Shown here: positions 1 to 64,000 of the stretch, in pieces
Numbering within the stretch: the first letter of the stretch is position 1
How the letters are laid out: each line of letters begins with the position of its first letter
DNA from: Rubripirellula amarantea
GTDB lineage: Bacteria > Planctomycetota > Planctomycetia > Pirellulales > Pirellulaceae
Assembly: GCF_007859865.1 (NCBI RefSeq)
Contig: NZ_SJPI01000001.1
Coordinates: forward strand, 2,170,001-2,234,000
Reading direction: 5' to 3'
Length of the DNA stretch: 64,000 nucleotides
Notes under the pieces: generated by a model
The model's input: only the letters and a program-made list of their open reading frames with translations
Database searches by the model: none
Told to the model about the DNA's origin: nothing
Made by a program: the position numbers and the translations under genes

Positions 1-53
1 ACCGCCATGTTGCCACCCTCGTTTGTGCTCGGTAGCAATCAAGTTGTTCTGAA

Positions 54-89
54 GCAGTGACGTGATCGGCAGCAGTGACGTGTTCGGCA
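54..89. repeat. 18-bp tandem duplication beyond fliG
   Basis: Two adjacent 18-base copies of GCAGTGACGTGATCGGCA occupy 54-71 and 72-89 and differ at one base (A65 versus T83). A third, decayed partial copy may follow at 90. The repeat lies in the 143 bases beyond the fliG stop on the minus strand. On that strand an ATG at 8-6, preceded by GAGGGTGG, may start the next gene, but only eight bases of it are inside the window. Confidence 0.75.
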
Positions 90-143
90 GCAATGTAATC
101 GCCGAATGTACCGAAGGTCGTTGTGGGCCATGATGCCTTGGTA

Positions 144-1148
144 TCAAGTAACGTACTCTTCTTCCTCTTCGCCGGTGGGACGCGAGATCTCGCCGCAATC
201 CTCGAGGTGGCGAACGATATCGACGACCTTTTGCTGAACGGCTTCGACTTCGGTGACACGAACACTGCCGAGGTAGCCAATTTCCTCTTTCAAGTTTTCC
301 GCAGCACGAGAGCTCATGTTTCGCATGATCTTCTCCTGCAGTTTGGAACTCGCTCCCTTGAGTGCCATCGCCCACTGAGCCGTTTCGACGTTCTTAAGCA
401 ACGCTTGAATATCGCGGTCGCCCAGTTTGGAAATGTCTTCAAAGACAAACATCAAGCGACGGATTTCGTCGGAAAGTTCAGGGTCGTCACGACCTAAGGC
501 ATCCATGATGTTGCGTTCGATCGATCGCTCGCAAACGTTCAGGATTTCGGCGACGCTTTCGATGCCGCCGGAATTGCTTTGCTGCTGATTGACCATACTC
601 GACAAACGCATTTCCAGCCCGTATTCCAGTTCAGCAACCGCCTCGGGGCTGGTGCGGCCAATAGTGGCGATACGACGGATGACCTCAAGCTGTTTTTCGG
701 GATCCAAACCGCCCATCACATCCGAGGCGTAGTGGCTGGGAACGTGGCTGAGCAGAAGTGCGATCGTCTGCGGGTGCTCCTCGCCGATGAACTGCAGCAG
801 AGTTTGGGCGTCGACTTTCTTGACGAAGCCGAATGGCATCGCCTCGATCGTCTGCTGAAGGTTGCCGATCAGTTCACTGGCGTCGCGTCCTAGTGCTTCC
901 TTGATCAGTTCCTTGGCACGCTCGAGTCCGCCCGGACTGGCGTAGATTGAGCTCGCCTTACTGGTAAGAAACTCCGCGATCACAATCTCTTGTTCATCGC
1001 CGCCGACCGATTCGGTTTGAGCGATCATGATGCTGATCGCTTCGATATATCGCGGCGGTAGCTGGCCGAGAATCTTCGCAGCAGTCTTTGTGGGCAGGCT
1101 CATCAATAAGATGGCTGCCTTCCTTAGTCCGGCCTCTTCGAGATTCAT
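144..1148 (-). CDS. fliG: Flagellar motor switch protein FliG
   Basis: FliG forms the rotor-facing part of the C ring, linking the MS ring (FliF) to torque generation by the MotA/B stator. The 334-residue product matches the usual family length of about 330. The family signatures are visible: the middle-domain EHPQT motif at residues 124-128 and the hinge motif MFVFEDI at 233-239, followed by the charged C-terminal armadillo domain that contacts MotA. The protein ends in a short acidic tail rich in Glu. The ATG at 1148 gives a normal N-terminus (MNLEEAGLRKAAILLMSL). fliF, the usual upstream partner, is not adjacent: the 260 bases upstream hold no gene and the next minus-strand gene is a pilin-like protein, so the flagellar genes appear scattered here. 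Confidence 0.95.
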   Translation of the reverse strand: MNLEEAGLRKAAILLMSLPTKTAAKILGQLPPRYIEAISIMIAQTESVGGDEQEIVIAEFLTSKASSIYASPGGLERAKELIKEALGRDASELIGNLQQTIEAMPFGFVKKVDAQTLLQFIGEEHPQTIALLLSHVPSHYASDVMGGLDPEKQLEVIRRIATIGRTSPEAVAELEYGLEMRLSSMVNQQQSNSGGIESVAEILNVCERSIERNIMDALGRDDPELSDEIRRLMFVFEDISKLGDRDIQALLKNVETAQWAMALKGASSKLQEKIMRNMSSRAAENLKEEIGYLGSVRVTEVEAVQQKVVDIVRHLEDCGEISRPTGEEEEEYVT

Positions 1149-1409
1149 AACGGGAAGTCGTCGCGTTGCGAGTTGAGATCATGAGAATGAATGGTCACGC
1201 TTTTCTATCTATCGTCTTTTCTGCCGACACCGGGGATGGTGATCAACGATGATTCCAGTTGTGAGGATTAGCGAAGGTGTTCGCTTCGACTTCCCGATTG
1301 GTTGGAGTCGCAAGAGCCGCCCTGCCGTGAGCGACCCGTGGGATATTCTGGAAAGTCAAACGACTTCCCCAGGGACGTAAATTTCTCAAGGACATTGGCG
1401 TAGAGCAGC

Positions 1410-1898
1410 TTACCAATCCCACCCCAGGCTGCCGTTGCTCACATTCAACCGCAGTTGGCCGTTGGCAGGTTTGTAGGCCCAGATTCCGGGCAGGTTGGGG
1501 TTGGGCGTGACGGGAGATCGTTCCGAATCGCTAACGTCGTAGTGAACAATGGTGTCAAATTCAGATTCGGTTCGTAGGCGGGGAGTTGGAAACGGTTGGT
1601 TCAGCATGGGACCGACGACGGCAACCAGTTGCCCCGCAGGCGGATACTGGCCATCGCGATCCTTTGCCATATCGATGGCTTCACGCAACACGCTCAGTTG
1701 ATGTTTGATTCTGGCCTGCTCAGGATGATCCCCGAGATCTAAGTAATGTGGCAGTGCGATCACAGCGACGATCCCCACGATCAACGCGGCGATGATCGAA
1801 TCGATCAGCGAGAACGCGCGAGAGGGTGGCCCATGCGATTGAAGCAATGCACGGCAGTTTGTCCAATTAGCACCATTGTGTCGGATGGCTAGTGGCAT
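1410..1898 (-). CDS. Type IV pilin-like / pseudopilin protein
   Basis: The product has a class III (prepilin) style N-terminus: a short polar leader of about 30 residues, then AFSLIDSIIAALIVGIVAV, a hydrophobic helix, and a soluble C-terminal part resembling pseudopilins of type II secretion. Two signature positions deviate: the residue before Phe is Ala rather than Gly, and position +5 is Asp rather than Glu. Prepilin peptidase normally requires the Gly, so processing is uncertain. The start chosen is the ATG at 1898 (162 residues). A reading frame open back to 2093 would add 65 residues with no pilin features. The C-terminus has a substrate-like stretch of Asn, Pro and Gly. It stands alone between fliG and a divergent secreted protein. 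The helix supports the call; the precise role is unknown. Confidence 0.7.
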   Translation of the reverse strand: MPLAIRHNGANWTNCRALLQSHGPPSRAFSLIDSIIAALIVGIVAVIALPHYLDLGDHPEQARIKHQLSVLREAIDMAKDRDGQYPPAGQLVAVVGPMLNQPFPTPRLRTESEFDTIVHYDVSDSERSPVTPNPNLPGIWAYKPANGQLRLNVSNGSLGWDW

Positions 1899-2588
1899 TG
1901 GTGTGGAGTCACTCAGTTGCAAGGAAATCAGAAATCTGACGATGGCAACTGAGGAATGTTGTGATCCGAAAACGTTCAGGACGTTGTCAAAACAGAACGT
2001 TGATATTTGGGAACGTTGATATGAAGGATCCAACAAGACGTTGGGATCCATTGTTGACTCAAACCGACGTCCCCGGGCTGCCACCGAGAACACTGAAACC
2101 TAGCCCGACGATACGCCATTAAAGGTGATCGCCGAACTTTGCGGAAAAAAATGCCCGCACTATCGGGGGTTGTCCCCTCTCATAATCGTCCTAACCGGAT
2201 TGAGTGTCATGTCGCAGGGCGACAGGCATGGCGGCGCCGCGATCGTTGAGTCATCGCAACTCATGTTGTCTTGTCGAAACATGGGTCGTTGCTTCCGTGC
2301 GACATGACTCGGGTGGAGCCGTTGGTCCGTGATTCTGTCGCCTTGTATCGGCGGCAATGTCCGTGGTTTCACAAAGCTCTCGGAAACAGCAGGAAAAACG
2401 CACTTCTCGGCTTCGCTGTGACTGCTTTTAACGTGGCGATGCCGGCCTGCGGATCTATCGCGGCAGCGTAGAGCCATGGTTGGCAAGCGATTTGCCTTGA
2501 TCAGTAAGGAAAAGCCGCCGCAGCTCGTTTCGTGATCCACGCGATCTTGCTCGGAGGGCAACTGATCCGCGATGCCTAGGAGATCTCC
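1899..2588. other. Intergenic region, no convincing gene
   Basis: About 690 bases separate two divergent genes. Open frames exist on both strands (for example 2160-2600 minus and 2271-2471 plus), but they have no recognisable domain, no good ribosome site and coding properties unlike the neighbours. A short hairpin (GGGG-TTGT-CCCC) lies near 2164-2176. The stretch presumably carries the promoters of the flanking divergent genes, but I cannot place them confidently. Confidence 0.5.
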
Positions 2589-3458
2589 TTGACCCAACAT
2601 TCCTCTGATTCTTCGTCGTCATTGCGTCCGCATCTGACCGTTGTGTTTGCCATCGTGGTGATTTGGCTCGCTGGCCGAGCCTCCGCTCAGGAGCAACTCG
2701 AGCAATCCTACTTCGGTGATGCTCAGGCTGTTTCCCCGCTGTGCTATCCACCGATTCAGTTTGATGCGCAAACGATGTTCGAAGACCCGACGTTCTATTC
2801 TGATCAGGTGTTGCCCTACGCAGATTCGGCGTTACCTGCTCGAATTGACATTGATCCTGCGACAGCTATTTCGCGATCAAATTTTCAGGCCGGCAGCCAT
2901 CGTGCGGACAAGCCCGTGACCGTTGAGTTGTCATCCGCGCTTGCCAATTTAGACGCGGACTCGGATCCCGACGGATGGCGTGCTCAAGTCGTTTTGCGTG
3001 ATCGCGAAGGTAACTTGGTGGTGGCTAGATCGAACGCAACCTTCAAGCTGATTCCGCGAATCCCTTTGGCGGATCATCAACAATTCACCGATGCCGACGT
3101 CGCAGCGGCCACTTGGTCAATGCCTTTGAAGTTTGATCAACGTGGTGTCGCTATGGTCACGCTGCCACTTCGCCAATCATTGAAGCCCATCTTCGGATGG
3201 TCATCGGCGATCGCTCCAAGTCCGTTCGACCAAGTGGGAGCACGCAGTCGTAATCATGGGCGATACCGCAATCAGCAAGGGGCGTTCGGTCGTGACAACA
3301 CCGTCGTGAGAAATGATTGGCGAGACCGATTGGGCATGCCTAGTACCGCGGTCATGCAGGTTCGCGTGTCGGTGCCGGGTTCCGGCGTGTTCGAAGCGGT
3401 TTCGCCGGTTTGGATTCGCCCCCCATCACTGGTCGATTCACGCTGGCCTTATCGGTGA
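2589..3458 (+). CDS. Secreted protein of unknown function
   Basis: The 289-residue product starts with a polar Ser-rich n-region and then a signal-peptide core (LTVVFAIVVIWLAGRASA) with a likely cleavage after ASA-QE near residue 34, so it is exported. The mature part has no repeats, membrane segments or catalytic motif I recognise. It contains short beta-rich stretches (for example MQVRVSVPGSGVFEAVSPVWI near the C-terminus), consistent with a beta-sandwich-like extracellular protein. The TTG start at 2589 is supported by an AGGAGA five bases upstream; no in-frame ATG lies near. It is a single-gene unit, divergent from the pilin-like gene. I do not recognise the family. Confidence 0.65.
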   Translation: MTQHSSDSSSSLRPHLTVVFAIVVIWLAGRASAQEQLEQSYFGDAQAVSPLCYPPIQFDAQTMFEDPTFYSDQVLPYADSALPARIDIDPATAISRSNFQAGSHRADKPVTVELSSALANLDADSDPDGWRAQVVLRDREGNLVVARSNATFKLIPRIPLADHQQFTDADVAAATWSMPLKFDQRGVAMVTLPLRQSLKPIFGWSSAIAPSPFDQVGARSRNHGRYRNQQGAFGRDNTVVRNDWRDRLGMPSTAVMQVRVSVPGSGVFEAVSPVWIRPPSLVDSRWPYR

Positions 3459-3669
3459 TTTGAAGCTTGCAATCGTCGTGGAAGATGGTTGTGGAAATCA
3501 CTCACCCAACTTCGCAAGCCGCGTCATCGAGTGACGTTCTTGTGGAATTGTCGACGAAGCAAACGCTTTCAATGTGACGCATTTGAAAGTTGCAGGGTCG
3601 CATTGCGCTGGGCTCAGTTCTATTATCTAAGCCTGATTGGCTAGTAGTGCTGTTCTTCGCCGCGTGGAA

Positions 3670-4287
3670 ATGAGTGGGCAAATGGGTTTGTTGACAAGTC
3701 CCCGGAAGTTAGTGGAAGCAGTGAAATTTCACATGCAAGTTCACAACCTTCCCGATCGCAAGTACGTCCGTGAAGAGATTCTTCCCGCCGTCAAAGGCGA
3801 AGCATTCGCGAATGTTCTTTTGGTCGGGACAAGGCGATATACCGTCAGTTATCCCGCTCAGTTAGCAAGCCCCGGCACTCTTGTGTGGACGGTCGATCTT
3901 GACCCATCGGCCGCTAAGTTCGGCAACGGGAAACATCATCAAGTGGGAGACGTTTGCGAGGTCGCTGAGTTGTTTCCCGACCTCCGTTTTGATGCTGTTA
4001 TGGCAAACGGGTTGCTCGGTTTCGGGATCGATTCCCTCGACGATATTCGTCGGTTTGCTGATGCCATGTACGAGTCGCTGCAGCCAGGTGGCTTCTTGAT
4101 GCTTGGCTGGGATGCGGATCGAACAGCGGACCCGACATCCAATTCCGATATCGCAGCTAGGTTTGATCACGCACCGATGGCAGCCTTGCCCAAGCGGAAG
4201 TCGTTCGTGGGCTGCGCCGGTTTTGATCACGTCTTCGATTGGTTTCGGCGCAAGCCCGAATGGGAAGCCGAGCAGCCCCCAACTTAA
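3670..4287 (+). CDS. SAM-dependent methyltransferase-like protein
   Basis: The 205-residue product has the outline of a class I Rossmann methyltransferase: a nucleotide-binding strand NVLLVGTRRYTVSYP in place of the usual Gly-rich motif I, an acidic end of strand 2 (VWTVDLDP), a motif IV-like FDAVMANGLLGFG, and the typical LQPGGFLMLGW loop. Motif I has only one Gly of the canonical GxGxG, so cofactor binding should be tested rather than assumed. The substrate is unknown. The ATG at 3670 is chosen; a TTG at 3637 and an ATG at 3682 are alternatives in the same frame. A strong terminator follows at 4373, isolating it from nusA. Confidence 0.6.
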   Translation: MSGQMGLLTSPRKLVEAVKFHMQVHNLPDRKYVREEILPAVKGEAFANVLLVGTRRYTVSYPAQLASPGTLVWTVDLDPSAAKFGNGKHHQVGDVCEVAELFPDLRFDAVMANGLLGFGIDSLDDIRRFADAMYESLQPGGFLMLGWDADRTADPTSNSDIAARFDHAPMAALPKRKSFVGCAGFDHVFDWFRRKPEWEAEQPPT

Positions 4288-4372
4288 TGTTTCAGAGTGG
4301 ATTCTCGGGCAGAGTTCCAGTTGACAGTTGGGCGACTTAGCGATAGCCTAAAGACTCAAACGAGCAAACGAT

Positions 4373-4404
4373 TGCCCGGGCCGCAAGGTCCGGGCAGTTT
4401 TTTT
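4373..4404 (+). terminator. Rho-independent terminator upstream of nusA
   Basis: An 11-base-pair stem (TGCCCGGGCC pairing with GGTCCGGGCA, one G-T wobble) is closed by a GCAA tetraloop of the GNRA type and followed by seven T residues at 4398-4404. It lies 85 bases after the methyltransferase-like gene and 87 bases before nusA. It most simply ends the upstream transcript, but could also act as an attenuator in a nusA leader. Confidence 0.85.
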
Positions 4405-4490
4405 ATCCCGACGTGATTTGGTACACCCGAATCACCCGAGATGCCAAGTTTGGCCGAATTTATCCCACTTTTCTCGCGCCGGTCGCTGTC

Positions 4491-5984
4491 ATGAATCCCC
4501 AAGACATCCTTCGCTACGTCGATTCGCTCCATCGTGAGAAGAATATTGACAAGGAACTCGTGTTCATCGCGATTGAATCGGCGCTGCAGACAGCAGCCAA
4601 ACGGCAGTATGGCGAAGAAGCCGATATCAAGGTCCAACTTGACCGTAACAACGGAAAGATGAACGCGATCTTGGAAGGCGAAGCACTTGGTGAAGACCAA
4701 ATCGGTCGGATCGGTGCTCAAACGGCAAAGCAAGTCATCATTCAAAAGGTGAAAGAAGCTGAACGCGATTCCTTGATGATCGAGTATCGCGATCAAATCG
4801 GCGAAATTGTCTCGGGCGTGATTGGTCGAGCCGACGGCGGCGTGGCGACGGTCAACCTTGGCAACGTCGAAGCGATCCTTCCCCGCAGTGAACAGATTCC
4901 GGGTGAGCAGTTGCATGCCGGCGAACGTGTGCGTGCCGTCGTGTTTGAAGTGCGAGCGACGGGTAACCGCGTTCGCGTTGTGCTCAGTCGAACACGACCG
5001 CAGTTCGTGCAGCGTCTTTTCGAGCAAGAAATTCCCGAGTTGGGCGAAGAGATCATTGCGATCAAATCCATCAGTCGCGAACCAGGATACCGCAGCAAGG
5101 TTGCCGTTAGCAGCGTTGATTCTCAGGTCGATCCCATTGCGGTTTGCGTGGGCTATCGCGGCAGTCGGATCAAGGCGGTTCGCGAAGAGCTGGCTGGCGA
5201 GCATATCGACGTGGTGCGATATAGCGACGATCCCGAGGTTCTGATCCCGAACTCGCTTCAGCCTGCTGAAGTTGAGCAGGTGTTGCTGTGTGACATGATC
5301 GGCCGTGCGATTGTTTTGGTTCAAGAAGATCAACTGTCGCTGGCAATCGGTCGTCGTGGTCAGAATGTTCGTTTGGCCAGTAAGCTTTGCGGCTGGGATA
5401 TCGAAATCATGACCGGCGGCGAACTCGAAGAGCAAATCGAGCGAGCGGTCGGTGGATTCAGTCAGATCCCAGGCATCACCGAAGAGGTCGCTCAGGGGTT
5501 GGTCGAACAGGGCTACTTGTCCTATGACGACCTGTCCGTGATCGAACCTGATCTGTTCATGGAAATGAGTGGATTGTCGGCCGATGATGTCGACCGAATT
5601 GTCGAAACAGCCGAAGAGATGGCCGAGCAGGCCGAGCAGGCTGCTGCTGAGGAACGACGAGTGCGTCGTGATCGGGAGCAATTGCAGAAGGAAGCGGAAG
5701 CTGCTGGGATTGCTGAGCCAAAGGCGGCTGCTGAGGCGGCACCTTCAGCCGAAGCATCGCCCGCCGCCGAAGCTTCAGCCTCAGTCGACAACGCCTCCGC
5801 GACTGATGAAACGCCCGCAGCGGAGGTGTCATCCCCAGAAGCAGGGGCTGAACAAGCAATCATCGAAGAATCAAGTTCTGCTCCCGCAGTCGATGCGGCG
5901 GACTCAGCAACGGAAACTGCGGCAGAAACCGCTACTTCCGGTGATGCGGAAGCCTCGGAATCAGCTGCGAGTGAAAAGAGTTGA
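4491..5984 (+). CDS. nusA: Transcription termination/antitermination factor NusA
   Basis: NusA binds RNA polymerase and RNA, modulating pausing, termination and antitermination. The 497-residue product has the N-terminal polymerase-binding domain (DILRYVDSLHREKNIDKEL), an S1 domain (around residues 130-195, IVSGVIGRADGGVATVNLG) and tandem KH domains including IGRRGQNVRLASKLCGWDIEI. A helix-hairpin-helix-like segment (IPGITEEVAQGLVEQGYLSYDDL) follows. The last 100 residues are a low-complexity Ala/Glu/Ser tail, presumably disordered. The ATG at 4491 fits the family; the frame is open upstream to 4413 without homology. The usual upstream partner rimP is absent, replaced by the methyltransferase-like gene and terminator. 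infB follows after 311 bases. A 441-residue antisense frame over it is a shadow. Confidence 0.96.
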   Translation: MNPQDILRYVDSLHREKNIDKELVFIAIESALQTAAKRQYGEEADIKVQLDRNNGKMNAILEGEALGEDQIGRIGAQTAKQVIIQKVKEAERDSLMIEYRDQIGEIVSGVIGRADGGVATVNLGNVEAILPRSEQIPGEQLHAGERVRAVVFEVRATGNRVRVVLSRTRPQFVQRLFEQEIPELGEEIIAIKSISREPGYRSKVAVSSVDSQVDPIAVCVGYRGSRIKAVREELAGEHIDVVRYSDDPEVLIPNSLQPAEVEQVLLCDMIGRAIVLVQEDQLSLAIGRRGQNVRLASKLCGWDIEIMTGGELEEQIERAVGGFSQIPGITEEVAQGLVEQGYLSYDDLSVIEPDLFMEMSGLSADDVDRIVETAEEMAEQAEQAAAEERRVRRDREQLQKEAEAAGIAEPKAAAEAAPSAEASPAAEASASVDNASATDETPAAEVSSPEAGAEQAIIEESSSAPAVDAADSATETAAETATSGDAEASESAASEKS

Positions 5985-6295
5985 CGTGAATCTTTGTGAA
6001 AGTGGCAGTCTAGACCTCTGGCAATTCAGGGTTTTTCGCTATTCTAAGTGAGAACTGAAACCGACCGGTCTTGAAAAAGACGTCGCTGGACCCCCGGCGT
6101 GGTCGATTTTCTCCATTGTTGGTTTGCTACTGATGCAGCAGTGAGCCGACAAATGATGGCCTTAAGTAGGCTGGGTGAAAATCTGATCATGGCGATGGAG
6201 GAAGTTACTTATGTGACCATTTGAACGATTGAATCCTCTCCCAATGCATTCAAAGCGGAGCGGGTTCCTAAACGAAACGACAGGATTTTTACCCC
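5985..6295 (+). other. nusA-infB spacer
   Basis: This 311-base spacer holds no gene; ylxR and the L7Ae-like gene often found here in other bacteria are absent. A possible internal promoter is suggested only by an A/T-rich TATTCT near 6040. CAGGA at 6281-6285 is the likely infB ribosome site, ten bases before its GTG. No terminator is visible, so nusA and infB could be co-transcribed. Confidence 0.4.
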
Positions 6296-9181
6296 GTGCC
6301 CGCACGCATTTACGCGCTCGCCAAAGAACTCAATCTCGATAGCAAAGATCTCGTCGACCTTGTCAAAAAGGTCGGAATCACAGGGAAAGGCTCGGCGCTT
6401 GCCAGTCTGTCTGATGAGGAGACACAGAGAGTTCGCGACCATCTGGCCGGATCGGCCCAAGCTGCTGCTCCCGCTGCGGTTGCTACCGAAGCTGCGCCCC
6501 TAGCAGCCGTTCGTGACTCGGTTGTTCCTATGGAACGTAAGCCGATCGCGCTCAATGTCGGTCGAAGCTCTCGCCGCCCCGCTACCGCCAAGAACGAACC
6601 GGCTCCCGCCGCCGAAGCTTCTGCTCCTGAACCGGAAGTTGAAGCAGAAAAGGTTGAGGAACCGGCCAAGCAGGAAACTGCAGCCCCGGCTGAAGAGCCT
6701 GTGGTGGCCAAGAAGGAAACTCAAGCTGACGCCAAGGCCGACGCATCTCCGCAAGCTACCGCGGCGAAAAGCCCTGGTTTGGCGAGTCGGATTGCCAGTC
6801 GCATGGGCGCCCGGCCAAGTTCGCCGGCGGCCGACGCGAACGCCCCGATCCGACGAGATTCCTCCATGGGTGGATCTGGTAAGGTTCGGCAACTCGACCG
6901 GCCAACCGGTGGCGGTGACAAGAAGGGGTCAGGCGAAGGCAGCAAAGCCAAGCGTCGCGAGCCTCGGATCAACGTCAAAATGGCGTCGCTTCCCGATGTC
7001 GTCGATACACCGATTGCTAAGTCGGCCCCAGGTGAACCTAAGGCCCAGAAGCCCGATGTGAAGCTTAGCCCCGATGCTATTGCCGGACACCGCCAAGGCA
7101 TGCTGGCACCTTTGGATCAACTCGCCAAAGAAGACGAAGACAAGAAACGCGCAAAGCGTGCCGGCCTGACCGGCTTCGCGGGCGACAAGAAAAAAGCGCT
7201 CGAAGAAGAGGAAGAAAAGCGTCGCAAGAAAGGGCTGGCCGGAATGGCCAGTTCACGTGCCGAGCGAACTCGCGGGAAAACCCGTGGCAAGCTCGCCGTG
7301 GATCAATCCGCCTACGAACGCAATCGCTACAACCGCGGTAACTCCCGCGGCAACAAACGTAAGGGCGTTAACACCGCAGCACCTCGTAAGGATGCTGTCG
7401 TGTTGTCCCTGCCTTGCTCGATCCGATCCTTTTCGGAAGCTGCTGGTGTGCCTGTAGGTAAGGTCTTGGGCACCCTGATGCAGATGGGTGTAGCAGACAT
7501 CAATATCAACTCGCAGCTCGATCTTGAATCGGCTGAGCTCATTGCCACGGCAATGGATCTAACGATCGAGCTCAAGGAAACCGAGACACTCGAGAACTCG
7601 TTGATCATGGAACTCGAGAACCGCGAAGATAGTGAAGATTCGCTCATTCCTCGTGCTCCTATCGTTACATTCCTCGGACACGTCGACCACGGCAAAACGA
7701 GTTTGCTGGACTACCTGATTGGCATCAATGTCGTCAGTGGTGAAGCTGGCGGAATCACGCAGCACATCCGTGCTTACGAAGTGGAAAAAGACGGCCGTAG
7801 TGTGACGTTCGTCGACACGCCGGGTCACGAAGCCTTTACTGAAATGCGTGCACGCGGTGCCAACGTCACTGATATCGCTGTCTTGGTGGTAGCCGCGGAC
7901 GACGGAATCATGCCGCAAACCGAAGAGGCCATCAGTCACGCGAAAGCTGCGGAAGTGCCAATCGTCGTTGCGTTGAACAAGATTGACCTTGAAGGGGTCG
8001 ATTCCAATCGCGTTTTGACGCAATTGACAGAGCACCAGTTAACGCCGTCGGAATGGGGCGGTGATGTCGAAGTGGTCCGAACCAGTGCTACCAAGGGCAT
8101 CGGGATGGATGAGTTGCTTGAAACTCTGCTCACGATTGCTGAACTGAACGAATACAAAGCGAACCCAGATCGCGAGGCGATTGGTGTTTGTTTGGAGTCC
8201 GAGCAACAAGGAGATCGCGGCGTCGTCGCCAAGCTCGTTGTTCAGAACGGAACGCTGCGAGTTGGTGATATTGTTGTTTGTGGTTCGACTTACGGACGCA
8301 TCCGAGCGATGACCAACACGCTGACCGGTTCATCGATGATGGAAGCCGGCCCAAGTACACCTGTTAACGTCATGGGCTTTGACCAAGCACCTGGTGCTGG
8401 TGAACGCTTCCACGTTCTCGATGATATTTCGAAGGCTCGAGAAATCGCTGAAACTCGTGAAGACGCGTCCAGCCAAGAAATGCTCTCTGGCGTGACAACG
8501 AAGGTCTCGTTCGAGAACTTCCAAGAGATGCTAGAGGACGGTCGACTCGGCCAGAACGAAGACAAGGTCAAGTTGAATCTGATCATTCGTGCCGATGTGA
8601 AGGGATCGCTTGAAGCGATTCAGAAAGAGCTCACAAAGCTTGAGCATCCGGAAGTCGAAATCAAGGTATTGCAGCAGAGCGTGGGTGGGGTTTCCCTTGC
8701 TGACGTGACGCTGGCTTCCGCATCCAATGCTGTGATCGCGGCCTTCAATGTGATTCCTGACGAAAAGGCTCGTGCCCTCGCGGACGAACGAAACGTCGAG
8801 ATTCGTCGTTACAACGTGATCTACAAGTTGACCGACGAAATCAAGTTGATGATCGAAGGTCGGCTTAAGCCCGAAGAACGAGTTGTCGAACTCGGTCGCG
8901 CCGTCGTCAAGCAAGTCTTTACGATCAGTCGCGTCGGTACGATCGCCGGTTGTTACGTGGCACAGGGGTCGATCCAGCGTAACTGCCGAATTCGGGTCAA
9001 TCGAGATGGTCGAACCATTGGTGACTACGCTCTCGATACGTTGCGAAGGATCAAGGAAGACGTCAAGGAAGTACCACGCGGAATGGAATGCGGTATTCGA
9101 TTGCAAGGGTTCAACGACATCAAACAGGATGATGTGTTGGAGGCCTACAAGATTGAAGAGGTCGCTCGAACTCTTGATTGA
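6296..9181 (+). CDS. infB: Translation initiation factor IF-2
   Basis: IF-2 is the GTPase that places fMet-tRNA on the 30S subunit and promotes subunit joining. The 961-residue product begins with an IF2_N domain ([25 protein letters not shown] is the start region), then a 320-residue low-complexity stretch rich in Ala, Glu, Pro and Lys. A second IF2_N module (around 375-425) and the G domain with GHVDHGKT near residues 461-468, DTPGHE and NKID follow. The C-terminal beta-barrel and initiator-tRNA domains complete it. The start is GTG at 6296, backed by a weak AGGA. rbfA begins 55 bases after the stop. The long disordered linker is typical of planctomycetes and myxobacteria but larger than in E. 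coli. Confidence 0.97.
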
Positions 9182-9236
9182 CATCGAGTTGCTTTTTCCA
9201 ACTTCTCAGTTCTTCCTTCCAACTTTTTTCTCTCCC

Positions 9237-9686
9237 TTGACCACCCGACGACTTCTTAAAGCCGCCGAAGCGATCCGTGAAGTCGTCGCTTCTGCCATCC
9301 TTACCGAAATTCGTGACCCTCGAGTCCGCGACGTTACCGTCGTGGGCGTGAAGGTCAGCCCCGACATGCGCGAAGCGACTGTTAGCGTCAGCATCATGGG
9401 GGACGAAACGCAGCAGAACTTGTCGCTGCGTGGTTTGCAGAACGCGGCTGGATTCTTGCAAAGCAAGATTGCCGGACGCATCGACACGCGATACACACCC
9501 CGATTGCAATTCAAAATCAACAAGGGTGTGCAGCACTCTTTGGAAGTCGGCGAGATTCTTGCCAAGATCCAGCGTGAGAAAGAAGCATCGCAAGAAGCTC
9601 CGGAGGACTCTGACGACGAAGAATCGACTCCGCACGGTTCGGATTCTGTTGAAGAGACGGATTCGGATCTTCATTCGTCGGATTGA
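9237..9686 (+). CDS. rbfA: Ribosome-binding factor A
   Basis: RbfA is a KH-type assembly factor that matures the 30S subunit near the 5' end of 16S rRNA. The 149-residue product carries the family pattern: TTRRLLKAAEAIREVVASAI at the start, IRDPRVRDVTVVGVKVSPDM, then the SLRGLQNAAGFLQSKIAGRI helix and RYTPRLQFKINKGV. It ends with an acidic Ser/Glu/Asp tail of about 35 residues that is not part of the core fold. TTG at 9237 is chosen because family homology begins there; an in-frame TTG at 9189 is the alternative. The leader is pyrimidine-rich with no Shine-Dalgarno. It sits in the conserved nusA-infB-rbfA order, but truB does not follow. Confidence 0.92.
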   Translation: MTTRRLLKAAEAIREVVASAILTEIRDPRVRDVTVVGVKVSPDMREATVSVSIMGDETQQNLSLRGLQNAAGFLQSKIAGRIDTRYTPRLQFKINKGVQHSLEVGEILAKIQREKEASQEAPEDSDDEESTPHGSDSVEETDSDLHSSD

Positions 9687-9761
9687 ACATCGACGACGAC
9701 CTGCTGCACGAACAAGTACACCCGCCAATTCATTTTCCACCATTCGTCTGTTTAGAAACCT

Positions 9762-10919
9762 ATGTCTGCAAGTCAACGTGCCGCTCGGATCGGCAAACTG
9801 CACACGGCACTGAAGAAGCACTACAAGCCGCAGCCTACCGGCGCCACTCGGCCGCTCCTTGAGCACGTTCTTTATGCTTCACTACTTGAAGATGCACCCA
9901 GCGAGCTTGCTGATGAAGGCATGGCCAAGTGCGAGCAAGAGTTTTTTGATTGGAACGAAGTCCGAGTGACATCGGTGACCGAACTGACTCAGGTGCTTTC
10001 GCGCTTGCCCGACCCCGTTAAGGCTGCGACTCGTTTGAAGTCGAATCTGCAGGCCATCTTCGAAGAGTTCTACACCTTCGATCTCGACCACATGAAGAAA
10101 GAGAATCTTGGTCGCGCGGTTTCGAAGTTTGAAAAGATGCCCGGCATGACGCCGTTCGTGCTTAGCTACACGGTGCAACACGGACTCGGTGGGCATTCCG
10201 TTCCCATCGACTATTCCGCGATGGTGATCATGCTGGCTACCGAAATTGCATCACAACCCGAAGCTCATACCGGAAAGGTTCCCGGGATCGAACGGGCCAT
10301 TCCAAAGAACAAAGGCATTGAGTTTGCGGATCTGTTGCACCAGTGTGCCGTAGCTCTCAACAAGAGCACCAAAGACAAGACCGCACGCGCGGTTCTTGAT
10401 GCGGTTGATAAAGGTTCCAGCAAACGACTCGACGAGTGGTTGGTCAATAAGAAAGCCGCCAAGAAGCGAGTCGTTAAGCGAAAGGAACAAGAACGGGCCG
10501 AAGCGATCGAGGCCGCCAAGGTGGCGGAAGTTGAAGCTGAAGAAGTGGCTCGCAAAAAAGCAGAGAAGAAGGCTGCCAAGGAAGGTGTGAAGCCCTCGGA
10601 AAAGAAGGCTGGCACAACGAAGAAGACCGACGCAAAATCTGCGTCGGCCAAGCCCGCTTCGAAGACCGTTGCCGCTAAAGAAACGCCATCGAAAACCACC
10701 AAGGTGGCGTCGAAGAAGACTGCATCAACTTCGACTCCTGCGACCAAGAAAAAGGCTGCGGCGAGCAAGCCGGCTAGCAAGAAGGTTGCCAAAAAATCGG
10801 CCGCCTCAACACCCGCTAAGAAGACGTCCAAGAAGAAGTCCGCTACCAGCGAGACTGCGAAAAAGGCCCCCGCTAAGAAGGCTGACAATCGAAAGCTCAC
10901 TAAACGTAAACCTCGCTAG
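9762..10919 (+). CDS. HhH-GPD (endonuclease III fold) protein with histone-H1-like tail
   Basis: Residues 25-215 follow the helical layout of endonuclease III-type DNA glycosylases: LLEHVLYASLLEDAPSELAD corresponds to the first helices, and MPGMTPFVLSYTVQHGLGG followed by VPID (Asp150) corresponds to the helix-hairpin-helix plus catalytic Asp. The family Lys, normally within the LPGVGRKTA loop, is absent (GMTPFVL) and there is no C-terminal iron-sulfur Cys cluster. It therefore probably binds DNA or RNA without bifunctional lyase activity. Residues 228-385 are an extended Lys/Ala/Ser/Pro tail with many KK and AKK steps, like histone H1 or bacterial Hc1-type proteins. The gene lies between rbfA and yebC, where truB is common. 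The assignment of fold is inferred from pattern; the tail is directly visible. Confidence 0.65.
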   Translation: MSASQRAARIGKLHTALKKHYKPQPTGATRPLLEHVLYASLLEDAPSELADEGMAKCEQEFFDWNEVRVTSVTELTQVLSRLPDPVKAATRLKSNLQAIFEEFYTFDLDHMKKENLGRAVSKFEKMPGMTPFVLSYTVQHGLGGHSVPIDYSAMVIMLATEIASQPEAHTGKVPGIERAIPKNKGIEFADLLHQCAVALNKSTKDKTARAVLDAVDKGSSKRLDEWLVNKKAAKKRVVKRKEQERAEAIEAAKVAEVEAEEVARKKAEKKAAKEGVKPSEKKAGTTKKTDAKSASAKPASKTVAAKETPSKTTKVASKKTASTSTPATKKKAAASKPASKKVAKKSAASTPAKKTSKKKSATSETAKKAPAKKADNRKLTKRKPR

Positions 10920-10999
10920 GTAAACCTGTAAGTTTGGTTTTCGTTTCCCGTTACTAATCTTCACCGCTCAAACTAAATCAACTTCACCGCTGATTCATC

Positions 11000-11743
11000 A
11001 TGGCAGGACACTCAAAATGGGCGAACATTCAGCACCGAAAAGGTCGCGTGGATGCCGCTCGTGGCAAACTGTGGAGCAAGCTCAGTAAAGCAATCATCAT
11101 CGCTGCCAAAGACGGGGGCGGTGACCTAAGCGCGAACTTTCGGTTGCGGAAAGCAGTTGATGATGCCAAAGCGGTTTCGATGCCCAAGGACAACATCGAG
11201 CGGGCCATCAAACGTGGCACCGGAGAAATCGAAGGCGGTCGCCTCGAAACATTGATCTTTGAAGGGTACGGTCCCGGCGGCGTCGCGGTGATGTGCGAGA
11301 CACTGACCGATAATCGCAATCGCACTGGCCCCGAAATGAAGACGCTGTTTTCAAAGTTCGGCGGCGAAATTGGTAAGACGGGCTGCGTGTCCTACCTATT
11401 TGACCGCAAAGGCGTGTTTGTGTTCGCTCCCGGTACTGACGAAGAAACCGTCACAATGGTGGCGCTCGAAAATGGTGGCGAAGACGTCGAAGCGAGTGAG
11501 GACGGAAGCTTACAAGTCACCTGTGCTCCCGAAAGTTTCCGAGACCTCGAAGAGGCGTTTGATAAAGCGGAACTCAAGACTGAATCCGGTGAGGTGCTAC
11601 AGGTGGCTCAAACGACCGTGGATGTTGATGCGGAATCCGCAAAGCGAGTGCTCCGACTCCTCGAAGCGATCGACGAACACGACGACGTCCAAAACGTCAG
11701 CACCAACCTCAACATCACCGACGAAATGATGTCGGAAGATTAG
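11000..11743 (+). CDS. YebC/PmpR family regulatory protein
   Basis: The 247-residue product has the full signature of the YebC/TACO1 family: MAGHSKWANIQHRKGRVDAA at the start, the helical first domain, FEGYGPGGVAVMCETLTDNRNRT, and the closing acidic domain. Family members act as DNA-binding regulators or, in more recent work, as ribosome-associated factors easing proline-rich translation. Length and the ATG start are normal. It is the last gene of the nusA-infB cluster, 80 bases after the H1-tailed protein, and no ruvC gene is next to it as in many bacteria. A translational role would fit its neighbours, but that is inference from context. Confidence 0.93.
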   Translation: MAGHSKWANIQHRKGRVDAARGKLWSKLSKAIIIAAKDGGGDLSANFRLRKAVDDAKAVSMPKDNIERAIKRGTGEIEGGRLETLIFEGYGPGGVAVMCETLTDNRNRTGPEMKTLFSKFGGEIGKTGCVSYLFDRKGVFVFAPGTDEETVTMVALENGGEDVEASEDGSLQVTCAPESFRDLEEAFDKAELKTESGEVLQVAQTTVDVDAESAKRVLRLLEAIDEHDDVQNVSTNLNITDEMMSED

Positions 11744-11844
11744 TCGCGACGCAAACGTCGATGGACGTTTTGCTCAGTGCCCGCGGATTCCTGATCAACT
11801 GACTTGATCGTCGAGGACTTGCCGTGATCGTACCCTAGGGAATC

Positions 11845-12228
11845 ATGCGAACGGCCATTCATTTTAGCGACCAAGAAATGCAAACAGCGAGAAAGCTGCG
11901 TGCGGCCGGTTTGCCTTGGGTGCCGATGCCAGGTCAATTTGTGTTAGATGAGCATCGCGTGGTCGAGCGGGAATCGCCCTTTCAAGACGGGGTCTTTTTT
12001 GTACTCAATTACGAGTACTTCATGAAGATCGCAGGTGGGGAAGAACGGTTTCGCCAAATCATGTTGTGGCTACCTATGTGGGAAGATTGCCGTGCGTCGC
12101 TTCGAGCCTTGGGCGTAGGCGATCACGAAGTCGCCGATCGACTGAAGCAGTGCAACGGGTTTGTCGACGGTCTCGAACGCAGTCATTTGTACGAGTTGCT
12201 GCTTGAGAGATTGGAACGTTCGCCGTGA
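11845..12228 (+). CDS. Conserved-looking small protein of unknown function
   Basis: The 127-residue product is soluble, with no signal peptide or membrane segment. It has a Trp/Pro-rich patch (GLPWVPMPGQFVLDE), an aromatic stretch FFVLNYEYFMKIAGGEERF, and a helical C-terminus. I do not recognise the family. Its stop overlaps the next start in a GTGA arrangement at 12225-12228, so it is translationally coupled to the DUF2256-like gene and very likely co-transcribed with it and the dehydrogenase. The tight coupling is the best evidence that it is real. Confidence 0.65.
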   Translation: MRTAIHFSDQEMQTARKLRAAGLPWVPMPGQFVLDEHRVVERESPFQDGVFFVLNYEYFMKIAGGEERFRQIMLWLPMWEDCRASLRALGVGDHEVADRLKQCNGFVDGLERSHLYELLLERLERSP

Positions 12229-12401
12229 CCAAACAACGCAATCGTGACAGCAAGCCATGCATGTGCTGCGGGCGACCATTTGCATGGCGGAGAAAGTGGT
12301 CGCGTTGCTGGCACGAAGTCAAGTTTTGCAGCGAACGTTGTCGTCGCGAATTCACGTCAAAGAAATCAAATGAAGTCCAACAAGAAAAGTCGCAGTCATG
12401 A
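12225..12401 (+). CDS. DUF2256-like small zinc-finger protein
   Basis: This 58-residue gene is easy to miss. It opens with GTG at 12225, overlapping the upstream stop by four bases, and its TGA at 12399-12401 overlaps the next ATG at 12398. The translation contains CMCCGRPFAWRRKWSRCW followed by VKFCSERCRREF, matching the DUF2256 layout of two Cys pairs around a WRKKW core. Four to six Cys (CxxC-like and CxxxC pairs) suggest a zinc ribbon. Function is unknown; DUF2256 genes are often found beside photolyase or SDR genes in other bacteria (general recollection, not checked). Here an SDR follows directly. Confidence 0.85.
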   Translation: MTKQRNRDSKPCMCCGRPFAWRRKWSRCWHEVKFCSERCRREFTSKKSNEVQQEKSQS

Positions 12402-13099
12402 ATCAAGCCAATTACGTCGTTGTGGGTGGAAGCCGAGGAATCGGGTTGGGAATCGTCAAACGATTGGTCGTTCGCGGTGCGAGTGTTACTGTGCTCTCGC
12501 GTACTTCCGATGAATTGAACTTCGACGGTGTAAGGCATGTTCCGTTCGACGTGTTGAATGATGGCGTTCCCCAAGACGCGATGCCAGCAACCATTGATGG
12601 ATTGGCGTATTGTCCAGGTTCGATCAACCTGGGGCCTCTGCGTGGCGTAAAAGCTGACGTAATGCTGGCCGACTATCAGCTCAACGTGATTGGAGCGGTT
12701 AAGTGTGTACAGGCGGCTATGGCTGGCATGAAAGCGGCTCAGCGTTCCTCGGTCGTGATGTTTAGCACGGTTGCCGTTCAACAAGGTTTGCCAATGCATT
12801 CGGTCGTGGCAGCGAGCAAAGGAGCCCTTGAGGGGCTCACTCGCACTTGGGCTGCCGAATTGGCTCCGCACTCGCGGGTGAACTGTATCGCGCCTTCATT
12901 GACCGACACACCGCTTGCCGAACGGTTGTTGTCGAGTGATGAAAAACGGGAAGCGATGGGCAAACGCCATCCTTTGGGACGAGTGGGTACCATTGACGAT
13001 ATTGCGGCAATGGCCGAGTTTCTGTTGACCGACGCTTCGTCATGGGTAACCGGACAAGTTTTCGGCGTCGACGGAGGAATGTCGTCGCTCAGAGCGTAG
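12398..13099 (+). CDS. Short-chain dehydrogenase-like protein lacking the catalytic Tyr
   Basis: The 233-residue product has the classical SDR layout: a dinucleotide-binding GGSRGIG at 10-16, a MFSTV strand carrying the Ser/Thr position (123-124), Lys141 of the active site, and the C-terminal GQVFGVDGGMS motif. The residue four before Lys141 should be Tyr but is Val137 (SVVAASKG at 135-142). Tyr is the general acid/base in SDR catalysis, so normal hydride chemistry is doubtful unless another residue substitutes. The first Gly motif also starts with Gly instead of Thr. It is the last gene of a coupled trio with ATGA overlap. Its substrate cannot be inferred; a binding or regulatory NAD(P) role is possible. 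Confidence 0.85.
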   Translation: MNQANYVVVGGSRGIGLGIVKRLVVRGASVTVLSRTSDELNFDGVRHVPFDVLNDGVPQDAMPATIDGLAYCPGSINLGPLRGVKADVMLADYQLNVIGAVKCVQAAMAGMKAAQRSSVVMFSTVAVQQGLPMHSVVAASKGALEGLTRTWAAELAPHSRVNCIAPSLTDTPLAERLLSSDEKREAMGKRHPLGRVGTIDDIAAMAEFLLTDASSWVTGQVFGVDGGMSSLRA

Positions 13100-13153
13100 T
13101 GTGATTTGGTCAGGCTGTTACCTAGGCCAGCTTTGTGTTAACACTTCGCGATT

Positions 13154-15373
13154 ATGGTACATCAAGAGCGACACATCGGATTGGCAAGGGCGACCGGAAT
13201 CGGCGTCGGTGCTATCGTCGGAGGTGGCATTCTAGCATTAGCGGGTGCCGCGTTCGCTGCGACGGGACCATCAGCGATTCTGGCGTTTGCGATCAACGGC
13301 GTTATCGCGTTCTTGACGGCGTTAAGCTTTGCAGAGATGGCGTCGAGGTTTCCCGAATCAGGCGGAACCTACACGTTCGCTCGAAAAGTATTATCCGTCG
13401 AATCAGCGTTTACCGTGGGCTGGGTGGTTTGGTTCGCATCGATTGTGGCCGCGGTTCTATACGCACTCGGTTTTGCCAGTTTCGCAATTTTGTTGGCGTC
13501 GGAAGTCACGACAACAGCGGGTTGGCAGGCACCTTGGATCACTGAAAACCCCAACCTTCCGTCGTTGATCGCGATTGGTACAACGCTGGTCTTGGCCGTC
13601 TTATTGATGGTGAAAACGGGCGGCGGCGGCGACTTCGCAAATATCGCCAAGTTGACGGTCTTCGGGATCTTAATTGTCGGTGGATTTTGGGTGCTGGCTC
13701 GGCAAGATCCTGCACAAACAACAAAGTCATTGAAACCTTTCTTTGCCGGTGGGGCGGGCGGTCTGCTGCAGGCGATGGGGTACAGCTTCATTGCGTTGCA
13801 AGGATTTGATCTGATTGCAGCGGTCGGCGGCGAGGTCAAGAACCCTCAAAAGAATATTCCTCGAGCGATGATGGTATCTCTGCTGATCGCGCTCTTGATT
13901 TACTTGCCCTTGCTGTTTGTGATTGCCACGGTGGGAACTGATGGAATTCAAAGCGTAACGGAACTGGCCAACGACAATCCAGAGACCATCGTTGCCTTTG
14001 CGGCCAAAAACTACTTGGGCACCTCGGGCTATTGGTTGGTGCTGATCGCTGCCGTACTTTCGATGTTCACCGCACTGCAAGCGAACCTGTTTGCGGCGTC
14101 TCGTATTGGCCTGGCCATGGCGCGCGACCGCACATTGCCTCAGCCAATGGCGAGTGTGAATCCGCAACTAGGAACTCCCATCGTTTCAGTCCTAGTTACT
14201 GCGGTGTTGACATGTGGATTGGTAGTGACGTTGCCCGATGTCGCCTCTGCCGGTGCGGCGTCTAGTTTGATCTTCTTGATCACCTTTGCGATAGCACATT
14301 GGTTAGCAATTTTGGTTCGTCAGCGAAGTCCCGAGGAAGCTCCGCCGTTTCGTGTGCCGCTATTTCCGATGATGCCAATTCTTGGTGGCGTTGCATGTAT
14401 CGGACTCGCCATATTTCAAGGCATCGCGGTTCCTGCGGCCGGATCTATTGCAATGCTGTGGCTCGGTTTCGGCGGTTTGCTTTTCTTGACAATGTTCGCC
14501 CGCAGTGCTCGCTTGAAAGACGTGTCCAGCATAGCGGCCAACCCAGAGCTAGTGCGTCTGCGAGGCAACACACCATTGGTGCTTGTTCCAATTGCCAACC
14601 CAAGCAATGCCGAAGCCATGATCGCACTTGCCGAAATACTTGTGCCACAGGGTTTTGGCCGCGTGCTATTGCAAACGATTGTCGTTGCACCTCAAGACTG
14701 GATGCCGCTCGAAGACACCGAACCGATGGATCGATCGGAAAGGGTCATTCGACAGTTAGTCGAGACCTCAACGATGTTGGGAATTCGAGCGGAAACTTTG
14801 ACGACCGTTTCCCACGAACCGATGGAAGAGATTGCTCGCGTTGCTCGATTGCATCGTTGCGAATCGGTGCTGCTAGGACTCAGCGAGATCACCGAAGATG
14901 CGACGGATTCGCCAATAGAAGGACTCTTGGGACGATTGGAAGCTGACGTCGTCGTATTGCGAGCGCCTCCGCATTGGCACTTGGTCCAGGAACAACGGAT
15001 CTTGATTCCGGTCGCTGGTCGCGGGATCAACAACCACCTGCTGGTTCGATTGTTGGGGAGTCTGCAGCGTCGACAAAAGTGTGAGGTGACTTTTTTCCGT
15101 GTGATCCCCGAGGACGCATCGGACGCGGAAGCCAAGCGAGCCAAACGCGAATTGCTGAACCTCGCGAGTCTCAATTTCAGCGGAGCTTGTCAGTGCGAGG
15201 TCGTGCGGAACGATGACCCGATCACGGCCGTCGTGGAAGCCTCACGATTTGCTGGATTGATTGTCTTAGGCGTGCAACGTATCGGGCCCAAGAAGAAGCT
15301 CTTCGGTCGCTTTACCCGAAGTGTCGCTAGGCAGACCGATTGTCCACTAGTCGTGATCAGCCGACGCGGTTGA
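13154..15373 (+). CDS. APC-family permease fused to universal-stress domains
   Basis: Residues 1-455 form a 12-segment amino-acid/polyamine transporter of the APC superfamily, beginning with TGIGVGAIVGGGILALAG, the Gly-rich broken first helix that binds substrate. Residues about 475-615 and 616-739 are two tandem universal stress protein-like domains in the cytosol: one starts LVLVPIANPSNAEAMIALAE, the second RILIPVAGRGINNHLLVRLL and ends CPLVVISRR. USP domains often bind ATP and may gate transport. The substrate is not evident. ATG at 13154 is used. The gene is separated by 54 bases from the SDR and by 94 from recQ. Permease-USP fusions are known in bacteria and archaea, so the arrangement is not unique. 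Confidence 0.9.
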   Translation: MVHQERHIGLARATGIGVGAIVGGGILALAGAAFAATGPSAILAFAINGVIAFLTALSFAEMASRFPESGGTYTFARKVLSVESAFTVGWVVWFASIVAAVLYALGFASFAILLASEVTTTAGWQAPWITENPNLPSLIAIGTTLVLAVLLMVKTGGGGDFANIAKLTVFGILIVGGFWVLARQDPAQTTKSLKPFFAGGAGGLLQAMGYSFIALQGFDLIAAVGGEVKNPQKNIPRAMMVSLLIALLIYLPLLFVIATVGTDGIQSVTELANDNPETIVAFAAKNYLGTSGYWLVLIAAVLSMFTALQANLFAASRIGLAMARDRTLPQPMASVNPQLGTPIVSVLVTAVLTCGLVVTLPDVASAGAASSLIFLITFAIAHWLAILVRQRSPEEAPPFRVPLFPMMPILGGVACIGLAIFQGIAVPAAGSIAMLWLGFGGLLFLTMFARSARLKDVSSIAANPELVRLRGNTPLVLVPIANPSNAEAMIALAEILVPQGFGRVLLQTIVVAPQDWMPLEDTEPMDRSERVIRQLVETSTMLGIRAETLTTVSHEPMEEIARVARLHRCESVLLGLSEITEDATDSPIEGLLGRLEADVVVLRAPPHWHLVQEQRILIPVAGRGINNHLLVRLLGSLQRRQKCEVTFFRVIPEDASDAEAKRAKRELLNLASLNFSGACQCEVVRNDDPITAVVEASRFAGLIVLGVQRIGPKKKLFGRFTRSVARQTDCPLVVISRRG

Positions 15374-15467
15374 TAAAAGCTTTCACAATTTTCTTGACAC
15401 GACTGTAAACAAGCGTACACTTCCCGCCGGTTCTGGTTCAAGCGACCTGAGAAGAGGGATTTGAAAG

Positions 15468-17489
15468 ATGAGCGTTACCGTGACCCAGCCTAAGAAGAGC
15501 CACCCCACGATGGGCGATGCCAAGGAAGTACTAAAGCAGAAGTTTGGTTTGCCCGAATTTCGCGATGGGCAACTCGCGGTGATCGAACGATTGCTTTCCG
15601 GCAAGAATGTCGCGGCCGTCTTTCCGACCGGCGGTGGCAAGAGTCTGTGCTACCAATTGCCAAGCCAAATGCTACAGGGCACTACGGTAGTGGTATCGCC
15701 GCTGATCGCCCTGATGAAAGACCAATGCGACGCACTCGCCACGCGAGGCATTGCGGCGGCAAGACTTGATTCGTCTCTTTCCCCCCAAGAATTTCGCGAT
15801 GCAATGAAAGGAATTCGCGAGGGCTCGATCAAGTTGGTTTACGTGTCGCCCGAGCGTTTCTTCAATGAACGGTTCTTAACGACCGTTGAATCTCTACACG
15901 TATCACTTTTCGCGATCGACGAGGCGCACTGCATCAGCCAATGGGGGCACAACTTTCGTCCCGATTATCTCAAGCTTGCAGAACTTGCGAAAGAACTTTC
16001 CGCTGAGCGAGTGCTGGCACTTACCGCGACAGCCACGCCGGAAGTGCTTGCCGACATTCGTGACGCCTTCCAGATCGAAGCCGGGGATGCGATTCGCACA
16101 AAGTTCTATCGCGATAATTTGGCGATCCGTAGCACGATTGTCGATGAAGCGACGCACTACCAAACGCTTGTTGAGCGAATTAAAGAACGTCCTCGCGGTT
16201 CCACTTTAGTTTACGTCACGCTGCAGAAAACAGCCGAAGAGATCGCTGAACGGTTGACTCTCGACGGTTTTGCCGCCAACGCGTATCACGCGGGACTTGA
16301 CAATGAGGTACGGACGCAGATTCAGCAAGACTTTATTGGTTCGGATGGCCAAGTGGTGGTCGCCACCATTGCGTTTGGGATGGGAATCGACAAGTCAAAC
16401 ATTCGTTACGTGTATCACTACAACGCTCCCAAGTCCCTTGAATCCTATGCTCAGGAGATTGGACGTGCTGGACGTGATGGCGATGCGGCAATCTGCGAGT
16501 TGTTGCTGCATCCAAAAGATCGAATCGTGCTGGAAAACTTCACCTACGGCGACACGCCATCGCGACACAGTGTCCGGCGGTTCATCGAGTTTTTGGCGGG
16601 GCAAGCGGATTCATTTCATGTTTCGCATTACAGGCTAGCCAGCGAAACCGATATCCGAATTTTGGTCGCACGCACGCTGATCACGTACCTCGAACTAGAT
16701 GGATACATCAAGGCGACGTCTCCACGCTACGACAGCTACAAGATAAAGCCTTTGGTCAGTTCCAAAGTAATCCTGAATCATTTCCAAGGGGAACCTCGCG
16801 AGTTTGCTGCGGGAGTTCTGTCATGCTTGACCAAGGGCCGAACTTGGTTCTCGCTTAATACAGTCTTAGCCGCCAAAAAGTTAGGCTGTGATCGCGGGCG
16901 AGTGGTGAAGGCGGTTGAATACATGAGCGAGAATGGTTGGCTGGAAATCAATGTTTCCGATCTTGTTCACGGCTATCGTTGGATCAGACGCCCCAGCACG
17001 AAGTCAAGCACGAAGTCAAGCACGAAGTCGAGTACGAAGCCGAGTGACGATACAAGCGATGCCAAGACATTGGCGGATCAGCTTCACCAGCGGTTGGCCA
17101 GCCGTGAAGGCTCGGAAGTGTCACGTCTAGACGGCATTTTCGATCTCGCCAAGGCTGATGCATGCCAAGCAGGCCTGTTGTCATTTCACTTTGGCGAGAC
17201 GCTTGAAAAGCCGTGCGGGCAATGCTCGTCGTGCCTGGGCGAAGGCCCCTTCGAGATCCCTGCAATCAAGTCTCGTTCAATTGGCACCTCAGCGTTGGGG
17301 GTGATCACCGGGCTTGCCAAGGAATTTCCTGACCTGCTCAGCACGTCTCGCGACCGAGCTCGCTTTCTGTGTGGTCTCTCTTCGCCCGCCATGATCAAGG
17401 CAAAACTGACGCGTCACGCCAGCTACGGCGTCTGCAACGAAGTCCCGTTTTCAGATGTCATGGCTCAGGTAGGCGGGCTAGACGAGTGA
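15468..17489 (+). CDS. recQ: RecQ-family ATP-dependent DNA helicase, atypical C-terminus
   Basis: RecQ unwinds DNA 3'-5' in recombination and fork repair. The 673-residue product has all helicase motifs: TGGGKSL (54-60), DEAH (151-154), and the motif VI region QEIGRAGRDG. In E. coli RecQ the zinc Cys lie directly after the helicase lobes. Here a winged-helix-like block and a four-fold STKS linker (510-525) come first, and the zinc motif follows with Cys566, 583, 586 and 589. The spacing 17-3-3 equals that of E. coli Cys380/397/400/403. A final helical segment (ARFLCGLSSPAMIKAKLTRH) takes the place of an HRDC domain. ATG at 15468 is preceded by GAGAAGAGGG. The domain reordering is visible; its consequence is not known. 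Confidence 0.92.
   Translation: MSVTVTQPKKSHPTMGDAKEVLKQKFGLPEFRDGQLAVIERLLSGKNVAAVFPTGGGKSLCYQLPSQMLQGTTVVVSPLIALMKDQCDALATRGIAAARLDSSLSPQEFRDAMKGIREGSIKLVYVSPERFFNERFLTTVESLHVSLFAIDEAHCISQWGHNFRPDYLKLAELAKELSAERVLALTATATPEVLADIRDAFQIEAGDAIRTKFYRDNLAIRSTIVDEATHYQTLVERIKERPRGSTLVYVTLQKTAEEIAERLTLDGFAANAYHAGLDNEVRTQIQQDFIGSDGQVVVATIAFGMGIDKSNIRYVYHYNAPKSLESYAQEIGRAGRDGDAAICELLLHPKDRIVLENFTYGDTPSRHSVRRFIEFLAGQADSFHVSHYRLASETDIRILVARTLITYLELDGYIKATSPRYDSYKIKPLVSSKVILNHFQGEPREFAAGVLSCLTKGRTWFSLNTVLAAKKLGCDRGRVVKAVEYMSENGWLEINVSDLVHGYRWIRRPSTKSSTKSSTKSSTKPSDDTSDAKTLADQLHQRLASREGSEVSRLDGIFDLAKADACQAGLLSFHFGETLEKPCGQCSSCLGEGPFEIPAIKSRSIGTSALGVITGLAKEFPDLLSTSRDRARFLCGLSSPAMIKAKLTRHASYGVCNEVPFSDVMAQVGGLDE
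16995..17042 (+). repeat. 12-bp tandem repeat inside recQ
   Basis: Four 12-base units (consensus AGCACGAAGTCA) run at 16995-17006, 17007-17018, 17019-17030 and 17031-17042, the last two slightly diverged. They encode STKS, STKS, STKS and STKP in frame, forming a flexible linker between the winged-helix-like block and the zinc module. The first two copies are identical at the DNA level, pointing to recent slippage. Confidence 0.9.
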
Positions 17490-17540
17490 TTGACCAGAGT
17501 GGTTCCTTAAAACCGCTCAGAATCTGACGGCACAAGCCAC

Positions 17541-17568
17541 TTGACGCATCCGAAATCGACCTGATACG
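17541..17568 (+). promoter_or_regulatory. Possible promoter of tRNA-Ala
   Basis: TTGACG at 17541-17546 matches a sigma-70 -35 box; GATACG at 17563-17568 is a moderate -10 at 16-base spacing. Transcription would start about 40 bases before the tRNA. Matches are partial, so this is tentative. Confidence 0.35.
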
Positions 17569-17615
17569 CTTCCCCTTCACACGCGGCATCCCAAATTCCG
17601 CCAGTGGCCCATTTC

Positions 17616-17688
<73 letters not shown>

Positions 17689-17696
17689 TTTCAGAA

Positions 17697-17728
17697 AAGC
17701 CGTCTGCGATTTCGCAGGCGGCTTTTTT
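17697..17728 (+). terminator. Rho-independent terminator of tRNA-Ala
   Basis: A stem of about 13 base pairs (AAGCCGTCTGCGA with TCGCAGGCGGCTT, one mismatch or wobble) is followed by a run of six T. It begins nine bases after the tRNA end and clearly serves it. Confidence 0.9.
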
Positions 17729-18312
17729 CGTGATTTTCACCGTGCATTGCTGACCTCGAATGGTCTGTTAGGGTTTCTTCGGTAGCTAAGGGCTCGGTCC
17801 GCAGCGATAGGAAAGGTTGCGGCAAGGTTGCCAGATCGCGAAGAATTGCAGGCCCTCTATCAGGCTCTTCGATTGGGGCTTTTAACAATCACTCGGTGCT
17901 TAAGCATCGATAAGTTGGACGGCAGGCGACTCACCACAATATTCAAGGCACTCAAGATATCATTGAGCGACTGCGTAGTTTCGTTAATTCAAACTTGACG
18001 CGCTGAAGAAGTTCAACGTGTACGATTCGATTGGGCAAGGTGCTAGCCTCCGCTTCCTGCTGTCGTCGGTTTAACATCGGTCGAGTTGCCGCGATTAGCT
18101 CCGGCGTTCGCTCGGCTGAGCACACAGGTGCATCTCAACCAATGCTACGAGTACTTTCGTCAGTATCCATTGTGTGCCTACTGGCCAGAAATGTGCGTAC
18201 TTGTGATGCATCGCGTTACCCATACCATTTCATCAGTCGGGAAGATACGTAGTGTTTTGACAGAAGGTGAATTGATGTCCGCTGCGATCGAAAATACGAA
18301 CGAGGACATCAA
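17729..18312. other. Intergenic region, nothing identified
   Basis: These 584 bases between the tRNA terminator and the MRJP-like gene contain only short open frames (for example 18031-18252 and 18086-18316 plus) without recognisable domains. I see no RNA fold or repeat that I would defend. The promoter of the downstream gene is presumably near 18200-18290. Confidence 0.4.
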
Positions 18313-19440
18313 ATGAACAGGCTCATTTGCATTGTCGCTTTGGCCGTATCGGTGCTGTGTGGTGTCACGGTTTGGGGACAGGAAAAAAGCGTTGAGCTGG
18401 AACTGTTTGCTCAACTCGATCAAGCGGTTGGAAACATCGCTTTCACACATGATGGAACATTGGTTCTAAGCCATCATCCTTTCTTTAAACCCAATGTACG
18501 CGTGGCGACCTACGATGCGACGGCAAACAAGGTTGTGCCGTTTCCGAACATGCAATGGAACACGCCTCGTGATGACAACGATTGGTATTTGGATGATGTG
18601 TTGGGTGTTCGGAACGACTCGAACGGCATGGTTTGGATGCTCGACATGGGCACTCGCAACAACATCATACCCAAGCTGGTCGCATGGGATACGCAAAAGA
18701 ACAAGCTGCACCGGATCGTCTACGTTCCGCCGCCCGCAAGTCTAAGCATTTCGCAACTCAATGACTTTGTGATTGATCAAAAACGGAATCTGATTGTGAT
18801 TGCTGATGAAGGAATCGCCCGCGGTGGCGACGGATCCCAAGCAGCGTTGGTGGTAGTTGACCTTTCCACAGGAATGGTCCGGCGCGTCCTTCAAGGTCAT
18901 CCTTCGACGGCTGCCGACCGTAAAATGCCGACAAGGATCGACGGCAATCCGTTAAGTACTAGCGTCAACGGCAAGATGACGCCAATCTTCGTGGGAGCCG
19001 ATGGCATCACGCTCGATGCGAACAACGAGTGGCTGTATTTTTGTCCGCTCAACGGAGACAAGATTTACCGCCTTCCGATCGCTGCACTCGCCGATCACGA
19101 GATGACGAACGATCAACTCGGCGCAACGGTTGAAACTTACGGTGACAAAGTCAACAACGGTGGCCTTTCCATTGACCGGTGGGACAACCTCTATTTTACC
19201 AACGTTGGCAGTCACAGCATCGGCTTTGTTTCTGCTCACGACCGCAAGTATTCAGAGATCGCATCCGATGTGAAGATGCAGTGGCCTGACGGAATCAGTT
19301 ACCGGCAAGACGGTTACATGTACGTTTCAGCCGCTCAGGTTCACTGGGGGTCGGCGTTCAATGACGGAAAAGACAAGACATCGAGACCGTTTTACATCTT
19401 TCGCTTCAAGCCGTTTGGTGAAGGGATTTTGGGACGGTAG
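18313..19440 (+). CDS. Secreted yellow/major royal jelly-like protein
   Basis: The 375-residue product has a signal peptide (MNRLICIVALAVSVLCGVTVWG, cut near GQ-EK) and then a beta-propeller-like sequence of the MRJP/yellow family. Recognisable blocks are FPNMQWNTP, DDVLGVRNDSNGMVWMLDMG, DFVIDQKRNLIVIAD, GADGITLDANNEWLYFCPLNG and QWPDGISYRQDGYMYVSAAQ. Bacterial relatives are annotated as L-dopachrome tautomerase-related or as ligand-binding propellers; an enzymatic activity is not established. It precedes an oxidoreductase and a small monooxygenase on the same strand with gaps of 42 and 50 bases, so the three probably form an operon handling small aromatic or quinone-like compounds (inference). 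Confidence 0.88.
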   Translation: MNRLICIVALAVSVLCGVTVWGQEKSVELELFAQLDQAVGNIAFTHDGTLVLSHHPFFKPNVRVATYDATANKVVPFPNMQWNTPRDDNDWYLDDVLGVRNDSNGMVWMLDMGTRNNIIPKLVAWDTQKNKLHRIVYVPPPASLSISQLNDFVIDQKRNLIVIADEGIARGGDGSQAALVVVDLSTGMVRRVLQGHPSTAADRKMPTRIDGNPLSTSVNGKMTPIFVGADGITLDANNEWLYFCPLNGDKIYRLPIAALADHEMTNDQLGATVETYGDKVNNGGLSIDRWDNLYFTNVGSHSIGFVSAHDRKYSEIASDVKMQWPDGISYRQDGYMYVSAAQVHWGSAFNDGKDKTSRPFYIFRFKPFGEGILGR

Positions 19441-19482
19441 AAACTCGATCGACGAAGTGGGCTCTAATCACGAGAGATTCAA

Positions 19483-20499
19483 ATGAAAGCTGTTGGACTG
19501 ACACGTTACCTTCCAATCGACGACCCAAATTCGTTGATGGACCTTCAACTCGACAAGCCAAAGGCCATGGGGCATGACCTATTAGTCGCGACAAAAGCGA
19601 TCGCGGTGAACCCGGTGGACTACAAGGTTCGTGCACCTAAAGACACGATCGAGGACTCGCCGAAGGTCCTTGGCTATGACGCTTCGGGCGTCGTCGAAGA
19701 GATCGGGCCGGACGTGACGCTCTTTAAGCCGGGCGACGAAGTTTTTTACGCTGGTGATATCACTCGACAAGGAACGAATTCCGAATTTCATCTGGTCGAT
19801 GAACGTATCGTCGGTGCGAAACCGCAGTCACTTGATTTCGCTCATGCCGCAGCGTTGCCGTTGACATCGATTACTGCTTTTGAAGCCTTCTTTGATCGGC
19901 TGGGCATTGATGTTAACGGAGCGAACAAGGGCGAAACGATTCTCATCATTGGTGGAGCCGGAGGTGTCGGTTCGATTGGCATTCAGCTCGCTAAGATTGC
20001 TGGCCTGACCGTTATCGCAACCGCTTCCCGATCAGAGACGATTCAGTGGGTCACCGATCTCGGATCTGATCACATCGTCAATCATCACGAACCGCTTCGA
20101 CCGCAGATCGAAAAGCTCGGTATGAAGTATGTTGACTACATCGCCATGTTCAACGACACCGACGGGCATTGGGTGGCAGCGACGGATTTGATCCGCCCGC
20201 AAGGGCACATCGTCGCGATCGTTGAAAACAGTAAGCCATTGGATCAACAGAACATGAAGTTGAAAGCTGCGTCGCTATCGTGGGAGTTCATGTTCGCACG
20301 TTCGATGTTCCAGACTCCTGATATGATCGAGCAACATCGTTTGCTAAATCGTGTTGCCGGCTGGATCGACGAGGGACGTATTCGAGCAACGGCAAACAAC
20401 GTTGTCACGCCTATCAATGCCGCGAACCTACGTGATGCTCATGCCAAGCTTGAGTCCGGAAAGGCGATTGGCAAGATCGTTCTTGAAGGTTGGCGGTAG
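19483..20499 (+). CDS. Zinc-type alcohol dehydrogenase-like / quinone oxidoreductase
   Basis: The 338-residue product belongs to the MDR superfamily, zinc-binding-ADH-like subgroup. It has the GroES-like N-terminal domain with NPVDYKVRAP and LGYDASGVVEEIG, and a Rossmann domain with IIGGAGGVGSIGIQLAK for NADPH. The Cys/His zinc ligands of true alcohol dehydrogenases are not evident, which favours a quinone- or enone-reductase activity using NADPH. The ATG at 19483 is chosen. It lies between the MRJP-like gene and an ABM-domain monooxygenase, a pairing often seen for quinone detoxification. Confidence 0.9.
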   Translation: MKAVGLTRYLPIDDPNSLMDLQLDKPKAMGHDLLVATKAIAVNPVDYKVRAPKDTIEDSPKVLGYDASGVVEEIGPDVTLFKPGDEVFYAGDITRQGTNSEFHLVDERIVGAKPQSLDFAHAAALPLTSITAFEAFFDRLGIDVNGANKGETILIIGGAGGVGSIGIQLAKIAGLTVIATASRSETIQWVTDLGSDHIVNHHEPLRPQIEKLGMKYVDYIAMFNDTDGHWVAATDLIRPQGHIVAIVENSKPLDQQNMKLKAASLSWEFMFARSMFQTPDMIEQHRLLNRVAGWIDEGRIRATANNVVTPINAANLRDAHAKLESGKAIGKIVLEGWR

Positions 20500-20549
20500 A
20501 CTATCCACGCAGAACTGCATCTTTCACATCCACCAAGAGGAAACCCAAC

Positions 20550-20840
20550 GTGGCCAAGCTAACCATCGTCGCCAATATCAAAGTTAAACCCGACCATATC
20601 AATGCTGTGAAAGCGGAGCTCGAAAAGTTGATTCCGATCACGCGAGACGAGGAAGGGTGTCTTCAGTACGACCTGCACCAGGACAATGAAAACCCGTCGC
20701 ATTTCATGTTCTACGAAAACTGGGAGTCGCGTGAACGGTGGCAAACGCACATGAACAATCAACACTTGAAGGACTACATGGCCGCCACGGACGGAATGGT
20801 TGAAGAACTAACTCTCAATGAGATGACTCACATCGGGTAG
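20550..20840 (+). CDS. Antibiotic biosynthesis monooxygenase-like (YgiN type) protein
   Basis: The 96-residue product is a small dimeric alpha/beta barrel of the ABM family: AKLTIVANIKVKPDHINAVK, the EEGCLQYDLHQDNENP motif, and FMFYENWESRERWQTHMNN. E. coli YgiN of this family oxidises quinols; others act on polyketides. GTG at 20550 is the start, with AGAGG nine bases upstream. An upstream ATG-type extension in frame (20490) overlaps the previous gene and lacks homology. The preceding oxidoreductase makes a quinol/quinone substrate plausible. Confidence 0.9.
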   Translation: MAKLTIVANIKVKPDHINAVKAELEKLIPITRDEEGCLQYDLHQDNENPSHFMFYENWESRERWQTHMNNQHLKDYMAATDGMVEELTLNEMTHIG

Positions 20841-20977
20841 CTCAGGCTTAGTGCCTTTTACTCTCTTGCCAACCCAGGCGGTTCGGCCTCACGATCGCAC
20901 AACGTGGATCTAAACACCCGTCAAGCGGCGTGGCTTCTTCACCATGTCGGATCATTCGAAGAACTTTGGGGAAAGCT

Positions 20978-22795
20978 ATGAACAAACGCGGCATCATGAT
21001 TTTTCGAACGAGCATCTTTTTCGCGGTAGTCCTTGTCGCCGCAGTGGTCCTTGTCGTCGCATTGCCAACGAAGACAGGAGCAGTCGAACGGCAGCGTAGC
21101 GTAAGTGGAAAGCCGAATGTCATCTTGATCGTTACCGACGACCAGGGTTACGGCGACATGTCATGTCATGGGAATCCTTGGCTGAAAACACCCAACCTGG
21201 ATCGACTTTGTGCCGAAGGTGTGAGCCTGGAAAACTATCACGTTGATCCCGTTTGCACGCCGACCCGCGCAGCCTTGATGACTGGGCGATATTCGACCCG
21301 TGTGGGAGCGTGGGACGTGGTCCAAGGCAGGCAGTTGCTTGCTGCCGATGAACGAACCATGGCAGATTTGTTTTCCGATTCCGGCTACCGTACCGGGATG
21401 TTTGGCAAATGGCACCTGGGAGACACGTGGCCTTACGCACCTCGCTATCGCGGATTTCAAAACGTCGTTCGCCACTTGGCTGGCGGCATCGACGAAATCG
21501 GAAACCCCATCGGCAATGACTATTTCGATGACACCTACTATCGAAACGGTGTCGCCGAAAAGATTGACGGATATTGCACGGATGTGTTCTTCGCGGAGTG
21601 TCAGCGTTTTATCACTCAGAAATCGAGTGAGCCGTTCTTCGCCTATCTACCACTTAACGCCATGCATAGTCCGCATACGGTAGCAGAGAAATGTTTTGCT
21701 CCGTTTGAAGCGAAAGGACATTCCGAGAAACGATCAAAGTTCTTCGGCCAGATCATTAACTTTGACGAAAACCTCGGGCGATTGTTCGATGTGTTGCAGG
21801 AGAATGAGCTAGACAAGAACACGATCATCATCTTCATGGGCGATAACGGCACCGCCGAAGGTTCAAACGGTCGGGTACCCGATGACGGCTTCAACGCTGG
21901 CATGCGTGGGAAGAAGGGAGGTGTTTACGAGGGCGGGCACCGAGTCGCATGCTTCGTACGTTGGCCCGGCCAATTGGATGCTGGACACCAAGTTCAATCA
22001 TTGGCCTCTTGCCGAGATTGGTTGCCCACTCTGGTTGATCTATGTGGACTGGATTCTCGTGAGGCCAAACCGTTTGACGGGCAGAGCTTGAAACCTTTGC
22101 TAAAGCGTCCGGCTGACGGTTCAGGCGCAGACGACGGCTGGTCATCACGAACACTTTTCGTTCAACGGCAGCCTGACCAGCCCAGCCTTGTCGTTGATGG
22201 CAACGCGAGCAACCAATGGCGATCTTCTCATTACGCGGTGCTTACCGAATCTTGGCGGTTGGTTGATGGTGAACTCTACGACATTGGCAAAGACCCAAGT
22301 CAGGTGAACGATCTCGCGCGGCAGTATCCCGAAGTCGTCGATGATCTTCAGTCCAGATACCGTCAACACTTCGCGGATGTCTTTCAAGACGATGCCCCGT
22401 ATGTACGATTCCAACTTGGCGACGACCGTGAGAATCCAACCTTACTGACTGTGCGAGACTGGCATCCCACTCAAGGCGGTGTGATTTGGAAACAAGAGCA
22501 ACTTGGCGATGACGCTCTCGGCGTCAATGGTTTTTGGGCAGTGAACGTTACACAGCCTGGTCGCTACGCGATTCGACTGTCCCGATTCCCTGACGATTCG
22601 CCTGCGTCGATGAGGGCAACCAAAGCCGTGATTCAAATTGGTGACTTGAAATTTGAAAAACAGCTCGACAAAGATGACAGGTCAGTCACGTTCGAGATCG
22701 AGCTGCCAGCAGGTCCAGCGATCCTGCAGACTTGGCTCAGTGACGATCGCAACGTGGTCCGTGGTGCCTATTTCGTCCGCGTGGACAAACAATGA
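20978..22795 (+). CDS. Secreted arylsulfatase (type I sulfatase)
   Basis: The 605-residue product removes sulfate esters, most likely from sugars or polysaccharide. It has a membrane-spanning signal segment ([17 protein letters not shown], residues 15-31) and then the sulfatase fold beginning [15 protein letters not shown] with the metal-binding Asp pair at 54-55. The catalytic CTPTR motif at 93-97 includes the Cys that a formylglycine-generating enzyme converts. GKWHLGD and [13 protein letters not shown] carry further active-site residues. The final 130 residues form a beta-rich accessory part. ATG at 20978 has GGGGA upstream; the frame is open to 20930. A GH16 enzyme lies next door in convergent orientation, so both probably act on a sulfated galactan. 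No modifying-enzyme gene is in the window. Confidence 0.93.
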
Positions 22796-23102
22796 AAGAA
22801 CTAGAGCGAGTTGCAGTTGCGCCGTCTCACATGCTTACAGCAGTTAAAGTTAGCGCCGGTGAAAAGCTTCATCTCGTGTTCTTTGCAACGATGACAATCA
22901 GTCTTTCTTATCGGTGGTTTAGCAGAATGACTTCCTGACGCAGGATGTCGATCCAGGTCCAACCACTTTAGAAGCCATCGTAGGCGGGCGGTCGCTTCGA
23001 CAAGGGACCAGCGCGTCGGCGGCATTCTTAGTCGATCGCTATCGATGCCCATCAGTGTCGCGATTGCACTGGCCCGCTCGTTCGACGTTGTGGCTCGCAC
23101 AT
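22796..23102. other. Convergent intergenic stretch
   Basis: About 307 bases between the convergent sulfatase and GH16 genes contain no gene, repeat or clear terminator. A short minus-strand open frame (22801-23106) has no recognisable content. Confidence 0.4.
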
Positions 23103-24731
23103 TCATTGGGGTGATTGATCGGCTTGCCTTTGGGCGGTGAGCTTTCGAACAGCCTCGGTGATATTGCTTGGCTTGCTCGGGTCGGGTTTAGGCGTCCATT
23201 GGGGATCACCTTTCCAGTCCGGATGAGTCCACGCGCGTACGTAATCAATCTTGTAGTGAGCGGGGAACTCGCTGTCGTCTGGAAACGGCAACCACGACAT
23301 GATCTCCATATCGAAAATCATTTGCAGCGGAACATGCCAAGCAACATTTCGGGTCGTTCTTACGCAATGGCCGTCGACGTAGTAACGAATCCAGTTCGGT
23401 GACCAAACGAAATTGACCGTGTGGAAATCTTCGGACCACGCAAATGGGGCGTACCAATTGCCCCAGTTCGACCAATGCTCGCTAGTTTCGGGTTCCTTGA
23501 AGATGTGCATGTTCATCCCAAACTTCTTCTCAAACCCTTTCGCACCGGCGGGAAGTTCAAAGACATCGAGCTCGGTGCGCCGTTCAACCCCATCTTCATT
23601 CGTCGCACCTCCGTTGAACCACCAGGAACTTGTGCACGTCGCGTGAGCGGGGCGAATCCTAACTTCAAAGCACCCGTAAGTTAACGCGGTTTTGGAAACT
23701 ACTGCGGCAGCGGAATAGCCGTAGTAGTCTGCATCATTGTCGGCGTGCAGCTTTTCACGAGGTAGGGAATCATCTTTGCGAAGTGTCAACTGCAACATCC
23801 CATCCGCAACCTTGATGTTCTCGGGTAAGAACCTTGCGGGAGCTCGCCCGTGCCACGAAGGATAGTGATCCCACCACTTTTCTTGATCCAGTGAATCGCC
23901 ATCAAACTCGTCTGTCATTGCCGGATAAGGTTGCCAACCAGTTGCGTTAGCTTGGTCAAACAAAGGTGCATCAGTTGTCGTGTGCGTCAAGGATGGTGGG
24001 GTGTCACCTTCTCGAGTCCAACCGCCGGCGTCCCTCGCTGCGTCGACATTCCACTTTTGCGCGAGATAGTCTTGGACGGCTTCAAATTCAGAGGGATCCG
24101 AGAATGCTCGGTTGTAAATGAGGATCTCAGCCACATCCGCCTTCAATCCGCCGCCGGGCTGTCCAGGAGCGGTTGTGCCAAGAGTCATAGGTAACGAGGC
24201 GACTGAATCTTTGAAGCTAGAATAGATCGCTGCTGGGAATCCATGTCCTTTTCCTCGCGGCGTCAGTGTCATCGCAATGCCATTGCCCAGGTGATCCTTG
24301 TTGTCAGGTTCTCGGGCGGACAGAAGTCGTTGCCAGTCACCTCTATCGGCTTGTTCTTCGCCGCGTTGAGACACAACGAACACAGTTACCGGCGAGGTCT
24401 CGGGAAATAGAACCGGAGTGTGCAGCGGAGTTGGAGTGTCGCCGGGCGTGAATCGAACCATCGGACCGTCGCCCGAAATCAATAGGGGCCGGTTCTGGGT
24501 AGACGCAACTGCATGATGATCATGGCCCGACTTGTCGTCCCATTGCAGAACTTGATCGGCATCGATCTTAAGCGTTGACGTATCCGCAGCATCAAGCCAC
24601 AGAACAAGGTCCTGCTTAGGGAAATTCGATTCTTCCGCGAGAACCGAAATTGCGGACAGTGCTAGCGGTAAAGCGAGAACGAATGATCTCGGGACAAACC
24701 ATGGAAAATCGGAGCGATCTTTAGCGAGCAT
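23103..24731 (-). CDS. Secreted GH16 glycoside hydrolase with LamG-like domain
   Basis: The 542-residue product starts with a signal peptide (VLALPLALSAISVLAEES, cut near residue 33). Residues 37-230 look like a laminin-G/concanavalin-like domain (DLVLWLDAADTSTL to AEILIYNRAF). Residues 270-515 are the catalytic GH16 domain with ELDVFE (Glu387, Asp389, Glu392), the beta-bulge ExDxxE form typical of agarases, porphyranases and carrageenases. Other family patches are TYGCFEVRIRP, SSWWFNGG and HTVNFVWSPNWIRYYVDG. It probably cleaves a red-algal sulfated galactan outside the cell. The adjacent sulfatase supports this. ATG at 24731 is the start. Substrate is inferred, since the GH16 subfamily cannot be settled by eye. 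Confidence 0.93.
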   Translation of the reverse strand: MLAKDRSDFPWFVPRSFVLALPLALSAISVLAEESNFPKQDLVLWLDAADTSTLKIDADQVLQWDDKSGHDHHAVASTQNRPLLISGDGPMVRFTPGDTPTPLHTPVLFPETSPVTVFVVSQRGEEQADRGDWQRLLSAREPDNKDHLGNGIAMTLTPRGKGHGFPAAIYSSFKDSVASLPMTLGTTAPGQPGGGLKADVAEILIYNRAFSDPSEFEAVQDYLAQKWNVDAARDAGGWTREGDTPPSLTHTTTDAPLFDQANATGWQPYPAMTDEFDGDSLDQEKWWDHYPSWHGRAPARFLPENIKVADGMLQLTLRKDDSLPREKLHADNDADYYGYSAAAVVSKTALTYGCFEVRIRPAHATCTSSWWFNGGATNEDGVERRTELDVFELPAGAKGFEKKFGMNMHIFKEPETSEHWSNWGNWYAPFAWSEDFHTVNFVWSPNWIRYYVDGHCVRTTRNVAWHVPLQMIFDMEIMSWLPFPDDSEFPAHYKIDYVRAWTHPDWKGDPQWTPKPDPSKPSNITEAVRKLTAQRQADQSPQ

Positions 24732-25046
24732 AGAACTGACCTGAATCGTGAGGTGTCGAAGAAAAGGATGAGCAGAAACATAATAACCATCATCCAGATC
24801 GGGATGGGGTGTCGTATTCTCACGTTTAGAATTTGCATGGTCGAGCGAGCATCCACTTCCGGCGGCTCTTGCTTAAGGCTCGATGTGGACTTACGGGCTA
24901 CACCAATGCAGCCAAAACCTGCCAACCAAGTGACAACATCTTGGCAAGGCGTCGTGATACAAATAGCACCTTGCTGCACATGCAGTGCGGCGATTGCGAG
25001 GTCAGGTGATCTCGCGCGTCCAGTCCATCTGTAGTCGGAGAACTAG
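24732..25046. other. Divergent promoter region
   Basis: This 315-base gap separates the minus-strand GH16 gene from the plus-strand membrane protein. It must hold both promoters, but no element stands out. A GGAG at 25037-25040 is the ribosome site of the downstream GTG. Short frames here are not convincing. Confidence 0.4.
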
Positions 25047-25655
25047 GTGAGCAACAACCCGAACGATACCCAATCCTCTAGCGATCCCTTCGCCGTGAAT
25101 CCTTACGCTGCCACGTCGAATGTTGGCTCGGCGACACAAGGGGCGGAAGATGTGGAAGTCTATCGCCGACAGTACCTGCAACATGAGGCTTCGGTGAAGT
25201 CCGTTGGGATGCTGTACTACCTCAGTGCAATGCTACTGATTTTTGTCGGCGGTCTGATGGCCGCTCTGGCGTTCGCCGGACCTGGCAATGGAGGCCAGAA
25301 CCCTACGCCGACAGTGTTAATCGTCGTATTGGGGGCAGTCTATTTAGGGTTAGGGCTTTTCCAGTTCTTCGTTGCTCGTGGACTGCGCCGTTTTGAATCT
25401 TGGGCACGTATCGCAACTGTCGTTCTCAGCATTATTGGATTACTAGCTTTCCCAATTGGAACACTCATTTCCGCCTATGTGCTGTATTTGATGCTGAGCG
25501 AAAAGGGGCAGATTGTTTTCTCCGATTGGTACCAACAGGTGATGGAGCGGACGCCGCATATCAAATACAAGACGTCAATCATCGTGTGGGTCTTTGTTGC
25601 ACTCTTAGCTTCGATTGTGATTGTCGCCCTGATTGCTGCAGTCGGGACGGCATAG
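25047..25655 (+). CDS. Four-helix membrane protein of unknown function
   Basis: The 202-residue product has a hydrophilic N-terminal 50 residues containing the NPYAAT motif common before membrane domains in planctomycete proteins, then four hydrophobic segments: LYYLSAMLLIFVGGLMAALAF, VLIVVLGAVYLGLGLFQFFVA, VVLSIIGLLAFPIGTLISAYVLYLM and SIIVWVFVALLASIVIVALIAA. Between segments three and four is a cytosolic loop with SEKGQIVFSDWYQ. GTG at 25047 has GGAG six bases upstream. The family is found widely in planctomycetes to my knowledge, but function is unknown and no neighbour suggests one. Confidence 0.75.
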   Translation: MSNNPNDTQSSSDPFAVNPYAATSNVGSATQGAEDVEVYRRQYLQHEASVKSVGMLYYLSAMLLIFVGGLMAALAFAGPGNGGQNPTPTVLIVVLGAVYLGLGLFQFFVARGLRRFESWARIATVVLSIIGLLAFPIGTLISAYVLYLMLSEKGQIVFSDWYQQVMERTPHIKYKTSIIVWVFVALLASIVIVALIAAVGTA

Positions 25656-26053
25656 GATTTCTAATTGCTAGCACATTGGATTGGCTCCCCGCGCTAAGTT
25701 GCGATGGATTCTGTTGTCTTGGCGTTCAACAAACCAAGACTGAAATGGACCTAGGTGGAAATGGAATTGCGAATGTGACTGACCAGACGTGTCACAGCAC
25801 GCAGCGATAGTACTTGTGTCAGGGAGAGTGACTCACTCAAGACTGATCATCACCGGATCCAAGACGATCTCAGATTGAGACCGTCCGCTCATTAATCGAA
25901 CTCGCTGGACGATAGCGAGACACGCTTGTGAGAGGACCTCGACAAAATCTGTAAAAGTCGAGGACCGTGGACTTGAGAGAAACTCCGCAAATAGCAGGGA
26001 ATATTTCGAAAGTACCAAAATTGATGATCGTAAGACTTATGTCGCTTTCTCAA
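25656..26053. other. Intergenic region upstream of csrA
   Basis: Nearly 400 bases hold no convincing gene. The short minus-strand frame 25833-26018 has no recognisable domain. The regulatory sites of csrA start just beyond, at 26054. Confidence 0.4.
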
Positions 26054-26069
26054 TGGCACGGTATTTGAT
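26054..26069 (+). promoter_or_regulatory. Possible sigma-54 type promoter of csrA
   Basis: TGGCACG at 26054-26060 is a perfect -24 element; after the correct ten-base distance from the GG pair comes TTGAT at 26065-26069, matching the -12 TTGC element except A for C. The start point would fall near 26080, giving a 55-base leader before csrA. The C-to-A change at the -12 position is a real weakness. Confidence 0.4.
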
Positions 26070-26083
26070 GTACAGACATCAAA
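26064..26083. repeat. Perfect inverted repeat in csrA leader
   Basis: TTTGATGT at 26064-26071 and ACATCAAA at 26076-26083 are perfect reverse complements with a four-base spacer ACAG. It could be an operator overlapping the promoter or a short hairpin at the 5' end of the csrA transcript. It lies 53 bases before the start codon. Confidence 0.7.
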
Positions 26084-26135
26084 ACAAATCGTTTTTAGAC
26101 CTTACTCAGTTCACATTTACTCAGGGAAGTTTGCC

Positions 26136-26369
26136 ATGTTGGTTCTTAGTCGCAAAGAAGGCGAAAAGCTGTTGATCGGTGACGATATCGTTTTGACCAT
26201 CAATCGTATTTCAGGAAACCGTGTTGCCATCGGTATCGAGGCTCCACGCCAAGTTCGCGTTGTTCGCGGTGAACTCGAGCGTCACGAAGTTTCCGCTGGT
26301 GGTGACTCATCAGTCGCCGCAGCAGTCAACGATACGAACATCGCAGTTGCTAGCAAACCACACGCTTAG
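26136..26369 (+). CDS. csrA: Carbon storage regulator CsrA
   Basis: CsrA binds GGA motifs in mRNA leaders and controls carbon flow, motility and biofilm formation; in flagellated bacteria it can also repress flagellin synthesis. The 77-residue product begins MLVLSRKEGEKLLIGDDIVL and has the conserved RVAIGIEAPRQVRVVRGEL core; the last 20 residues are a variable tail. The leader contains CAGGGAAG about ten bases before ATG, a possible autoregulatory GGA site overlapping the ribosome site. fliW, its usual antagonist, is not in the window. The leader also has an inverted repeat and a possible sigma-54 promoter. Confidence 0.96.
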   Translation: MLVLSRKEGEKLLIGDDIVLTINRISGNRVAIGIEAPRQVRVVRGELERHEVSAGGDSSVAAAVNDTNIAVASKPHA

Positions 26370-26539
26370 GTTCGTCGCTTTGGAACGTGTTGCTGTTCGG
26401 TAATCGACCAGCGACCACGATGCTAGTGACCACCAAACTAGATGGGTTGGCCATGCGGCTTTCTTTATCTAGAAGTTCGTGAGTTCAACTGGTTGAACGC
26501 TTCGATGAAAAGCTCTTGAATGATGAGCTTTGGGCATTG

Positions 26540-27361
26540 CTACCCTGCAGTTGCCCTTAGATGGCTGACCGTAATTGCGCCACGAAAGCAGTGGTGGATG
26601 TCCGTGTCTTTGGCATGAGGACGTCCATGGAAATCGAGTTCGAACCGAACTGGATTGCCAGCCGATGATTTTTCGGAATGCAATGCGCCAAGTTCCACTC
26701 TACGCGGGATCGGGTTTTGATCGACGTCGCATTGAATTGTCGGAGGGATGGGTGTCGACTCTGCAAGTGCAGGCAAGTTGACATTCCACAATCGTTTTTG
26801 GCTGGTCGTATCGTCTAAATTGCGTTTAAAAGTAGCGATGATGGACTGCAACCATTCCGGGGCGTGATCCCAATTTTGGGGAACGTCGGGATGCCGCAGT
26901 TGAGAGACTGCCATCGCCGGGAGCCCTTGGAATGCAGCCTCACGCGCGGCCGCAAAGGTGCCACTGACCAGTAAGCATGCGCCAAGGTTTGCGCCTGCGT
27001 TGATCCCTGAGAACACGGCATCAACATCCGACGCCATGGTGGCGAGGGCTACGCGAATACAATCTACGGGTGTACCATCGATCGAATACCATTGGCTTGG
27101 AATGGTCGAGTGTCCGTTCGTCGCTTTATTGGGGAAGCCTTGTTGCGAACGCTGTTCTTCTACAAGGGTTGCTACGTCGGGTCGAGGTGTTAGCGTCAGC
27201 GATCTTCCGGTTGTGACGCTGTGTCCACACTCGCTTCGGCATTGGTCAGGCGCGACCACGATAACGCTATCGTCACTTGTTAGGTGACGGCGCAAGCTCT
27301 CGTATAAAGAGGCAAGTCCTGGTGCTTCGATACCGTCATCATTGGTCAATAAGAACTTCAC
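26540..27361 (-). CDS. surE: 5'/3'-nucleotidase SurE
   Basis: SurE is a metal-dependent phosphatase acting on nucleoside monophosphates, linked to stress survival. The 273-residue product shows FLLTNDDGIEAPGL at the N-terminus, with Asp8 and Asp9 as metal ligands. It also has VVAPDQCRSECGHSVT, SIDGTPVDCIRVAL and FSGINAGANLGACLLVSGTFAAAREA, the family signatures. GTG at 27361 starts exactly at family homology. The frame is open another 38 codons upstream, but that stretch holds a 23-base tandem duplication (27373-27418). Since 23 is not a multiple of three, this argues against it being coding. The C-terminal 60 residues are divergent from typical SurE. Confidence 0.93.
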   Translation of the reverse strand: MKFLLTNDDGIEAPGLASLYESLRRHLTSDDSVIVVAPDQCRSECGHSVTTGRSLTLTPRPDVATLVEEQRSQQGFPNKATNGHSTIPSQWYSIDGTPVDCIRVALATMASDVDAVFSGINAGANLGACLLVSGTFAAAREAAFQGLPAMAVSQLRHPDVPQNWDHAPEWLQSIIATFKRNLDDTTSQKRLWNVNLPALAESTPIPPTIQCDVDQNPIPRRVELGALHSEKSSAGNPVRFELDFHGRPHAKDTDIHHCFRGAITVSHLRATAG

Positions 27362-27372
27362 AGGTGGGTAAT

Positions 27373-27418
27373 CGCTTAGGTGTTGCAGACAGGAACGCTT
27401 AGGTGTTGCAGACAGGAA
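27373..27418. repeat. Perfect 23-bp tandem duplication upstream of surE
   Basis: The 23-base unit at 27373-27395 is repeated exactly at 27396-27418. It lies 12 bases upstream of the surE GTG, in its leader. Its length shifts any reading frame, which helps to fix the surE start downstream. Confidence 0.95.
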
Positions 27419-27571
27419 CATCGGAGAGCATTGAGCGAGGTAGATGTCAGGCACTAGTCGCAACGTCATTAGCATGTCGGCTAATGATCGCTCTGGCAGC
27501 TATATCGCTCTCACAATTATATTGCTGCCGCCAATCTATCGCCCCTGCAGATGGATTGGCTCACGATCTTA

Positions 27572-30571
27572 CTATCGCTTAACTTCCACGGTGTAGTTGA
27601 GCACCCGCCCGCCGTCATGCTCGCTGGCCCTTAGCGTCATCTGACCACCTATCAGTTCACGTCCATTCTTCCAGAATATTTCACGTCGAACAGTTTCGCC
27701 CGACTTAATGGTAATGAAACTGCTTTGATATTGTCTGCCCGGTACGAAAAGTAGTGCGTTGTAGGATTGAGCGATTGCTGAGCGATTCGTCATTTCGATC
27801 TCTACTCGTAGCTCTCCCGAAGGCATCAACCGGGTCATCACCTTCACGATCAACCCGTCAGGCCCGATCGAAATGTTTCGATAGACCGTGATTAGTTTTA
27901 ATGGCAAGGTGTCGAGTTCGAATTGGATTGGTACTTCGTATTCGCCGATCTTCGCAGTATTGCTTAGCACGACATCGAAACTTTCTGTTAACGAGGTGCC
28001 CGCCAATGCTTCCCAGCCACGGATAGGATCCTCGACCGCCCACGATTCGGGAGTTAGCACGCGAACGCTACCTACTAGAGGTTCCCGGGTTGGGTTGGTG
28101 AAGTGGACCTTGAGCTGTTGTTTCTTTCCCAGCAGCGCGTCAAATTGCTCGGGCGTGACGTCGACTGACATTCGGAACGCCAGCAGCATGGGGTCCGCAC
28201 CGACAATGAAGACCGGGATTCTTCCCACCGAGATCTTTTGGTGCGGCTGAACTGGGTCGGACTGCACGGGAAGGTTTGTCGCTCGCCCCCACACATCCAC
28301 CATCTTGACGTTCTCGCCGAAGTAGATTTTTTCTTCTTTGGGATCCGACGACCACATCATTACCACAGCCCGATTCCCACCGACGAATACCGCGTTCTCG
28401 ACGCCCAAGCGAGTCCTTAACGATCCAACTTGACGGAGGTCCCCAATCATTCTGGAGGTCGTGCGCCATGGGAGTAATAGCTCCGACGGGCTTCCGTTAT
28501 CGTCGAGCAGTCCTTGTTCGGGATCGTAAGGTGTACTGGCGAACGCAGCTTGGACTCGGTGTGTTCGAACCGCAGTCATTCTCAAAACCAAATCGCGGAT
28601 ACGATCGGTTAGTTCATACTCGGACTTCTTGATCGGATCGAGCAGGAGCCACGTTCGTGGGCCATCGGAAACCCTTTTGTCGGGCTCATTCAGAGCCAAG
28701 AAGGCATCAAGTTCATTGGCTTCCAGTGGTGGTTCGCTGCTACGACAAACAGCATCCCAAGATGTTTCCGAGACGGGCAATTCACGCTCGAGCCATGGCC
28801 AGGAAATGGCGACTTCGATGGGTTGGCCAAAACCTTGCAGACCCTTTGATATTTCAGAAATTGTGTCTTTCAAACGCGGACGTCGGAGGAAGCTAAAGTC
28901 TCGGTCTCCGCCAAGTTGCCACGTCCGAACCTTAAGCGTTAACCGAGACATGATCGGCTCAAGCTCGGGTTGCCATATCTCTCGATCACGAAATAGTTCG
29001 GCTGCCACGATTCCGTTTCGCCCACGAAGTTCGTACTTGGCAATCTGATTCTCTGGCGGTGAATCCAACATTCCGACCGTTTGAATTCCCACATCTTGAA
29101 GTCTGGACAACGTATTGGCGATCGCTTCAGCTTTCGGTGTGTCTTCAGGACCGATCCAGCACGGGTACTTCACCCACGCAACGCCCACATCAGAAAGCCA
29201 TTCTGCAAGTTCACGTGGCGCTAGGCCAGCATCGCCTCGAGTCAGCGTCCAGCCAAACGGTCCATGAGGAGTTCCGCCAAGGGTAGGGTCGATGACAGCC
29301 AGTGTCGTGTGGGCTCCCAATCGAGCACGGGGCGCACTACCTCGGGCAACGGCTTCGGCAACGATGATGGCTTCTACACGATAGAACCCTGGATCCAACA
29401 ATCGCGGTTGCCATTGGACAGATGATTCCATCAACGGCGAGTGACTGCGATCTCGAAAGGCTTTGCTGTTGCTTGCAACGCCTTGCAATCTAAGGTCGTC
29501 GAACATGACCGCGCGAGTTGTCGTTTTAATCGGCAATATCGCACTATCGACCGTGTTGCCGTTGACGTCCTTCAGTTGAAATTGGATCTGAGTATCGGTC
29601 GTCGTCAGGCCAAGCACATTGGCGCTAAGCGTGATCGGACGTCCGGATTTATAAACGCCAGTGCTTTGATCACTGGTGATTCGCAGTTGCGGAAATTTAT
29701 CGATACGAACGTTGTCGAAACCCACCGCGCCGCGTATGTCTTCGAGTCCTCCTTCGGAGCGTTCGATGTTCAAACGCACAAGCATTGTTTTGGCGTCCAC
29801 CGGGGGACGAACCATTTCTAGACTGGTTGTGGTCCAAGGCGTCGTTCCCGTAAACGCGGCCGATGACTTCACATCGATGGGAATGCCCGACTCGTTCAGG
29901 AACACCAGCTCGACTCGAACCGAATCATGCCGTAAACCCTCGGTCATCACATCACAACTGAGTTGGTATTGATACAGTCGACTTGCAGCGATCGGAGGTG
30001 ACTGAACCTTGAATTGACCACCATCAAGTTGCACACGAAAGTATTGATCCGACAACGCATCCACTAGCGAGGGTGGCAAGGTTGGCAGAAAACGGGCTGC
30101 TTTCATTGCGATGAGTCCGGTACTCAAAAGCAATGGTTGGGGTGGCACTAGAACCCGGTCGATCTCTGAGAGTGGCTTGATGCTTTCCCGCAATGACTTC
30201 CATGACTTCATTGTCGAGCGATCGATGCGAAGCATCTTGGCATCGAATTCCTCATCGTGAGATTTTAGTTCCGCGACGACGTACTTGGGGTACCCTACTC
30301 CTTCGTAGCGTCGCCATTGATCGGGCCACGCATCGTAGTTTTGGTCGCTCCCTCGATTGAACCGCCAGCCGAGCGATTCGATTGCGATCGGCTTGGTGGG
30401 AACTGGAGCCAGTGCGTGGATCGACGGCGAAGGTTCAAGAGCTCGCAAATCACCGCCTGCCCGAGTGAAGATCATGACCAGCATGGCGACCGCAAACCAG
30501 CGTATGATCGTTCCGCCGGTAACGCGGCCTCGGTGTCGGTCGCGTTTCGGGGCACTGTTCCGTTGAGGCAT
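27572..30571 (-). CDS. Large exported glycosidase-like protein, unknown function
   Basis: The 999-residue product has a basic n-region and a hydrophobic segment (IIRWFAVAMLVMIFTRAG, residues 22-39), a signal peptide or anchor. Residues about 150-280 resemble a carbohydrate-binding beta-sandwich (VGFDNVRIDKFP), then Ig-like strands. A central block around residues 425-700 reads like a TIM barrel of glycosidase type: GPFGWTLTRGDAGLAP, VAWVKYPCWIGPEDTP, IQTVGMLDSPP and FLALNEPDKR. The last 250 residues are further beta-sandwich domains. Catalytic Glu residues cannot be assigned safely. ATG at 30571 is chosen; the frame is open to 30721 but the extension overlaps the divergent gene. It is divergent from a sugar-isomerase-like gene. 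Confidence 0.7.
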   Translation of the reverse strand: MPQRNSAPKRDRHRGRVTGGTIIRWFAVAMLVMIFTRAGGDLRALEPSPSIHALAPVPTKPIAIESLGWRFNRGSDQNYDAWPDQWRRYEGVGYPKYVVAELKSHDEEFDAKMLRIDRSTMKSWKSLRESIKPLSEIDRVLVPPQPLLLSTGLIAMKAARFLPTLPPSLVDALSDQYFRVQLDGGQFKVQSPPIAASRLYQYQLSCDVMTEGLRHDSVRVELVFLNESGIPIDVKSSAAFTGTTPWTTTSLEMVRPPVDAKTMLVRLNIERSEGGLEDIRGAVGFDNVRIDKFPQLRITSDQSTGVYKSGRPITLSANVLGLTTTDTQIQFQLKDVNGNTVDSAILPIKTTTRAVMFDDLRLQGVASNSKAFRDRSHSPLMESSVQWQPRLLDPGFYRVEAIIVAEAVARGSAPRARLGAHTTLAVIDPTLGGTPHGPFGWTLTRGDAGLAPRELAEWLSDVGVAWVKYPCWIGPEDTPKAEAIANTLSRLQDVGIQTVGMLDSPPENQIAKYELRGRNGIVAAELFRDREIWQPELEPIMSRLTLKVRTWQLGGDRDFSFLRRPRLKDTISEISKGLQGFGQPIEVAISWPWLERELPVSETSWDAVCRSSEPPLEANELDAFLALNEPDKRVSDGPRTWLLLDPIKKSEYELTDRIRDLVLRMTAVRTHRVQAAFASTPYDPEQGLLDDNGSPSELLLPWRTTSRMIGDLRQVGSLRTRLGVENAVFVGGNRAVVMMWSSDPKEEKIYFGENVKMVDVWGRATNLPVQSDPVQPHQKISVGRIPVFIVGADPMLLAFRMSVDVTPEQFDALLGKKQQLKVHFTNPTREPLVGSVRVLTPESWAVEDPIRGWEALAGTSLTESFDVVLSNTAKIGEYEVPIQFELDTLPLKLITVYRNISIGPDGLIVKVMTRLMPSGELRVEIEMTNRSAIAQSYNALLFVPGRQYQSSFITIKSGETVRREIFWKNGRELIGGQMTLRASEHDGGRVLNYTVEVKR

Positions 30572-30769
30572 GGCCGTGATACGATTTCCGTCTTCGACTG
30601 AGCAGTTGGGTTGATCGAATGCGGTAGCCGCTGGCATCAGCTGGCGCATGCAGCACCGATCTGCATCAGTGTTTCGGTTCGCATCGCGACCGAATTTCGA
30701 TTGAGGGCTAGCAGGAACCATAGAACATTTGCTTCCGAAGCCTTAACACCCATAGAAAAGGATCTCGAA

Positions 30770-31546
30770 TTGGCTGAGTTAAACATCGCGGTGCGGATTG
30801 ATTCGTTGGGACTTCCAATGCCCAGAGCACTCGAAATGGCATCCCGGTTGGGAGTTCGCGCGGTTGAACTTAACGCGCGCAGCGGCATTGACCCTTCTTC
30901 ATTGTCGGACACTGGGCTCCGCAGCTTTCGCAAAATGCTCAATGACCTCAATTTGAAGGTCTCTGCGCTGCGTTTTCCTACCCGAAGGGGCTATGACCAT
31001 CTGCAAGATCTCGATCGTCGAGTCGAAGCGACGAAAAAGATGATGTTGCTAGCATATAAACTTGGCACCACTGTTTTGGTCAATTCTTTAGGTCGCGTTC
31101 CTGAATCGGACGAAGATCAACGTTATGAAACTCTGAAGTCCGTTGTCGACGACTTGGGACGATACGGGGCTCGCGTGGGGGCATTCCTGGCCGCGGAAAC
31201 AGGCACTGAATCGGGTGAACGCCTAAATGCGCTGTTGGATACGTCGGAAGACGGTTTTGTTGGTGTCGCGTTGAATCCAGGGCAGTTGGTCATCAATCAG
31301 TTTGCCTTGGAAGAGTCCATTAAGGCGGTTGCATCGCGAGTGCAGTACGTCGTGGCTATCGATGGTGTGTTGGACTTATCGGTTGGCAGAGGTGTGGCGG
31401 TGCCGTTAGGTCAAGGCATCGTGGACTTTCCTATGATGCTTGGTGAACTCGAAGAACATCAGTACCAAGGTGCCTTCGCCGTCGGTCGCGCAGAATCTTC
31501 CGCCGAAGAGCTTCGTGATGGAGTGGATTATTTGCGTAGTCTTTGA
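30770..31546 (+). CDS. Sugar phosphate isomerase/epimerase-like TIM barrel protein
   Basis: The 258-residue product resembles the xylose-isomerase-like TIM barrel superfamily: it starts with LNIAVRIDSLGLPMPRALEMASRLGVRAVELNA, and has LKVSALRFPTRRGYDHLQDLDRRVEATKKMMLLAYKLGTTVLVN. A later AAETG and the PLGQGIVDFPMMLGEL block (typical substrate/metal region with a Gly-x-Gly-x-Val-Asp pattern) are present. The usual metal ligand set (Glu, Asp, His, Glu) is incomplete, since the His is missing in places where I expect it, so activity is uncertain. TTG at 30770 with AAGGA eight bases upstream is chosen; the frame continues to 30611. It is divergent from the large exported glycosidase-like gene. Confidence 0.82.
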   Translation: MAELNIAVRIDSLGLPMPRALEMASRLGVRAVELNARSGIDPSSLSDTGLRSFRKMLNDLNLKVSALRFPTRRGYDHLQDLDRRVEATKKMMLLAYKLGTTVLVNSLGRVPESDEDQRYETLKSVVDDLGRYGARVGAFLAAETGTESGERLNALLDTSEDGFVGVALNPGQLVINQFALEESIKAVASRVQYVVAIDGVLDLSVGRGVAVPLGQGIVDFPMMLGELEEHQYQGAFAVGRAESSAEELRDGVDYLRSL

Positions 31547-31674
31547 TCAAGAGATTGAAAGATCGCTATGAGCAACGCTTCTTCATTGTGACAAGTGAAA
31601 CTGACCAACGCATCGCGAGCGGGCATTGTTGGCCACTCCATGTGCCAAAGATCGAAAGCCACAACGGTGATTGC

Positions 31675-32634
31675 TCACTTGATCGTTAGCCGTCCGCGTA
31701 ATCCAGCGGCGGCAGATTGATCAGGGTTTTGAAGTTCCGCCCACAATCGAGCCTGTCCGGTCACCGGATGAACTTCGGGCGAAACAAAGGTGACTCTTCC
31801 TTTCAGCGTTTGAGGTTTGTCGACTCCGTTGATTAGGAATTCCACCTCGCGTCCGACAAGTTCTTTCCCATACTTGCGTCCGTCGATGAAGCACTCGGCG
31901 CGGATCGGGTCAAGCGAGATGAGCCTCACCAAAGGCTTGCCTGGTTCGATCCACTCGCCAGGCTGAACGGCAACTTCAACCACGGTTCCGGTTACGGGAG
32001 CCGCAATGTTGTGAAGTTCCAAACGAGCTTCGGCGATACGAGCCGCGGCAGCTTTCTCTTTGGCTTGAGCAGCCGCAACCCGTAGGTCATGTTCGGCCTG
32101 TTCGATTGCCAAACGCGACTGATCGACAACGAGTTGTAGCTTGGCGATCTCGGTGTCGCTGATAGCACCGGCGAAGCCTCGGTTCGCATCGGTACTCTGC
32201 TGCAGTTCGCGTTCTCGGACTTCGAGGGTTCGGCGTGCGTACCTTGCGTCCACGTCATTGTCGGCTTGCAAGCGAGCGGCTTCAAAAGCGGCTTCAGCAG
32301 CCTCCAGCTCGGTTTGAACTTGGTCACTGTTTAGTTGCACCATTGCGTCGCCACGAACCACGCGTTTGCCCTCGACCACGGAAACCGTGTTTACGATTCC
32401 CGCCATGGGGGCAGCAATGAAGGTGTTCTGAATCAGCGAAAGTTGAGCTTCATTGATTGCGATCGGCTTAGACGAAGCTGGATTTCGTGGTGATGCAATC
32501 GAGGGATCCGCCGGACGCACCGTGTTGGATGGTCCACCCAACGTTTGCTGAGCGATTGCCGGTGACGAAACGACCGGCGCAATGCAGAGGCCGGTGAAGA
32601 CGACGATTGCGGATAAGAATGTATGAAATTGCAT
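31675..32634 (-). CDS. HlyD/RND-type periplasmic adaptor subunit
   Basis: The 319-residue product has a signal peptide (MQFHTFLSAIVVFTGLCIAP), and the HlyD adaptor layout. A first lipoyl half (QNTFIAAPMAGIVNTVSVVEGKRV) is followed by a long coiled-coil rich in Ala, Glu and Gln (residues about 105-205), the second lipoyl half (IAAPVTGTVVEVAVQPGEWI) and a beta-barrel. Adaptors link inner-membrane pumps to outer-membrane channels, but no pump or TolC gene lies beside it. It is thus an orphan adaptor or works with proteins encoded elsewhere. ATG at 32634 gives a good signal peptide; the frame is open to 32739. Confidence 0.85.
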   Translation of the reverse strand: MQFHTFLSAIVVFTGLCIAPVVSSPAIAQQTLGGPSNTVRPADPSIASPRNPASSKPIAINEAQLSLIQNTFIAAPMAGIVNTVSVVEGKRVVRGDAMVQLNSDQVQTELEAAEAAFEAARLQADNDVDARYARRTLEVRERELQQSTDANRGFAGAISDTEIAKLQLVVDQSRLAIEQAEHDLRVAAAQAKEKAAAARIAEARLELHNIAAPVTGTVVEVAVQPGEWIEPGKPLVRLISLDPIRAECFIDGRKYGKELVGREVEFLINGVDKPQTLKGRVTFVSPEVHPVTGQARLWAELQNPDQSAAAGLRGRLTIK

Positions 32635-32742
32635 TTCGGTAAACCAATATAGTTTGCAGTTCGATCTCGCTAGGAAATAGAATAAATCCCCTAGGTCTGT
32701 GTCGAGACGAATGACGGGTTCTACAACCACGAGTAGCAAATA

Positions 32743-33096
32743 ATGAGTGATCGAGTGGATGATTTGGCTGAAGACATGGCTAATGGATTGGCGTATGTCA
32801 CAACGACTGTCGCGAATCTTGATGATGCAGAAAAACTTGCCGGTGAGCTGGTCAGCCAGTCACTAGCGGCGTGTGTGCAAATTGATGGGCCCATCACGAG
32901 TCACTATCGCTGGGCGGGCAAAGTGCAAACGTCGTCGGAGTATCGGTTGTCGATTAAGACATCTCAAAAGGCTTGGCCGAGGTTGCTGAGCAAACTTCCT
33001 AAGATGCATCCTTACGAAGAACCGGAAATCATTATGACCAAGATTGACCAATTCAGTCCTGGCTATGGAAGCTGGGTGATTGACCAAACGACTTAG
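32743..33096 (+). CDS. cutA: Divalent-cation tolerance protein CutA
   Basis: The 117-residue product has the trimeric ferredoxin-like fold of the CutA1 family: LAYVTTTVANLDDAEKLAGELVSQSLAACVQIDGPITSHYRWAGKVQ, then EYRLSIKTSQKAW and HPYEEPEIIMTKIDQFSPGYGSWV. The name derives from copper tolerance in E. coli, but the function is debated. The N-terminal 12 residues (MSDRVDDLAEDM) are extra, so a later start such as MANGLAY is possible. Its stop overlaps the convergent dgkA stop by four bases (33093-33096), so no room for a terminator remains. Confidence 0.92.
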   Translation: MSDRVDDLAEDMANGLAYVTTTVANLDDAEKLAGELVSQSLAACVQIDGPITSHYRWAGKVQTSSEYRLSIKTSQKAWPRLLSKLPKMHPYEEPEIIMTKIDQFSPGYGSWVIDQTT

Positions 33097-33497
33097 TGGA
33101 ACGCGAGGCTTTCGTACAACGGCGGTCCTAGCACCAGCAACCCAACCGCGATTGCCGCAATCGAAAGGACCAGCACGGCTGCGGCGGCGGCATCCAGTGA
33201 TCGACCCACCAATTCATGACGATGAGGATGCAGGACTCTCACTAATGTTTCGATAGCGGTATTGATCAATTCCGCAGCGACGACGACCGCAATGGTTAGA
33301 ACTAAAACGGACCAACGCCACGCTTCTACCTGCAACAACGCCGAGGTAACCAAGACTGCTGCCGCAATTGGCAAGTGTATTCGGAAGCTGGTTTGAGTTT
33401 TCAGTGCCCAGAAAAGCCCAGAGAAAGCAACCCGGAACTTGGATGACCATGATGGGGAAAGCTCGTTCATGTCAGCTCGTTCGTCAGGCGTTGGCAT
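33093..33497 (-). CDS. Diacylglycerol kinase (DgkA/UDPK family)
   Basis: The 134-residue membrane protein has three hydrophobic segments and the family motif AELINTAIETLVRVL, which includes the Glu and Asn of the active site. A downstream SLDAAAAAVLVL matches the KDxxAAAV block with the Asp kept. In E. coli this enzyme recycles diacylglycerol released by periplasmic glucan synthesis; in Gram-positives, related ones phosphorylate undecaprenol. The canonical Asp after AIE-x-V-V is Arg here. It is encoded three bases after the lptD-like gene on the same strand, an envelope-related pair. ATG at 33497 is used; an ATG at 33470 is possible. Confidence 0.9.
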   Translation of the reverse strand: MPTPDERADMNELSPSWSSKFRVAFSGLFWALKTQTSFRIHLPIAAAVLVTSALLQVEAWRWSVLVLTIAVVVAAELINTAIETLVRVLHPHRHELVGRSLDAAAAAVLVLSIAAIAVGLLVLGPPLYESLAFH

Positions 33498-33500
33498 CGT

Positions 33501-36500
33501 CTATTCGAGCCCTTCCACGCCTGGTGGCGGAATCAACTGACCGCCGATGCGTCCGAGTTTCGGTCGTGGCCAGAACCTTGGTTCGATGGCGAAGCCAAAG
33601 CCAACATTGTCCCGACCTTCATCGACATTGACTCCCAAACGTACGAGCATCGACTCGCCGACGCGAGTCAGCGCGAGTGATTGGCCGATGTTACCGGTTT
33701 GTCCAAAGTCGTAGGTGGTGCCGGCTGAAGCAATCCACTTTTCGTTTAATCGATAATCGACTGTGCTGCGCAGAACCGTGCTGCTAATTGGGCCTTCCAG
33801 TGAAAGCAGGCCAATGTAGATATCGCCCACACCGGGACGGCTGCTGCGAATGCCTGCGCTTAGTGAACGTAGTCCGTCGTCGAAGAAATCGATATAGCCG
33901 TCGCTCAGCAGAGTTACGCGGTCGCCGACGTGGTATCGCATGTCGTAAGTTGTCGGGCCAATCGATTCGCCAAAGTTGTCTCGATCACCTTCGGGGAACA
34001 ATATGGTGTCGACATCAAATTGGAAGAGATCCACGATTCGTTCGCGTCCAGGTAGTCCCCGCTTGGTTTGAAAACGTTGGTGTAGACCGATACGGAATTG
34101 CTGTAAGTCATCAACGACCACATCGCTTGGGCTCGTCACGCCCTGTTGAATGCCCTGTCGAAACGCGTAGTTGCGCGGATCAAATTGCAACGGCAACAAG
34201 CCACCGAAGGTGTCGCCGATGAAGCGACGTCGAAACTGTTCTTGCGCGTTGTCATCGAGCGAATCGTAATACGGAACTTCGTCCATATTGGTGTCACTGT
34301 CAGCATAGAAGTACTCGGCGGTCCACTCAATTTTGTGAGCAAGGCCGCGAACGTTAAGGAGACTGCTTTGGATAGTGGGGTCAACCTTCCACATTGGTAG
34401 GCTGGCGCGGATGCCAGCTTGTCCGACCAATCGCGTTAGGGAATCGCCATCGGTTGCCTCGCCATAGTGGGATGCCTCCCCAGCGACGTTGGGAACAATC
34501 TTTAACGCTCCTAGTTGAACAGGCAGCGACAGTTCGTGTTTGGTGGATGCAACAACACCTTGCTCGTTCGTGTCCCCCGGAAGAGCAAAGTACTCAGCCG
34601 CTTCCGCGGGATCGTCGGGGGTATCGGCGGCGTTTAGCTTGGCATAACCCACGCGATTATGGGCGGAGTATGTCAGCCGGTCTCCCAAGACCGAACCACC
34701 GAGTAAGTAGTGATCTAGCTGAGGTAATTGTTCCGTTTCGCTGTAGAAGTCATTGCTTTGAACTTGGGCGGACAAGTCGAACAGGTTGTTGTAGTGATAC
34801 TTTCGAAATCGCAAAGCGTTGCGATGATCAACTTCTCTATCCCATTCATTTTCGAGATACTGTTCAAGGAAATTACGATCGCTCAGCAGTCCAATTTCGG
34901 CGATCAATTCGTAGTCATTGGGCATGAAGTGACGGTGGCGCAGCAGAGTTCGCCCACGCAAGGACTTCTCGGGATCGAGATTTCGCCGGTCGCGCCCCAG
35001 ATTGTCTTGGCCGCTGTCATCGATGCCCCAAGCGTCAAAGTAGCCAACGACGGGGCCGGGAACTCCGAAGAGTCCAGGCAGGTTATAGCGCAGCGATGTA
35101 CCCAGTGCTGGACCGCGATCGCTAAGGTAGTCCGTCGATAGCTCCCACTCCACGCCTTCGGGTGCATCGTCCATGCCTAGCAGTTGATACAGATCAAAGT
35201 CCAACATGACTTGGGTGCCGAAATTGCTATCGCTTCCGACGTTGATGCCAGTCAGGTAGTAGGACGGTTGTTCAAGGCTGGTTGCTAGTGTTGGCCAATA
35301 CAGCAGCGGAACGCCGCCGAAGTAGACGAAGTTGTTGGTGCTTTCGATGAACGGGTCTCGGTCGATGCGTTGGATTCCCGTAGCGGGATCAGTTCGAAGA
35401 CGCTGACGGTCCGTAAGCTGCAATCGTTCGCTCTGCAGCCAGTACCTTGGCACACCCATGCGGCTGGTGGTGACAGCAGCATCGAATGCTTGGAAGTTTC
35501 CGGCGCTGACCTGTTGCAGCACTTTCGCTTTGAGCCGCACGATTCCTTGGTAGTCGGGAATGGTGGTAATCGCTTCGGCGTTTAGCACCATGCCCTGTTC
35601 GGTCGCGATGTTGTAGTACATCGATTCGGCGTAAATGATTCGCTCACCTTGGCGAAACACAATGTCGCCTTCCAAATACAACTCACCGGCTGCGGCGGAA
35701 GGATCGACACTGCCGTTGAACATATCCGACAACATCGGAAGCCAACCGACGATGCGATCAGCAGAGAGCGATATCGTGCCAAGGTTGGTGACCTGACCAC
35801 CCTGGAACTCTGCGGAAACATCACGGATCAACACCGTCACGCCGCCCCGAGCAACTGCGATGCTTTCGCGAGTTTCCACTCGGTTTTGCAATTGAAGATT
35901 CGCGGGCATCGACCCACCACGTGCGAAGAACTCTACGGCACGTCCGCCGACGAAGAACGTGGTGCCCGTGGGGGCGCTACTTTGTCCGGGCAACAGGCCG
36001 GGTGAGGACTGATCGAATGGTATTCCCGGTGCAAACTGAGTTTGTGCGATTGAGCCGTTTGAAGTTTCGTCGGTGAGCACGTTGGTCGATGGCAATAGCT
36101 CGAATAGCTCAGGCGGTTGCGCCGGTGCGCCGCGATAGTTGGGGGCTTGTACCTGAGGGTCAATCAACGTGTGAATTATCCACGTGGAAATACCTGCTTG
36201 CGGTCGCAACGCGGGAACACCCAGACCCGTCGCATCTTGAACTCCCGAGGCAACGATTCGACATCGAACCTTTCCGACGGGACCATCGGCGACGACAAGA
36301 ACGCGATCTGCGGTGATCAGGTTCCCCGCATGGGATATGACGCAGTCACCTTCGACTAAGGACGCGTCGGCTCCATCAACTTGCCATCGCCAGATCGTTC
36401 GTCCACTGACTTGGACCGGATCAGGGCTAATTTCTTGAGCGGAAAGCGTGGATCCAGTAGCGATGGCTACCCATACGGCAACAACAGCGAGCGCCAGCGA

Positions 36501-36593
36501 ACGCGCAGCAGCGAAGGCCCAAAAGAAATCCATTTCTTTCGAGCTGCAAATGCGTACGTCGATCGTGTTACGCCAGTTTTTCAACTGCGTCAT
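33501..36593 (-). CDS. LptD-like outer-membrane LPS-assembly protein
   Basis: The 1030-residue product begins with a signal-peptide region (AARSLALAVVAVWVAIATGSTLSA). Residues about 50-330 contain OstA/LptA-type beta-strand repeats (VEGDCVISHAGNLITADRVLVVADGP; LYLEGDIVFRQGERIIYAESMYYNI). The remaining 650 residues are rich in alternating aromatic and polar residues, as in a large outer-membrane beta-barrel. LptD inserts lipopolysaccharide into the outer membrane. Its presence supports a diderm envelope with LPS-like lipid. The C-terminus (PPPGVEGLE) lacks the final aromatic residue. The start is ATG 36593, or TTG 36596; an ATG at 36533 would give a shorter signal peptide. GGAGG is directly upstream, unusually close. 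Confidence 0.85.
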   Translation of the reverse strand: MTQLKNWRNTIDVRICSSKEMDFFWAFAAARSLALAVVAVWVAIATGSTLSAQEISPDPVQVSGRTIWRWQVDGADASLVEGDCVISHAGNLITADRVLVVADGPVGKVRCRIVASGVQDATGLGVPALRPQAGISTWIIHTLIDPQVQAPNYRGAPAQPPELFELLPSTNVLTDETSNGSIAQTQFAPGIPFDQSSPGLLPGQSSAPTGTTFFVGGRAVEFFARGGSMPANLQLQNRVETRESIAVARGGVTVLIRDVSAEFQGGQVTNLGTISLSADRIVGWLPMLSDMFNGSVDPSAAAGELYLEGDIVFRQGERIIYAESMYYNIATEQGMVLNAEAITTIPDYQGIVRLKAKVLQQVSAGNFQAFDAAVTTSRMGVPRYWLQSERLQLTDRQRLRTDPATGIQRIDRDPFIESTNNFVYFGGVPLLYWPTLATSLEQPSYYLTGINVGSDSNFGTQVMLDFDLYQLLGMDDAPEGVEWELSTDYLSDRGPALGTSLRYNLPGLFGVPGPVVGYFDAWGIDDSGQDNLGRDRRNLDPEKSLRGRTLLRHRHFMPNDYELIAEIGLLSDRNFLEQYLENEWDREVDHRNALRFRKYHYNNLFDLSAQVQSNDFYSETEQLPQLDHYLLGGSVLGDRLTYSAHNRVGYAKLNAADTPDDPAEAAEYFALPGDTNEQGVVASTKHELSLPVQLGALKIVPNVAGEASHYGEATDGDSLTRLVGQAGIRASLPMWKVDPTIQSSLLNVRGLAHKIEWTAEYFYADSDTNMDEVPYYDSLDDNAQEQFRRRFIGDTFGGLLPLQFDPRNYAFRQGIQQGVTSPSDVVVDDLQQFRIGLHQRFQTKRGLPGRERIVDLFQFDVDTILFPEGDRDNFGESIGPTTYDMRYHVGDRVTLLSDGYIDFFDDGLRSLSAGIRSSRPGVGDIYIGLLSLEGPISSTVLRSTVDYRLNEKWIASAGTTYDFGQTGNIGQSLALTRVGESMLVRLGVNVDEGRDNVGFGFAIEPRFWPRPKLGRIGGQLIPPPGVEGLE

Positions 36594-37045
36594 CAACCTC
36601 CGGCTTGAGGAGTTGCCTCCTCGGGGATAGTCACCTACTCAATCCTTGAGCAGGATCATGCATCCATCCGAGCCGATCGCCGGGAAAGATACTCGAGGAG
36701 TGTACGAATTGATTTCCCCTGCCCACAACGTCGAAAACGCATGCAAACACAGTGATAAATCGGTTCTTCGCAGTTTCACTCGAGAAAGACTCGTTTCACG
36801 ACAGATTCAGCAGGCGGTATGAGGGAGATGCGCCGATGCGGAAGCGGGGGTGCTGCGAAGAGATTGACAGGCATAGCATTCTCAGTACACTTGCATAGGT
36901 CTGCAACTGTAAGGGGTGAGCCGCTGTTATGTGCGTTCGCCCTTCTAGCCCTCTTTTTTCAGAGCGAGTCATCAGCATTTCTAAAGCGAGTTCGACCGAA
37001 CCGACGCCAAGCTGCGAAACTGAAGATCACCGTGGGGATTCCTTC
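36594..37045. other. Divergent regulatory region lptD-like / SmtB-like
   Basis: A 450-base gap between the divergent lptD-like and SmtB-type genes contains no gene I accept. The plus-strand frame continues upstream of the sensor gene, from 36929, but without homology. It must contain the promoter and operator of the metal sensor. GGGGA at 37034-37038 is the likely ribosome site, eight bases before GTG 37046. I could not find a clear 12-2-12 metalloregulator palindrome by eye. Confidence 0.45.
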
Positions 37046-37339
37046 GTGATTGACATGGAATCATGTGAACGGGCGGCTGCCATCTTCCGAGCACTGGGTG
37101 ACCCTCAACGGCTTCGGATTTTGATGATGCTTGAGGCATCGGAACGGTGCGTGTCAGAGATCTGCTCGGTGCTTGACGAGCCCATGCCCGCAATTTCACA
37201 GCGGCTTCGGTTGCTCAGGAGCGAACGCATTGTTCGCTCGCGACGCGATGGCAAGCACGTTTACTACGGACTTGCCGACGACCACATTTCGCGGTTAGTG
37301 ACTAACGGAGTCATGCACGCGATCGAGAACCATTCCTAG
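37046..37339 (+). CDS. ArsR/SmtB-family metal-sensing repressor
   Basis: The 97-residue winged-helix protein has the family helix-turn-helix (CERCVSEICSVLDEPMPAISQRLRLL region) and the wing GKHVYYGL. Its C-terminal helix has Asp78, His80, His91 and Glu94 in the exact spacing of the SmtB alpha-5 zinc site (DxH, eleven residues to His, then Glu three later). A second Cys-rich patch (ERCVSEIC) offers extra metal ligands. Zinc, possibly cobalt or cadmium, is the probable signal; it would release the repressor from DNA. GTG 37046 is chosen; ATG 37055 is possible. It begins a three-gene module with the His-rich protein and a Fur-type regulator. Confidence 0.92.
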   Translation: MIDMESCERAAAIFRALGDPQRLRILMMLEASERCVSEICSVLDEPMPAISQRLRLLRSERIVRSRRDGKHVYYGLADDHISRLVTNGVMHAIENHS

Positions 37340-37352
37340 GGAGCCTATCGTA

Positions 37353-37721
37353 ATGTCACACACGCACGAAGATCACGATCACCAGCACGGCCCCGGGTGC
37401 GAACATACGGGCATTAAGCACGGCGACCACGTCGACTACCTTCATGATGGGCATCTGCATCATGTCGAAGCCGATGGCAGCGTCGTCGAGCACAAGATCG
37501 AGGTCACCTCAACGAATCCAGACCAATGCACGCCGGCTCATCAATGTGGATGTCACGAGGCGAGCCATGTTCATGGACCGGGATGTGGTCACGAACCCGT
37601 ACCGCACGGTGATCACATCGACTATCTCGTGGACGGTCATCTACACCATCCCCACGGCGATCATTGTGATGACCACGGTCCCGTGGAAATGGTCGAAAAT
37701 CAAACGGATCATCAAAAGTAA
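37353..37721 (+). CDS. Histidine-rich metal-binding protein
   Basis: The 122-residue product contains 27 His and six Cys. Residues 12-37 (starting HGPGCEH and ending DGHLHH) are repeated at 74-99 with the same HGDHxDYLxDGHLHH pattern, an internal duplication. A more variable Cys/His-rich spacer (CTPAHQCGCH) lies between, and a His/Asp tail follows. Such proteins buffer or deliver zinc or similar ions in the cytosol; no signal peptide is present. Related short His-rich proteins are often mislabelled as threonine dehydratase in databases (recollection). It lies 13 bases after the SmtB-type gene and 16 before the Fur-type gene, so the three form one operon. Confidence 0.85.
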   Translation: MSHTHEDHDHQHGPGCEHTGIKHGDHVDYLHDGHLHHVEADGSVVEHKIEVTSTNPDQCTPAHQCGCHEASHVHGPGCGHEPVPHGDHIDYLVDGHLHHPHGDHCDDHGPVEMVENQTDHQK

Positions 37722-37737
37722 CAAGTCTGGTGCGGAT

Positions 37738-38202
37738 ATGAATTCTTCCAAGGACAAACCCTCCGGTAAGGAGGGCTCTGCCAACGATCCTCTGGTCCAG
37801 ATCCAGGGCGATATCCGCGCCGCAGGTCTGCGTGCAACGCCTGCGCGCACAGCAACTTTGATCCTGCTTCGGGAATCGACATCGCCGTTAAGCCATGCCG
37901 AGGTTGCCGACCACTTGGCACAGACGGGTGTGGACAAAGCCACGGCGTTTCGAAACTTGAACGACATGGCCGAGGCGGGGTTGCTGCGTCGAAGTGAGTT
38001 GGGCGATCACGTTTGGCGCTTCGAAGCGATTGATCCAACTCAGTCCGATGCCCATGTGCATCCGCATTTTCTATGCGTCGATTGTGGCTCGGTAGCTTGT
38101 CTTGATGACGTTGAGTTAACGGCACATAGCCAGCGTCAAAGCGATCGTGTGGGTCAGGTGACCGAGATCTTGCTGCGTGGTCATTGCAACGATTGCCGAT
38201 AG
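37738..38202 (+). CDS. Fur-family regulator, probably Zur-like
   Basis: The 154-residue product has the Fur layout: a winged helix (GLRATPARTATLILLRESTSPLSHAEVADHLA, then VDKATAFRNLNDMAEAGLLRR) and a metal-binding/dimer domain with HVHPHFLCVDCGSVACL and a final CNDC. Two CxxC pairs make a structural zinc site, typical of Zur and PerR. His residues before FLC form the second site. The absence of typical Fur Fe ligands and the neighbouring zinc-related genes suggest zinc sensing. ATG 37738 starts homology; the longer frame to 37444 overlaps the His-rich gene. A 25-residue Ser/Lys-rich N-terminal extension precedes the fold. Confidence 0.9.
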   Translation: MNSSKDKPSGKEGSANDPLVQIQGDIRAAGLRATPARTATLILLRESTSPLSHAEVADHLAQTGVDKATAFRNLNDMAEAGLLRRSELGDHVWRFEAIDPTQSDAHVHPHFLCVDCGSVACLDDVELTAHSQRQSDRVGQVTEILLRGHCNDCR

Positions 38203-38486
38203 TCGATCGTGACTTGGTCGTGATGACCGTCTCTTCTTGCCGTGTCGTCAGGACCGGGCATTCTTCGGGGCTTTTTCCGGCCTGCGCAAGGTTTGTGGTC
38301 TATGTTTGCGTGGGTCGTTGCATTGTAGCGCGAGTGAACCACGCCATCAGTGGGTGTTCTTCGTCATAACCAGCACGACCCGTCGTCAGCTTCATGCCCC
38401 AGCGCCGCAAACGTATGCGAGCGAGCATGAAGGAGCTGACACTTTGCACGGGACAAACCGGTTAAATCGACCAAGGAATTACCAAG

Positions 38487-39803
38487 ATGCGTACGCCCAC
38501 CACTGCTACTGCTGAATCAACTCGCAACCAAGACTTTGAGCTCGTCAAACGTCGAATTCACGGCAAGCTCGTCGATAAACTCGACTTATCGAAGGTGGGG
38601 GACCTTAAAGGGGATACCCTCAAGAAAGAAATACGGATGGTTGTCGAGCATCTTTGTGATGCTGAAGACACCCTACTCAATCGCCAGGAACGCGAACGCA
38701 TCGTCGACGAGGTGATCGACGAAGTTCTAGGTCTCGGCCCGCTTGAGTTAATTCTTAAAGACGAAGCGGTCAGCGATATTCTGATCAACGGTCCTAAGAA
38801 CATCTACGTTGAAAAAGGCGGCCGGATGCAGAAGTCGGAAGTCGAATTCCGCGACAACAAGCACCTGCTGCAAATCATCGACCGCATCGTTAGCAAGGTC
38901 GGACGTCGTGTTGATGAAACTTCGCCGATGGTTGACGCTCGATTGGAAGACGGTTCGCGGGTGAACGCGATCATTCCACCCTTGGCACTTGACGGTGCCT
39001 GCGTTTCGATTCGTCGATTCGGCTCGAATCCACTGAAGCTTGAAAACCTGTTGAACTTCAAAGCCTTCACCCCCGAGATGGTGATGTTGCTTGAAGGCTG
39101 CATCAAAGCTCGTCTGAACTGCATCATCGCAGGCGGTACTGGTTCGGGTAAAACAACGCTGTTGAATACCCTTTCATCGTTCATTGGTCACGAAGACCGG
39201 ATTGTGACGATCGAAGATGCTGCTGAATTGCAGCTCCAGCAAGATCACATCGTTCGGCTGGAAACACGTCCGGCCAACATCGAAGGCAATGGTGCGGTGA
39301 CGGCAACGGACTTGGTCAAGAACGCACTGCGTATGCGACCCGAGCGAATCATCATTGGCGAATGTCGTGGTGGTGAAACGTTGGACATGTTGCAGGCGAT
39401 GAACACCGGTCACGACGGTTCGATGACCACCATTCACGCTAATACTCCTCGTGACGCGATCGCACGTTTGGAAACGCTCGTGATGATGAGCGGTTTTGAA
39501 CTGCCCGTGAAGGCGATTCGACAACAGGTTGCTGGTGCGGTCGACGTCCTGATTCAGGCAAACCGTTTGCAAGGTGGGCCTCGTCGCGTGACAGCAATCA
39601 CCGAAGTTGTGGGTATGGAACAAGACACCATTATCCTTCAAGACATTTACCGATTCGTTCAACGTGGCGTGAATGAAGAAGGCAAAGCATTCGGGCACTT
39701 CGAGTGCACCGGAGTTCGTCCTTCATTCATGGATAAGTTGGAAGCTGCTGGTGTTCGATTGCCGGCAAGTGCTTTCCGAGAACGCATCATCATGGAAGCC
39801 TAA
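38487..39803 (+). CDS. cpaF: CpaF/TadA-type secretion ATPase
   Basis: This 438-residue hexameric ATPase powers assembly of Flp/Tad pili. Visible are the N-terminal helical domain, the Walker A GGTGSGKT at 216-223, the Asp box [10 protein letters not shown], the His box MTTIHANTP and the [21 protein letters not shown] region. Length and ATG start are normal for the family. A 285-base gap upstream holds no gene. It is followed by tadB and tadC. Flp pilin, prepilin peptidase and secretin genes are not within the window, so the rest of the machine must lie elsewhere. Confidence 0.95.
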
Positions 39804-39912
39804 TCCACGAAGCTTTTATTGCTCGTGGTCGTGTCGACACTGGCACGACCGCGACGCTTTGTGAACGCTTCTGTAACCACTCATTCCTGTTCCCTCCACC
39901 TGAATCTTAATC

Positions 39913-40881
39913 ATGCCTGGACTAGTCATTGCTCTCGTGATCGGCGTTTTTGTAGCCTCGTTGATCGCGTTTGCCGCTCACGTTCTGATCCCTGACTCGG
40001 AAACTAGCGCGACCGAAGATCGATTGTCGCAAATGGCATCGCGTCGTCGCGGCGGTTCGCAGCCAGAATCCGAGCAGTCGTCCCTGATGCGGGCTAGCTC
40101 GATTGACGACTCGGATATGCTGGGCAAGATGCTCAATAAGTTACCGGCTCTGTCGGAATACTTAGAGCAAGCCGACATGCAAATTAATCCTGCGAAGTTC
40201 GGGATGATATGCGTTGCGTTCTTTGGTTTCGGGATCTTCGCTTGCGTCGTGACACCGGTGCCAGTGATCTTGGGGCCATTCCTGGGAATCGCATTAGCGG
40301 GTTTGCCGGTCGGATACGTGATGTTCAAACGTAAGAAGCGTCTGCACAAGTTCGGTTTGCAGATGCCCGAAGCGATGGAATTGCTAAGCCGATCGTTGCG
40401 TGCGGGTCACTCGCTCAACGCCGGGTTCGGTTTGGTTGCAAGCGAGATGGACAATCCGTTGGCTGCTGAATTTGGTCGGGCGTTTGAAGAGCAAAACTTG
40501 GGCATTCCATTGGACGAAGCCATCGAAGACATGGCCTCTCGGATTCCAAATATGGACCTTCGCTTCTTCGCTACCGCGATTGTTTTGCAACGGCAAACAG
40601 GTGGTGACTTGGCTGAAATCTTGGACAAGATCGGGAAGCTGGTTCGCGAACGATTGGCGATTTTGGGTCAGATCCAAGCACTCACCGGCGAAGGTCGAAT
40701 GAGCGGCGTGGTTTTGTTAGGCATGCCACCCACACTGTTCTTGGTGATGTTGAAGATGAACTACGAGTACGTGGTTCTGTTGTTCACCGACCCTCTCGGC
40801 AAGATCATGTTAAGCATCGCCCTTGTTACTCAGATCATTGGTGCGATTGTGATCAAGAAGATCATCACGATCAAAGTCTAG
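39913..40881 (+). CDS. tadB: Tad pilus membrane protein TadB
   Basis: The 322-residue protein is a type II secretion F-domain membrane platform component working with the CpaF ATPase. It has an N-terminal membrane segment (VIALVIGVFVASLIAFAAHVL), a pair of central segments (FFGFGIFACVVTPVPVILGPFLGIALAGLPVGYVMF), then the F domain (MPEAMELLSRSLRAGHSLNAGFGLVASEM) and two C-terminal segments. The 108-base gap after cpaF contains an imperfect hairpin at 39827-39850. It is paired with tadC 68 bases downstream. Confidence 0.93.
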   Translation: MPGLVIALVIGVFVASLIAFAAHVLIPDSETSATEDRLSQMASRRRGGSQPESEQSSLMRASSIDDSDMLGKMLNKLPALSEYLEQADMQINPAKFGMICVAFFGFGIFACVVTPVPVILGPFLGIALAGLPVGYVMFKRKKRLHKFGLQMPEAMELLSRSLRAGHSLNAGFGLVASEMDNPLAAEFGRAFEEQNLGIPLDEAIEDMASRIPNMDLRFFATAIVLQRQTGGDLAEILDKIGKLVRERLAILGQIQALTGEGRMSGVVLLGMPPTLFLVMLKMNYEYVVLLFTDPLGKIMLSIALVTQIIGAIVIKKIITIKV

Positions 40882-40949
40882 CGTTCTAGGTTCGCTCACT
40901 ACGTTTCATTCTCGCGCCTTTATTCATTCTCCAACCACTCATTAGCATC

Positions 40950-41939
40950 ATGTCAACTTCGTTGATTCTTGCCTTATCGCTTAGCCCCGCGACCGTTGTG
41001 TCAGCCGCCATCTTTGTCGTCGTTACCGCTACGGCATGGTTAGTTCTCGGTCGTGTCAGTGGCGAAGACAAGCCTCGAGCGGAAGCTCGCTTGGACATGC
41101 TGCGTCGCGGCGGCCGACCCGATGGTTCGGTGCAACTTGACGGTGCCGGCAAGAAGAAGGCCAAGAACGAAAAAATGGCTGCCGTTCTTGAACGTGCCAC
41201 GATGCCTCTGGAAAAGACGGTTAGTGGCAACGAAGAGGAGATGAGCAAGCTAAGAGAAAAGCTTGTCAATGCGGGTTTCCGTCGCGAAACTGCCCCGATT
41301 GTGTTCAAGGGCATGCAGTTGATTCTTGCTGGTGTTTGCATGTTCTTAGGCGGTGTTGTAGGCATCATCGCCGACGGGCTCAGCCAAGCGTTGCTCATGA
41401 AGGTGTTCGGCGGCTTCGCGGTAGGTTTCTTCGTTCCCAACATTCTGCTTTCGCTTGCCGCTAGCAAGCGTAAGGAAAAGATTTTCCTGGGATTGCCAGA
41501 CGCACTCGACTTGATGGTGGTTTGTGTCGAGGCTGGTTTGGGGATGGACCAAGCTCTGCGGAAGGTTGCCGAAGAAATGCTGAAGAGCCACAAAGAGGTG
41601 GGTGAAGAATTTGGCATCGCCAACCAACAACTGCAGTTTGGACAAACACGAGCCGAGGTATTGCACGCACTGGGGTTCCGCAGCGGTGTTGATGACCTTA
41701 AGCAATTGGCGTCGATCCTGATTCAAGCCGACAAGTTCGGTTCGTCAGTCGCGACCGCTTTGCGAGTTCAATCGGAATCGATGCGAACGAAGCGACGTCA
41801 GATCGCTGAAGAAAAAGCCGCGAAGACCGCGGTGAAGATGATTTTCCCTCTAGTGGTCTTCATTTTCCCAGGCATCTTTGTTGTGCTTGTGGGGCCTGCT
41901 GCAATCAGTATGTATCGCAACTTGATCGAAAATGGTTGA
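40950..41939 (+). CDS. tadC: Tad pilus membrane protein TadC
   Basis: A second F-domain membrane protein, 329 residues, completes the CpaF-TadB-TadC motor. The F domain reads LGLPDALDLMVVCVEAGLGMDQALRKVAEEM, with membrane segments at the N-terminus (SPATVVSAAIFVVVTATAWLVL), in the middle and at the C-terminus (MIFPLVVFIFPGIFVVLVGPAAI). It carries a Lys-rich cytosolic region (GAGKKKAKNEKM). ATG 40950 is used. A perfect palindrome at 41949-41968 separates it from the convergent MnmE-like gene. Confidence 0.93.
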   Translation: MSTSLILALSLSPATVVSAAIFVVVTATAWLVLGRVSGEDKPRAEARLDMLRRGGRPDGSVQLDGAGKKKAKNEKMAAVLERATMPLEKTVSGNEEEMSKLREKLVNAGFRRETAPIVFKGMQLILAGVCMFLGGVVGIIADGLSQALLMKVFGGFAVGFFVPNILLSLAASKRKEKIFLGLPDALDLMVVCVEAGLGMDQALRKVAEEMLKSHKEVGEEFGIANQQLQFGQTRAEVLHALGFRSGVDDLKQLASILIQADKFGSSVATALRVQSESMRTKRRQIAEEKAAKTAVKMIFPLVVFIFPGIFVVLVGPAAISMYRNLIENG

Positions 41940-41948
41940 GAAACATTT

Positions 41949-41968
41949 CGCTCGAGATTTCTCGAGCG
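41949..41968. repeat. Perfect hairpin between convergent tadC and mnmE-like genes
   Basis: CGCTCGAG at 41949-41956 and CTCGAGCG at 41961-41968 pair perfectly with an ATTT loop. No T-run follows on either strand, so it is only terminator-like. Its position between two convergent stop codons suggests a bidirectional end point or mRNA stabiliser. Confidence 0.5.
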
Positions 41969-41993
41969 GGCGCAGGTATTGAAGGCTTTCTGA

Positions 41994-43232
41994 TCAGGAT
42001 TGGCCTATCAAATCACGCAAGGCATTCATCGCGACTTTCGCGTTGGGTGCCTTTGCGATTTGGTCGATCAGGTCCTGCTGACGCTGGTTGATGGTGGCTG
42101 GTTCACCCTTGCCCGGTAGTTTCGATTCAACATCGCTCACCATGCGTCGCAGCAACTCTGGTAGTCCATCGCCCGTTTTCGCGGATACCAAAAGAGCATT
42201 GGGGTGCTGGGTTTTTAGATCCTCGCGGGTGTCGGCGGCAATCAGGTCTGATTTGTTGAAGATCCTGAGTGTAGGACGATTGGCTGTGGCTTCTGGCTCG
42301 CCTGAGGGTGATGAGCCTGAACTTGGCTCTTGATCGGAGTACTGGCCAACTTGGATGACAAGATCAGCACTTAGGATCTCGCGCCGAGCTCGTGTCACTC
42401 CTTCTTGCTCGATCGGATCCTCACTGACGCGAAGGCCAGCGGTGTCGCTGAGTTTCAACGGAATTCCGTCCACTACGGTTTCTGCGTGCAGCACGTCTCG
42501 CGTCGTGCCTGCGATATCGGTCGTGATGCTGCGATTGAATCCGACGATGGCGTTGACCAGGCTGCTCTTGCCTACGTTGGGCGGACCGACCAGCACGACT
42601 CGCCACGGCAAGTCGAGCCGACTAGTAAGGTAGCCGCGTTCGAGAATCCCACTTGCCTGCACAGCGATGTCAGCAAGGACTGCGTCAATGTTTCCATGGT
42701 TGACCGAAACGGCCAGACGGCGGGGTTGCTCCGTTGCCCAATCCAGTAGCGATCCACGCACCTGATCCATCGCGATCGACGCAAATTTTGCTGTCGTACA
42801 ACGCGAGAGCATTTCGGTGGCCTCAGCGAGTAGCAGCGGTTGATGGCCTCGTGCGAACTCTGCTGCTGATACGATTTTGACACCCTGTGCGGCTAAAGCG
42901 GTGACGATGCGATGAATTGCCGCCACTCCGCCATGACAGTGAATTTCAAGGTGTTTTTCGGCGATCGGTGTCAACACGACGGATTCGGCAGCGATCGCAT
43001 CTTTGGTATCTGTCTTGTCGCCCCAAGTGCCGTAGCGTACTTGATCAGCCTTTAAGGACAGTGAAGAAGCCGGGGTAAAGCAGGCTTGAACAACTTCATT
43101 GGCGCGCGGACCAGCAATCGCGATCACTGCGATCGCGCTTCGGCCGACGCCAGTGATTGGTGCCGCGATGGTTTGGTTTTTGAGGTCCGATGACACGGTA
43201 TTAAAAAATTTATTGCTTTGAGGTGAAGACAT
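41994..43232 (-). CDS. MnmE-like GTPase lacking the C-terminal Cys motif
   Basis: MnmE with MnmG modifies the wobble uridine of several tRNAs; its C-terminal CIGK motif Cys is a characteristic feature. The 412-residue product has the N-terminal formyl-folate-binding fold (TIAAPITGVGRSAIAVIAIAGP, HCHGGVAAIH) and a complete G domain: GPPNVGKSS 216-224, TTRD 243-246, DTAGLR 263-268, NKSD 326-329, SAK 350-352. It then ends at ALRDLIGQS, about 40-50 residues short of the family, so the CIGK Cys is missing. No frameshifted continuation is seen downstream. The N-terminal first residues also diverge. A genuine mnmE could exist elsewhere, making this a divergent paralogue. Confidence 0.85.
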   Translation of the reverse strand: MSSPQSNKFFNTVSSDLKNQTIAAPITGVGRSAIAVIAIAGPRANEVVQACFTPASSLSLKADQVRYGTWGDKTDTKDAIAAESVVLTPIAEKHLEIHCHGGVAAIHRIVTALAAQGVKIVSAAEFARGHQPLLLAEATEMLSRCTTAKFASIAMDQVRGSLLDWATEQPRRLAVSVNHGNIDAVLADIAVQASGILERGYLTSRLDLPWRVVLVGPPNVGKSSLVNAIVGFNRSITTDIAGTTRDVLHAETVVDGIPLKLSDTAGLRVSEDPIEQEGVTRARREILSADLVIQVGQYSDQEPSSGSSPSGEPEATANRPTLRIFNKSDLIAADTREDLKTQHPNALLVSAKTGDGLPELLRRMVSDVESKLPGKGEPATINQRQQDLIDQIAKAPNAKVAMNALRDLIGQS

Positions 43233-43368
43233 CGCTTCGTAGTTGAATACACTTACGCATCAAAGCCAACCGTGCGACATAAGTGAATGACATTAATCCT
43301 TCGGTTGGCATTTGACGTTGATGCACCGTTGATCTGCCCCTCCGTGAATCCGACGAGCTTTCGAGCCC

Positions 43369-44445
43369 ATGGCGAAAACGAAGCCAAAACTCAAAAAGCC
43401 GCCCCGCTCCTCGCGGAGCAACTCTACCGAACCGATCGTCGATCTCAATCGTTTAACGGACGATCAACTGCTCGACATGCGAATGTGTGACTTGCCGATC
43501 AAGATTGGCGTCAGTCCTCTCGAAAAACGCATCAAACAGCTCTATGACGAATTGGCTCGTCGCGGGCTACGATTCAGGCCTCACTGCTGGTTGAGCGAAG
43601 AGTGGTTTTCGCCGGATGACATTCCGGGCATCGCGATCCCGTTTTACTTGGCTCACCCGCGGCTGATTCGGCTCGAACGCAAACAATTGTTGGAAGTGGA
43701 AGGCGGAACTCACGATTGGTGCATGAGGATCTTGCGGCATGAAGCGGGGCACGCGATAGATACGGCGTACCGATTGCGACGCAAGGCGGCATTTCGAGAG
43801 TTGTTTGGGAAGCCGTCTCGGCCGTACCCGACCTACTATCACCCCATGCCGTCAAGCAAAGACTTTGTTCTGCATTTGGAAATGTGGTACGCCCAAGCTC
43901 ACCCCTTGGAAGACTTTGCTGAAACCTTCGCCGTCTGGCTGAGACCCGGGTCTCGCTGGCGCAGTCGTTACAAAGATTGGCCAGCGATCAAAAAACTGCA
44001 TTTAATGCACGATATGATGGAGTCGGTGGCAGACAAGAAGCCGGTGGTGACTTCAAAGGCCCGCCCCTACGCCCTATCACAAATCCGTAAAACGCTGCGA
44101 ACCCACTACGCCGAAAAAAGAGAACACTACGGTGTTTCGTTGCCGAGTATCTATGATAACGACTTGCGCAAACTGTTTTCCAGCGATCCGATCGACAAAC
44201 GCAACGTGACTGCCGCGATGTTTCTGACTCGTATTCGGTCCGAGTTGCGGTTAAGTGTGGCGAAGTGGACAGGCGAGTACACGTACACCATTGACCAAGT
44301 CGTTCAGGAAATGATTGAGCGAAGTCGCGAGTTAAAACTGCGACTGGGGAGTTCCCCGGAAGAAGCGAAGCGTGACGCGATGATATTGGTGGCCGTTCGA
44401 ACCACAAACTTCCTGCACGAAGGACGTCGTCATATCGCGGTCTAG
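43369..44445 (+). CDS. Putative zinc-binding metallopeptidase (Peptidase_Mx-like)
   Basis: The 358-residue product has an HExxH zinc motif, RHEAGHAID with His124, Glu125 and His128, and a likely third ligand in EDFAETFAVW (Glu185). The 60-residue spacing and the Trp/Phe-rich surroundings resemble the family annotated as putative zinc-binding metallopeptidases. There is no signal peptide, so it is cytosolic. The N-terminus is Lys/Pro-rich. It ends 38 bases before the ATP-grasp gene, suggesting an operon in which one enzyme may build and the other trim a peptide. That interpretation is inference. Confidence 0.8.
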   Translation: MAKTKPKLKKPPRSSRSNSTEPIVDLNRLTDDQLLDMRMCDLPIKIGVSPLEKRIKQLYDELARRGLRFRPHCWLSEEWFSPDDIPGIAIPFYLAHPRLIRLERKQLLEVEGGTHDWCMRILRHEAGHAIDTAYRLRRKAAFRELFGKPSRPYPTYYHPMPSSKDFVLHLEMWYAQAHPLEDFAETFAVWLRPGSRWRSRYKDWPAIKKLHLMHDMMESVADKKPVVTSKARPYALSQIRKTLRTHYAEKREHYGVSLPSIYDNDLRKLFSSDPIDKRNVTAAMFLTRIRSELRLSVAKWTGEYTYTIDQVVQEMIERSRELKLRLGSSPEEAKRDAMILVAVRTTNFLHEGRRHIAV

Positions 44446-44483
44446 GCAGGCCGCCCTGATTCGTTCTTAAGGCAACATTGACC

Positions 44484-45509
44484 ATGAGCAAACTACGAAT
44501 ACTCGTCTTGGTGCGGGAGGGCCACGTTCCACCACTGACCCTCGAGGGCATCTCGGAAAAAGAGATGGACTCGTGGAAGGCAGAGTTTGACGTTTGCGAA
44601 ACGCTTCGCCATCTCGGGCACGAAGTACTTCCGCTTGGCGTCTATGACGACCTGACACCGATCCGCGAATCGCTGCGTGACTTCGAACCAGACATTACGT
44701 TCATGATGTTGGAAGAATTCCACGGCGTCGTGACTTATGACTTTGCGGTGATAAGTTATCTCGAATTGATGCAGCAGCCTTACACGGGCTGCAATCCACG
44801 AGGAATGCTGCTGAGCAAGGACAAGGCGTTATCGAAGAAAGTGCTTTCGTATCACCGGATCCCAACGCCTCGCTTTGCCGTCTTTCCCGTTGGTCGACAA
44901 GTTCATCGGCCTAAGAAATTGTCGTTTCCGTTGTTTGTCAAAAGCGTGATCGAGGACGCATCGTTTGGAATTGCCCAAGCGTCGATTGTTCAAAACGATG
45001 ATCAACTTGCCGAGCGAGTAGCATTTATACATAAATCAACAAACGGGCCTGCAATTGCGGAACAGTACATCGACGGACGTGAATTGTACGTTGGGGTGCT
45101 GGGCAACAATCGCTTAACGACGTTTCCAGCTTGGGAAATGAACTTCGGAAAGATGCCCGATGATGTCGCTCGGATTGCCACCCGAGCAGTGAAGTTCAAT
45201 CACAAGTACCAAGACAAACACAACATCACCACTCACGCGGCCAAGGATCTCGACGAGGCAACGCTTGAACGTATCTCGAAGTTGTGTAAACGAGTTTATC
45301 GCGCGCTTAGCATGAGCGGCTATGCGCGAATGGATTTGCGAATGACACCCAGCGGAGAGATTTTTGTTATTGAGGCAAACGCGAATCCGAATATCGAATA
45401 CGGCGAAGACTTCTCTGAATCTGCCGAGATGGTAGGGATCACCTACGAGATGTTGTTGCAAAGAATCATCAACTTGGGGCTCAGCTACAAAGCTGACTGG
45501 ATGGCTTAG
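44484..45509 (+). CDS. ATP-grasp ligase, D-Ala-D-Ala ligase-like
   Basis: The 341-residue product is an ATP-grasp enzyme related to D-alanine-D-alanine ligases: an N-terminal Rossmann-like half (LRILVLVREGHVPP), a central half LLSKDKALSKKVLSYHRIPTPRF, the ATP-binding strand FPLFVKSVIEDASFGI, and C-terminal metal-binding MDLRMTPSGEIFVIEANANPN. It would join a carboxylate to an amine through an acyl-phosphate. It lacks classical Ddl motifs such as a full HGxxGEDG, so it is probably not the cell-wall ligase. ATG 44484 is chosen; a TTG at 44478 is the alternative. It follows a metallopeptidase and precedes a gamma-carbonic anhydrase by 11 bases. Confidence 0.85.
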   Translation: MSKLRILVLVREGHVPPLTLEGISEKEMDSWKAEFDVCETLRHLGHEVLPLGVYDDLTPIRESLRDFEPDITFMMLEEFHGVVTYDFAVISYLELMQQPYTGCNPRGMLLSKDKALSKKVLSYHRIPTPRFAVFPVGRQVHRPKKLSFPLFVKSVIEDASFGIAQASIVQNDDQLAERVAFIHKSTNGPAIAEQYIDGRELYVGVLGNNRLTTFPAWEMNFGKMPDDVARIATRAVKFNHKYQDKHNITTHAAKDLDEATLERISKLCKRVYRALSMSGYARMDLRMTPSGEIFVIEANANPNIEYGEDFSESAEMVGITYEMLLQRIINLGLSYKADWMA

Positions 45510-45520
45510 GGAAAGTTCCA

Positions 45521-46042
45521 ATGAAATTAAATCTCGAACCTCTTCGGAATCTTGATCCGTCGATTTTCATCGCGCCCAATGCCACGGTCTTTGGCGACGT
45601 GCAGATTGGTCGGGAAGCCACGATCTGGTTTGGCGCCGTAATCCGAGGCGATACGGACACAATCAAGATCGGTACCCAAACCAACATTCAAGATCTTTGT
45701 GTCCTGCACGCCGACCCTACCTTTCCCTGCACGATCGGCGATCGTGTTACCGTGGGTCACGCGGCGGTGATCCATGGTGCGACCATCGAAAATGATGTGT
45801 TGGTCGGAATGCGTGCCGTGGTGCTTAATGGTGCTACGATCGGAACCGGCAGCGTGATCGCCGCGGGAACTTTGATTCCTGAGAACATGGTTGTGCCACC
45901 GAACTCGCTCGTGATGGGAGTTCCAGGAAAGGTGCGAGGCCAGACCAGCGAAGTTCACCAAGCCATGATCACACGAGGTGCCAAGCACTACGCGGAAGCT
46001 GGACGTCAATATCTAGCGGCACAGACGACGCAAACCAAGTGA
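45521..46042 (+). CDS. Gamma-carbonic-anhydrase-like hexapeptide repeat protein
   Basis: The 173-residue product is a left-handed beta-helix of the YrdA/PaaY family: repeated hexapeptides such as GDVQIGREATIW, GTQTNIQDLCVLHAD, and VTVGHAAVIHGATIENDVLVGM. The His residues of VLHAD and of GHAAVIHG are the zinc ligands of the trimer. Most bacterial members have weak or unproven carbonic anhydrase activity. ATG 45521 lies 11 bases after the ATP-grasp stop, so it is likely co-transcribed with the peptidase and ligase. The stop is seven bases from the convergent phosphatase gene end. Confidence 0.93.
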   Translation: MKLNLEPLRNLDPSIFIAPNATVFGDVQIGREATIWFGAVIRGDTDTIKIGTQTNIQDLCVLHADPTFPCTIGDRVTVGHAAVIHGATIENDVLVGMRAVVLNGATIGTGSVIAAGTLIPENMVVPPNSLVMGVPGKVRGQTSEVHQAMITRGAKHYAEAGRQYLAAQTTQTK

Positions 46043-46049
46043 TTGCAAT

Positions 46050-47108
46050 TTAGTCGCGATAGATCTCGTGACAGGACTTGCATAGCTCCAGCAATCGAAA
46101 AGTCGTGTTCGATAGATGATGGGTGGATTCAACCGGCTGGGGTGACAGCGATCGTTCGATAGATAATTGGTCCTGCAATTCCGTTGCCGCTTGTTCGGAC
46201 TGTTCGATCCAGCGACGGAAACGCGTGTCGGCAAGAAGACGATTCGTTTCGTCGTCATCAGACTTTCGTCGGGCGAATTCCCGAAAGTGTTCACGAATGA
46301 GAAGTGCATCGTGGGCCAGTTCTTCGCGATCGTCTTTCCATCCTGCGGACTCGGCGCTTTTGAGACGGTCGGCTAGTTCACCCACTTCTGACATCATGGA
46401 AGCTAGCGAGTTCACTTCAGCGATCTCGACGAATGTTTTCTGCATCGCATCGAGGTCTTCTGGTAAGATGCGTTTCGCTTCGGCAACCGCCTTGTGCAGA
46501 CCTTTGTAGCCGATTCCCGTGCCGGCCTGTTGCAGCACCGATTGACCCTGGGCCGTGGTAATCAGTCCTGATGCAATGCAGGCTGCTGACGCCGCTGCTG
46601 GGCCGCGATGTTTGCCGTGGTGGCAATGGATATAGATCACACCATCGGTTTGGTGCACGGCCTTCGCAAGTGATTCAACTTCATCCTGGTCGATCTTGTC
46701 ATATCCGATCGGCAAGTGGATGTAGCGAATGCCGTTGCGTCTAGCGATTTCCACTGGGGGAACGGTTGCGTCGACGGAGATAATCGTTTGCACTCCCAGA
46801 TCAGCGAGCTCGGCATACTGGTCGGTTGAAGTAGGCCCTTCACCACAGATCACTCGGGGATGGATCTGTATAAGATGTTCAAGCGTGTTGGCATCGATCG
46901 GTGCTGGATCGACAGGAGTTGCATCACCAGAAGTGCGCATGCCATGCGTTTGGTCCGCAGACGTTTGTCCATTAGGCGATAGAGCTCTTGGATCAGTCTC
47001 AGCTTGGCCGCTGGTTGGCTTGTCGGTTGCGTTTGCGAGCGAGTTGTTGAGCAAGTTGCTGAGCAAGGCAATGCTCAAGCCAAGCATCGCTCTCATGACA
47101 AGCGACAT
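46050..47108 (-). CDS. Secreted phosphatase fused to a cytochrome c'-like domain
   Basis: The 352-residue product has a signal peptide (MSLVMRAMLGLSIALLSNLLNNSLANA). Residues about 75-215 resemble a dual-specificity or tyrosine phosphatase: VQTIISVDATVPPVEIARRNG, and the signature HCHHGKHRG with Cys162 and Arg168 (Cys-x5-Arg). Residues about 225-352 are helical and finish CKSCHEIYR, a heme c motif (Cys343, Cys346, His347) placed near the C-terminus exactly as in class II cytochromes c'. The product would be a periplasmic phosphatase carrying covalent heme. ATG 47108 has AGGA eight bases upstream; the frame is open to 47237. I do not know a family with this combination. Confidence 0.8.
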   Translation of the reverse strand: MSLVMRAMLGLSIALLSNLLNNSLANATDKPTSGQAETDPRALSPNGQTSADQTHGMRTSGDATPVDPAPIDANTLEHLIQIHPRVICGEGPTSTDQYAELADLGVQTIISVDATVPPVEIARRNGIRYIHLPIGYDKIDQDEVESLAKAVHQTDGVIYIHCHHGKHRGPAAASAACIASGLITTAQGQSVLQQAGTGIGYKGLHKAVAEAKRILPEDLDAMQKTFVEIAEVNSLASMMSEVGELADRLKSAESAGWKDDREELAHDALLIREHFREFARRKSDDDETNRLLADTRFRRWIEQSEQAATELQDQLSIERSLSPQPVESTHHLSNTTFRLLELCKSCHEIYRD

Positions 47109-47439
47109 GGAAACATTCCTCTGTGCTGCTTGAAAGCTTAAGTTCACTTGTGGTGAGTTCGACGTCGCTTGAAGGTTCATAGCGATCGAACGTGAACGTT
47201 GATGAGCTGTTCGGCGGGGTGGGGAGATCATTTTCACCTCTCCATTAAACTCAACTTGTCAAGAAAAGAAAACTCTCCCTCGATAGCCACGGGTGACAAA
47301 CGAAGAGGCGTGAACGGAAGGTCACGCGTCAGAATGAATGTCTAACCTAGCATGGCTAAACCGATCAACGCTGGGCGGATCTTGGGTCAGCGTGTCTTGG
47401 CTAGTTGAATCTTGCCTAACAGGATCTAAACCCGATCGT
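47109..47439. other. Intergenic spacer
   Basis: About 330 bases lie between the diguanylate cyclase stop and the phosphatase start, both on the minus strand. I see no gene, RNA or terminator. An AGGA near 47117 is the phosphatase ribosome site. The open frames in it continue as shadows of the cyclase. Confidence 0.4.
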
Positions 47440-48375
47440 TCACGACCGAGCGATCTCCGGGGCACCGACCAGTGCGGGAGCTCGACCATCGTGGTAGTAG
47501 ACACGGTTACGGCCAATGTTTTTAGCCGCATAAAGAGCCTCGTCAGCTCGCCGAATGACTGGGCTCGACGCGAGATCCTCGCGAGGCTCACTCAGTCCAA
47601 CGCTGACGGTGATGTCCAGCGACAGATTGCCAGCGGCCATGGGATGATGTTCGATTGTCTTGCGGACTTCGTTCATCTTTTCGGCTGCTACGCGAAGCGG
47701 TCCGTCAAGAATGGCGGCAAACTCTTCTCCACCAAATCTCGCGACCATGATGGCGCTGCTAAGTTCCGTTCGCAGCGTCGAGGCAAGCTGCTGCAGCACT
47801 TGGTCGCCCGCTTGATGACCGTGGTTGTCGTTGATGGACTTGAACTTATCGATGTCGACAAGCACCAACACAAACGAGCGTCCACCGCTTCGATAGGCTG
47901 CGAACACTTCATCGAGTCGTTTGTCGAAAGCGCGACGATTGAAGAGTCCAGTTAACCCATCGGTGCGAGCCTCGGTGAGGTAGCATTCGATTTGCTGGGT
48001 TTGCTTGTCGAGCTGGCGTTCGGCCGCTTCAAGGCGATCTTGCAGTTCGCCGTTGCTATTCATGATCTGTTGCAGCAGCATCATGACTTTGTTTTCGGCA
48101 ACAGGTCCGGCAGCCGGATTGAGGCTCGCTCGAACGGCTTCGCTAAGTTTGCCTAATTCGTTTTGGTAATCCGAGACATTGCCCGAATACTCGTTGGTCC
48201 AGGAGCCCAGTTGATGTAACAACTGCAGCATCTGCTCGCGGTCATTTTCGGACAAAATTTCACCTGATTGTTGGGATCGCAAACGCGCCCATCGCATCCC
48301 AATGAGGACACCGACAGCCAGCAAGATAATTCCAAGAACGATTCCGATTAGCAAAGGAGTAATATTTTCCATCAT
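47440..48375 (-). CDS. Membrane-anchored GGDEF diguanylate cyclase
   Basis: This enzyme makes cyclic di-GMP from two GTP. The 311-residue product has one N-terminal membrane segment (LLIGIVLGIILLAVGVLIGM), a coiled-coil linker (residues about 35-135) and the GGDEF domain with GGEEF at 215-219 and LVDIDKFKSINDNHGHQAGD. No RxxD inhibitory site stands five residues upstream, so product feedback is unlikely. No PAS or GAF sensor is present; the coiled coil would transmit a signal from the membrane or a partner. Its ATG overlaps the glgC stop by four bases (48372-48375), so it is translationally coupled to glycogen synthesis. Confidence 0.94.
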   Translation of the reverse strand: MMENITPLLIGIVLGIILLAVGVLIGMRWARLRSQQSGEILSENDREQMLQLLHQLGSWTNEYSGNVSDYQNELGKLSEAVRASLNPAAGPVAENKVMMLLQQIMNSNGELQDRLEAAERQLDKQTQQIECYLTEARTDGLTGLFNRRAFDKRLDEVFAAYRSGGRSFVLVLVDIDKFKSINDNHGHQAGDQVLQQLASTLRTELSSAIMVARFGGEEFAAILDGPLRVAAEKMNEVRKTIEHHPMAAGNLSLDITVSVGLSEPREDLASSPVIRRADEALYAAKNIGRNRVYYHDGRAPALVGAPEIARS

Positions 48376-49631
48376 CGAACAACGCTCACCGTTTCACCGG
48401 TGTTTACCAATTGTTCACCACGTGCAATCACAACCAGACCGCTTTCGGTAACGGTGAAGCCCCGTTGGGCATCGAATATGGGATCGAAGCCAATTTCGGT
48501 TTCGGGTGGAATCTGCACGCCTTTGTCGACGATCACGCGACGTAGTCGGCATCGACGTCCCACCTCGACTTCATCGAATAGGATGCAATCTTCGACCGAC
48601 GCGTAGCTATTGATCCGTACGTTGGGACCAAGCACGCTTCGATGAACACGTCCGCCGCTGACGATAGCGCCTTGACAAACAATGGAATCCAACGCCTCGC
48701 CTCGACGAATCGATGGCCCACCTTCGCTGCCAAAGACAAACTTCGGTGGTGGCAGCATGGGTTGGTGAGCGCGGATAGGCCACTGAGCGTCATAAAGATT
48801 GAGTTGCGGATCGACGTCGATCAGATCCATTGTCGCTTCGAAGTACGCGTCGATGGTGCCGACGTCTCGCCAATATGCATCTCGCTTGCGATTCTCGTCC
48901 AAGAAAGGGAACGCGAATACGCGATTGGTTTTTATGGCTGCCGGAATGATGTTCTTGCCAAAATCGTGGTCGCTGTCCTCGTAGGTAGCGTCGTCGCAAA
49001 GGCACTCGTAAAGAAATCTCGCGTTAAAGACATAGATGCCCATCGATGCAAGAGCCACATCGGGGTCATCTGGCGTCGTCTTGGGTTCACTTGGCTTCTC
49101 TTCAAAACCGACGATTCGATGGTCGAGGTCAGCCTGGATCACGCCAAATTCTTTGGCTTCGTCACGACTAACACGAAGTGCACCGATGGTGATGTCCGCA
49201 TCCATCTTGCGATGGAATTCGACCATGGGGCCATAGTTCATCTTGTAGATGTGGTCGCCGCCTAGGATGACAACGTCGCGCGGTTCTTCGCGTTCGATGG
49301 CGTAGATGTTTTGATAGACCGCATCGGCGGTACCCTGATACCAGCTATCGTCAAATCGCTGTTGAGGCGGAACGACGTCAATGAACTCACCCAGTTCACG
49401 GCAAAAGTAGTTGCGCCAAGCTAGGTTGATGTGCCGATCGAGCGATTGAGCCTTGTACTGCGTCAACAGTAGGATCTTCCGCATGCCGCTGTTAAGGCAA
49501 TTGCTAAGGACAAAGTCAACAATCCGGTACAAACCGCCAAACGGAACCGCCGGTTTTGCGCGATCGCGGGTCAGAGGTTCCAGGCGCGAACCTTTTCCTC
49601 CTGCCAAAATTACCGTTACCGTGTCTCGCAT
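48372..49631 (-). CDS. glgC: Glucose-1-phosphate adenylyltransferase
   Basis: GlgC makes ADP-glucose, the committed step of glycogen synthesis. The 419-residue product has TVILAGGKGSRLEPLTRDRAKPAVPFGG with the pyrophosphorylase signature, then VVILGGDHIYKMNYG, and a C-terminal beta-helix domain. Regulatory and sugar sites (GLYRIVDFVLSN, FEEKP) are present. ATG 49631 has AGGA five bases upstream; a longer start adds five residues. It is followed, with a four-base overlap, by a diguanylate cyclase. glgA and glgB are not in the window. Confidence 0.96.
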   Translation of the reverse strand: MRDTVTVILAGGKGSRLEPLTRDRAKPAVPFGGLYRIVDFVLSNCLNSGMRKILLLTQYKAQSLDRHINLAWRNYFCRELGEFIDVVPPQQRFDDSWYQGTADAVYQNIYAIEREEPRDVVILGGDHIYKMNYGPMVEFHRKMDADITIGALRVSRDEAKEFGVIQADLDHRIVGFEEKPSEPKTTPDDPDVALASMGIYVFNARFLYECLCDDATYEDSDHDFGKNIIPAAIKTNRVFAFPFLDENRKRDAYWRDVGTIDAYFEATMDLIDVDPQLNLYDAQWPIRAHQPMLPPPKFVFGSEGGPSIRRGEALDSIVCQGAIVSGGRVHRSVLGPNVRINSYASVEDCILFDEVEVGRRCRLRRVIVDKGVQIPPETEIGFDPIFDAQRGFTVTESGLVVIARGEQLVNTGETVSVVR

Positions 49632-50204
49632 TCGATTCCTGCACATTCCATTGGTTGTTTAGGGATAGTCCAGAACGACTTTCGACACGTGGATCTTCGC
49701 AGTTCCGCACAGCGAGATAATTCGAGATCGTACCGATCGAGAGAGAACGACATGACTGTCTTATTCCCGCTTCTATCGGATCTTCCAAGGAAGAGTTGTG
49801 TGGCGAAGTGGTTTCTGAACGATTCCTTAATGCAATCAAAGTTTACCAGACTCAAGCGGTTTGGTGCGATAGTCAATTCCGCCGAATGGTCTTGCAAAAC
49901 GTCACGTAATTCCTCTTTCCAGCATTCTGCATTCCACTCAGTCACGATTCCACTCGGCCCCGATCCTAAATCCGCGAGTCGCTAGATTGGATCGTCTCTC
50001 AAACACGAGGGCCACCAAGATGCAGATCGATAATCGGACTGCAATTCACCAATGGTTGACTTTGGGTAAATTGCGTAAGTAGAACGCATCTGCAAACGTG
50101 CGTCGGTTGATGACAGGTCGTTTGCAGCGATCAACGATCTTCCGCTACGCCGAACGATTCTGGTACATCCAATCCCATTCATACCGTTGGCTCATTGTGG
50201 ATAC
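49632..50204. other. Divergent intergenic region glgC / outer-membrane protein
   Basis: About 570 bases without a gene. Short open frames are present on both strands (for example 49616-49945 minus) but none has domains or a good start. The region contains the divergent promoters; I cannot locate them reliably. Confidence 0.4.
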
Positions 50205-51212
50205 ATGCGTTCTTCCCCAGCAACAACGACACAACGCATCGTCAAGCGCGGGCTTGATTTGTGGACGTGCGCAATCTCCGTGGCGTGTTTGGCGATTCTT
50301 AACAGTTCAAGTTCGAACTGTTTTGGTCAGATGGCCAACGAAGTGGTGGTGCCATTGGCTCCGTACGCGCAGCCCAACCCGCACGTCAATCCGATGCTCG
50401 CTGAGATTACGGAAGTTCCCATCGAGAAGTTTCGACGCAGTTTCTATCAAGGTGCTGAGGTCCTAGGCGGATACTTCGCCGACACGGGCGATCGCCTCGG
50501 TGGCTTGAATTGGAGCTTTGAAGAGGCTCGCGTCAGCTTTGGTTTGCCACTCGGCAGCATGGACAACATCCTGGGCATGCGGCCGTACTTTCGAGCATTG
50601 CACCTGGATGGTCCCACGGACGTGGATGTCCCGTCGACGGTTTACGACACTGGGGTAACGTTCTTAAACCAACGTACCTGGACACCTCGGGTGTCCACCA
50701 CGTTAGTCGTCAGTCCTGCCGTTCGCAGCGACTTCACCACCGACAACCAAGCCTTTCGTATTTTTGGACTCGGGTTGGTGAACTACCAATGCCGCGAGAC
50801 GTTAAAGCTATCTGCCGGCGCGGTGTTCCTTGACCGAGAAGATGTCGGAGTCCTTCCCGCTTTCGGGTTTGTTTGGACACCGACTCCACAGTGGCAGTTC
50901 GACGGAATGATTCCGCGTCCCAGGATTGCTCGGCGGTTATGGAAAGACGGCGGTGAGGCAGAAGGATGGGCGTTTATCGGAGCTTCCTTCGGCGGTAACA
51001 CATTTGCCGTCACGCGTGACGACAATCGCACCGACCTACTGACCCTGCGAGATTATCGAGTCATGGGCGGTTATGAGGTGATCCGCAGTGGCAACCGCGG
51101 CGCCTACGTCGAAGCCGGATATTCATTCGGCCGTTCGCTTGAGTACGACAACGACAATCTTGATTTTGACCTTGACGATGCCGTCTTCGTGCAAGCGAGT
51201 TGGCAATTCTAG
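50205..51212 (+). CDS. Outer-membrane beta-barrel protein
   Basis: The 335-residue product has a signal segment (WTCAISVACLAILNSSSSNCFGQ), then a barrel-like sequence with alternating hydrophobic and polar residues. It finishes VFVQASWQF, a C-terminal Phe typical of outer-membrane insertion. Repeated short strands such as GLNWSFEEARVSFGLPLG and WTPRVSTTLVVSPAV fit barrel strands. Its length and shape resemble planctomycete barrel families listed as DUF6268, but this is not verified. ATG 50205 is used; TTG 50187 is possible. It is a stand-alone gene, convergent with the metalloprotease. Confidence 0.75.
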   Translation: MRSSPATTTQRIVKRGLDLWTCAISVACLAILNSSSSNCFGQMANEVVVPLAPYAQPNPHVNPMLAEITEVPIEKFRRSFYQGAEVLGGYFADTGDRLGGLNWSFEEARVSFGLPLGSMDNILGMRPYFRALHLDGPTDVDVPSTVYDTGVTFLNQRTWTPRVSTTLVVSPAVRSDFTTDNQAFRIFGLGLVNYQCRETLKLSAGAVFLDREDVGVLPAFGFVWTPTPQWQFDGMIPRPRIARRLWKDGGEAEGWAFIGASFGGNTFAVTRDDNRTDLLTLRDYRVMGGYEVIRSGNRGAYVEAGYSFGRSLEYDNDNLDFDLDDAVFVQASWQF

Positions 51213-51280
51213 TTTCCGCAACGTCGGTCAACGATCAATCAAACTCGCTGCGTCATAAAGCAAAGCCATGAAACAGCAAG

Positions 51281-51319
51281 CGGCGGCTAGTGCCAAGTGT
51301 TTGCCTGCAGTAGCCGCCG
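51281..51319. repeat. Hairpin between convergent genes
   Basis: CGGCGGCTA at 51281-51289 pairs perfectly with TAGCCGCCG at 51311-51319 over a 21-base loop. No T-run is present. It lies between the barrel gene stop (51212) and the metalloprotease stop (51333), so it may slow or end transcription from both sides. Confidence 0.4.
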
Positions 51320-51332
51320 ATGTCCTGTGAAC

Positions 51333-54308
51333 CTACTTCGCTTCCGATTTGCCGTGTTCCTTGCCGAGCATCATCATCAGAATCGGCTGCTGCTTGTTAC
51401 CACCGTTGTAGGTGTAACCAGCTTCCAAGGCACGTTCAATTCGCTCTTGAGATTCGGTAAGGTGGGCAATCGTGTAGGAGTCCATCTTCGGCCCACACTT
51501 TGCGATAGAACCTTCGATGCGTTTGGTGAGTGATCGCAACTGCATGCGAGCCAAGTTGCTAATCGGTTTCGCCGCCGCACTTCGGTCTGACGTTTCCAAG
51601 ATCAGATCAATCAACCGCTGCATATGTTCGCGTTGCAGGTTTCGGCGGAGTGATGAAATCATTGGTTTGCGGTCATTGCGATCCGCTGGGCAATCCGCAT
51701 CGAGTTCTGACCAAACTGCATCGTTAAGAGTGTTCAGCAGTTCGGGCAACGTCAACGCATCCTGGTCGGCGGGCAAGCGTAGTTCATTGTCATAGACGCG
51801 GCGCAGAGTGGTTGGGTTCATCAACCACGTCAGGGCCGATGACTGGACTCCAAGAATACGATCGTGAATCGGCCATGCGGCCTCGACCGACATTGACGAG
51901 TGCGACCCGCCATCAAGCCATTTGTCGGCGCTCATTCGTTCGAGGATTTCCGGGGTCAAGCCATACGCTTCATCCCTGAACGATGTTTCAATCACAAACT
52001 TCAACGCGTCTCGTTGTTGTTTGGCAGGAACGACTTCCACCGGTGGGCGATCACCGGGGTCACCCTTCTTGTCACGGTTAACGAACGCTCCGCCAATCCA
52101 GTTGGCCATCATGCTGGCCGCCCGAGTTTGCAAACCGAGGGTAAGTTCGTAACCACGACGAGCGCGAGCCCAGCTTTGGCCATCTTTAACGAAGCGATCC
52201 AAAATACGTTCGCGGTACAACTTGACCAACTTCATTTGTTCGTTGGCGTAATCGAGAGGATCCTTCGCGAAGTCGTAACGACGCGCTAGCGGATCGGGAC
52301 CCGTGGTGTCTTCGTCAGTTGCATATTGAAGTTCGGGCTCTGTGCATCGCTTAAGAATCTCTGGAAGGTCTTTGTCATTAAAGGTGTATCCGTACTCGAT
52401 TGCCCAGAAGTCATAGGGGCCAATGTCGATCATCGCGTAATCACCCTGCACTTCCCCAGATTCGAAACGGTAGTTGATGGGCAGGTAATCCATCACCGAC
52501 GAACTGAAGGTCTTCTTTCCCTTGACTTCTTCACTGTTGATTTCGTCGAGATTGTGCAGCGACGATGCTTTGAAGTTGTGGCGCAGTCCTAGCGTGTGCC
52601 CAACTTCGTGTGCAACCAAATCAGCAAGCAATGGACCAACGAACCACTCCGGCATGCCGTCGATCAAGTTGTCCTCGGTTTCGGCCTTTCTCTTCTTGGC
52701 TAACTTTTCCTTTTCTGACTCTTCGTCCTCTTTCTCGCTGTCGTCCTCGTCTTCTTCCTTGACCTCTTTTTCGTCAGATTCGGCTTTGTCAGAGTCTGCT
52801 TTGGCAGCGTCCTCTTTGACGGATTTCTTTTCGTCCTTCTTCTTTTCTGTTTGTTCTTCTTCGAGCAACGTTAGGGCCCAATCCATGCGAGTGAGTGCAA
52901 GGTCTAAGCTGCGTCCACTCGCTGCCATGCACAAACCATTCTTTTGACTGATCGAACCATAGAGTCCGTCGAACTCGTCATCGCCGAGCAAGCTCGGGTC
53001 GGCCGCTGCCATTTTGAATCCAGCCATCGGCTGTTGGGATTCCATCGCGAAACGATTGCGCAGAAAGTTGGATTGCTCTGGGGGAGCCATCCGAATCCTT
53101 GGGTCCCAAGTTGGGTGTTGACCGAGCCACGCTAGCGTTTCAGGCGGAAAATTCTCCATTGCCAACTGAGGCAGCAGGTCCTCGTAGTTGTAGTTGAAGT
53201 GCCGGATCCAACCGTCGGTCAAGATGATATCGGCGTCGAGGATTTCTCCCGTTTCGGGGTGAACTCGACTTGGGCCAATCGCGGTACCCACGTTGTTGTT
53301 AAGCCAGCGGATGAAGTTGTATCGAACGTCTTCGGGATCTTTTTCCATGTGAATGCCACTCTCGGCATCTTGGTATTCGATCACGATTGCATCAACGATT
53401 CCCACCTTCTCGAACGCTTTGTTCCAATAATCGACACCCGCTTTAATCCAACGTCGATAGCGGACCGGTGCGGTGTGCTCAACGTAAAAGCGAATGGGTT
53501 CCTTGGGTGGGCTAAGGGCGAGCTTTGCGTCGCGTTTTTCGAGTCGCCAACGATTGATATAGCGGACACGTGTTTCGTCTTCTTTGTACTTGCTTAAGTC
53601 CGAGTACGTGGTCGTAAAGTAACCGACACGCTCATCTGCTTTGCGTGGAGTGAAGCCGCTTTTCGCTGAAGGAACTTCGCTAAACGAATAGTGGATCGTT
53701 TGGAGCTTTCCGCCAACACCGACGATTTCGAATGCGAACTCGACGTTGTCAGGAAAAACCTTCGCTGACTTCAAGTCCATGATACGAGTGTTCGTTACGC
53801 GAACGGATGATCCGAAGAATGTGCGCGCGTTGCCAACTAGCAGTGAATCAAAATCAACCATCGGGCCGCCGCTTGGTCCCATCGCAGCAATCGGCACGTC
53901 GAGCAAAACCTTGTCGGTAAACAATCGTTTGACCGAAGCTTTGCTTTCCGCGTCGCCGGTGGCGCGCGTGTCTAAGTTGGGGGCGATCAAAGCAAGTCGA
54001 TCATCGTAGCGTCGCCATTGCACCACCCAGTCACCCGATTGCAAACCGGCATACTCGTCACCGCTACTCACGGTCAGGGCGATGAAATAACGCCGATTAG
54101 CAAAGTTCTTTGGCAGTTCGACAAGGATCTGAGAATCCTTCTCTCGCTTCCAAACGTCGAATAGACCTTTGGGATTCTGCTGGTCCGAAACCGTGATTTT
54201 CGTGTAGTCCTTGGATACCGTGTCAAACTCAGGTAGTTCGGCAAAGGCTGCGGGAGCAATGCACGATGTGAGCGCGAAAGCGATCAAAGCTTGGGTATAG
54301 AATTTCAT
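51333..54308 (-). CDS. Secreted zinc-dependent metalloprotease
   Basis: The 991-residue product has a signal peptide (FYTQALIAFALTSCIAPAAFA), a conserved N-terminal part with SSGDEYAGLQSGDWVVQWRR, and the extended zinc motif HEVGHTLGLRH at residues 567-577 (two His plus a third His, metzincin-like). This fits the planctomycete and Bacteroidetes family with DUF5117/DUF4953 domains. Right before the catalytic motif is a 64-residue charged insertion (483-546) rich in Glu, Lys, Asp and Ser, not typical of the family. The C-terminal 350 residues are helical. ATG 54308 starts the signal peptide. It is probably a cell-surface or secreted peptidase; substrate unknown. Confidence 0.9.
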   Translation of the reverse strand: MKFYTQALIAFALTSCIAPAAFAELPEFDTVSKDYTKITVSDQQNPKGLFDVWKREKDSQILVELPKNFANRRYFIALTVSSGDEYAGLQSGDWVVQWRRYDDRLALIAPNLDTRATGDAESKASVKRLFTDKVLLDVPIAAMGPSGGPMVDFDSLLVGNARTFFGSSVRVTNTRIMDLKSAKVFPDNVEFAFEIVGVGGKLQTIHYSFSEVPSAKSGFTPRKADERVGYFTTTYSDLSKYKEDETRVRYINRWRLEKRDAKLALSPPKEPIRFYVEHTAPVRYRRWIKAGVDYWNKAFEKVGIVDAIVIEYQDAESGIHMEKDPEDVRYNFIRWLNNNVGTAIGPSRVHPETGEILDADIILTDGWIRHFNYNYEDLLPQLAMENFPPETLAWLGQHPTWDPRIRMAPPEQSNFLRNRFAMESQQPMAGFKMAAADPSLLGDDEFDGLYGSISQKNGLCMAASGRSLDLALTRMDWALTLLEEEQTEKKKDEKKSVKEDAAKADSDKAESDEKEVKEEDEDDSEKEDEESEKEKLAKKRKAETEDNLIDGMPEWFVGPLLADLVAHEVGHTLGLRHNFKASSLHNLDEINSEEVKGKKTFSSSVMDYLPINYRFESGEVQGDYAMIDIGPYDFWAIEYGYTFNDKDLPEILKRCTEPELQYATDEDTTGPDPLARRYDFAKDPLDYANEQMKLVKLYRERILDRFVKDGQSWARARRGYELTLGLQTRAASMMANWIGGAFVNRDKKGDPGDRPPVEVVPAKQQRDALKFVIETSFRDEAYGLTPEILERMSADKWLDGGSHSSMSVEAAWPIHDRILGVQSSALTWLMNPTTLRRVYDNELRLPADQDALTLPELLNTLNDAVWSELDADCPADRNDRKPMISSLRRNLQREHMQRLIDLILETSDRSAAAKPISNLARMQLRSLTKRIEGSIAKCGPKMDSYTIAHLTESQERIERALEAGYTYNGGNKQQPILMMMLGKEHGKSEAK

Positions 54309-55374
54309 TCCAGGCATTGGAAAAGAGGATGCAAGATGGGAAGGGGGCGAGCGGAGGCGCAGCGCGGGACGCCCAAGTTCCGTGCGGAGACTCAAGAGCG
54401 ATGTCCCTTTAGTTTAGCCTTTCTGGCGAACTTGCCGACGGTAAACCCACCGCGATCGTCGCAGATTGCCAACAGGTTGTAGCGTCTGAGGGGACCGTAG
54501 GGAAAAAATGCATTGCTTTTGTGCTGGGACGCTCTCTCTCTGATTCAAGACGCTCGGGCTGCCGCCCACGGTTGTCAGGTGTCTCCCAGGCCCGGTTTTT
54601 CCCCAGGCAAGCCGATATTCGCAAACAAGCCGATTTCCCAGGCAAGCCGATTCGCGAGGCACAGGATTTCGATACACCGGCACTCCAAGGGCTCGGGAAT
54701 CAAAAGCTCTGTGTTTTGTCCCGAGGCCATCGAAGTCCAAAGACCATCGAAGTGCCCACGCCCGGGGGCTGGCAATTATTGACGTTGCCAGCGAGTTCGT
54801 CAGTTCGACTTTGAATGGGCGTACACCCCGCGGAGCAGCCGACGGGCCAGCTTGCAGGACAAGAGGCGTTTGCACGAGGAGGCCGATCGCAGCAGGCACC
54901 AGGCGGATTTCTGTCCAGCCATCCCAGCCGCCATCTGTCCAGCCGCCATCTATCCAGCCGCCATCTATCCAGCCGCCATCTATCCAGCCGCCATCTATCC
55001 AGCCAGTGGGGGCTCGTGTCGCAAAGGCGACTTCAGACGAGGCTGACTTACTGCGGGTTGGCTCGGGCCCGTTGCGACATGTTCTGCGTTTCGGTCCTTC
55101 TGTTATCCCGCCTCGTTCTGCTTGGTTTTTCGGAGTCGCCAGGCGAATAACGCTCAAAGGACTCCTGATTGAGGCGAGTTCCTTTGGAAACAACGATTGG
55201 CGGAGACGTCGAATGGCGGAGACATTGATTCGCGGAGACATTGACGATGTTTGGCAGAGGCCTGACAATTGGGCCTTGGTGCTAAAGTGATGCGATCGCT
55301 AGCCATGAATGCCGCAGATGATTTTCTGTTGTTGCTTTCGTTTTCCCCTGTTCCTTCTCAAAACAACCTTTTTC
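54309..55374. other. Repeat-rich non-coding stretch
   Basis: More than 1 kb between metalloprotease and glyA holds overlapping open frames on both strands (54414-55268 minus; 54811-55290 plus) that translate into repeats (WIDGG on one strand, IQPPS on the other) with no domain or convincing start. Short elements recur, such as CAGGCAAGCCGAT near 54604 and 54641 and a 15-base tandem array. I regard it as non-coding or a decayed gene. Confidence 0.55.
54928..55002. repeat. 15-bp tandem repeat, five copies
   Basis: Five contiguous 15-base units (CCGCCATCTATCCAG) cover 54928-55002; only the first differs (G for A at position 10). A half unit may precede them at 54911. The unit length equals five codons, so open frames persist on both strands. 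It lacks spacers, so it is not a CRISPR array. Confidence 0.95.
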
Positions 55375-56640
55375 ATGAACCCACTTCAACAGCAAGATCC
55401 GGAAATTTGGGACGCGATCCAAGCCGAAGCCGTTCGCCAGCAGGACGGGCTTGAAATGATCGCCAGCGAAAACTACACCAGCCTGCCCATTATGCAGGCT
55501 GTTGGCAGCGTGCTGACCAACAAGTACGCCGAAGGCTATCCGGGGAAACGGTACTACGGTGGTTGCGAGCATGTCGATGTGGTCGAAACGCTCGCGATCG
55601 AACGAGCGAAGAAGCTGTTCGGTGCCGAAGCCGCCAACGTGCAACCGCACGCCGGATCCCAGGCCAACACGGCTGTCTACTTGAGCTGCCTCGAAGTGGG
55701 CGACAGCGTCCTGGGGCTCGACTTGGCTCAAGGTGGTCACCTAACCCACGGCATGAAGCTGAACATTAGCGGAAGGCTTTACAATTTCCACAGCTACGGT
55801 GTTGACCCCAAGAATCATCGCTTGGACTTCGATCAGATTGTCTCTCTGGCTCGCGAACACAAGCCTAAATTGATCGTCGCTGGTGCCAGTGCCTATCCTC
55901 GCGAAATTCCTCACGATCGTTTTGCCGAAATCGCTGAAGAAGTCGGCGCGAAGTTGATGGTCGACATGGCTCACTACGCTGGATTGGTGGCCGCGGGAAT
56001 TCATAATAGTCCTGTTCCCTATGCTGACTACGTCACCACGACCACTCACAAGACTTTGCGAGGGCCTCGCAGCGGATTGATCTTGTGCAAGGAAGAGCAC
56101 TTGAAGCTTGTCAATCGAAACGTTTTTCCTGGAACCCAGGGTGGGCCACTGATGCACGTGGTTGCGGGTAAGGCAATCTGTTTTGCCGAAGCGATGACGG
56201 CTGAGTACAAGGTCTACGGACAATCGGTGGTCGATAACGCCAAGACGCTTGCCGAAACGTTGATGGCGGGCGGTCTGCGTTTGGTCAGCGGCGGTACTGA
56301 CAATCACCTCATGCTTGTTGATGTCACGGCCGTTGGGCTTGGTGGTAAGAAGGCCGAGGAGGTTCTCGACGCTTGCGGTATCACCGTCAACATGAACATG
56401 ATCCCGTTTGACGAGCGACGTCCTGCTGATCCGTCGGGGATCCGAATCGGGACTCCTGCTTTGACAACTCGCGGAATGGGAACCGAAGAGATGAAGCGAG
56501 TGGGCAATTGGATCGTCAAGGCGTTGAGTTCGCCTGATGATGGGGCGCTTCACGAAACCATCCGCGAAGAGATTCGTGTGATGTGTGATGCTTTCCCAGT
56601 GCCTGCCGGACGAGTCGCTACGGCTCAGCCGGTGGCCTAA
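55375..56640 (+). CDS. glyA: Serine hydroxymethyltransferase
   Basis: GlyA interconverts serine and glycine, giving one-carbon units to tetrahydrofolate. The 421-residue PLP enzyme shows [54 protein letters not shown] and the PLP Lys in [14 protein letters not shown]. The length is normal. ATG 55375 begins the family N-terminus; the frame is open to 55309. There is no Shine-Dalgarno upstream (TTTTTC). No folate genes are adjacent; a signalling gene follows after a hairpin. Confidence 0.97.
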
Positions 56641-56679
56641 CTACAATGGGTTTTTGATTTTAACCGGCTAATTTCACAT

Positions 56680-56702
56680 GGCGTGGTGCCAATCACCACG
56701 CC
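56680..56702 (+). repeat. Hairpin downstream of glyA
   Basis: GGCGTGGTG at 56680-56688 and CACCACGCC at 56694-56702 form a perfect nine-pair stem with a five-base loop. No T-run follows, so it may be a weak terminator or RNA stabiliser between glyA and the response regulator. Confidence 0.5.
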
Positions 56703-56744
56703 AATGTTGCCGTCACTGTCCCGCCGTCCAATTGAACCAACACG

Positions 56745-57173
56745 ATGCACCGTATTCTGATCGCTGACGACAATGAAGCCAACCGAGAACTTCTCGAGGC
56801 TTACTTATCGAATGTTGACTGCGAAACTGAAATTTCTGTCGACGGAGTCGATACGCTCGAAAAGGTTGCCAAGTTCAAGCCCGACTTGGTGCTGCTGGAC
56901 GTGATGATGCCAAAGTTAAGTGGCTTTGAAGTCTGCAAGCAGCTTAAGGACGATCCCGCGACTAAACGCGTGATGGTGTTGATGGTGACAGCCCTTAGTG
57001 AGCTCGGCGACATCGAACGAGCTGTTCAGGCTGGCACCGATGACTTCCTTAGCAAGCCGGTCAACAAGATCGAGTTGCTCAAACGCGTCGACAACATGCT
57101 TAAGCTAAAAGGGACCGAAGATGAGCTGGAGCGATTGCGTCGTTACATCGAAGAGATGGAAAAGCCGAACTAG
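56745..57173 (+). CDS. Single-domain response regulator (REC)
   Basis: The 142-residue product is a CheY-like receiver domain: Asp8/Asp9 acidic pair, phospho-acceptor Asp52 in LLDVMMPKLSG, Thr82, and Lys104 in SKPV. A 20-residue helical tail (DELERLRRYIEEMEKPN) follows, probably a coiled coil. It has no DNA-binding output, so it acts by protein contacts. It is convergent with the PAS-GAF-REC gene 36 bases away; both being signalling proteins suggests but does not prove a functional link. Confidence 0.93.
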   Translation: MHRILIADDNEANRELLEAYLSNVDCETEISVDGVDTLEKVAKFKPDLVLLDVMMPKLSGFEVCKQLKDDPATKRVMVLMVTALSELGDIERAVQAGTDDFLSKPVNKIELLKRVDNMLKLKGTEDELERLRRYIEEMEKPN

Positions 57174-57209
57174 GGTTCGCGTTCTCTCGATTGCAATTTG
57201 CAGTCTGCT

Positions 57210-59006
57210 TTAGGCTTCGCTTTGCGACGTCAGGTTGGTGGATTCTGAATCATCGCTATCGTTCGATGTTTTCTTAGCAGCCTCTTCACTAACGTCGAGC
57301 ACCGTTTTGACCACGTCGACGAGTTGGTCCAAGCGGAATGGTTTGAAAAGAACGCATTTGGGATGCAAGCCGTTTTGGCGAGCCTTCACGATCGAATGTC
57401 CTGGATCGTAGCCAAACCCGGTCATCAAGATCATCGGAACATGATCCATCAATTCGCCCAAACGCAGCATCAATTGATAGCCGCTGAAGTCGGGCAGGCG
57501 AATGTCGGCGATGATGGCGTCGTAGTTCACCACGCCTGAACTGCCGCGAACCATCAATACGGCCTCTTCACCTCTGTGCGCGGTTTCTACGATGCATCCG
57601 TATCGTTCAAGCAAGCGGTGGGCGTCTTCACGCACTTGATCATCGGCATCCACCACTAGAATGCGTTTGCCACGAAGGGCCTTGTGCTGAGCGGGTTGAA
57701 CGCCGGCGGGAACGGCTTCAAGCGGAGTCATCTTTTGCCCGACCTGCTGAATCGTTTGCTTGATGTCGCGAGCATTTCGCAAGATGCTTTGCAGCCTAGC
57801 AACGACTTCAGGTGAATGGCCGATGTAGCCTTCCATCACGTTGACGGCATCGTTAAGGATAGCGTCGATCGGCATTGCAACCGCGCTGTGAATTGCATCG
57901 CAACTTTGTTGTGCCGTGTTTGCTTTTTGAGCAACCAATAGTTCAAGCGTGTTCAGCGCAAAGGCAACGTCACGCGCAAAGATTTCAAGAAACTGAAGGT
58001 CACTATCGCCAAACGCGTTCGGGTCAGGGCTTTCGACGTTGATTGTTCCGAGCACTTGATCATGCAGGATCAACGGTGCTGTGATTGAACTGCGGGAACT
58101 GATCATGCCGGGAATGAACAACGGATCATTTTCGACGTCATGGCAAACATAGCTGCGGCCGCTAGCCGCAACGTAACCCGTTACCCCGTTGCCTTGCGGG
58201 TGAGCGTAGAGTTGTCGATCGGCGGCGTCTTGATCAATCCCAACACTAAGCAGCGGGACTAGGTTGCCGGTGGCATGCTCAAGCAAGCGGATTTCAATGA
58301 CTTCGAAATTAAGCAAATCGCTTAGGTAATGACGGATGTTCTCTTTCAGCAGGTCGATCCGTTCGTCGACCTCCATCATGAAGATCTCATTGGGCCGCAA
58401 GTCAGCGAGTTCACGTCCGGCTTGATGGATGGCGGCGAGTTTTTGCTGCTGCAAAATTTCTTCGGTGATGTCGTTGATTGTGACAATCAACCGAAGCTCT
58501 TGTCCGGGTTGAATCAGCGGTGCAGCATGAACTTGGAAGTAACGGTTGTCGGCCGTGTGCAGCGTGCTGTTGCTTTCCTCGCTGGTTGCAAGAGCGGTAT
58601 GGAATGGGCAGAAGTCCGGTCCCATGATTTCCGGGTTCGAGAGCACCTCGTAAAAGTTCATGCCCGCGAGCGGTTCTTCGCGGTTGGCCCAGGTTTCGAG
58701 TCGGCGGTTGGCCCACAGCACACGTATATCGGCGTCTAGCAGAGCGACACCTTCGGGCATGTCTCGCAACATGAACCCACTTTGGACAATCCCTCGCAGC
58801 TCGCTTAATTGAGGGAACTGGTCCCTTGCGATCCAAACCCCGTCTATCGAGGGTTCATTGAGTTGGTGAACAACGGCGATCGAAGTATCGACCACAATCA
58901 CATTGTCTAGCTCGACGTCGGCCGGGAGTGTCCCCGGGTCCCCAACGCAAATGAGTTTGCGTGGTTGGCTCGTTGCCTGCGTTGCGTTTGGAGATTTACT
59001 CACCAA
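57210..59006 (-). CDS. PAS-GAF-REC signalling protein without kinase domain
   Basis: The 598-residue product has an N-terminal receiver-like segment without the phospho-Asp (residues 15-75). A PAS domain (80-180, MPEGVALLDADIRVLWANRR) and a GAF domain (215-355, GVTGYVAASGRSYVCHDVENDP, VLGTINVESPDP) follow. A helical linker (360-425) comes next, then a C-terminal receiver domain with phospho-acceptor Asp501 in IIADIRLPDFSGY. Neither a His-kinase nor an output domain is present; the helical segment resembles a degenerate HisKA. It therefore probably takes phosphate from a separate kinase. TTG 59006 is chosen with GGAG upstream; GTG 59003 is possible. Confidence 0.9.
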   Translation of the reverse strand: MVSKSPNATQATSQPRKLICVGDPGTLPADVELDNVIVVDTSIAVVHQLNEPSIDGVWIARDQFPQLSELRGIVQSGFMLRDMPEGVALLDADIRVLWANRRLETWANREEPLAGMNFYEVLSNPEIMGPDFCPFHTALATSEESNSTLHTADNRYFQVHAAPLIQPGQELRLIVTINDITEEILQQQKLAAIHQAGRELADLRPNEIFMMEVDERIDLLKENIRHYLSDLLNFEVIEIRLLEHATGNLVPLLSVGIDQDAADRQLYAHPQGNGVTGYVAASGRSYVCHDVENDPLFIPGMISSRSSITAPLILHDQVLGTINVESPDPNAFGDSDLQFLEIFARDVAFALNTLELLVAQKANTAQQSCDAIHSAVAMPIDAILNDAVNVMEGYIGHSPEVVARLQSILRNARDIKQTIQQVGQKMTPLEAVPAGVQPAQHKALRGKRILVVDADDQVREDAHRLLERYGCIVETAHRGEEAVLMVRGSSGVVNYDAIIADIRLPDFSGYQLMLRLGELMDHVPMILMTGFGYDPGHSIVKARQNGLHPKCVLFKPFRLDQLVDVVKTVLDVSEEAAKKTSNDSDDSESTNLTSQSEA

Positions 59007-59348
59007 CCCATTGCTCCGTCCGCTTTCAGTCGGAACTTCAACATTGCTGCATCGGTGCGAGGGAACAGTTGGGTTCCAGTCGGCGGATGAGCGTTGAAGG
59101 AGGAATGCAAAATTTTGACGAAAAATGTTTTCGAGTTATTCGACTTCGGCATGATAGGCCCACTGAATCCATTTGTCATAGGCGCAAAAGCCAGATTGGT
59201 GGGGAAGGCGTCACATTTACCGCTAACAACACTGTGAAGGACACCGTGGGCTGAGTGAAAAGTAGAGTTGCCTTTGACGACCAGCTTTCTACTATTTCGC
59301 TCGCCTGTTTTAGGGTTGAGGTCACGCACCCCGGATGGTGTCGTCGTT

Positions 59349-59388
59349 TCTATTGCTTGCACGAAATGTCTATTGCTTACACGAAATG
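59349..59388. repeat. 20-bp tandem duplication
   Basis: Two 20-base copies (TCTATTGCTTGCACGAAATG) at 59349-59368 and 59369-59388 differ at one base (G versus A). Confidence 0.9.
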
Positions 59389-59405
59389 CAAAGGCGTGAT
59401 GCGAG

Positions 59406-59431
59406 TGGTATGACCAAGTGGCATGACCGAG
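59406..59431. repeat. 13-bp tandem duplication
   Basis: Two 13-base copies (TGGTATGACCAAG and TGGCATGACCGAG) are adjacent and differ at two bases. They lie 18 bases after the 20-bp duplication. Confidence 0.8.
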
Positions 59432-59586
59432 TGGACCCACGAATTCTTGGGGGGCCAATTCGACCAACATTGGGTGTCGTGTTGAGCGTTCGGTAAACCG
59501 ACGTGTCTTGCAAGTTCCTAATCAAAAACAGCGGAAAATGGCGTGTTAATTTGCCCTTTTTCCCTAGCTTTCGGAATGGCAGTAGT

Positions 59587-59614
59587 TGACTTAGGCGGGT
59601 CAAACCCTAAAACT
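59587..59614 (+). promoter_or_regulatory. Possible promoter of the YTV-repeat gene
   Basis: TTGACT at 59587-59592 and TAAAAC at 59609-59614, spaced by 16 bases, resemble a sigma-70 promoter. The transcript would have a 100-base leader containing the palindrome CTCACAG-G-CTGTGAG at 59683-59697, 10 bases before a strong GGAGG at 59707. Confidence 0.35.
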
Positions 59615-59719
59615 GACCGGCTGTTGGGCATCCCGCCCATTTTACGCAGCCGTTAAAGACTTCCTCGTATTTCTTCTGTGGCCTCACAGGCTGTGAGTTG
59701 TTTTCGGAGGGTTCCTTAG

Positions 59720-62257
59720 ATGAGAGCACAAGTGTTAAAGACAGTATTCGGATTATGCGTGGCGTTAATATTCGCCGCCAACGTTGAAGCAGGATGTGGA
59801 TCATGTGGAGGCTGCGACAGTGGCTCGGCATGCATTAGTGGTGGCGGAGTCGCCATGGGCAGTGGTAGCGGCGGCGTTGCTTGCGGCGACAGCGGCGCAA
59901 GCCTTGGAAACGGTGGTGGGGCATGTGGCTCAACCGTTTCTTATCAAACTCAGACCGTTATGCGGTCGCAAATGGTGACTGAGACCCGTATGGTCCCAAC
60001 CACTACTTACCAGCAACAAACTCAAACTCGCATGAAGAATGTGACGAAGCAAGTTGCTCGCGTAGAAACCAAGGAACAAACTTACACCGTTAACGTTCCC
60101 CAAACGCAAACGCGTACGGAATCTTACACGGTCCAAGTGGCTGTTCCTTACACCGAGGAAGAAGAGTACACGGTCTCAGTTCCTGTCACGACGGAAGTCG
60201 AACAGAGCTATCAAGTAAGCGTTCCTTACACCGAAACAGTCGAGCAACAGTACACCGTTCAAGTTCCAAAGACCGAGCAACGTACCGAAACTTACACCGT
60301 TACGGTTCCTTACACCGAAGCCGAAACTTACACCGTTACGGTTCCTTACACCGAGCAAGTTGAACAATCCTACCAAGTGCAGGTTCCTGTTCAGAAGACT
60401 CGTGAAGAAACCTACCAAGTAAGCGTTCCTTACACCGAAAACGTTGAGCAAACCTATCAGGTTCAAGTTCCCGTTCAACAAGTTCGCACGGAAACTTACC
60501 AAGTAAGCGTTCCTTACACCGAAGAAGTTGAGCAAACCTACACCGTTCAGGTTCCAGTGACTTCAACTCGTACCGAATCGTATCAAGTAAGCGTTCCTTA
60601 CACCGAAACGATCACCCAAAACTACACGGTTCAGGTTCCTTACACCGAAACCCTTCAGCAAACTTACATGGTCAACGTCCCTTACACCGAAACGGTTGAA
60701 CAACCTTACTCGGTGACGGTTCCTTACACCGAGCAAGTTGCACAAAGCTACACCGTCAACGTACCGTACACTGAGCAAGTTGCTCAGAACTACACCGTTC
60801 GCGTTCCTGTTCAGCAAACCAAGACTGCTTACCGCACCGTCAGCACCTGCGTTCCTGTAACGTCGATGAAGACTGTCACCAAGCAAGTTGGTAGCTACGA
60901 GTGCCAAGCCGTTGTTAGCGGTGGCGGTGCTGGTGCGTCTGCTTCTTATGGTAGCGGAGCATGCGGTGGCGGTTCGTCCGCTGGTGGATGTGGTTGCTGC
61001 TGCTGTTGCCCAACCACGACCTGCGGAAGCGGTTGTGGAGATGGTTGTGGCGGATCGGGTGCTGCAGGTGCAGGTTCGGGCTGTGGCCCAACGGTAAGCT
61101 ACAAGCAAGTTTACGTTCCTCAAACTGTCACTGAACAAGTCCCAACGACGACTTACCAGCGTCAGACCAGCAAAGTGCCTTACACGTACAACGTGACCAG
61201 CTACACGACGCAAACTCAAACGCGAATGGTTCCTGTAACCCGTACTCGCACCGAGACTCGTCAACGTATGGTCAACGTAACCAAGTACCGCACCGAGCAA
61301 CGTACGCGAAGCGTTCAAGTTCGAAAGTGCCGTCAAGAAGCTCGTACTCGTGACTACACCGTCACCAAGTACCGCAGCGAAACGAAGACTCGTGAAGTAC
61401 CCGTCACTCGTACTCGCACCGAAACTCGCACCCGCGAAGTTCCTGTGACCACGATGACGACCGAAACGAAGACTCGTATGGTCACCGTCACCAAGAGTCG
61501 TATGGAAGATCGCACCCGCGAAATTCCTTACACCACGATGACGACCGAAACTCGTACTCGTAGCGTTCCTGTGACCAAGACCCGTATGGAAACTCGTACT
61601 CGTACCGTTCCTTACACCGAGATGTCGACCGAAACTCGTACTCGTATGGTTTCGCAACAACGTACTCGTCAAGAAGAACGTACTCGTAACGTTACTAAGT
61701 ACCGCACCGAATCGCGTGAGCGTACCGTTCCTTACACCACCATGGTGTCGGAAACTCGTACTCGCAGCGTTCCTGTGACCAAGACTCGCCTTGAAACTCG
61801 TACTCGTATGGTTCCACAAACCACGATGACGACCGAAACGCGTACCCGTACGGTCAACAAGACTCGTATGGAATCACAAGAGCGAACTCGCGACGTGTCT
61901 TACACCGTCAACGTTCCTGAAACTCGTACCCGTAGCTACAACGTCACTGTTTATGACACCGTCACCGAACAAGTGCCTGAGACCTACACCGTATGTGTTC
62001 CAGTAACCACGATGAAGGCTGTTCAAGTTCAAACTTGCCAACAAGTTCCTACCACCGTGACCGTTCCTGTCTACTCGGCACCAGCCGCTAGCAGCGAAGT
62101 GATCATGGATGGTGGTAGCTACAACAGCGGCATGATGAGCGAAGGCGTCATCATGGACGGCGGAGCAAGCTACAACAGTGGCGCAAGCTACGAGTCGGCT
62201 CCTGTTGTTGAATCAGCTCCTATGGCTACCGGTGCTGGTTGCACCACCTGCCAGTAA
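59720..62257 (+). CDS. Giant YTV-repeat secreted surface protein
   Basis: The 845-residue product has a signal peptide (VLKTVFGLCVALIFAANVEA), a Gly/Cys/Ser-rich segment (25-75), and then about 260 residues of repeats around YTVxVPYTE and YQVSVPYTE (residues 115-373), as in the planctomycete YTV repeat family of cell-wall-associated proteins. A second Gly/Cys-rich block (404-457, containing CGCCCCCP) divides it from a 290-residue region of RTRxETRTRxVPVT repeats. Both halves are rich in Thr, Arg, Tyr and Val. The alternating pattern predicts beta-strands or extended fibres; many Cys could form cross-links. The repeats are conserved even at synonymous bases. The ATG has GGAGG nine bases upstream, and a strong terminator follows, implying high expression. 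Confidence 0.92.
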   Translation: MRAQVLKTVFGLCVALIFAANVEAGCGSCGGCDSGSACISGGGVAMGSGSGGVACGDSGASLGNGGGACGSTVSYQTQTVMRSQMVTETRMVPTTTYQQQTQTRMKNVTKQVARVETKEQTYTVNVPQTQTRTESYTVQVAVPYTEEEEYTVSVPVTTEVEQSYQVSVPYTETVEQQYTVQVPKTEQRTETYTVTVPYTEAETYTVTVPYTEQVEQSYQVQVPVQKTREETYQVSVPYTENVEQTYQVQVPVQQVRTETYQVSVPYTEEVEQTYTVQVPVTSTRTESYQVSVPYTETITQNYTVQVPYTETLQQTYMVNVPYTETVEQPYSVTVPYTEQVAQSYTVNVPYTEQVAQNYTVRVPVQQTKTAYRTVSTCVPVTSMKTVTKQVGSYECQAVVSGGGAGASASYGSGACGGGSSAGGCGCCCCCPTTTCGSGCGDGCGGSGAAGAGSGCGPTVSYKQVYVPQTVTEQVPTTTYQRQTSKVPYTYNVTSYTTQTQTRMVPVTRTRTETRQRMVNVTKYRTEQRTRSVQVRKCRQEARTRDYTVTKYRSETKTREVPVTRTRTETRTREVPVTTMTTETKTRMVTVTKSRMEDRTREIPYTTMTTETRTRSVPVTKTRMETRTRTVPYTEMSTETRTRMVSQQRTRQEERTRNVTKYRTESRERTVPYTTMVSETRTRSVPVTKTRLETRTRMVPQTTMTTETRTRTVNKTRMESQERTRDVSYTVNVPETRTRSYNVTVYDTVTEQVPETYTVCVPVTTMKAVQVQTCQQVPTTVTVPVYSAPAASSEVIMDGGSYNSGMMSEGVIMDGGASYNSGASYESAPVVESAPMATGAGCTTCQ

Positions 62258-62305
62258 GCTGCAGCAATCAAATCTTGCTGTCGTCAAGGCAGCAACGAAA
62301 TAACG

Positions 62306-62341
62306 AAAGCCCCGAGGATTTTGGTCCTCGGGGCTTTTTTT
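62306..62341 (+). terminator. Rho-independent terminator of the YTV gene
   Basis: AAAGCCCCGAGGA at 62306-62318 and TCCTCGGGGCTTT at 62325-62337 form a 13-pair stem with a six-base loop and a T-run to 62341. A classic strong terminator 48 bases after the stop. Confidence 0.95.
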
Positions 62342-62439
62342 GTGCGCATCCCTAGCCCATCATCAATAGTGCAGTGACCCGCACTGCAACCCGTTCGTAA
62401 TTCGCACTTTCACTTGCCACCCTTATCGCTCGTCTTCCA

Positions 62440-63225
62440 ATGCAGCATGTTGATGTCAAAGTTCACGGTGCTATCGCCACCATCAAGTTGGACCGTACTC
62501 AAACCCGAAACGCGCTTAGCCAAGCCGCCATCGAAGATCTGAAGACAGCCTTTGGCGATGTCCATCAAGAAAAACGTGCGAAGGCGGTTGTGTTGACCGC
62601 TGCGGGTAGCGAGTTTTGCTCGGGGCTCGATATGAAAGTGATGAACGATATCGCGTCTCTACCGAACCACGAGTCGATGCCCGAGTGGTTCGAGTTGTGG
62701 ACTGGCTTCGCCGAATTGATCGAGCAGATACTTCGTTTCCCCAAACCCGTCATCGCAGGCGTCGACGGATCTGCACTTGGTGCGGGCCTCGCGCTCGCAT
62801 TGGCAGCCGATGTGATCGTTCCCTCCAAGACCGCTAGATTCGAGGCTACGGCGGTCAATCGAGGTTTGGTGGGAGGAATCACAACCGCGCTGTTGGCTTT
62901 TCGATTCGGGGCGGCTGTCGCAGCCCGCATGAGTCTCTCTGGCGAAGCGATTGATGCTGATGAAGCCTATCGGTTGGGGATGGTTGAGAAACCAGTCGAT
63001 TCAACGCAGATTTGGGTGGCCGCGTCGAGTTTGGCGACTCGTTGTTCGCAGGGGCCTCGCGAAGCTATTCAGGCAACCAAACGAGTCCTGAACGAAGGAG
63101 TAGGAGAACTCATGCTGACGCATCTTGCAGCAGGTGCAGCAGACAGTGCGACAGCCTGCACTACCGAATCTGCGCTCGAAGGAATCCGTGCCTTTTGTCA
63201 GAAACGCGAGCCCGAATGGCCCTAG
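62440..63225 (+). CDS. Enoyl-CoA hydratase/isomerase-like (crotonase) protein
   Basis: The 261-residue product has the crotonase fold: TIKLDRTQTRNALSQAAIEDL, the first oxyanion region (AAGSEFCSGLDMKVM), the second oxyanion PVIAGVDGSALGAGLALALAADVIV, and a helical C-terminus. The usual catalytic Glu in the FPE-like motif (around residue 145-150) is replaced by a GLVGGITTAL stretch, and another Glu is not obvious. It may therefore be a hydrolase, decarboxylase or non-catalytic member. The substrate is unknown. ATG 62440 is used; no neighbours hint at a fatty-acid pathway. Confidence 0.88.
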   Translation: MQHVDVKVHGAIATIKLDRTQTRNALSQAAIEDLKTAFGDVHQEKRAKAVVLTAAGSEFCSGLDMKVMNDIASLPNHESMPEWFELWTGFAELIEQILRFPKPVIAGVDGSALGAGLALALAADVIVPSKTARFEATAVNRGLVGGITTALLAFRFGAAVAARMSLSGEAIDADEAYRLGMVEKPVDSTQIWVAASSLATRCSQGPREAIQATKRVLNEGVGELMLTHLAAGAADSATACTTESALEGIRAFCQKREPEWP

Positions 63226-63294
63226 TGTCCAGTCAGGATTCAACTTCCTCGTCTACTTTTACTTGCTTGCTTTTATAGGACGGTTTTCATCACC

Positions 63295-64000
63295 ATGGTT
63301 CAATTTACGACTTCATCGACACGTAATCGAGTTGTCGCTCGGGGTGTGATGGCTTTCTTCGCTGGAATGTGTTGCTTTGGCGGCGAGCTTCTAGCTCAAA
63401 CGCAGTGGAAGGATGTTCCGCTCGTTCGCACGATCGACACGGTTAGTCCTTGGACCGGAATGGTGTTATGGAGCGAAAGCGATCATGCCCAATCCGATTC
63501 GATTGCCTTGGAGTTTAGCTACATCCGCTACGACAGCATCGTCAAAGCCTCGGGGCAGTACGATTGGTCATCCATCGATCAATTACTGGATGAAGTAGCA
63601 AGTCGAAAGCATCAAGCAGTGCTACGGTTCCACTATGTCTACCCAGGCAAAGACTCGTCCGTTCCCCCCCATGTCAAGGCAAGCTCTGGTTACAAGAAGA
63701 TCGTCGCCAAGAGTGAAGGCAAGAAGACAGAGTTTGTGGATTGGAGTCACCCCAGCATCGAAGCCTTCACGCTAGATTTCTACACGAAGTTTGCTGCTCG
63801 CTACGACACAGACCCTCGCATCGCGTACTTGCAGACTGGATTTGGGCTTTGGGCCGAGTACCACATTTATAGTGGTCCGCGCAAGGTTGGAGAAACTTTC
63901 CCTTCATTGGCGTTTCAGCGAACGTTTGTAAAGCATCTTGATGAGCAGTTCGATCAGCTCCGGTGGATGATCTCGGTAGACGCTGCGGATGGTGATTATT
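63295..64000 (+). CDS. Secreted glycosidase-like protein, 3' end cut by window
   Basis: The visible 235 residues start with a signal peptide (VVARGVMAFFAGMCCFGGELLAQ, cut near AQ). The rest resembles beta/alpha-barrel glycosidase-like proteins: IALEFSYIRYDSIVK, YDWSSIDQLLDEVASRKHQAVLRFHYVYPG, and DPRIAYLQTGFGLWAEYHIY, where an exposed Glu in GFGLWAEYH may be catalytic. Such proteins carry DUF4832-like domains (recollection). The coding sequence runs off the right edge, so length and function are incomplete. ATG 63295 follows the crotonase gene by 69 bases. Confidence 0.75.
   Translation, partial: MVQFTTSSTRNRVVARGVMAFFAGMCCFGGELLAQTQWKDVPLVRTIDTVSPWTGMVLWSESDHAQSDSIALEFSYIRYDSIVKASGQYDWSSIDQLLDEVASRKHQAVLRFHYVYPGKDSSVPPHVKASSGYKKIVAKSEGKKTEFVDWSHPSIEAFTLDFYTKFAARYDTDPRIAYLQTGFGLWAEYHIYSGPRKVGETFPSLAFQRTFVKHLDEQFDQLRWMISVDAADGDY

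Follow-up and report, generated by a model that had tools for sequence, protein, structure and literature searches.

Does one gene of the planctomycete Rubripirellula amarantea encode an exported cysteine phosphatase joined to a cytochrome c'-like heme domain, and if so, what might the heme do for the enzyme? The gene lies in the window, a stretch of 64,000 nucleotides from contig NZ_SJPI01000001.1, and a preliminary description made from the sequence alone had proposed such a fusion, possibly regulated by redox state or by gas. That description named a signal peptide, a Cys-x5-Arg signature at Cys162-Arg168 and a C-terminal CKSCHEIYR following a four-helix-like region, all in one unbroken frame. 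Each of these elements was recovered: the frame is open over its 352 codons, the N-terminus resembles a Sec-type signal peptide, Cys162 and Arg168 fall exactly where they had been placed, and the motif is present (the full C-terminus reads CKSCHEIYRD) at the end of a helical bundle predicted by AlphaFold2. A linker separates the signal peptide from the phosphatase domain. The features, with coordinates of the window, are as follows.

46050 to 47108, minus strand: whole gene for a predicted exported phosphatase-cytochrome fusion of 352 residues, with the ATG at 47108 and the stop at 46050-46052 (translation, homologues)
47028 to 47108, minus strand: signal peptide, residues 1-27, with cleavage near Ala27 (judged by eye)
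46440 to 46892, minus strand: dual-specificity/PTP-type catalytic domain, residues about 73-223 (Pfam PTP-SAK, predicted fold)
46605 to 46628, minus strand: P-loop HCHHGKHR, residues 161-168, with Cys162 and Arg168 predicted to be catalytic (conservation)
46698 to 46700, minus strand: Asp137, candidate general acid and counterpart of TpbA Asp105 (phmmer alignment to TpbA)
46053 to 46415, minus strand: C-terminal four-helix bundle, class II cytochrome c-like, residues 232-352 (AlphaFold2 model, fold and profile matches)
46392 to 46394, minus strand: Met239, predicted sixth (distal) heme ligand (81/81 sequences and aligned-range mapping)
46068 to 46082, minus strand: putative heme c attachment motif CKSCH, residues 343-347, with His347 the predicted proximal ligand (26/26 complete relatives, 80/80 loci)

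Two halves of one exported protein

Export appears to be general among relatives. In the set of 80 homologous loci described below, 78 extend far enough upstream for the N-terminus to be judged, and 77 of these have a hydrophobic N-terminal stretch; a crude pattern search picked out a lipobox in 23.

The N-terminal half has the traits of the PTP superfamily, namely an HCX5R P-loop, an acid Asp before the P-loop and a predicted PTP fold. A PTP-like profile search, proposed in the preliminary description, returned Pfam PTP-SAK above its cut-off for the query protein (31.3 versus 27 bits), and the predicted fold of this half matches DUSP23 (Z 16.6, rmsd 2.6, 140 aligned), TpbA (Z 15.9, rmsd 3.0, 151 aligned) and DUF442 (Z 15.6). 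The P-loop Cys and Arg are found in 81/81 aligned sequences and HCX5R in 137/137 fused loci, some of them fetched twice; the exact HCHHGKHR occurs in 111 of these 137 and the His of GKHR in 134, with the Lys replaced by Arg in 14. At the Asp137 column, which phmmer aligned to TpbA Asp105, there is Asp in 74 of 81 sequences, Glu in two and another residue in five.

By sequence, the best relative of solved structure is TpbA of Pseudomonas aeruginosa (E 0.0046; PDB 2m3v, 4r0s), also an exported dual-specificity phosphatase with an HCxxGxxR loop and a counterpart of the acid Asp, but one whose solved chains carry no heme domain. The TpbA loop is reported as HCKHGNNR, compared with HCHHGKHR here, and Asp105 is the proposed general acid (PMC4409338). 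The GKHR end of the P-loop is shared with the PFA-DSPs (Siw14, AtPFA-DSP1), which are also matched by the predicted fold. PFA-DSPs are plant and fungal enzymes that act on inositol pyrophosphates, and we know of no heme domain in any of them. In AtPFA-DSP1, Lys154, His155 and Arg156 follow Cys150 in the P-loop, and mutation of His155 costs 95-98% of the activity (PMC9038691). The same paper describes PFA-DSPs as having no Asp/Glu acid (PMC9038691), whereas here an acid, assigned by alignment, is largely kept (Asp in 74/81).

In NCBIfam, the protein drew only sulfur-transferase matches far below cut-off, plus one match at chance level, and its assignment as a TIGR01244/Blh sulfur transferase was rejected (22.7 bits versus a cut-off of 85.85). 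The weak BLH_phosphatase and TIGR01244 matches, and the coexistence of a heme domain and a reactive Cys on one chain, could nonetheless be read as signs of a redox enzyme, in which the P-loop Cys would carry out thiol, persulfide or similar chemistry while the fused heme exchanged electrons. Such an enzyme seems unlikely to us, given that shortfall in the TIGR01244 score, an invariant catalytic Arg and a largely kept acid Asp, both as expected for phosphoryl transfer, and closest solved relatives that are phosphatases.

For the C-terminal half, the proposed search with the class II cytochrome profile bore out the family match, but not one for the query protein itself. Cytochrom_C_2 (PF01322) aligns with residues 235-351 of the query protein at 13.5 bits, below the cut-off of 26.5, and gives no match at E 0.01. 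Among family members, it picks up 20 of 26 at E 0.1 and, with the limit set at E 0.01, 51 of 60 (lowest E 1e-8), the query protein not being one of the 51. A profile of 60 C-terminal halves found cytochrome c' 3vrc as its best solved sequence (E 4.5e-05). In an AlphaFold2 model based on 81 aligned sequences (pLDDT 94.8, pTM 0.86), this half forms four long helices. When this half was modelled alone, the best match among Foldseek's candidates was to the Kusta0087/0088 complex, in three entries (Z 13.3-13.5 over 102-103 aligned residues, with rmsd 2.1 at Z 13.5), followed by Shewanella cytochromes c' (Z 12.6) and a designed bundle (Z 12.5). According to the structure-comparison tool, a Z of 13.5 for a helical bundle is barely above common arrangements, and Foldseek itself returned no match to this half at E 0.001 or better (best E 0.035); the predicted fold by itself is weak evidence for the cytochrome assignment. 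Taking profile, predicted fold and conserved CxxCHxxxR together, we regard the C-terminal half as firmly assigned to a class II cytochrome c-like bundle. We chose 'class II cytochrome c-like' as the name because the query protein falls below the Pfam cut-off, which is a detection threshold and not a trait.

The bundle resembles the class II cytochromes c (c', c556, b562/cb562 and Kusta0087/0088 of Kuenenia) in its C-terminal CxxCHxxxR and four-helix layout. The solved relatives, however, are small single-domain proteins of about 105-135 residues, whereas the bundle described here forms the C-terminal part of an enzyme and, set against them, carries an invariant Met and Glu and a near-invariant Arg. 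These residues, Met239, Glu277 and Arg280, do not vary in a 26-member alignment, and in 81 sequences the counts are 81, 81 and 80, respectively. Cytochrom_C_asm proteins are encoded in the same genome and, along with export, fit heme attachment outside the cytoplasm. The genome also encodes two exported-looking proteins that end in CxxCH helices and have no phosphatase (L141:673-1653 and L142:964-1656; Cytochrom_C_2 E 2.4e-05 and 0.023), the first of which scores 20.8 bits against the C-terminal profile of the family.

The family, its fused form and its split form

The preliminary description had called for a look at other planctomycetes, and held that loss of CxxCH from close homologues, or two genes merged by a sequencing error, would count against a fusion. 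Within a set of 60 genomes, the organism's own included, 29 had a match to the protein. Family members occupy 27 places in this set, one of which (L018) runs off its contig, leaving 26 complete copies including the query; three other matches (L028-L030) are remote phosphatases with no C-terminal domain, and one more has no assigned locus. HCxxGxxR and CxxCHxxxR are both kept in 26/26 complete members. In a larger species collection, searched with seed peptides taken solely from the phosphatase half, we found 550 relatives and checked the heme domain in the best 80. In 80/80 of these loci, CxxCHxxxR stands close to the C-terminus and shares its frame with HCxxGxxR, although the loci were chosen by how well they match the full query, a ranking biased towards complete copies, and the count is not an unbiased rate. 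By record label, 70 of the 80 are Planctomycetota, five are Verrucomicrobiota, an occurrence that rests on these labels only, and five carry no phylum label. The two annotated records found, both from plasmids, read 'hypothetical protein' and 'dual specificity protein phosphatase'. The gene is also contained in metagenome bins whose titles name Kuenenia stuttgartiensis and Akkermansia muciniphila (L058, L105), labels that look unreliable.

Across 294 genomes of the phylum, 179 had a match of any kind. Among the matches listed, both domains are covered at no fewer than 117 places, distributed over 116 genomes, 114 of the places reaching E 1.9e-53 or better and the last 1.2e-38; three further places are cut off, and the weaker matches, from E 1.1e-30 onward, cover the phosphatase half only, save one loose C-terminal piece. 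The 30 best-matching loci of the phylum were fetched, and all 30 have both motifs in a single frame. Fifteen of the both-domain matches had been flagged as having one stop inside. In the three of these that we fetched (L116, L128, L137), the P-loop and CxxCH share one open frame, as they do in all 30 fetched loci, and we therefore take the flagged stop to be the natural end of the gene.

The 60-genome, 80-locus and phylum sets overlap, so that the 137 fetched loci with a single-frame fused architecture include some genes fetched twice. The recurrence of this architecture across the 137 loci excludes a sequencing or gene-merger artefact, of which we saw no sign, and CxxCH was present in every complete close homologue examined. 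The phosphatase and the predicted cytochrome-like bundle are kept together as a unit in Planctomycetota and, to judge by record labels, in some Verrucomicrobiota.

Some genomes appear to hold the two parts as separate genes. Twenty phosphatase-half matches from the 294-genome search were fetched with their flanks, those of L183 and L189 being shortened by contig ends. The two strongest phosphatase-only matches, with P-loops HCKNGKHR (L174/L175) and HCHHGKHR (L173/L176), both adjoin a same-strand gene, by eye that of a lipoprotein, ending in CVECHTTHR or CVDCHTLFK, and the genes of the L174 pair overlap by four bases.

L174:1173-2167 and L173:470-2129: split pairs of a phosphatase gene and a CxxCH lipoprotein gene

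A CxxCH lipoprotein neighbour was found at 0/18 of the weaker phosphatase-only matches and, as a control, nowhere in 843 kb of the 80 fused loci; the contrast of 2/2 versus 0/18 gives a Fisher p of 0.005, post hoc. Against the family profile the split partners score weakly, at 12 bits, yet above all 200 shuffles, and against Cytochrom_C_2 they give E 0.0012 and 0.036. In the class to which the L174 pair belongs, the phosphatase occurs in 17/17 genomes searched, and only that of L174 is visibly split, as judged by open-frame lengths. The L173 phosphatase starts near a contig end, no signal peptide is apparent, and its first part gives a weak tRNA_bind match, so that its export is unsure. The same protein (L173:1182-2129, minus strand) seems by eye to carry a degenerate phosphatase-like repeat behind the first one. 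The occurrence of the parts as adjacent genes in some genomes and as a single protein elsewhere argues that they work together.

In the fused proteins, the pairwise distances measured in one half correlate with those in the other at 0.80 (81 sequences, with 0 of 999 permutations as high), and the mean identities of the halves are 58% and 38% in the same sequences. In a quick tree of the phosphatase domain (160 rows, 146 of them different, few columns, with L030 left out and L018 counted as fused), the 138 fused rows make up one side of a branch with an SH-aLRT of 91, below the tool's mark of 95. On the phosphatase-only side, the split copies L153 and L154 form long branches. As judged from these sequence comparisons, the phosphatase half and the C-terminal half are co-inherited.

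Predicted heme ligation, proposed mechanism and genomic setting

The likely ligands of the heme bear directly on what it could sense. Residues 8-126 of the model align with residues 1-106 of cytochrome cb562 (3nmi), and residues 7-127 with 25-129 of Kusta0087/0088 chain A. Mapped from the ends of these aligned ranges, assuming no gap, Met14 of the domain (Met239 of the protein, in the first helix of the bundle) falls on b562 position 7 and Kusta position 32, and His122 on b562 position 102; the heme ligands of b562 are Met7 and His102. Entry titles of 6r6n and 6r6o report position 32 mutated to Met or Gly, a position that may not be that of chain A, and an HMM alignment to b562 puts Met7 three residues off, in a stretch worth 2.5 bits. 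Because an invariant Met falls, by this mapping, on the site of the sixth ligand, we predict His/Met ligation and a six-coordinate, closed heme, more like those of b562/c556 than that of gas-binding c'. Ligation of this kind would favour redox sensing over an open gas site.

The preliminary description had invoked the binding of NO or CO by cytochromes c'. The class II cytochrome c-like domain on which that idea drew is borne out by our analysis, but the gas-binding part sits poorly with Met239 at the predicted sixth-ligand site in 81/81 sequences. A gas-sensing phosphatase would need a heme that is effectively five-coordinate, or whose Met is displaced, such that NO or CO binding controls activity. 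The class II fold and the resemblance to cytochromes c', some of them NO-binding (title of 4cx9), are in keeping with this, but a Met at the predicted distal site throughout is unlike an open hydrophobic distal pocket, and we regard gas sensing as improbable.

We instead propose, with slightly more confidence than doubt, that the protein is an extracytoplasmic hemoprotein phosphatase, a TpbA-like cysteine phosphatase gated by a c-type heme. Heme c would be attached at Cys343 and Cys346, with His347 and Met239 as axial ligands. Catalysis would run via a phosphocysteine on Cys162, with Arg168 holding the phosphate, Asp137 serving as the acid and the His-rich, PFA-DSP-like GKHR loop assisting. 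Electron carriers outside the cytoplasmic membrane would set the redox state of the heme, which would switch the phosphatase through the domain interface, and dephosphorylation of an exported substrate, perhaps a phosphoprotein, polyphosphate or phospho-sugar, would then track respiratory or redox state. Redox gating by the heme is in our judgement the most likely reading, ahead of gas sensing and of direct redox chemistry on the cysteine.

The genomic neighbourhood was searched for partners and substrates. No conserved operon emerged from the 81 loci clustered (80 loci plus the query): the largest neighbour clusters, the gene itself aside, hold 9, 8 and 7 loci, those of 9 and 7 presumably being common planctomycete DUF1501 and PSCyt-type genes, and no neighbour cluster of at least four loci includes the query locus. 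Upstream of the query gene lies a gene for a GGDEF diguanylate cyclase with, by eye, one N-terminal membrane helix (47440-48375, minus strand), and overlapping it by four bases is what we take to be an ADP-glucose pyrophosphorylase-like gene (48372-49646, minus strand). The GGDEF gene raised the idea of a c-di-GMP link like that of TpbA with the cyclase TpbB, which we rejected because the query locus belongs to no neighbour cluster of four or more. A scan of 45900-47700 found no promoter and two terminator-like sites, versus 1.9 expected. One inverted repeat was seen nearby, a 12-base palindrome at 47574-47589.

Cytochrome c oxidase genes lie within about 6 kb of 4/80 loci (L081, L083, L099 and L101, three of which have very similar surroundings) and near the plasmid copy of Planctomyces sp. 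SH-PL62 (L151); they were not found near the other 76 loci or the Aquisphaera plasmid copy. The oxidase genes beside these five copies hint at respiration. A DUF3365-type gene occurs near two family members, L151 and L050. Proximity to oxidase genes would also suit a passive heme domain, a docking or electron-carrier module that brings the phosphatase to a respiratory complex or shields its Cys from oxidation with no gating, but the 76 loci and the Aquisphaera copy with no such genes argue against this, and a bundle in which Met and Glu never vary and Arg hardly does points beyond a tether; we consider it distinctly unlikely. That the CxxCH holds a metal or a disulfide instead of heme is very improbable, given a conserved CxxCHxxxR at the end of a predicted four-helix bundle, the matches to class II cytochromes by profile and predicted fold, the export of the protein (with a lipobox in some members) and the genes for cytochrome c assembly that the genome holds.

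For the proposed heme-gated phosphatase, two further fusions hint at a carbohydrate-related substrate. One is a 763-residue frame that runs off the end of its locus (L021:1378-3666, minus strand), with matches to 3-keto-disaccharide hydrolase, GDSL hydrolase and phosphatase and a C-terminal CRECHAAHR; the other is a family member with an N-terminal NPCBM/NEW2 domain (L015:1-2337, plus strand).

Relation to known heme sensors and meaning

We found no description of a phosphatase-cytochrome architecture in the titles and abstract openings of the papers listed by our searches of the open-licence PMC literature, and consider the fusion a new combination of two known kinds of domain. In Tll0287-like/DUF3365 proteins and in periplasmic domains of Geobacter chemoreceptors, a c-type heme serves as an extracytoplasmic redox sensor. 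The protein described here is like them in having a c-type heme, predicted in our case, outside the cytoplasm. Their folds and outputs differ from those of the phosphatase-cytochrome fusion and, to our knowledge, none of them is a cysteine phosphatase.

The redox sensitivity that cysteine phosphatases owe to their own cysteine is well known. A phosphatase with its own covalent heme, as predicted here, would be a different route linking electron flow to dephosphorylation. The extracytoplasmic setting matters, since bacterial phospho-signalling there is poorly known, and the family is a common one, as its 117 or more both-domain places in the phylum attest. The broader claim, of a widespread class in which a six-coordinate c-type heme reads the redox pool and switches an extracytoplasmic cysteine phosphatase, is tentative and in our estimate falls just short of an even chance. 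If it is true, a redox-gated phosphatase would occur both as a fused protein and as a two-gene pair, and planctomycetes and verrucomicrobia would possess a heme-controlled switch for phospho-signalling or phosphate scavenging outside the cytoplasm.
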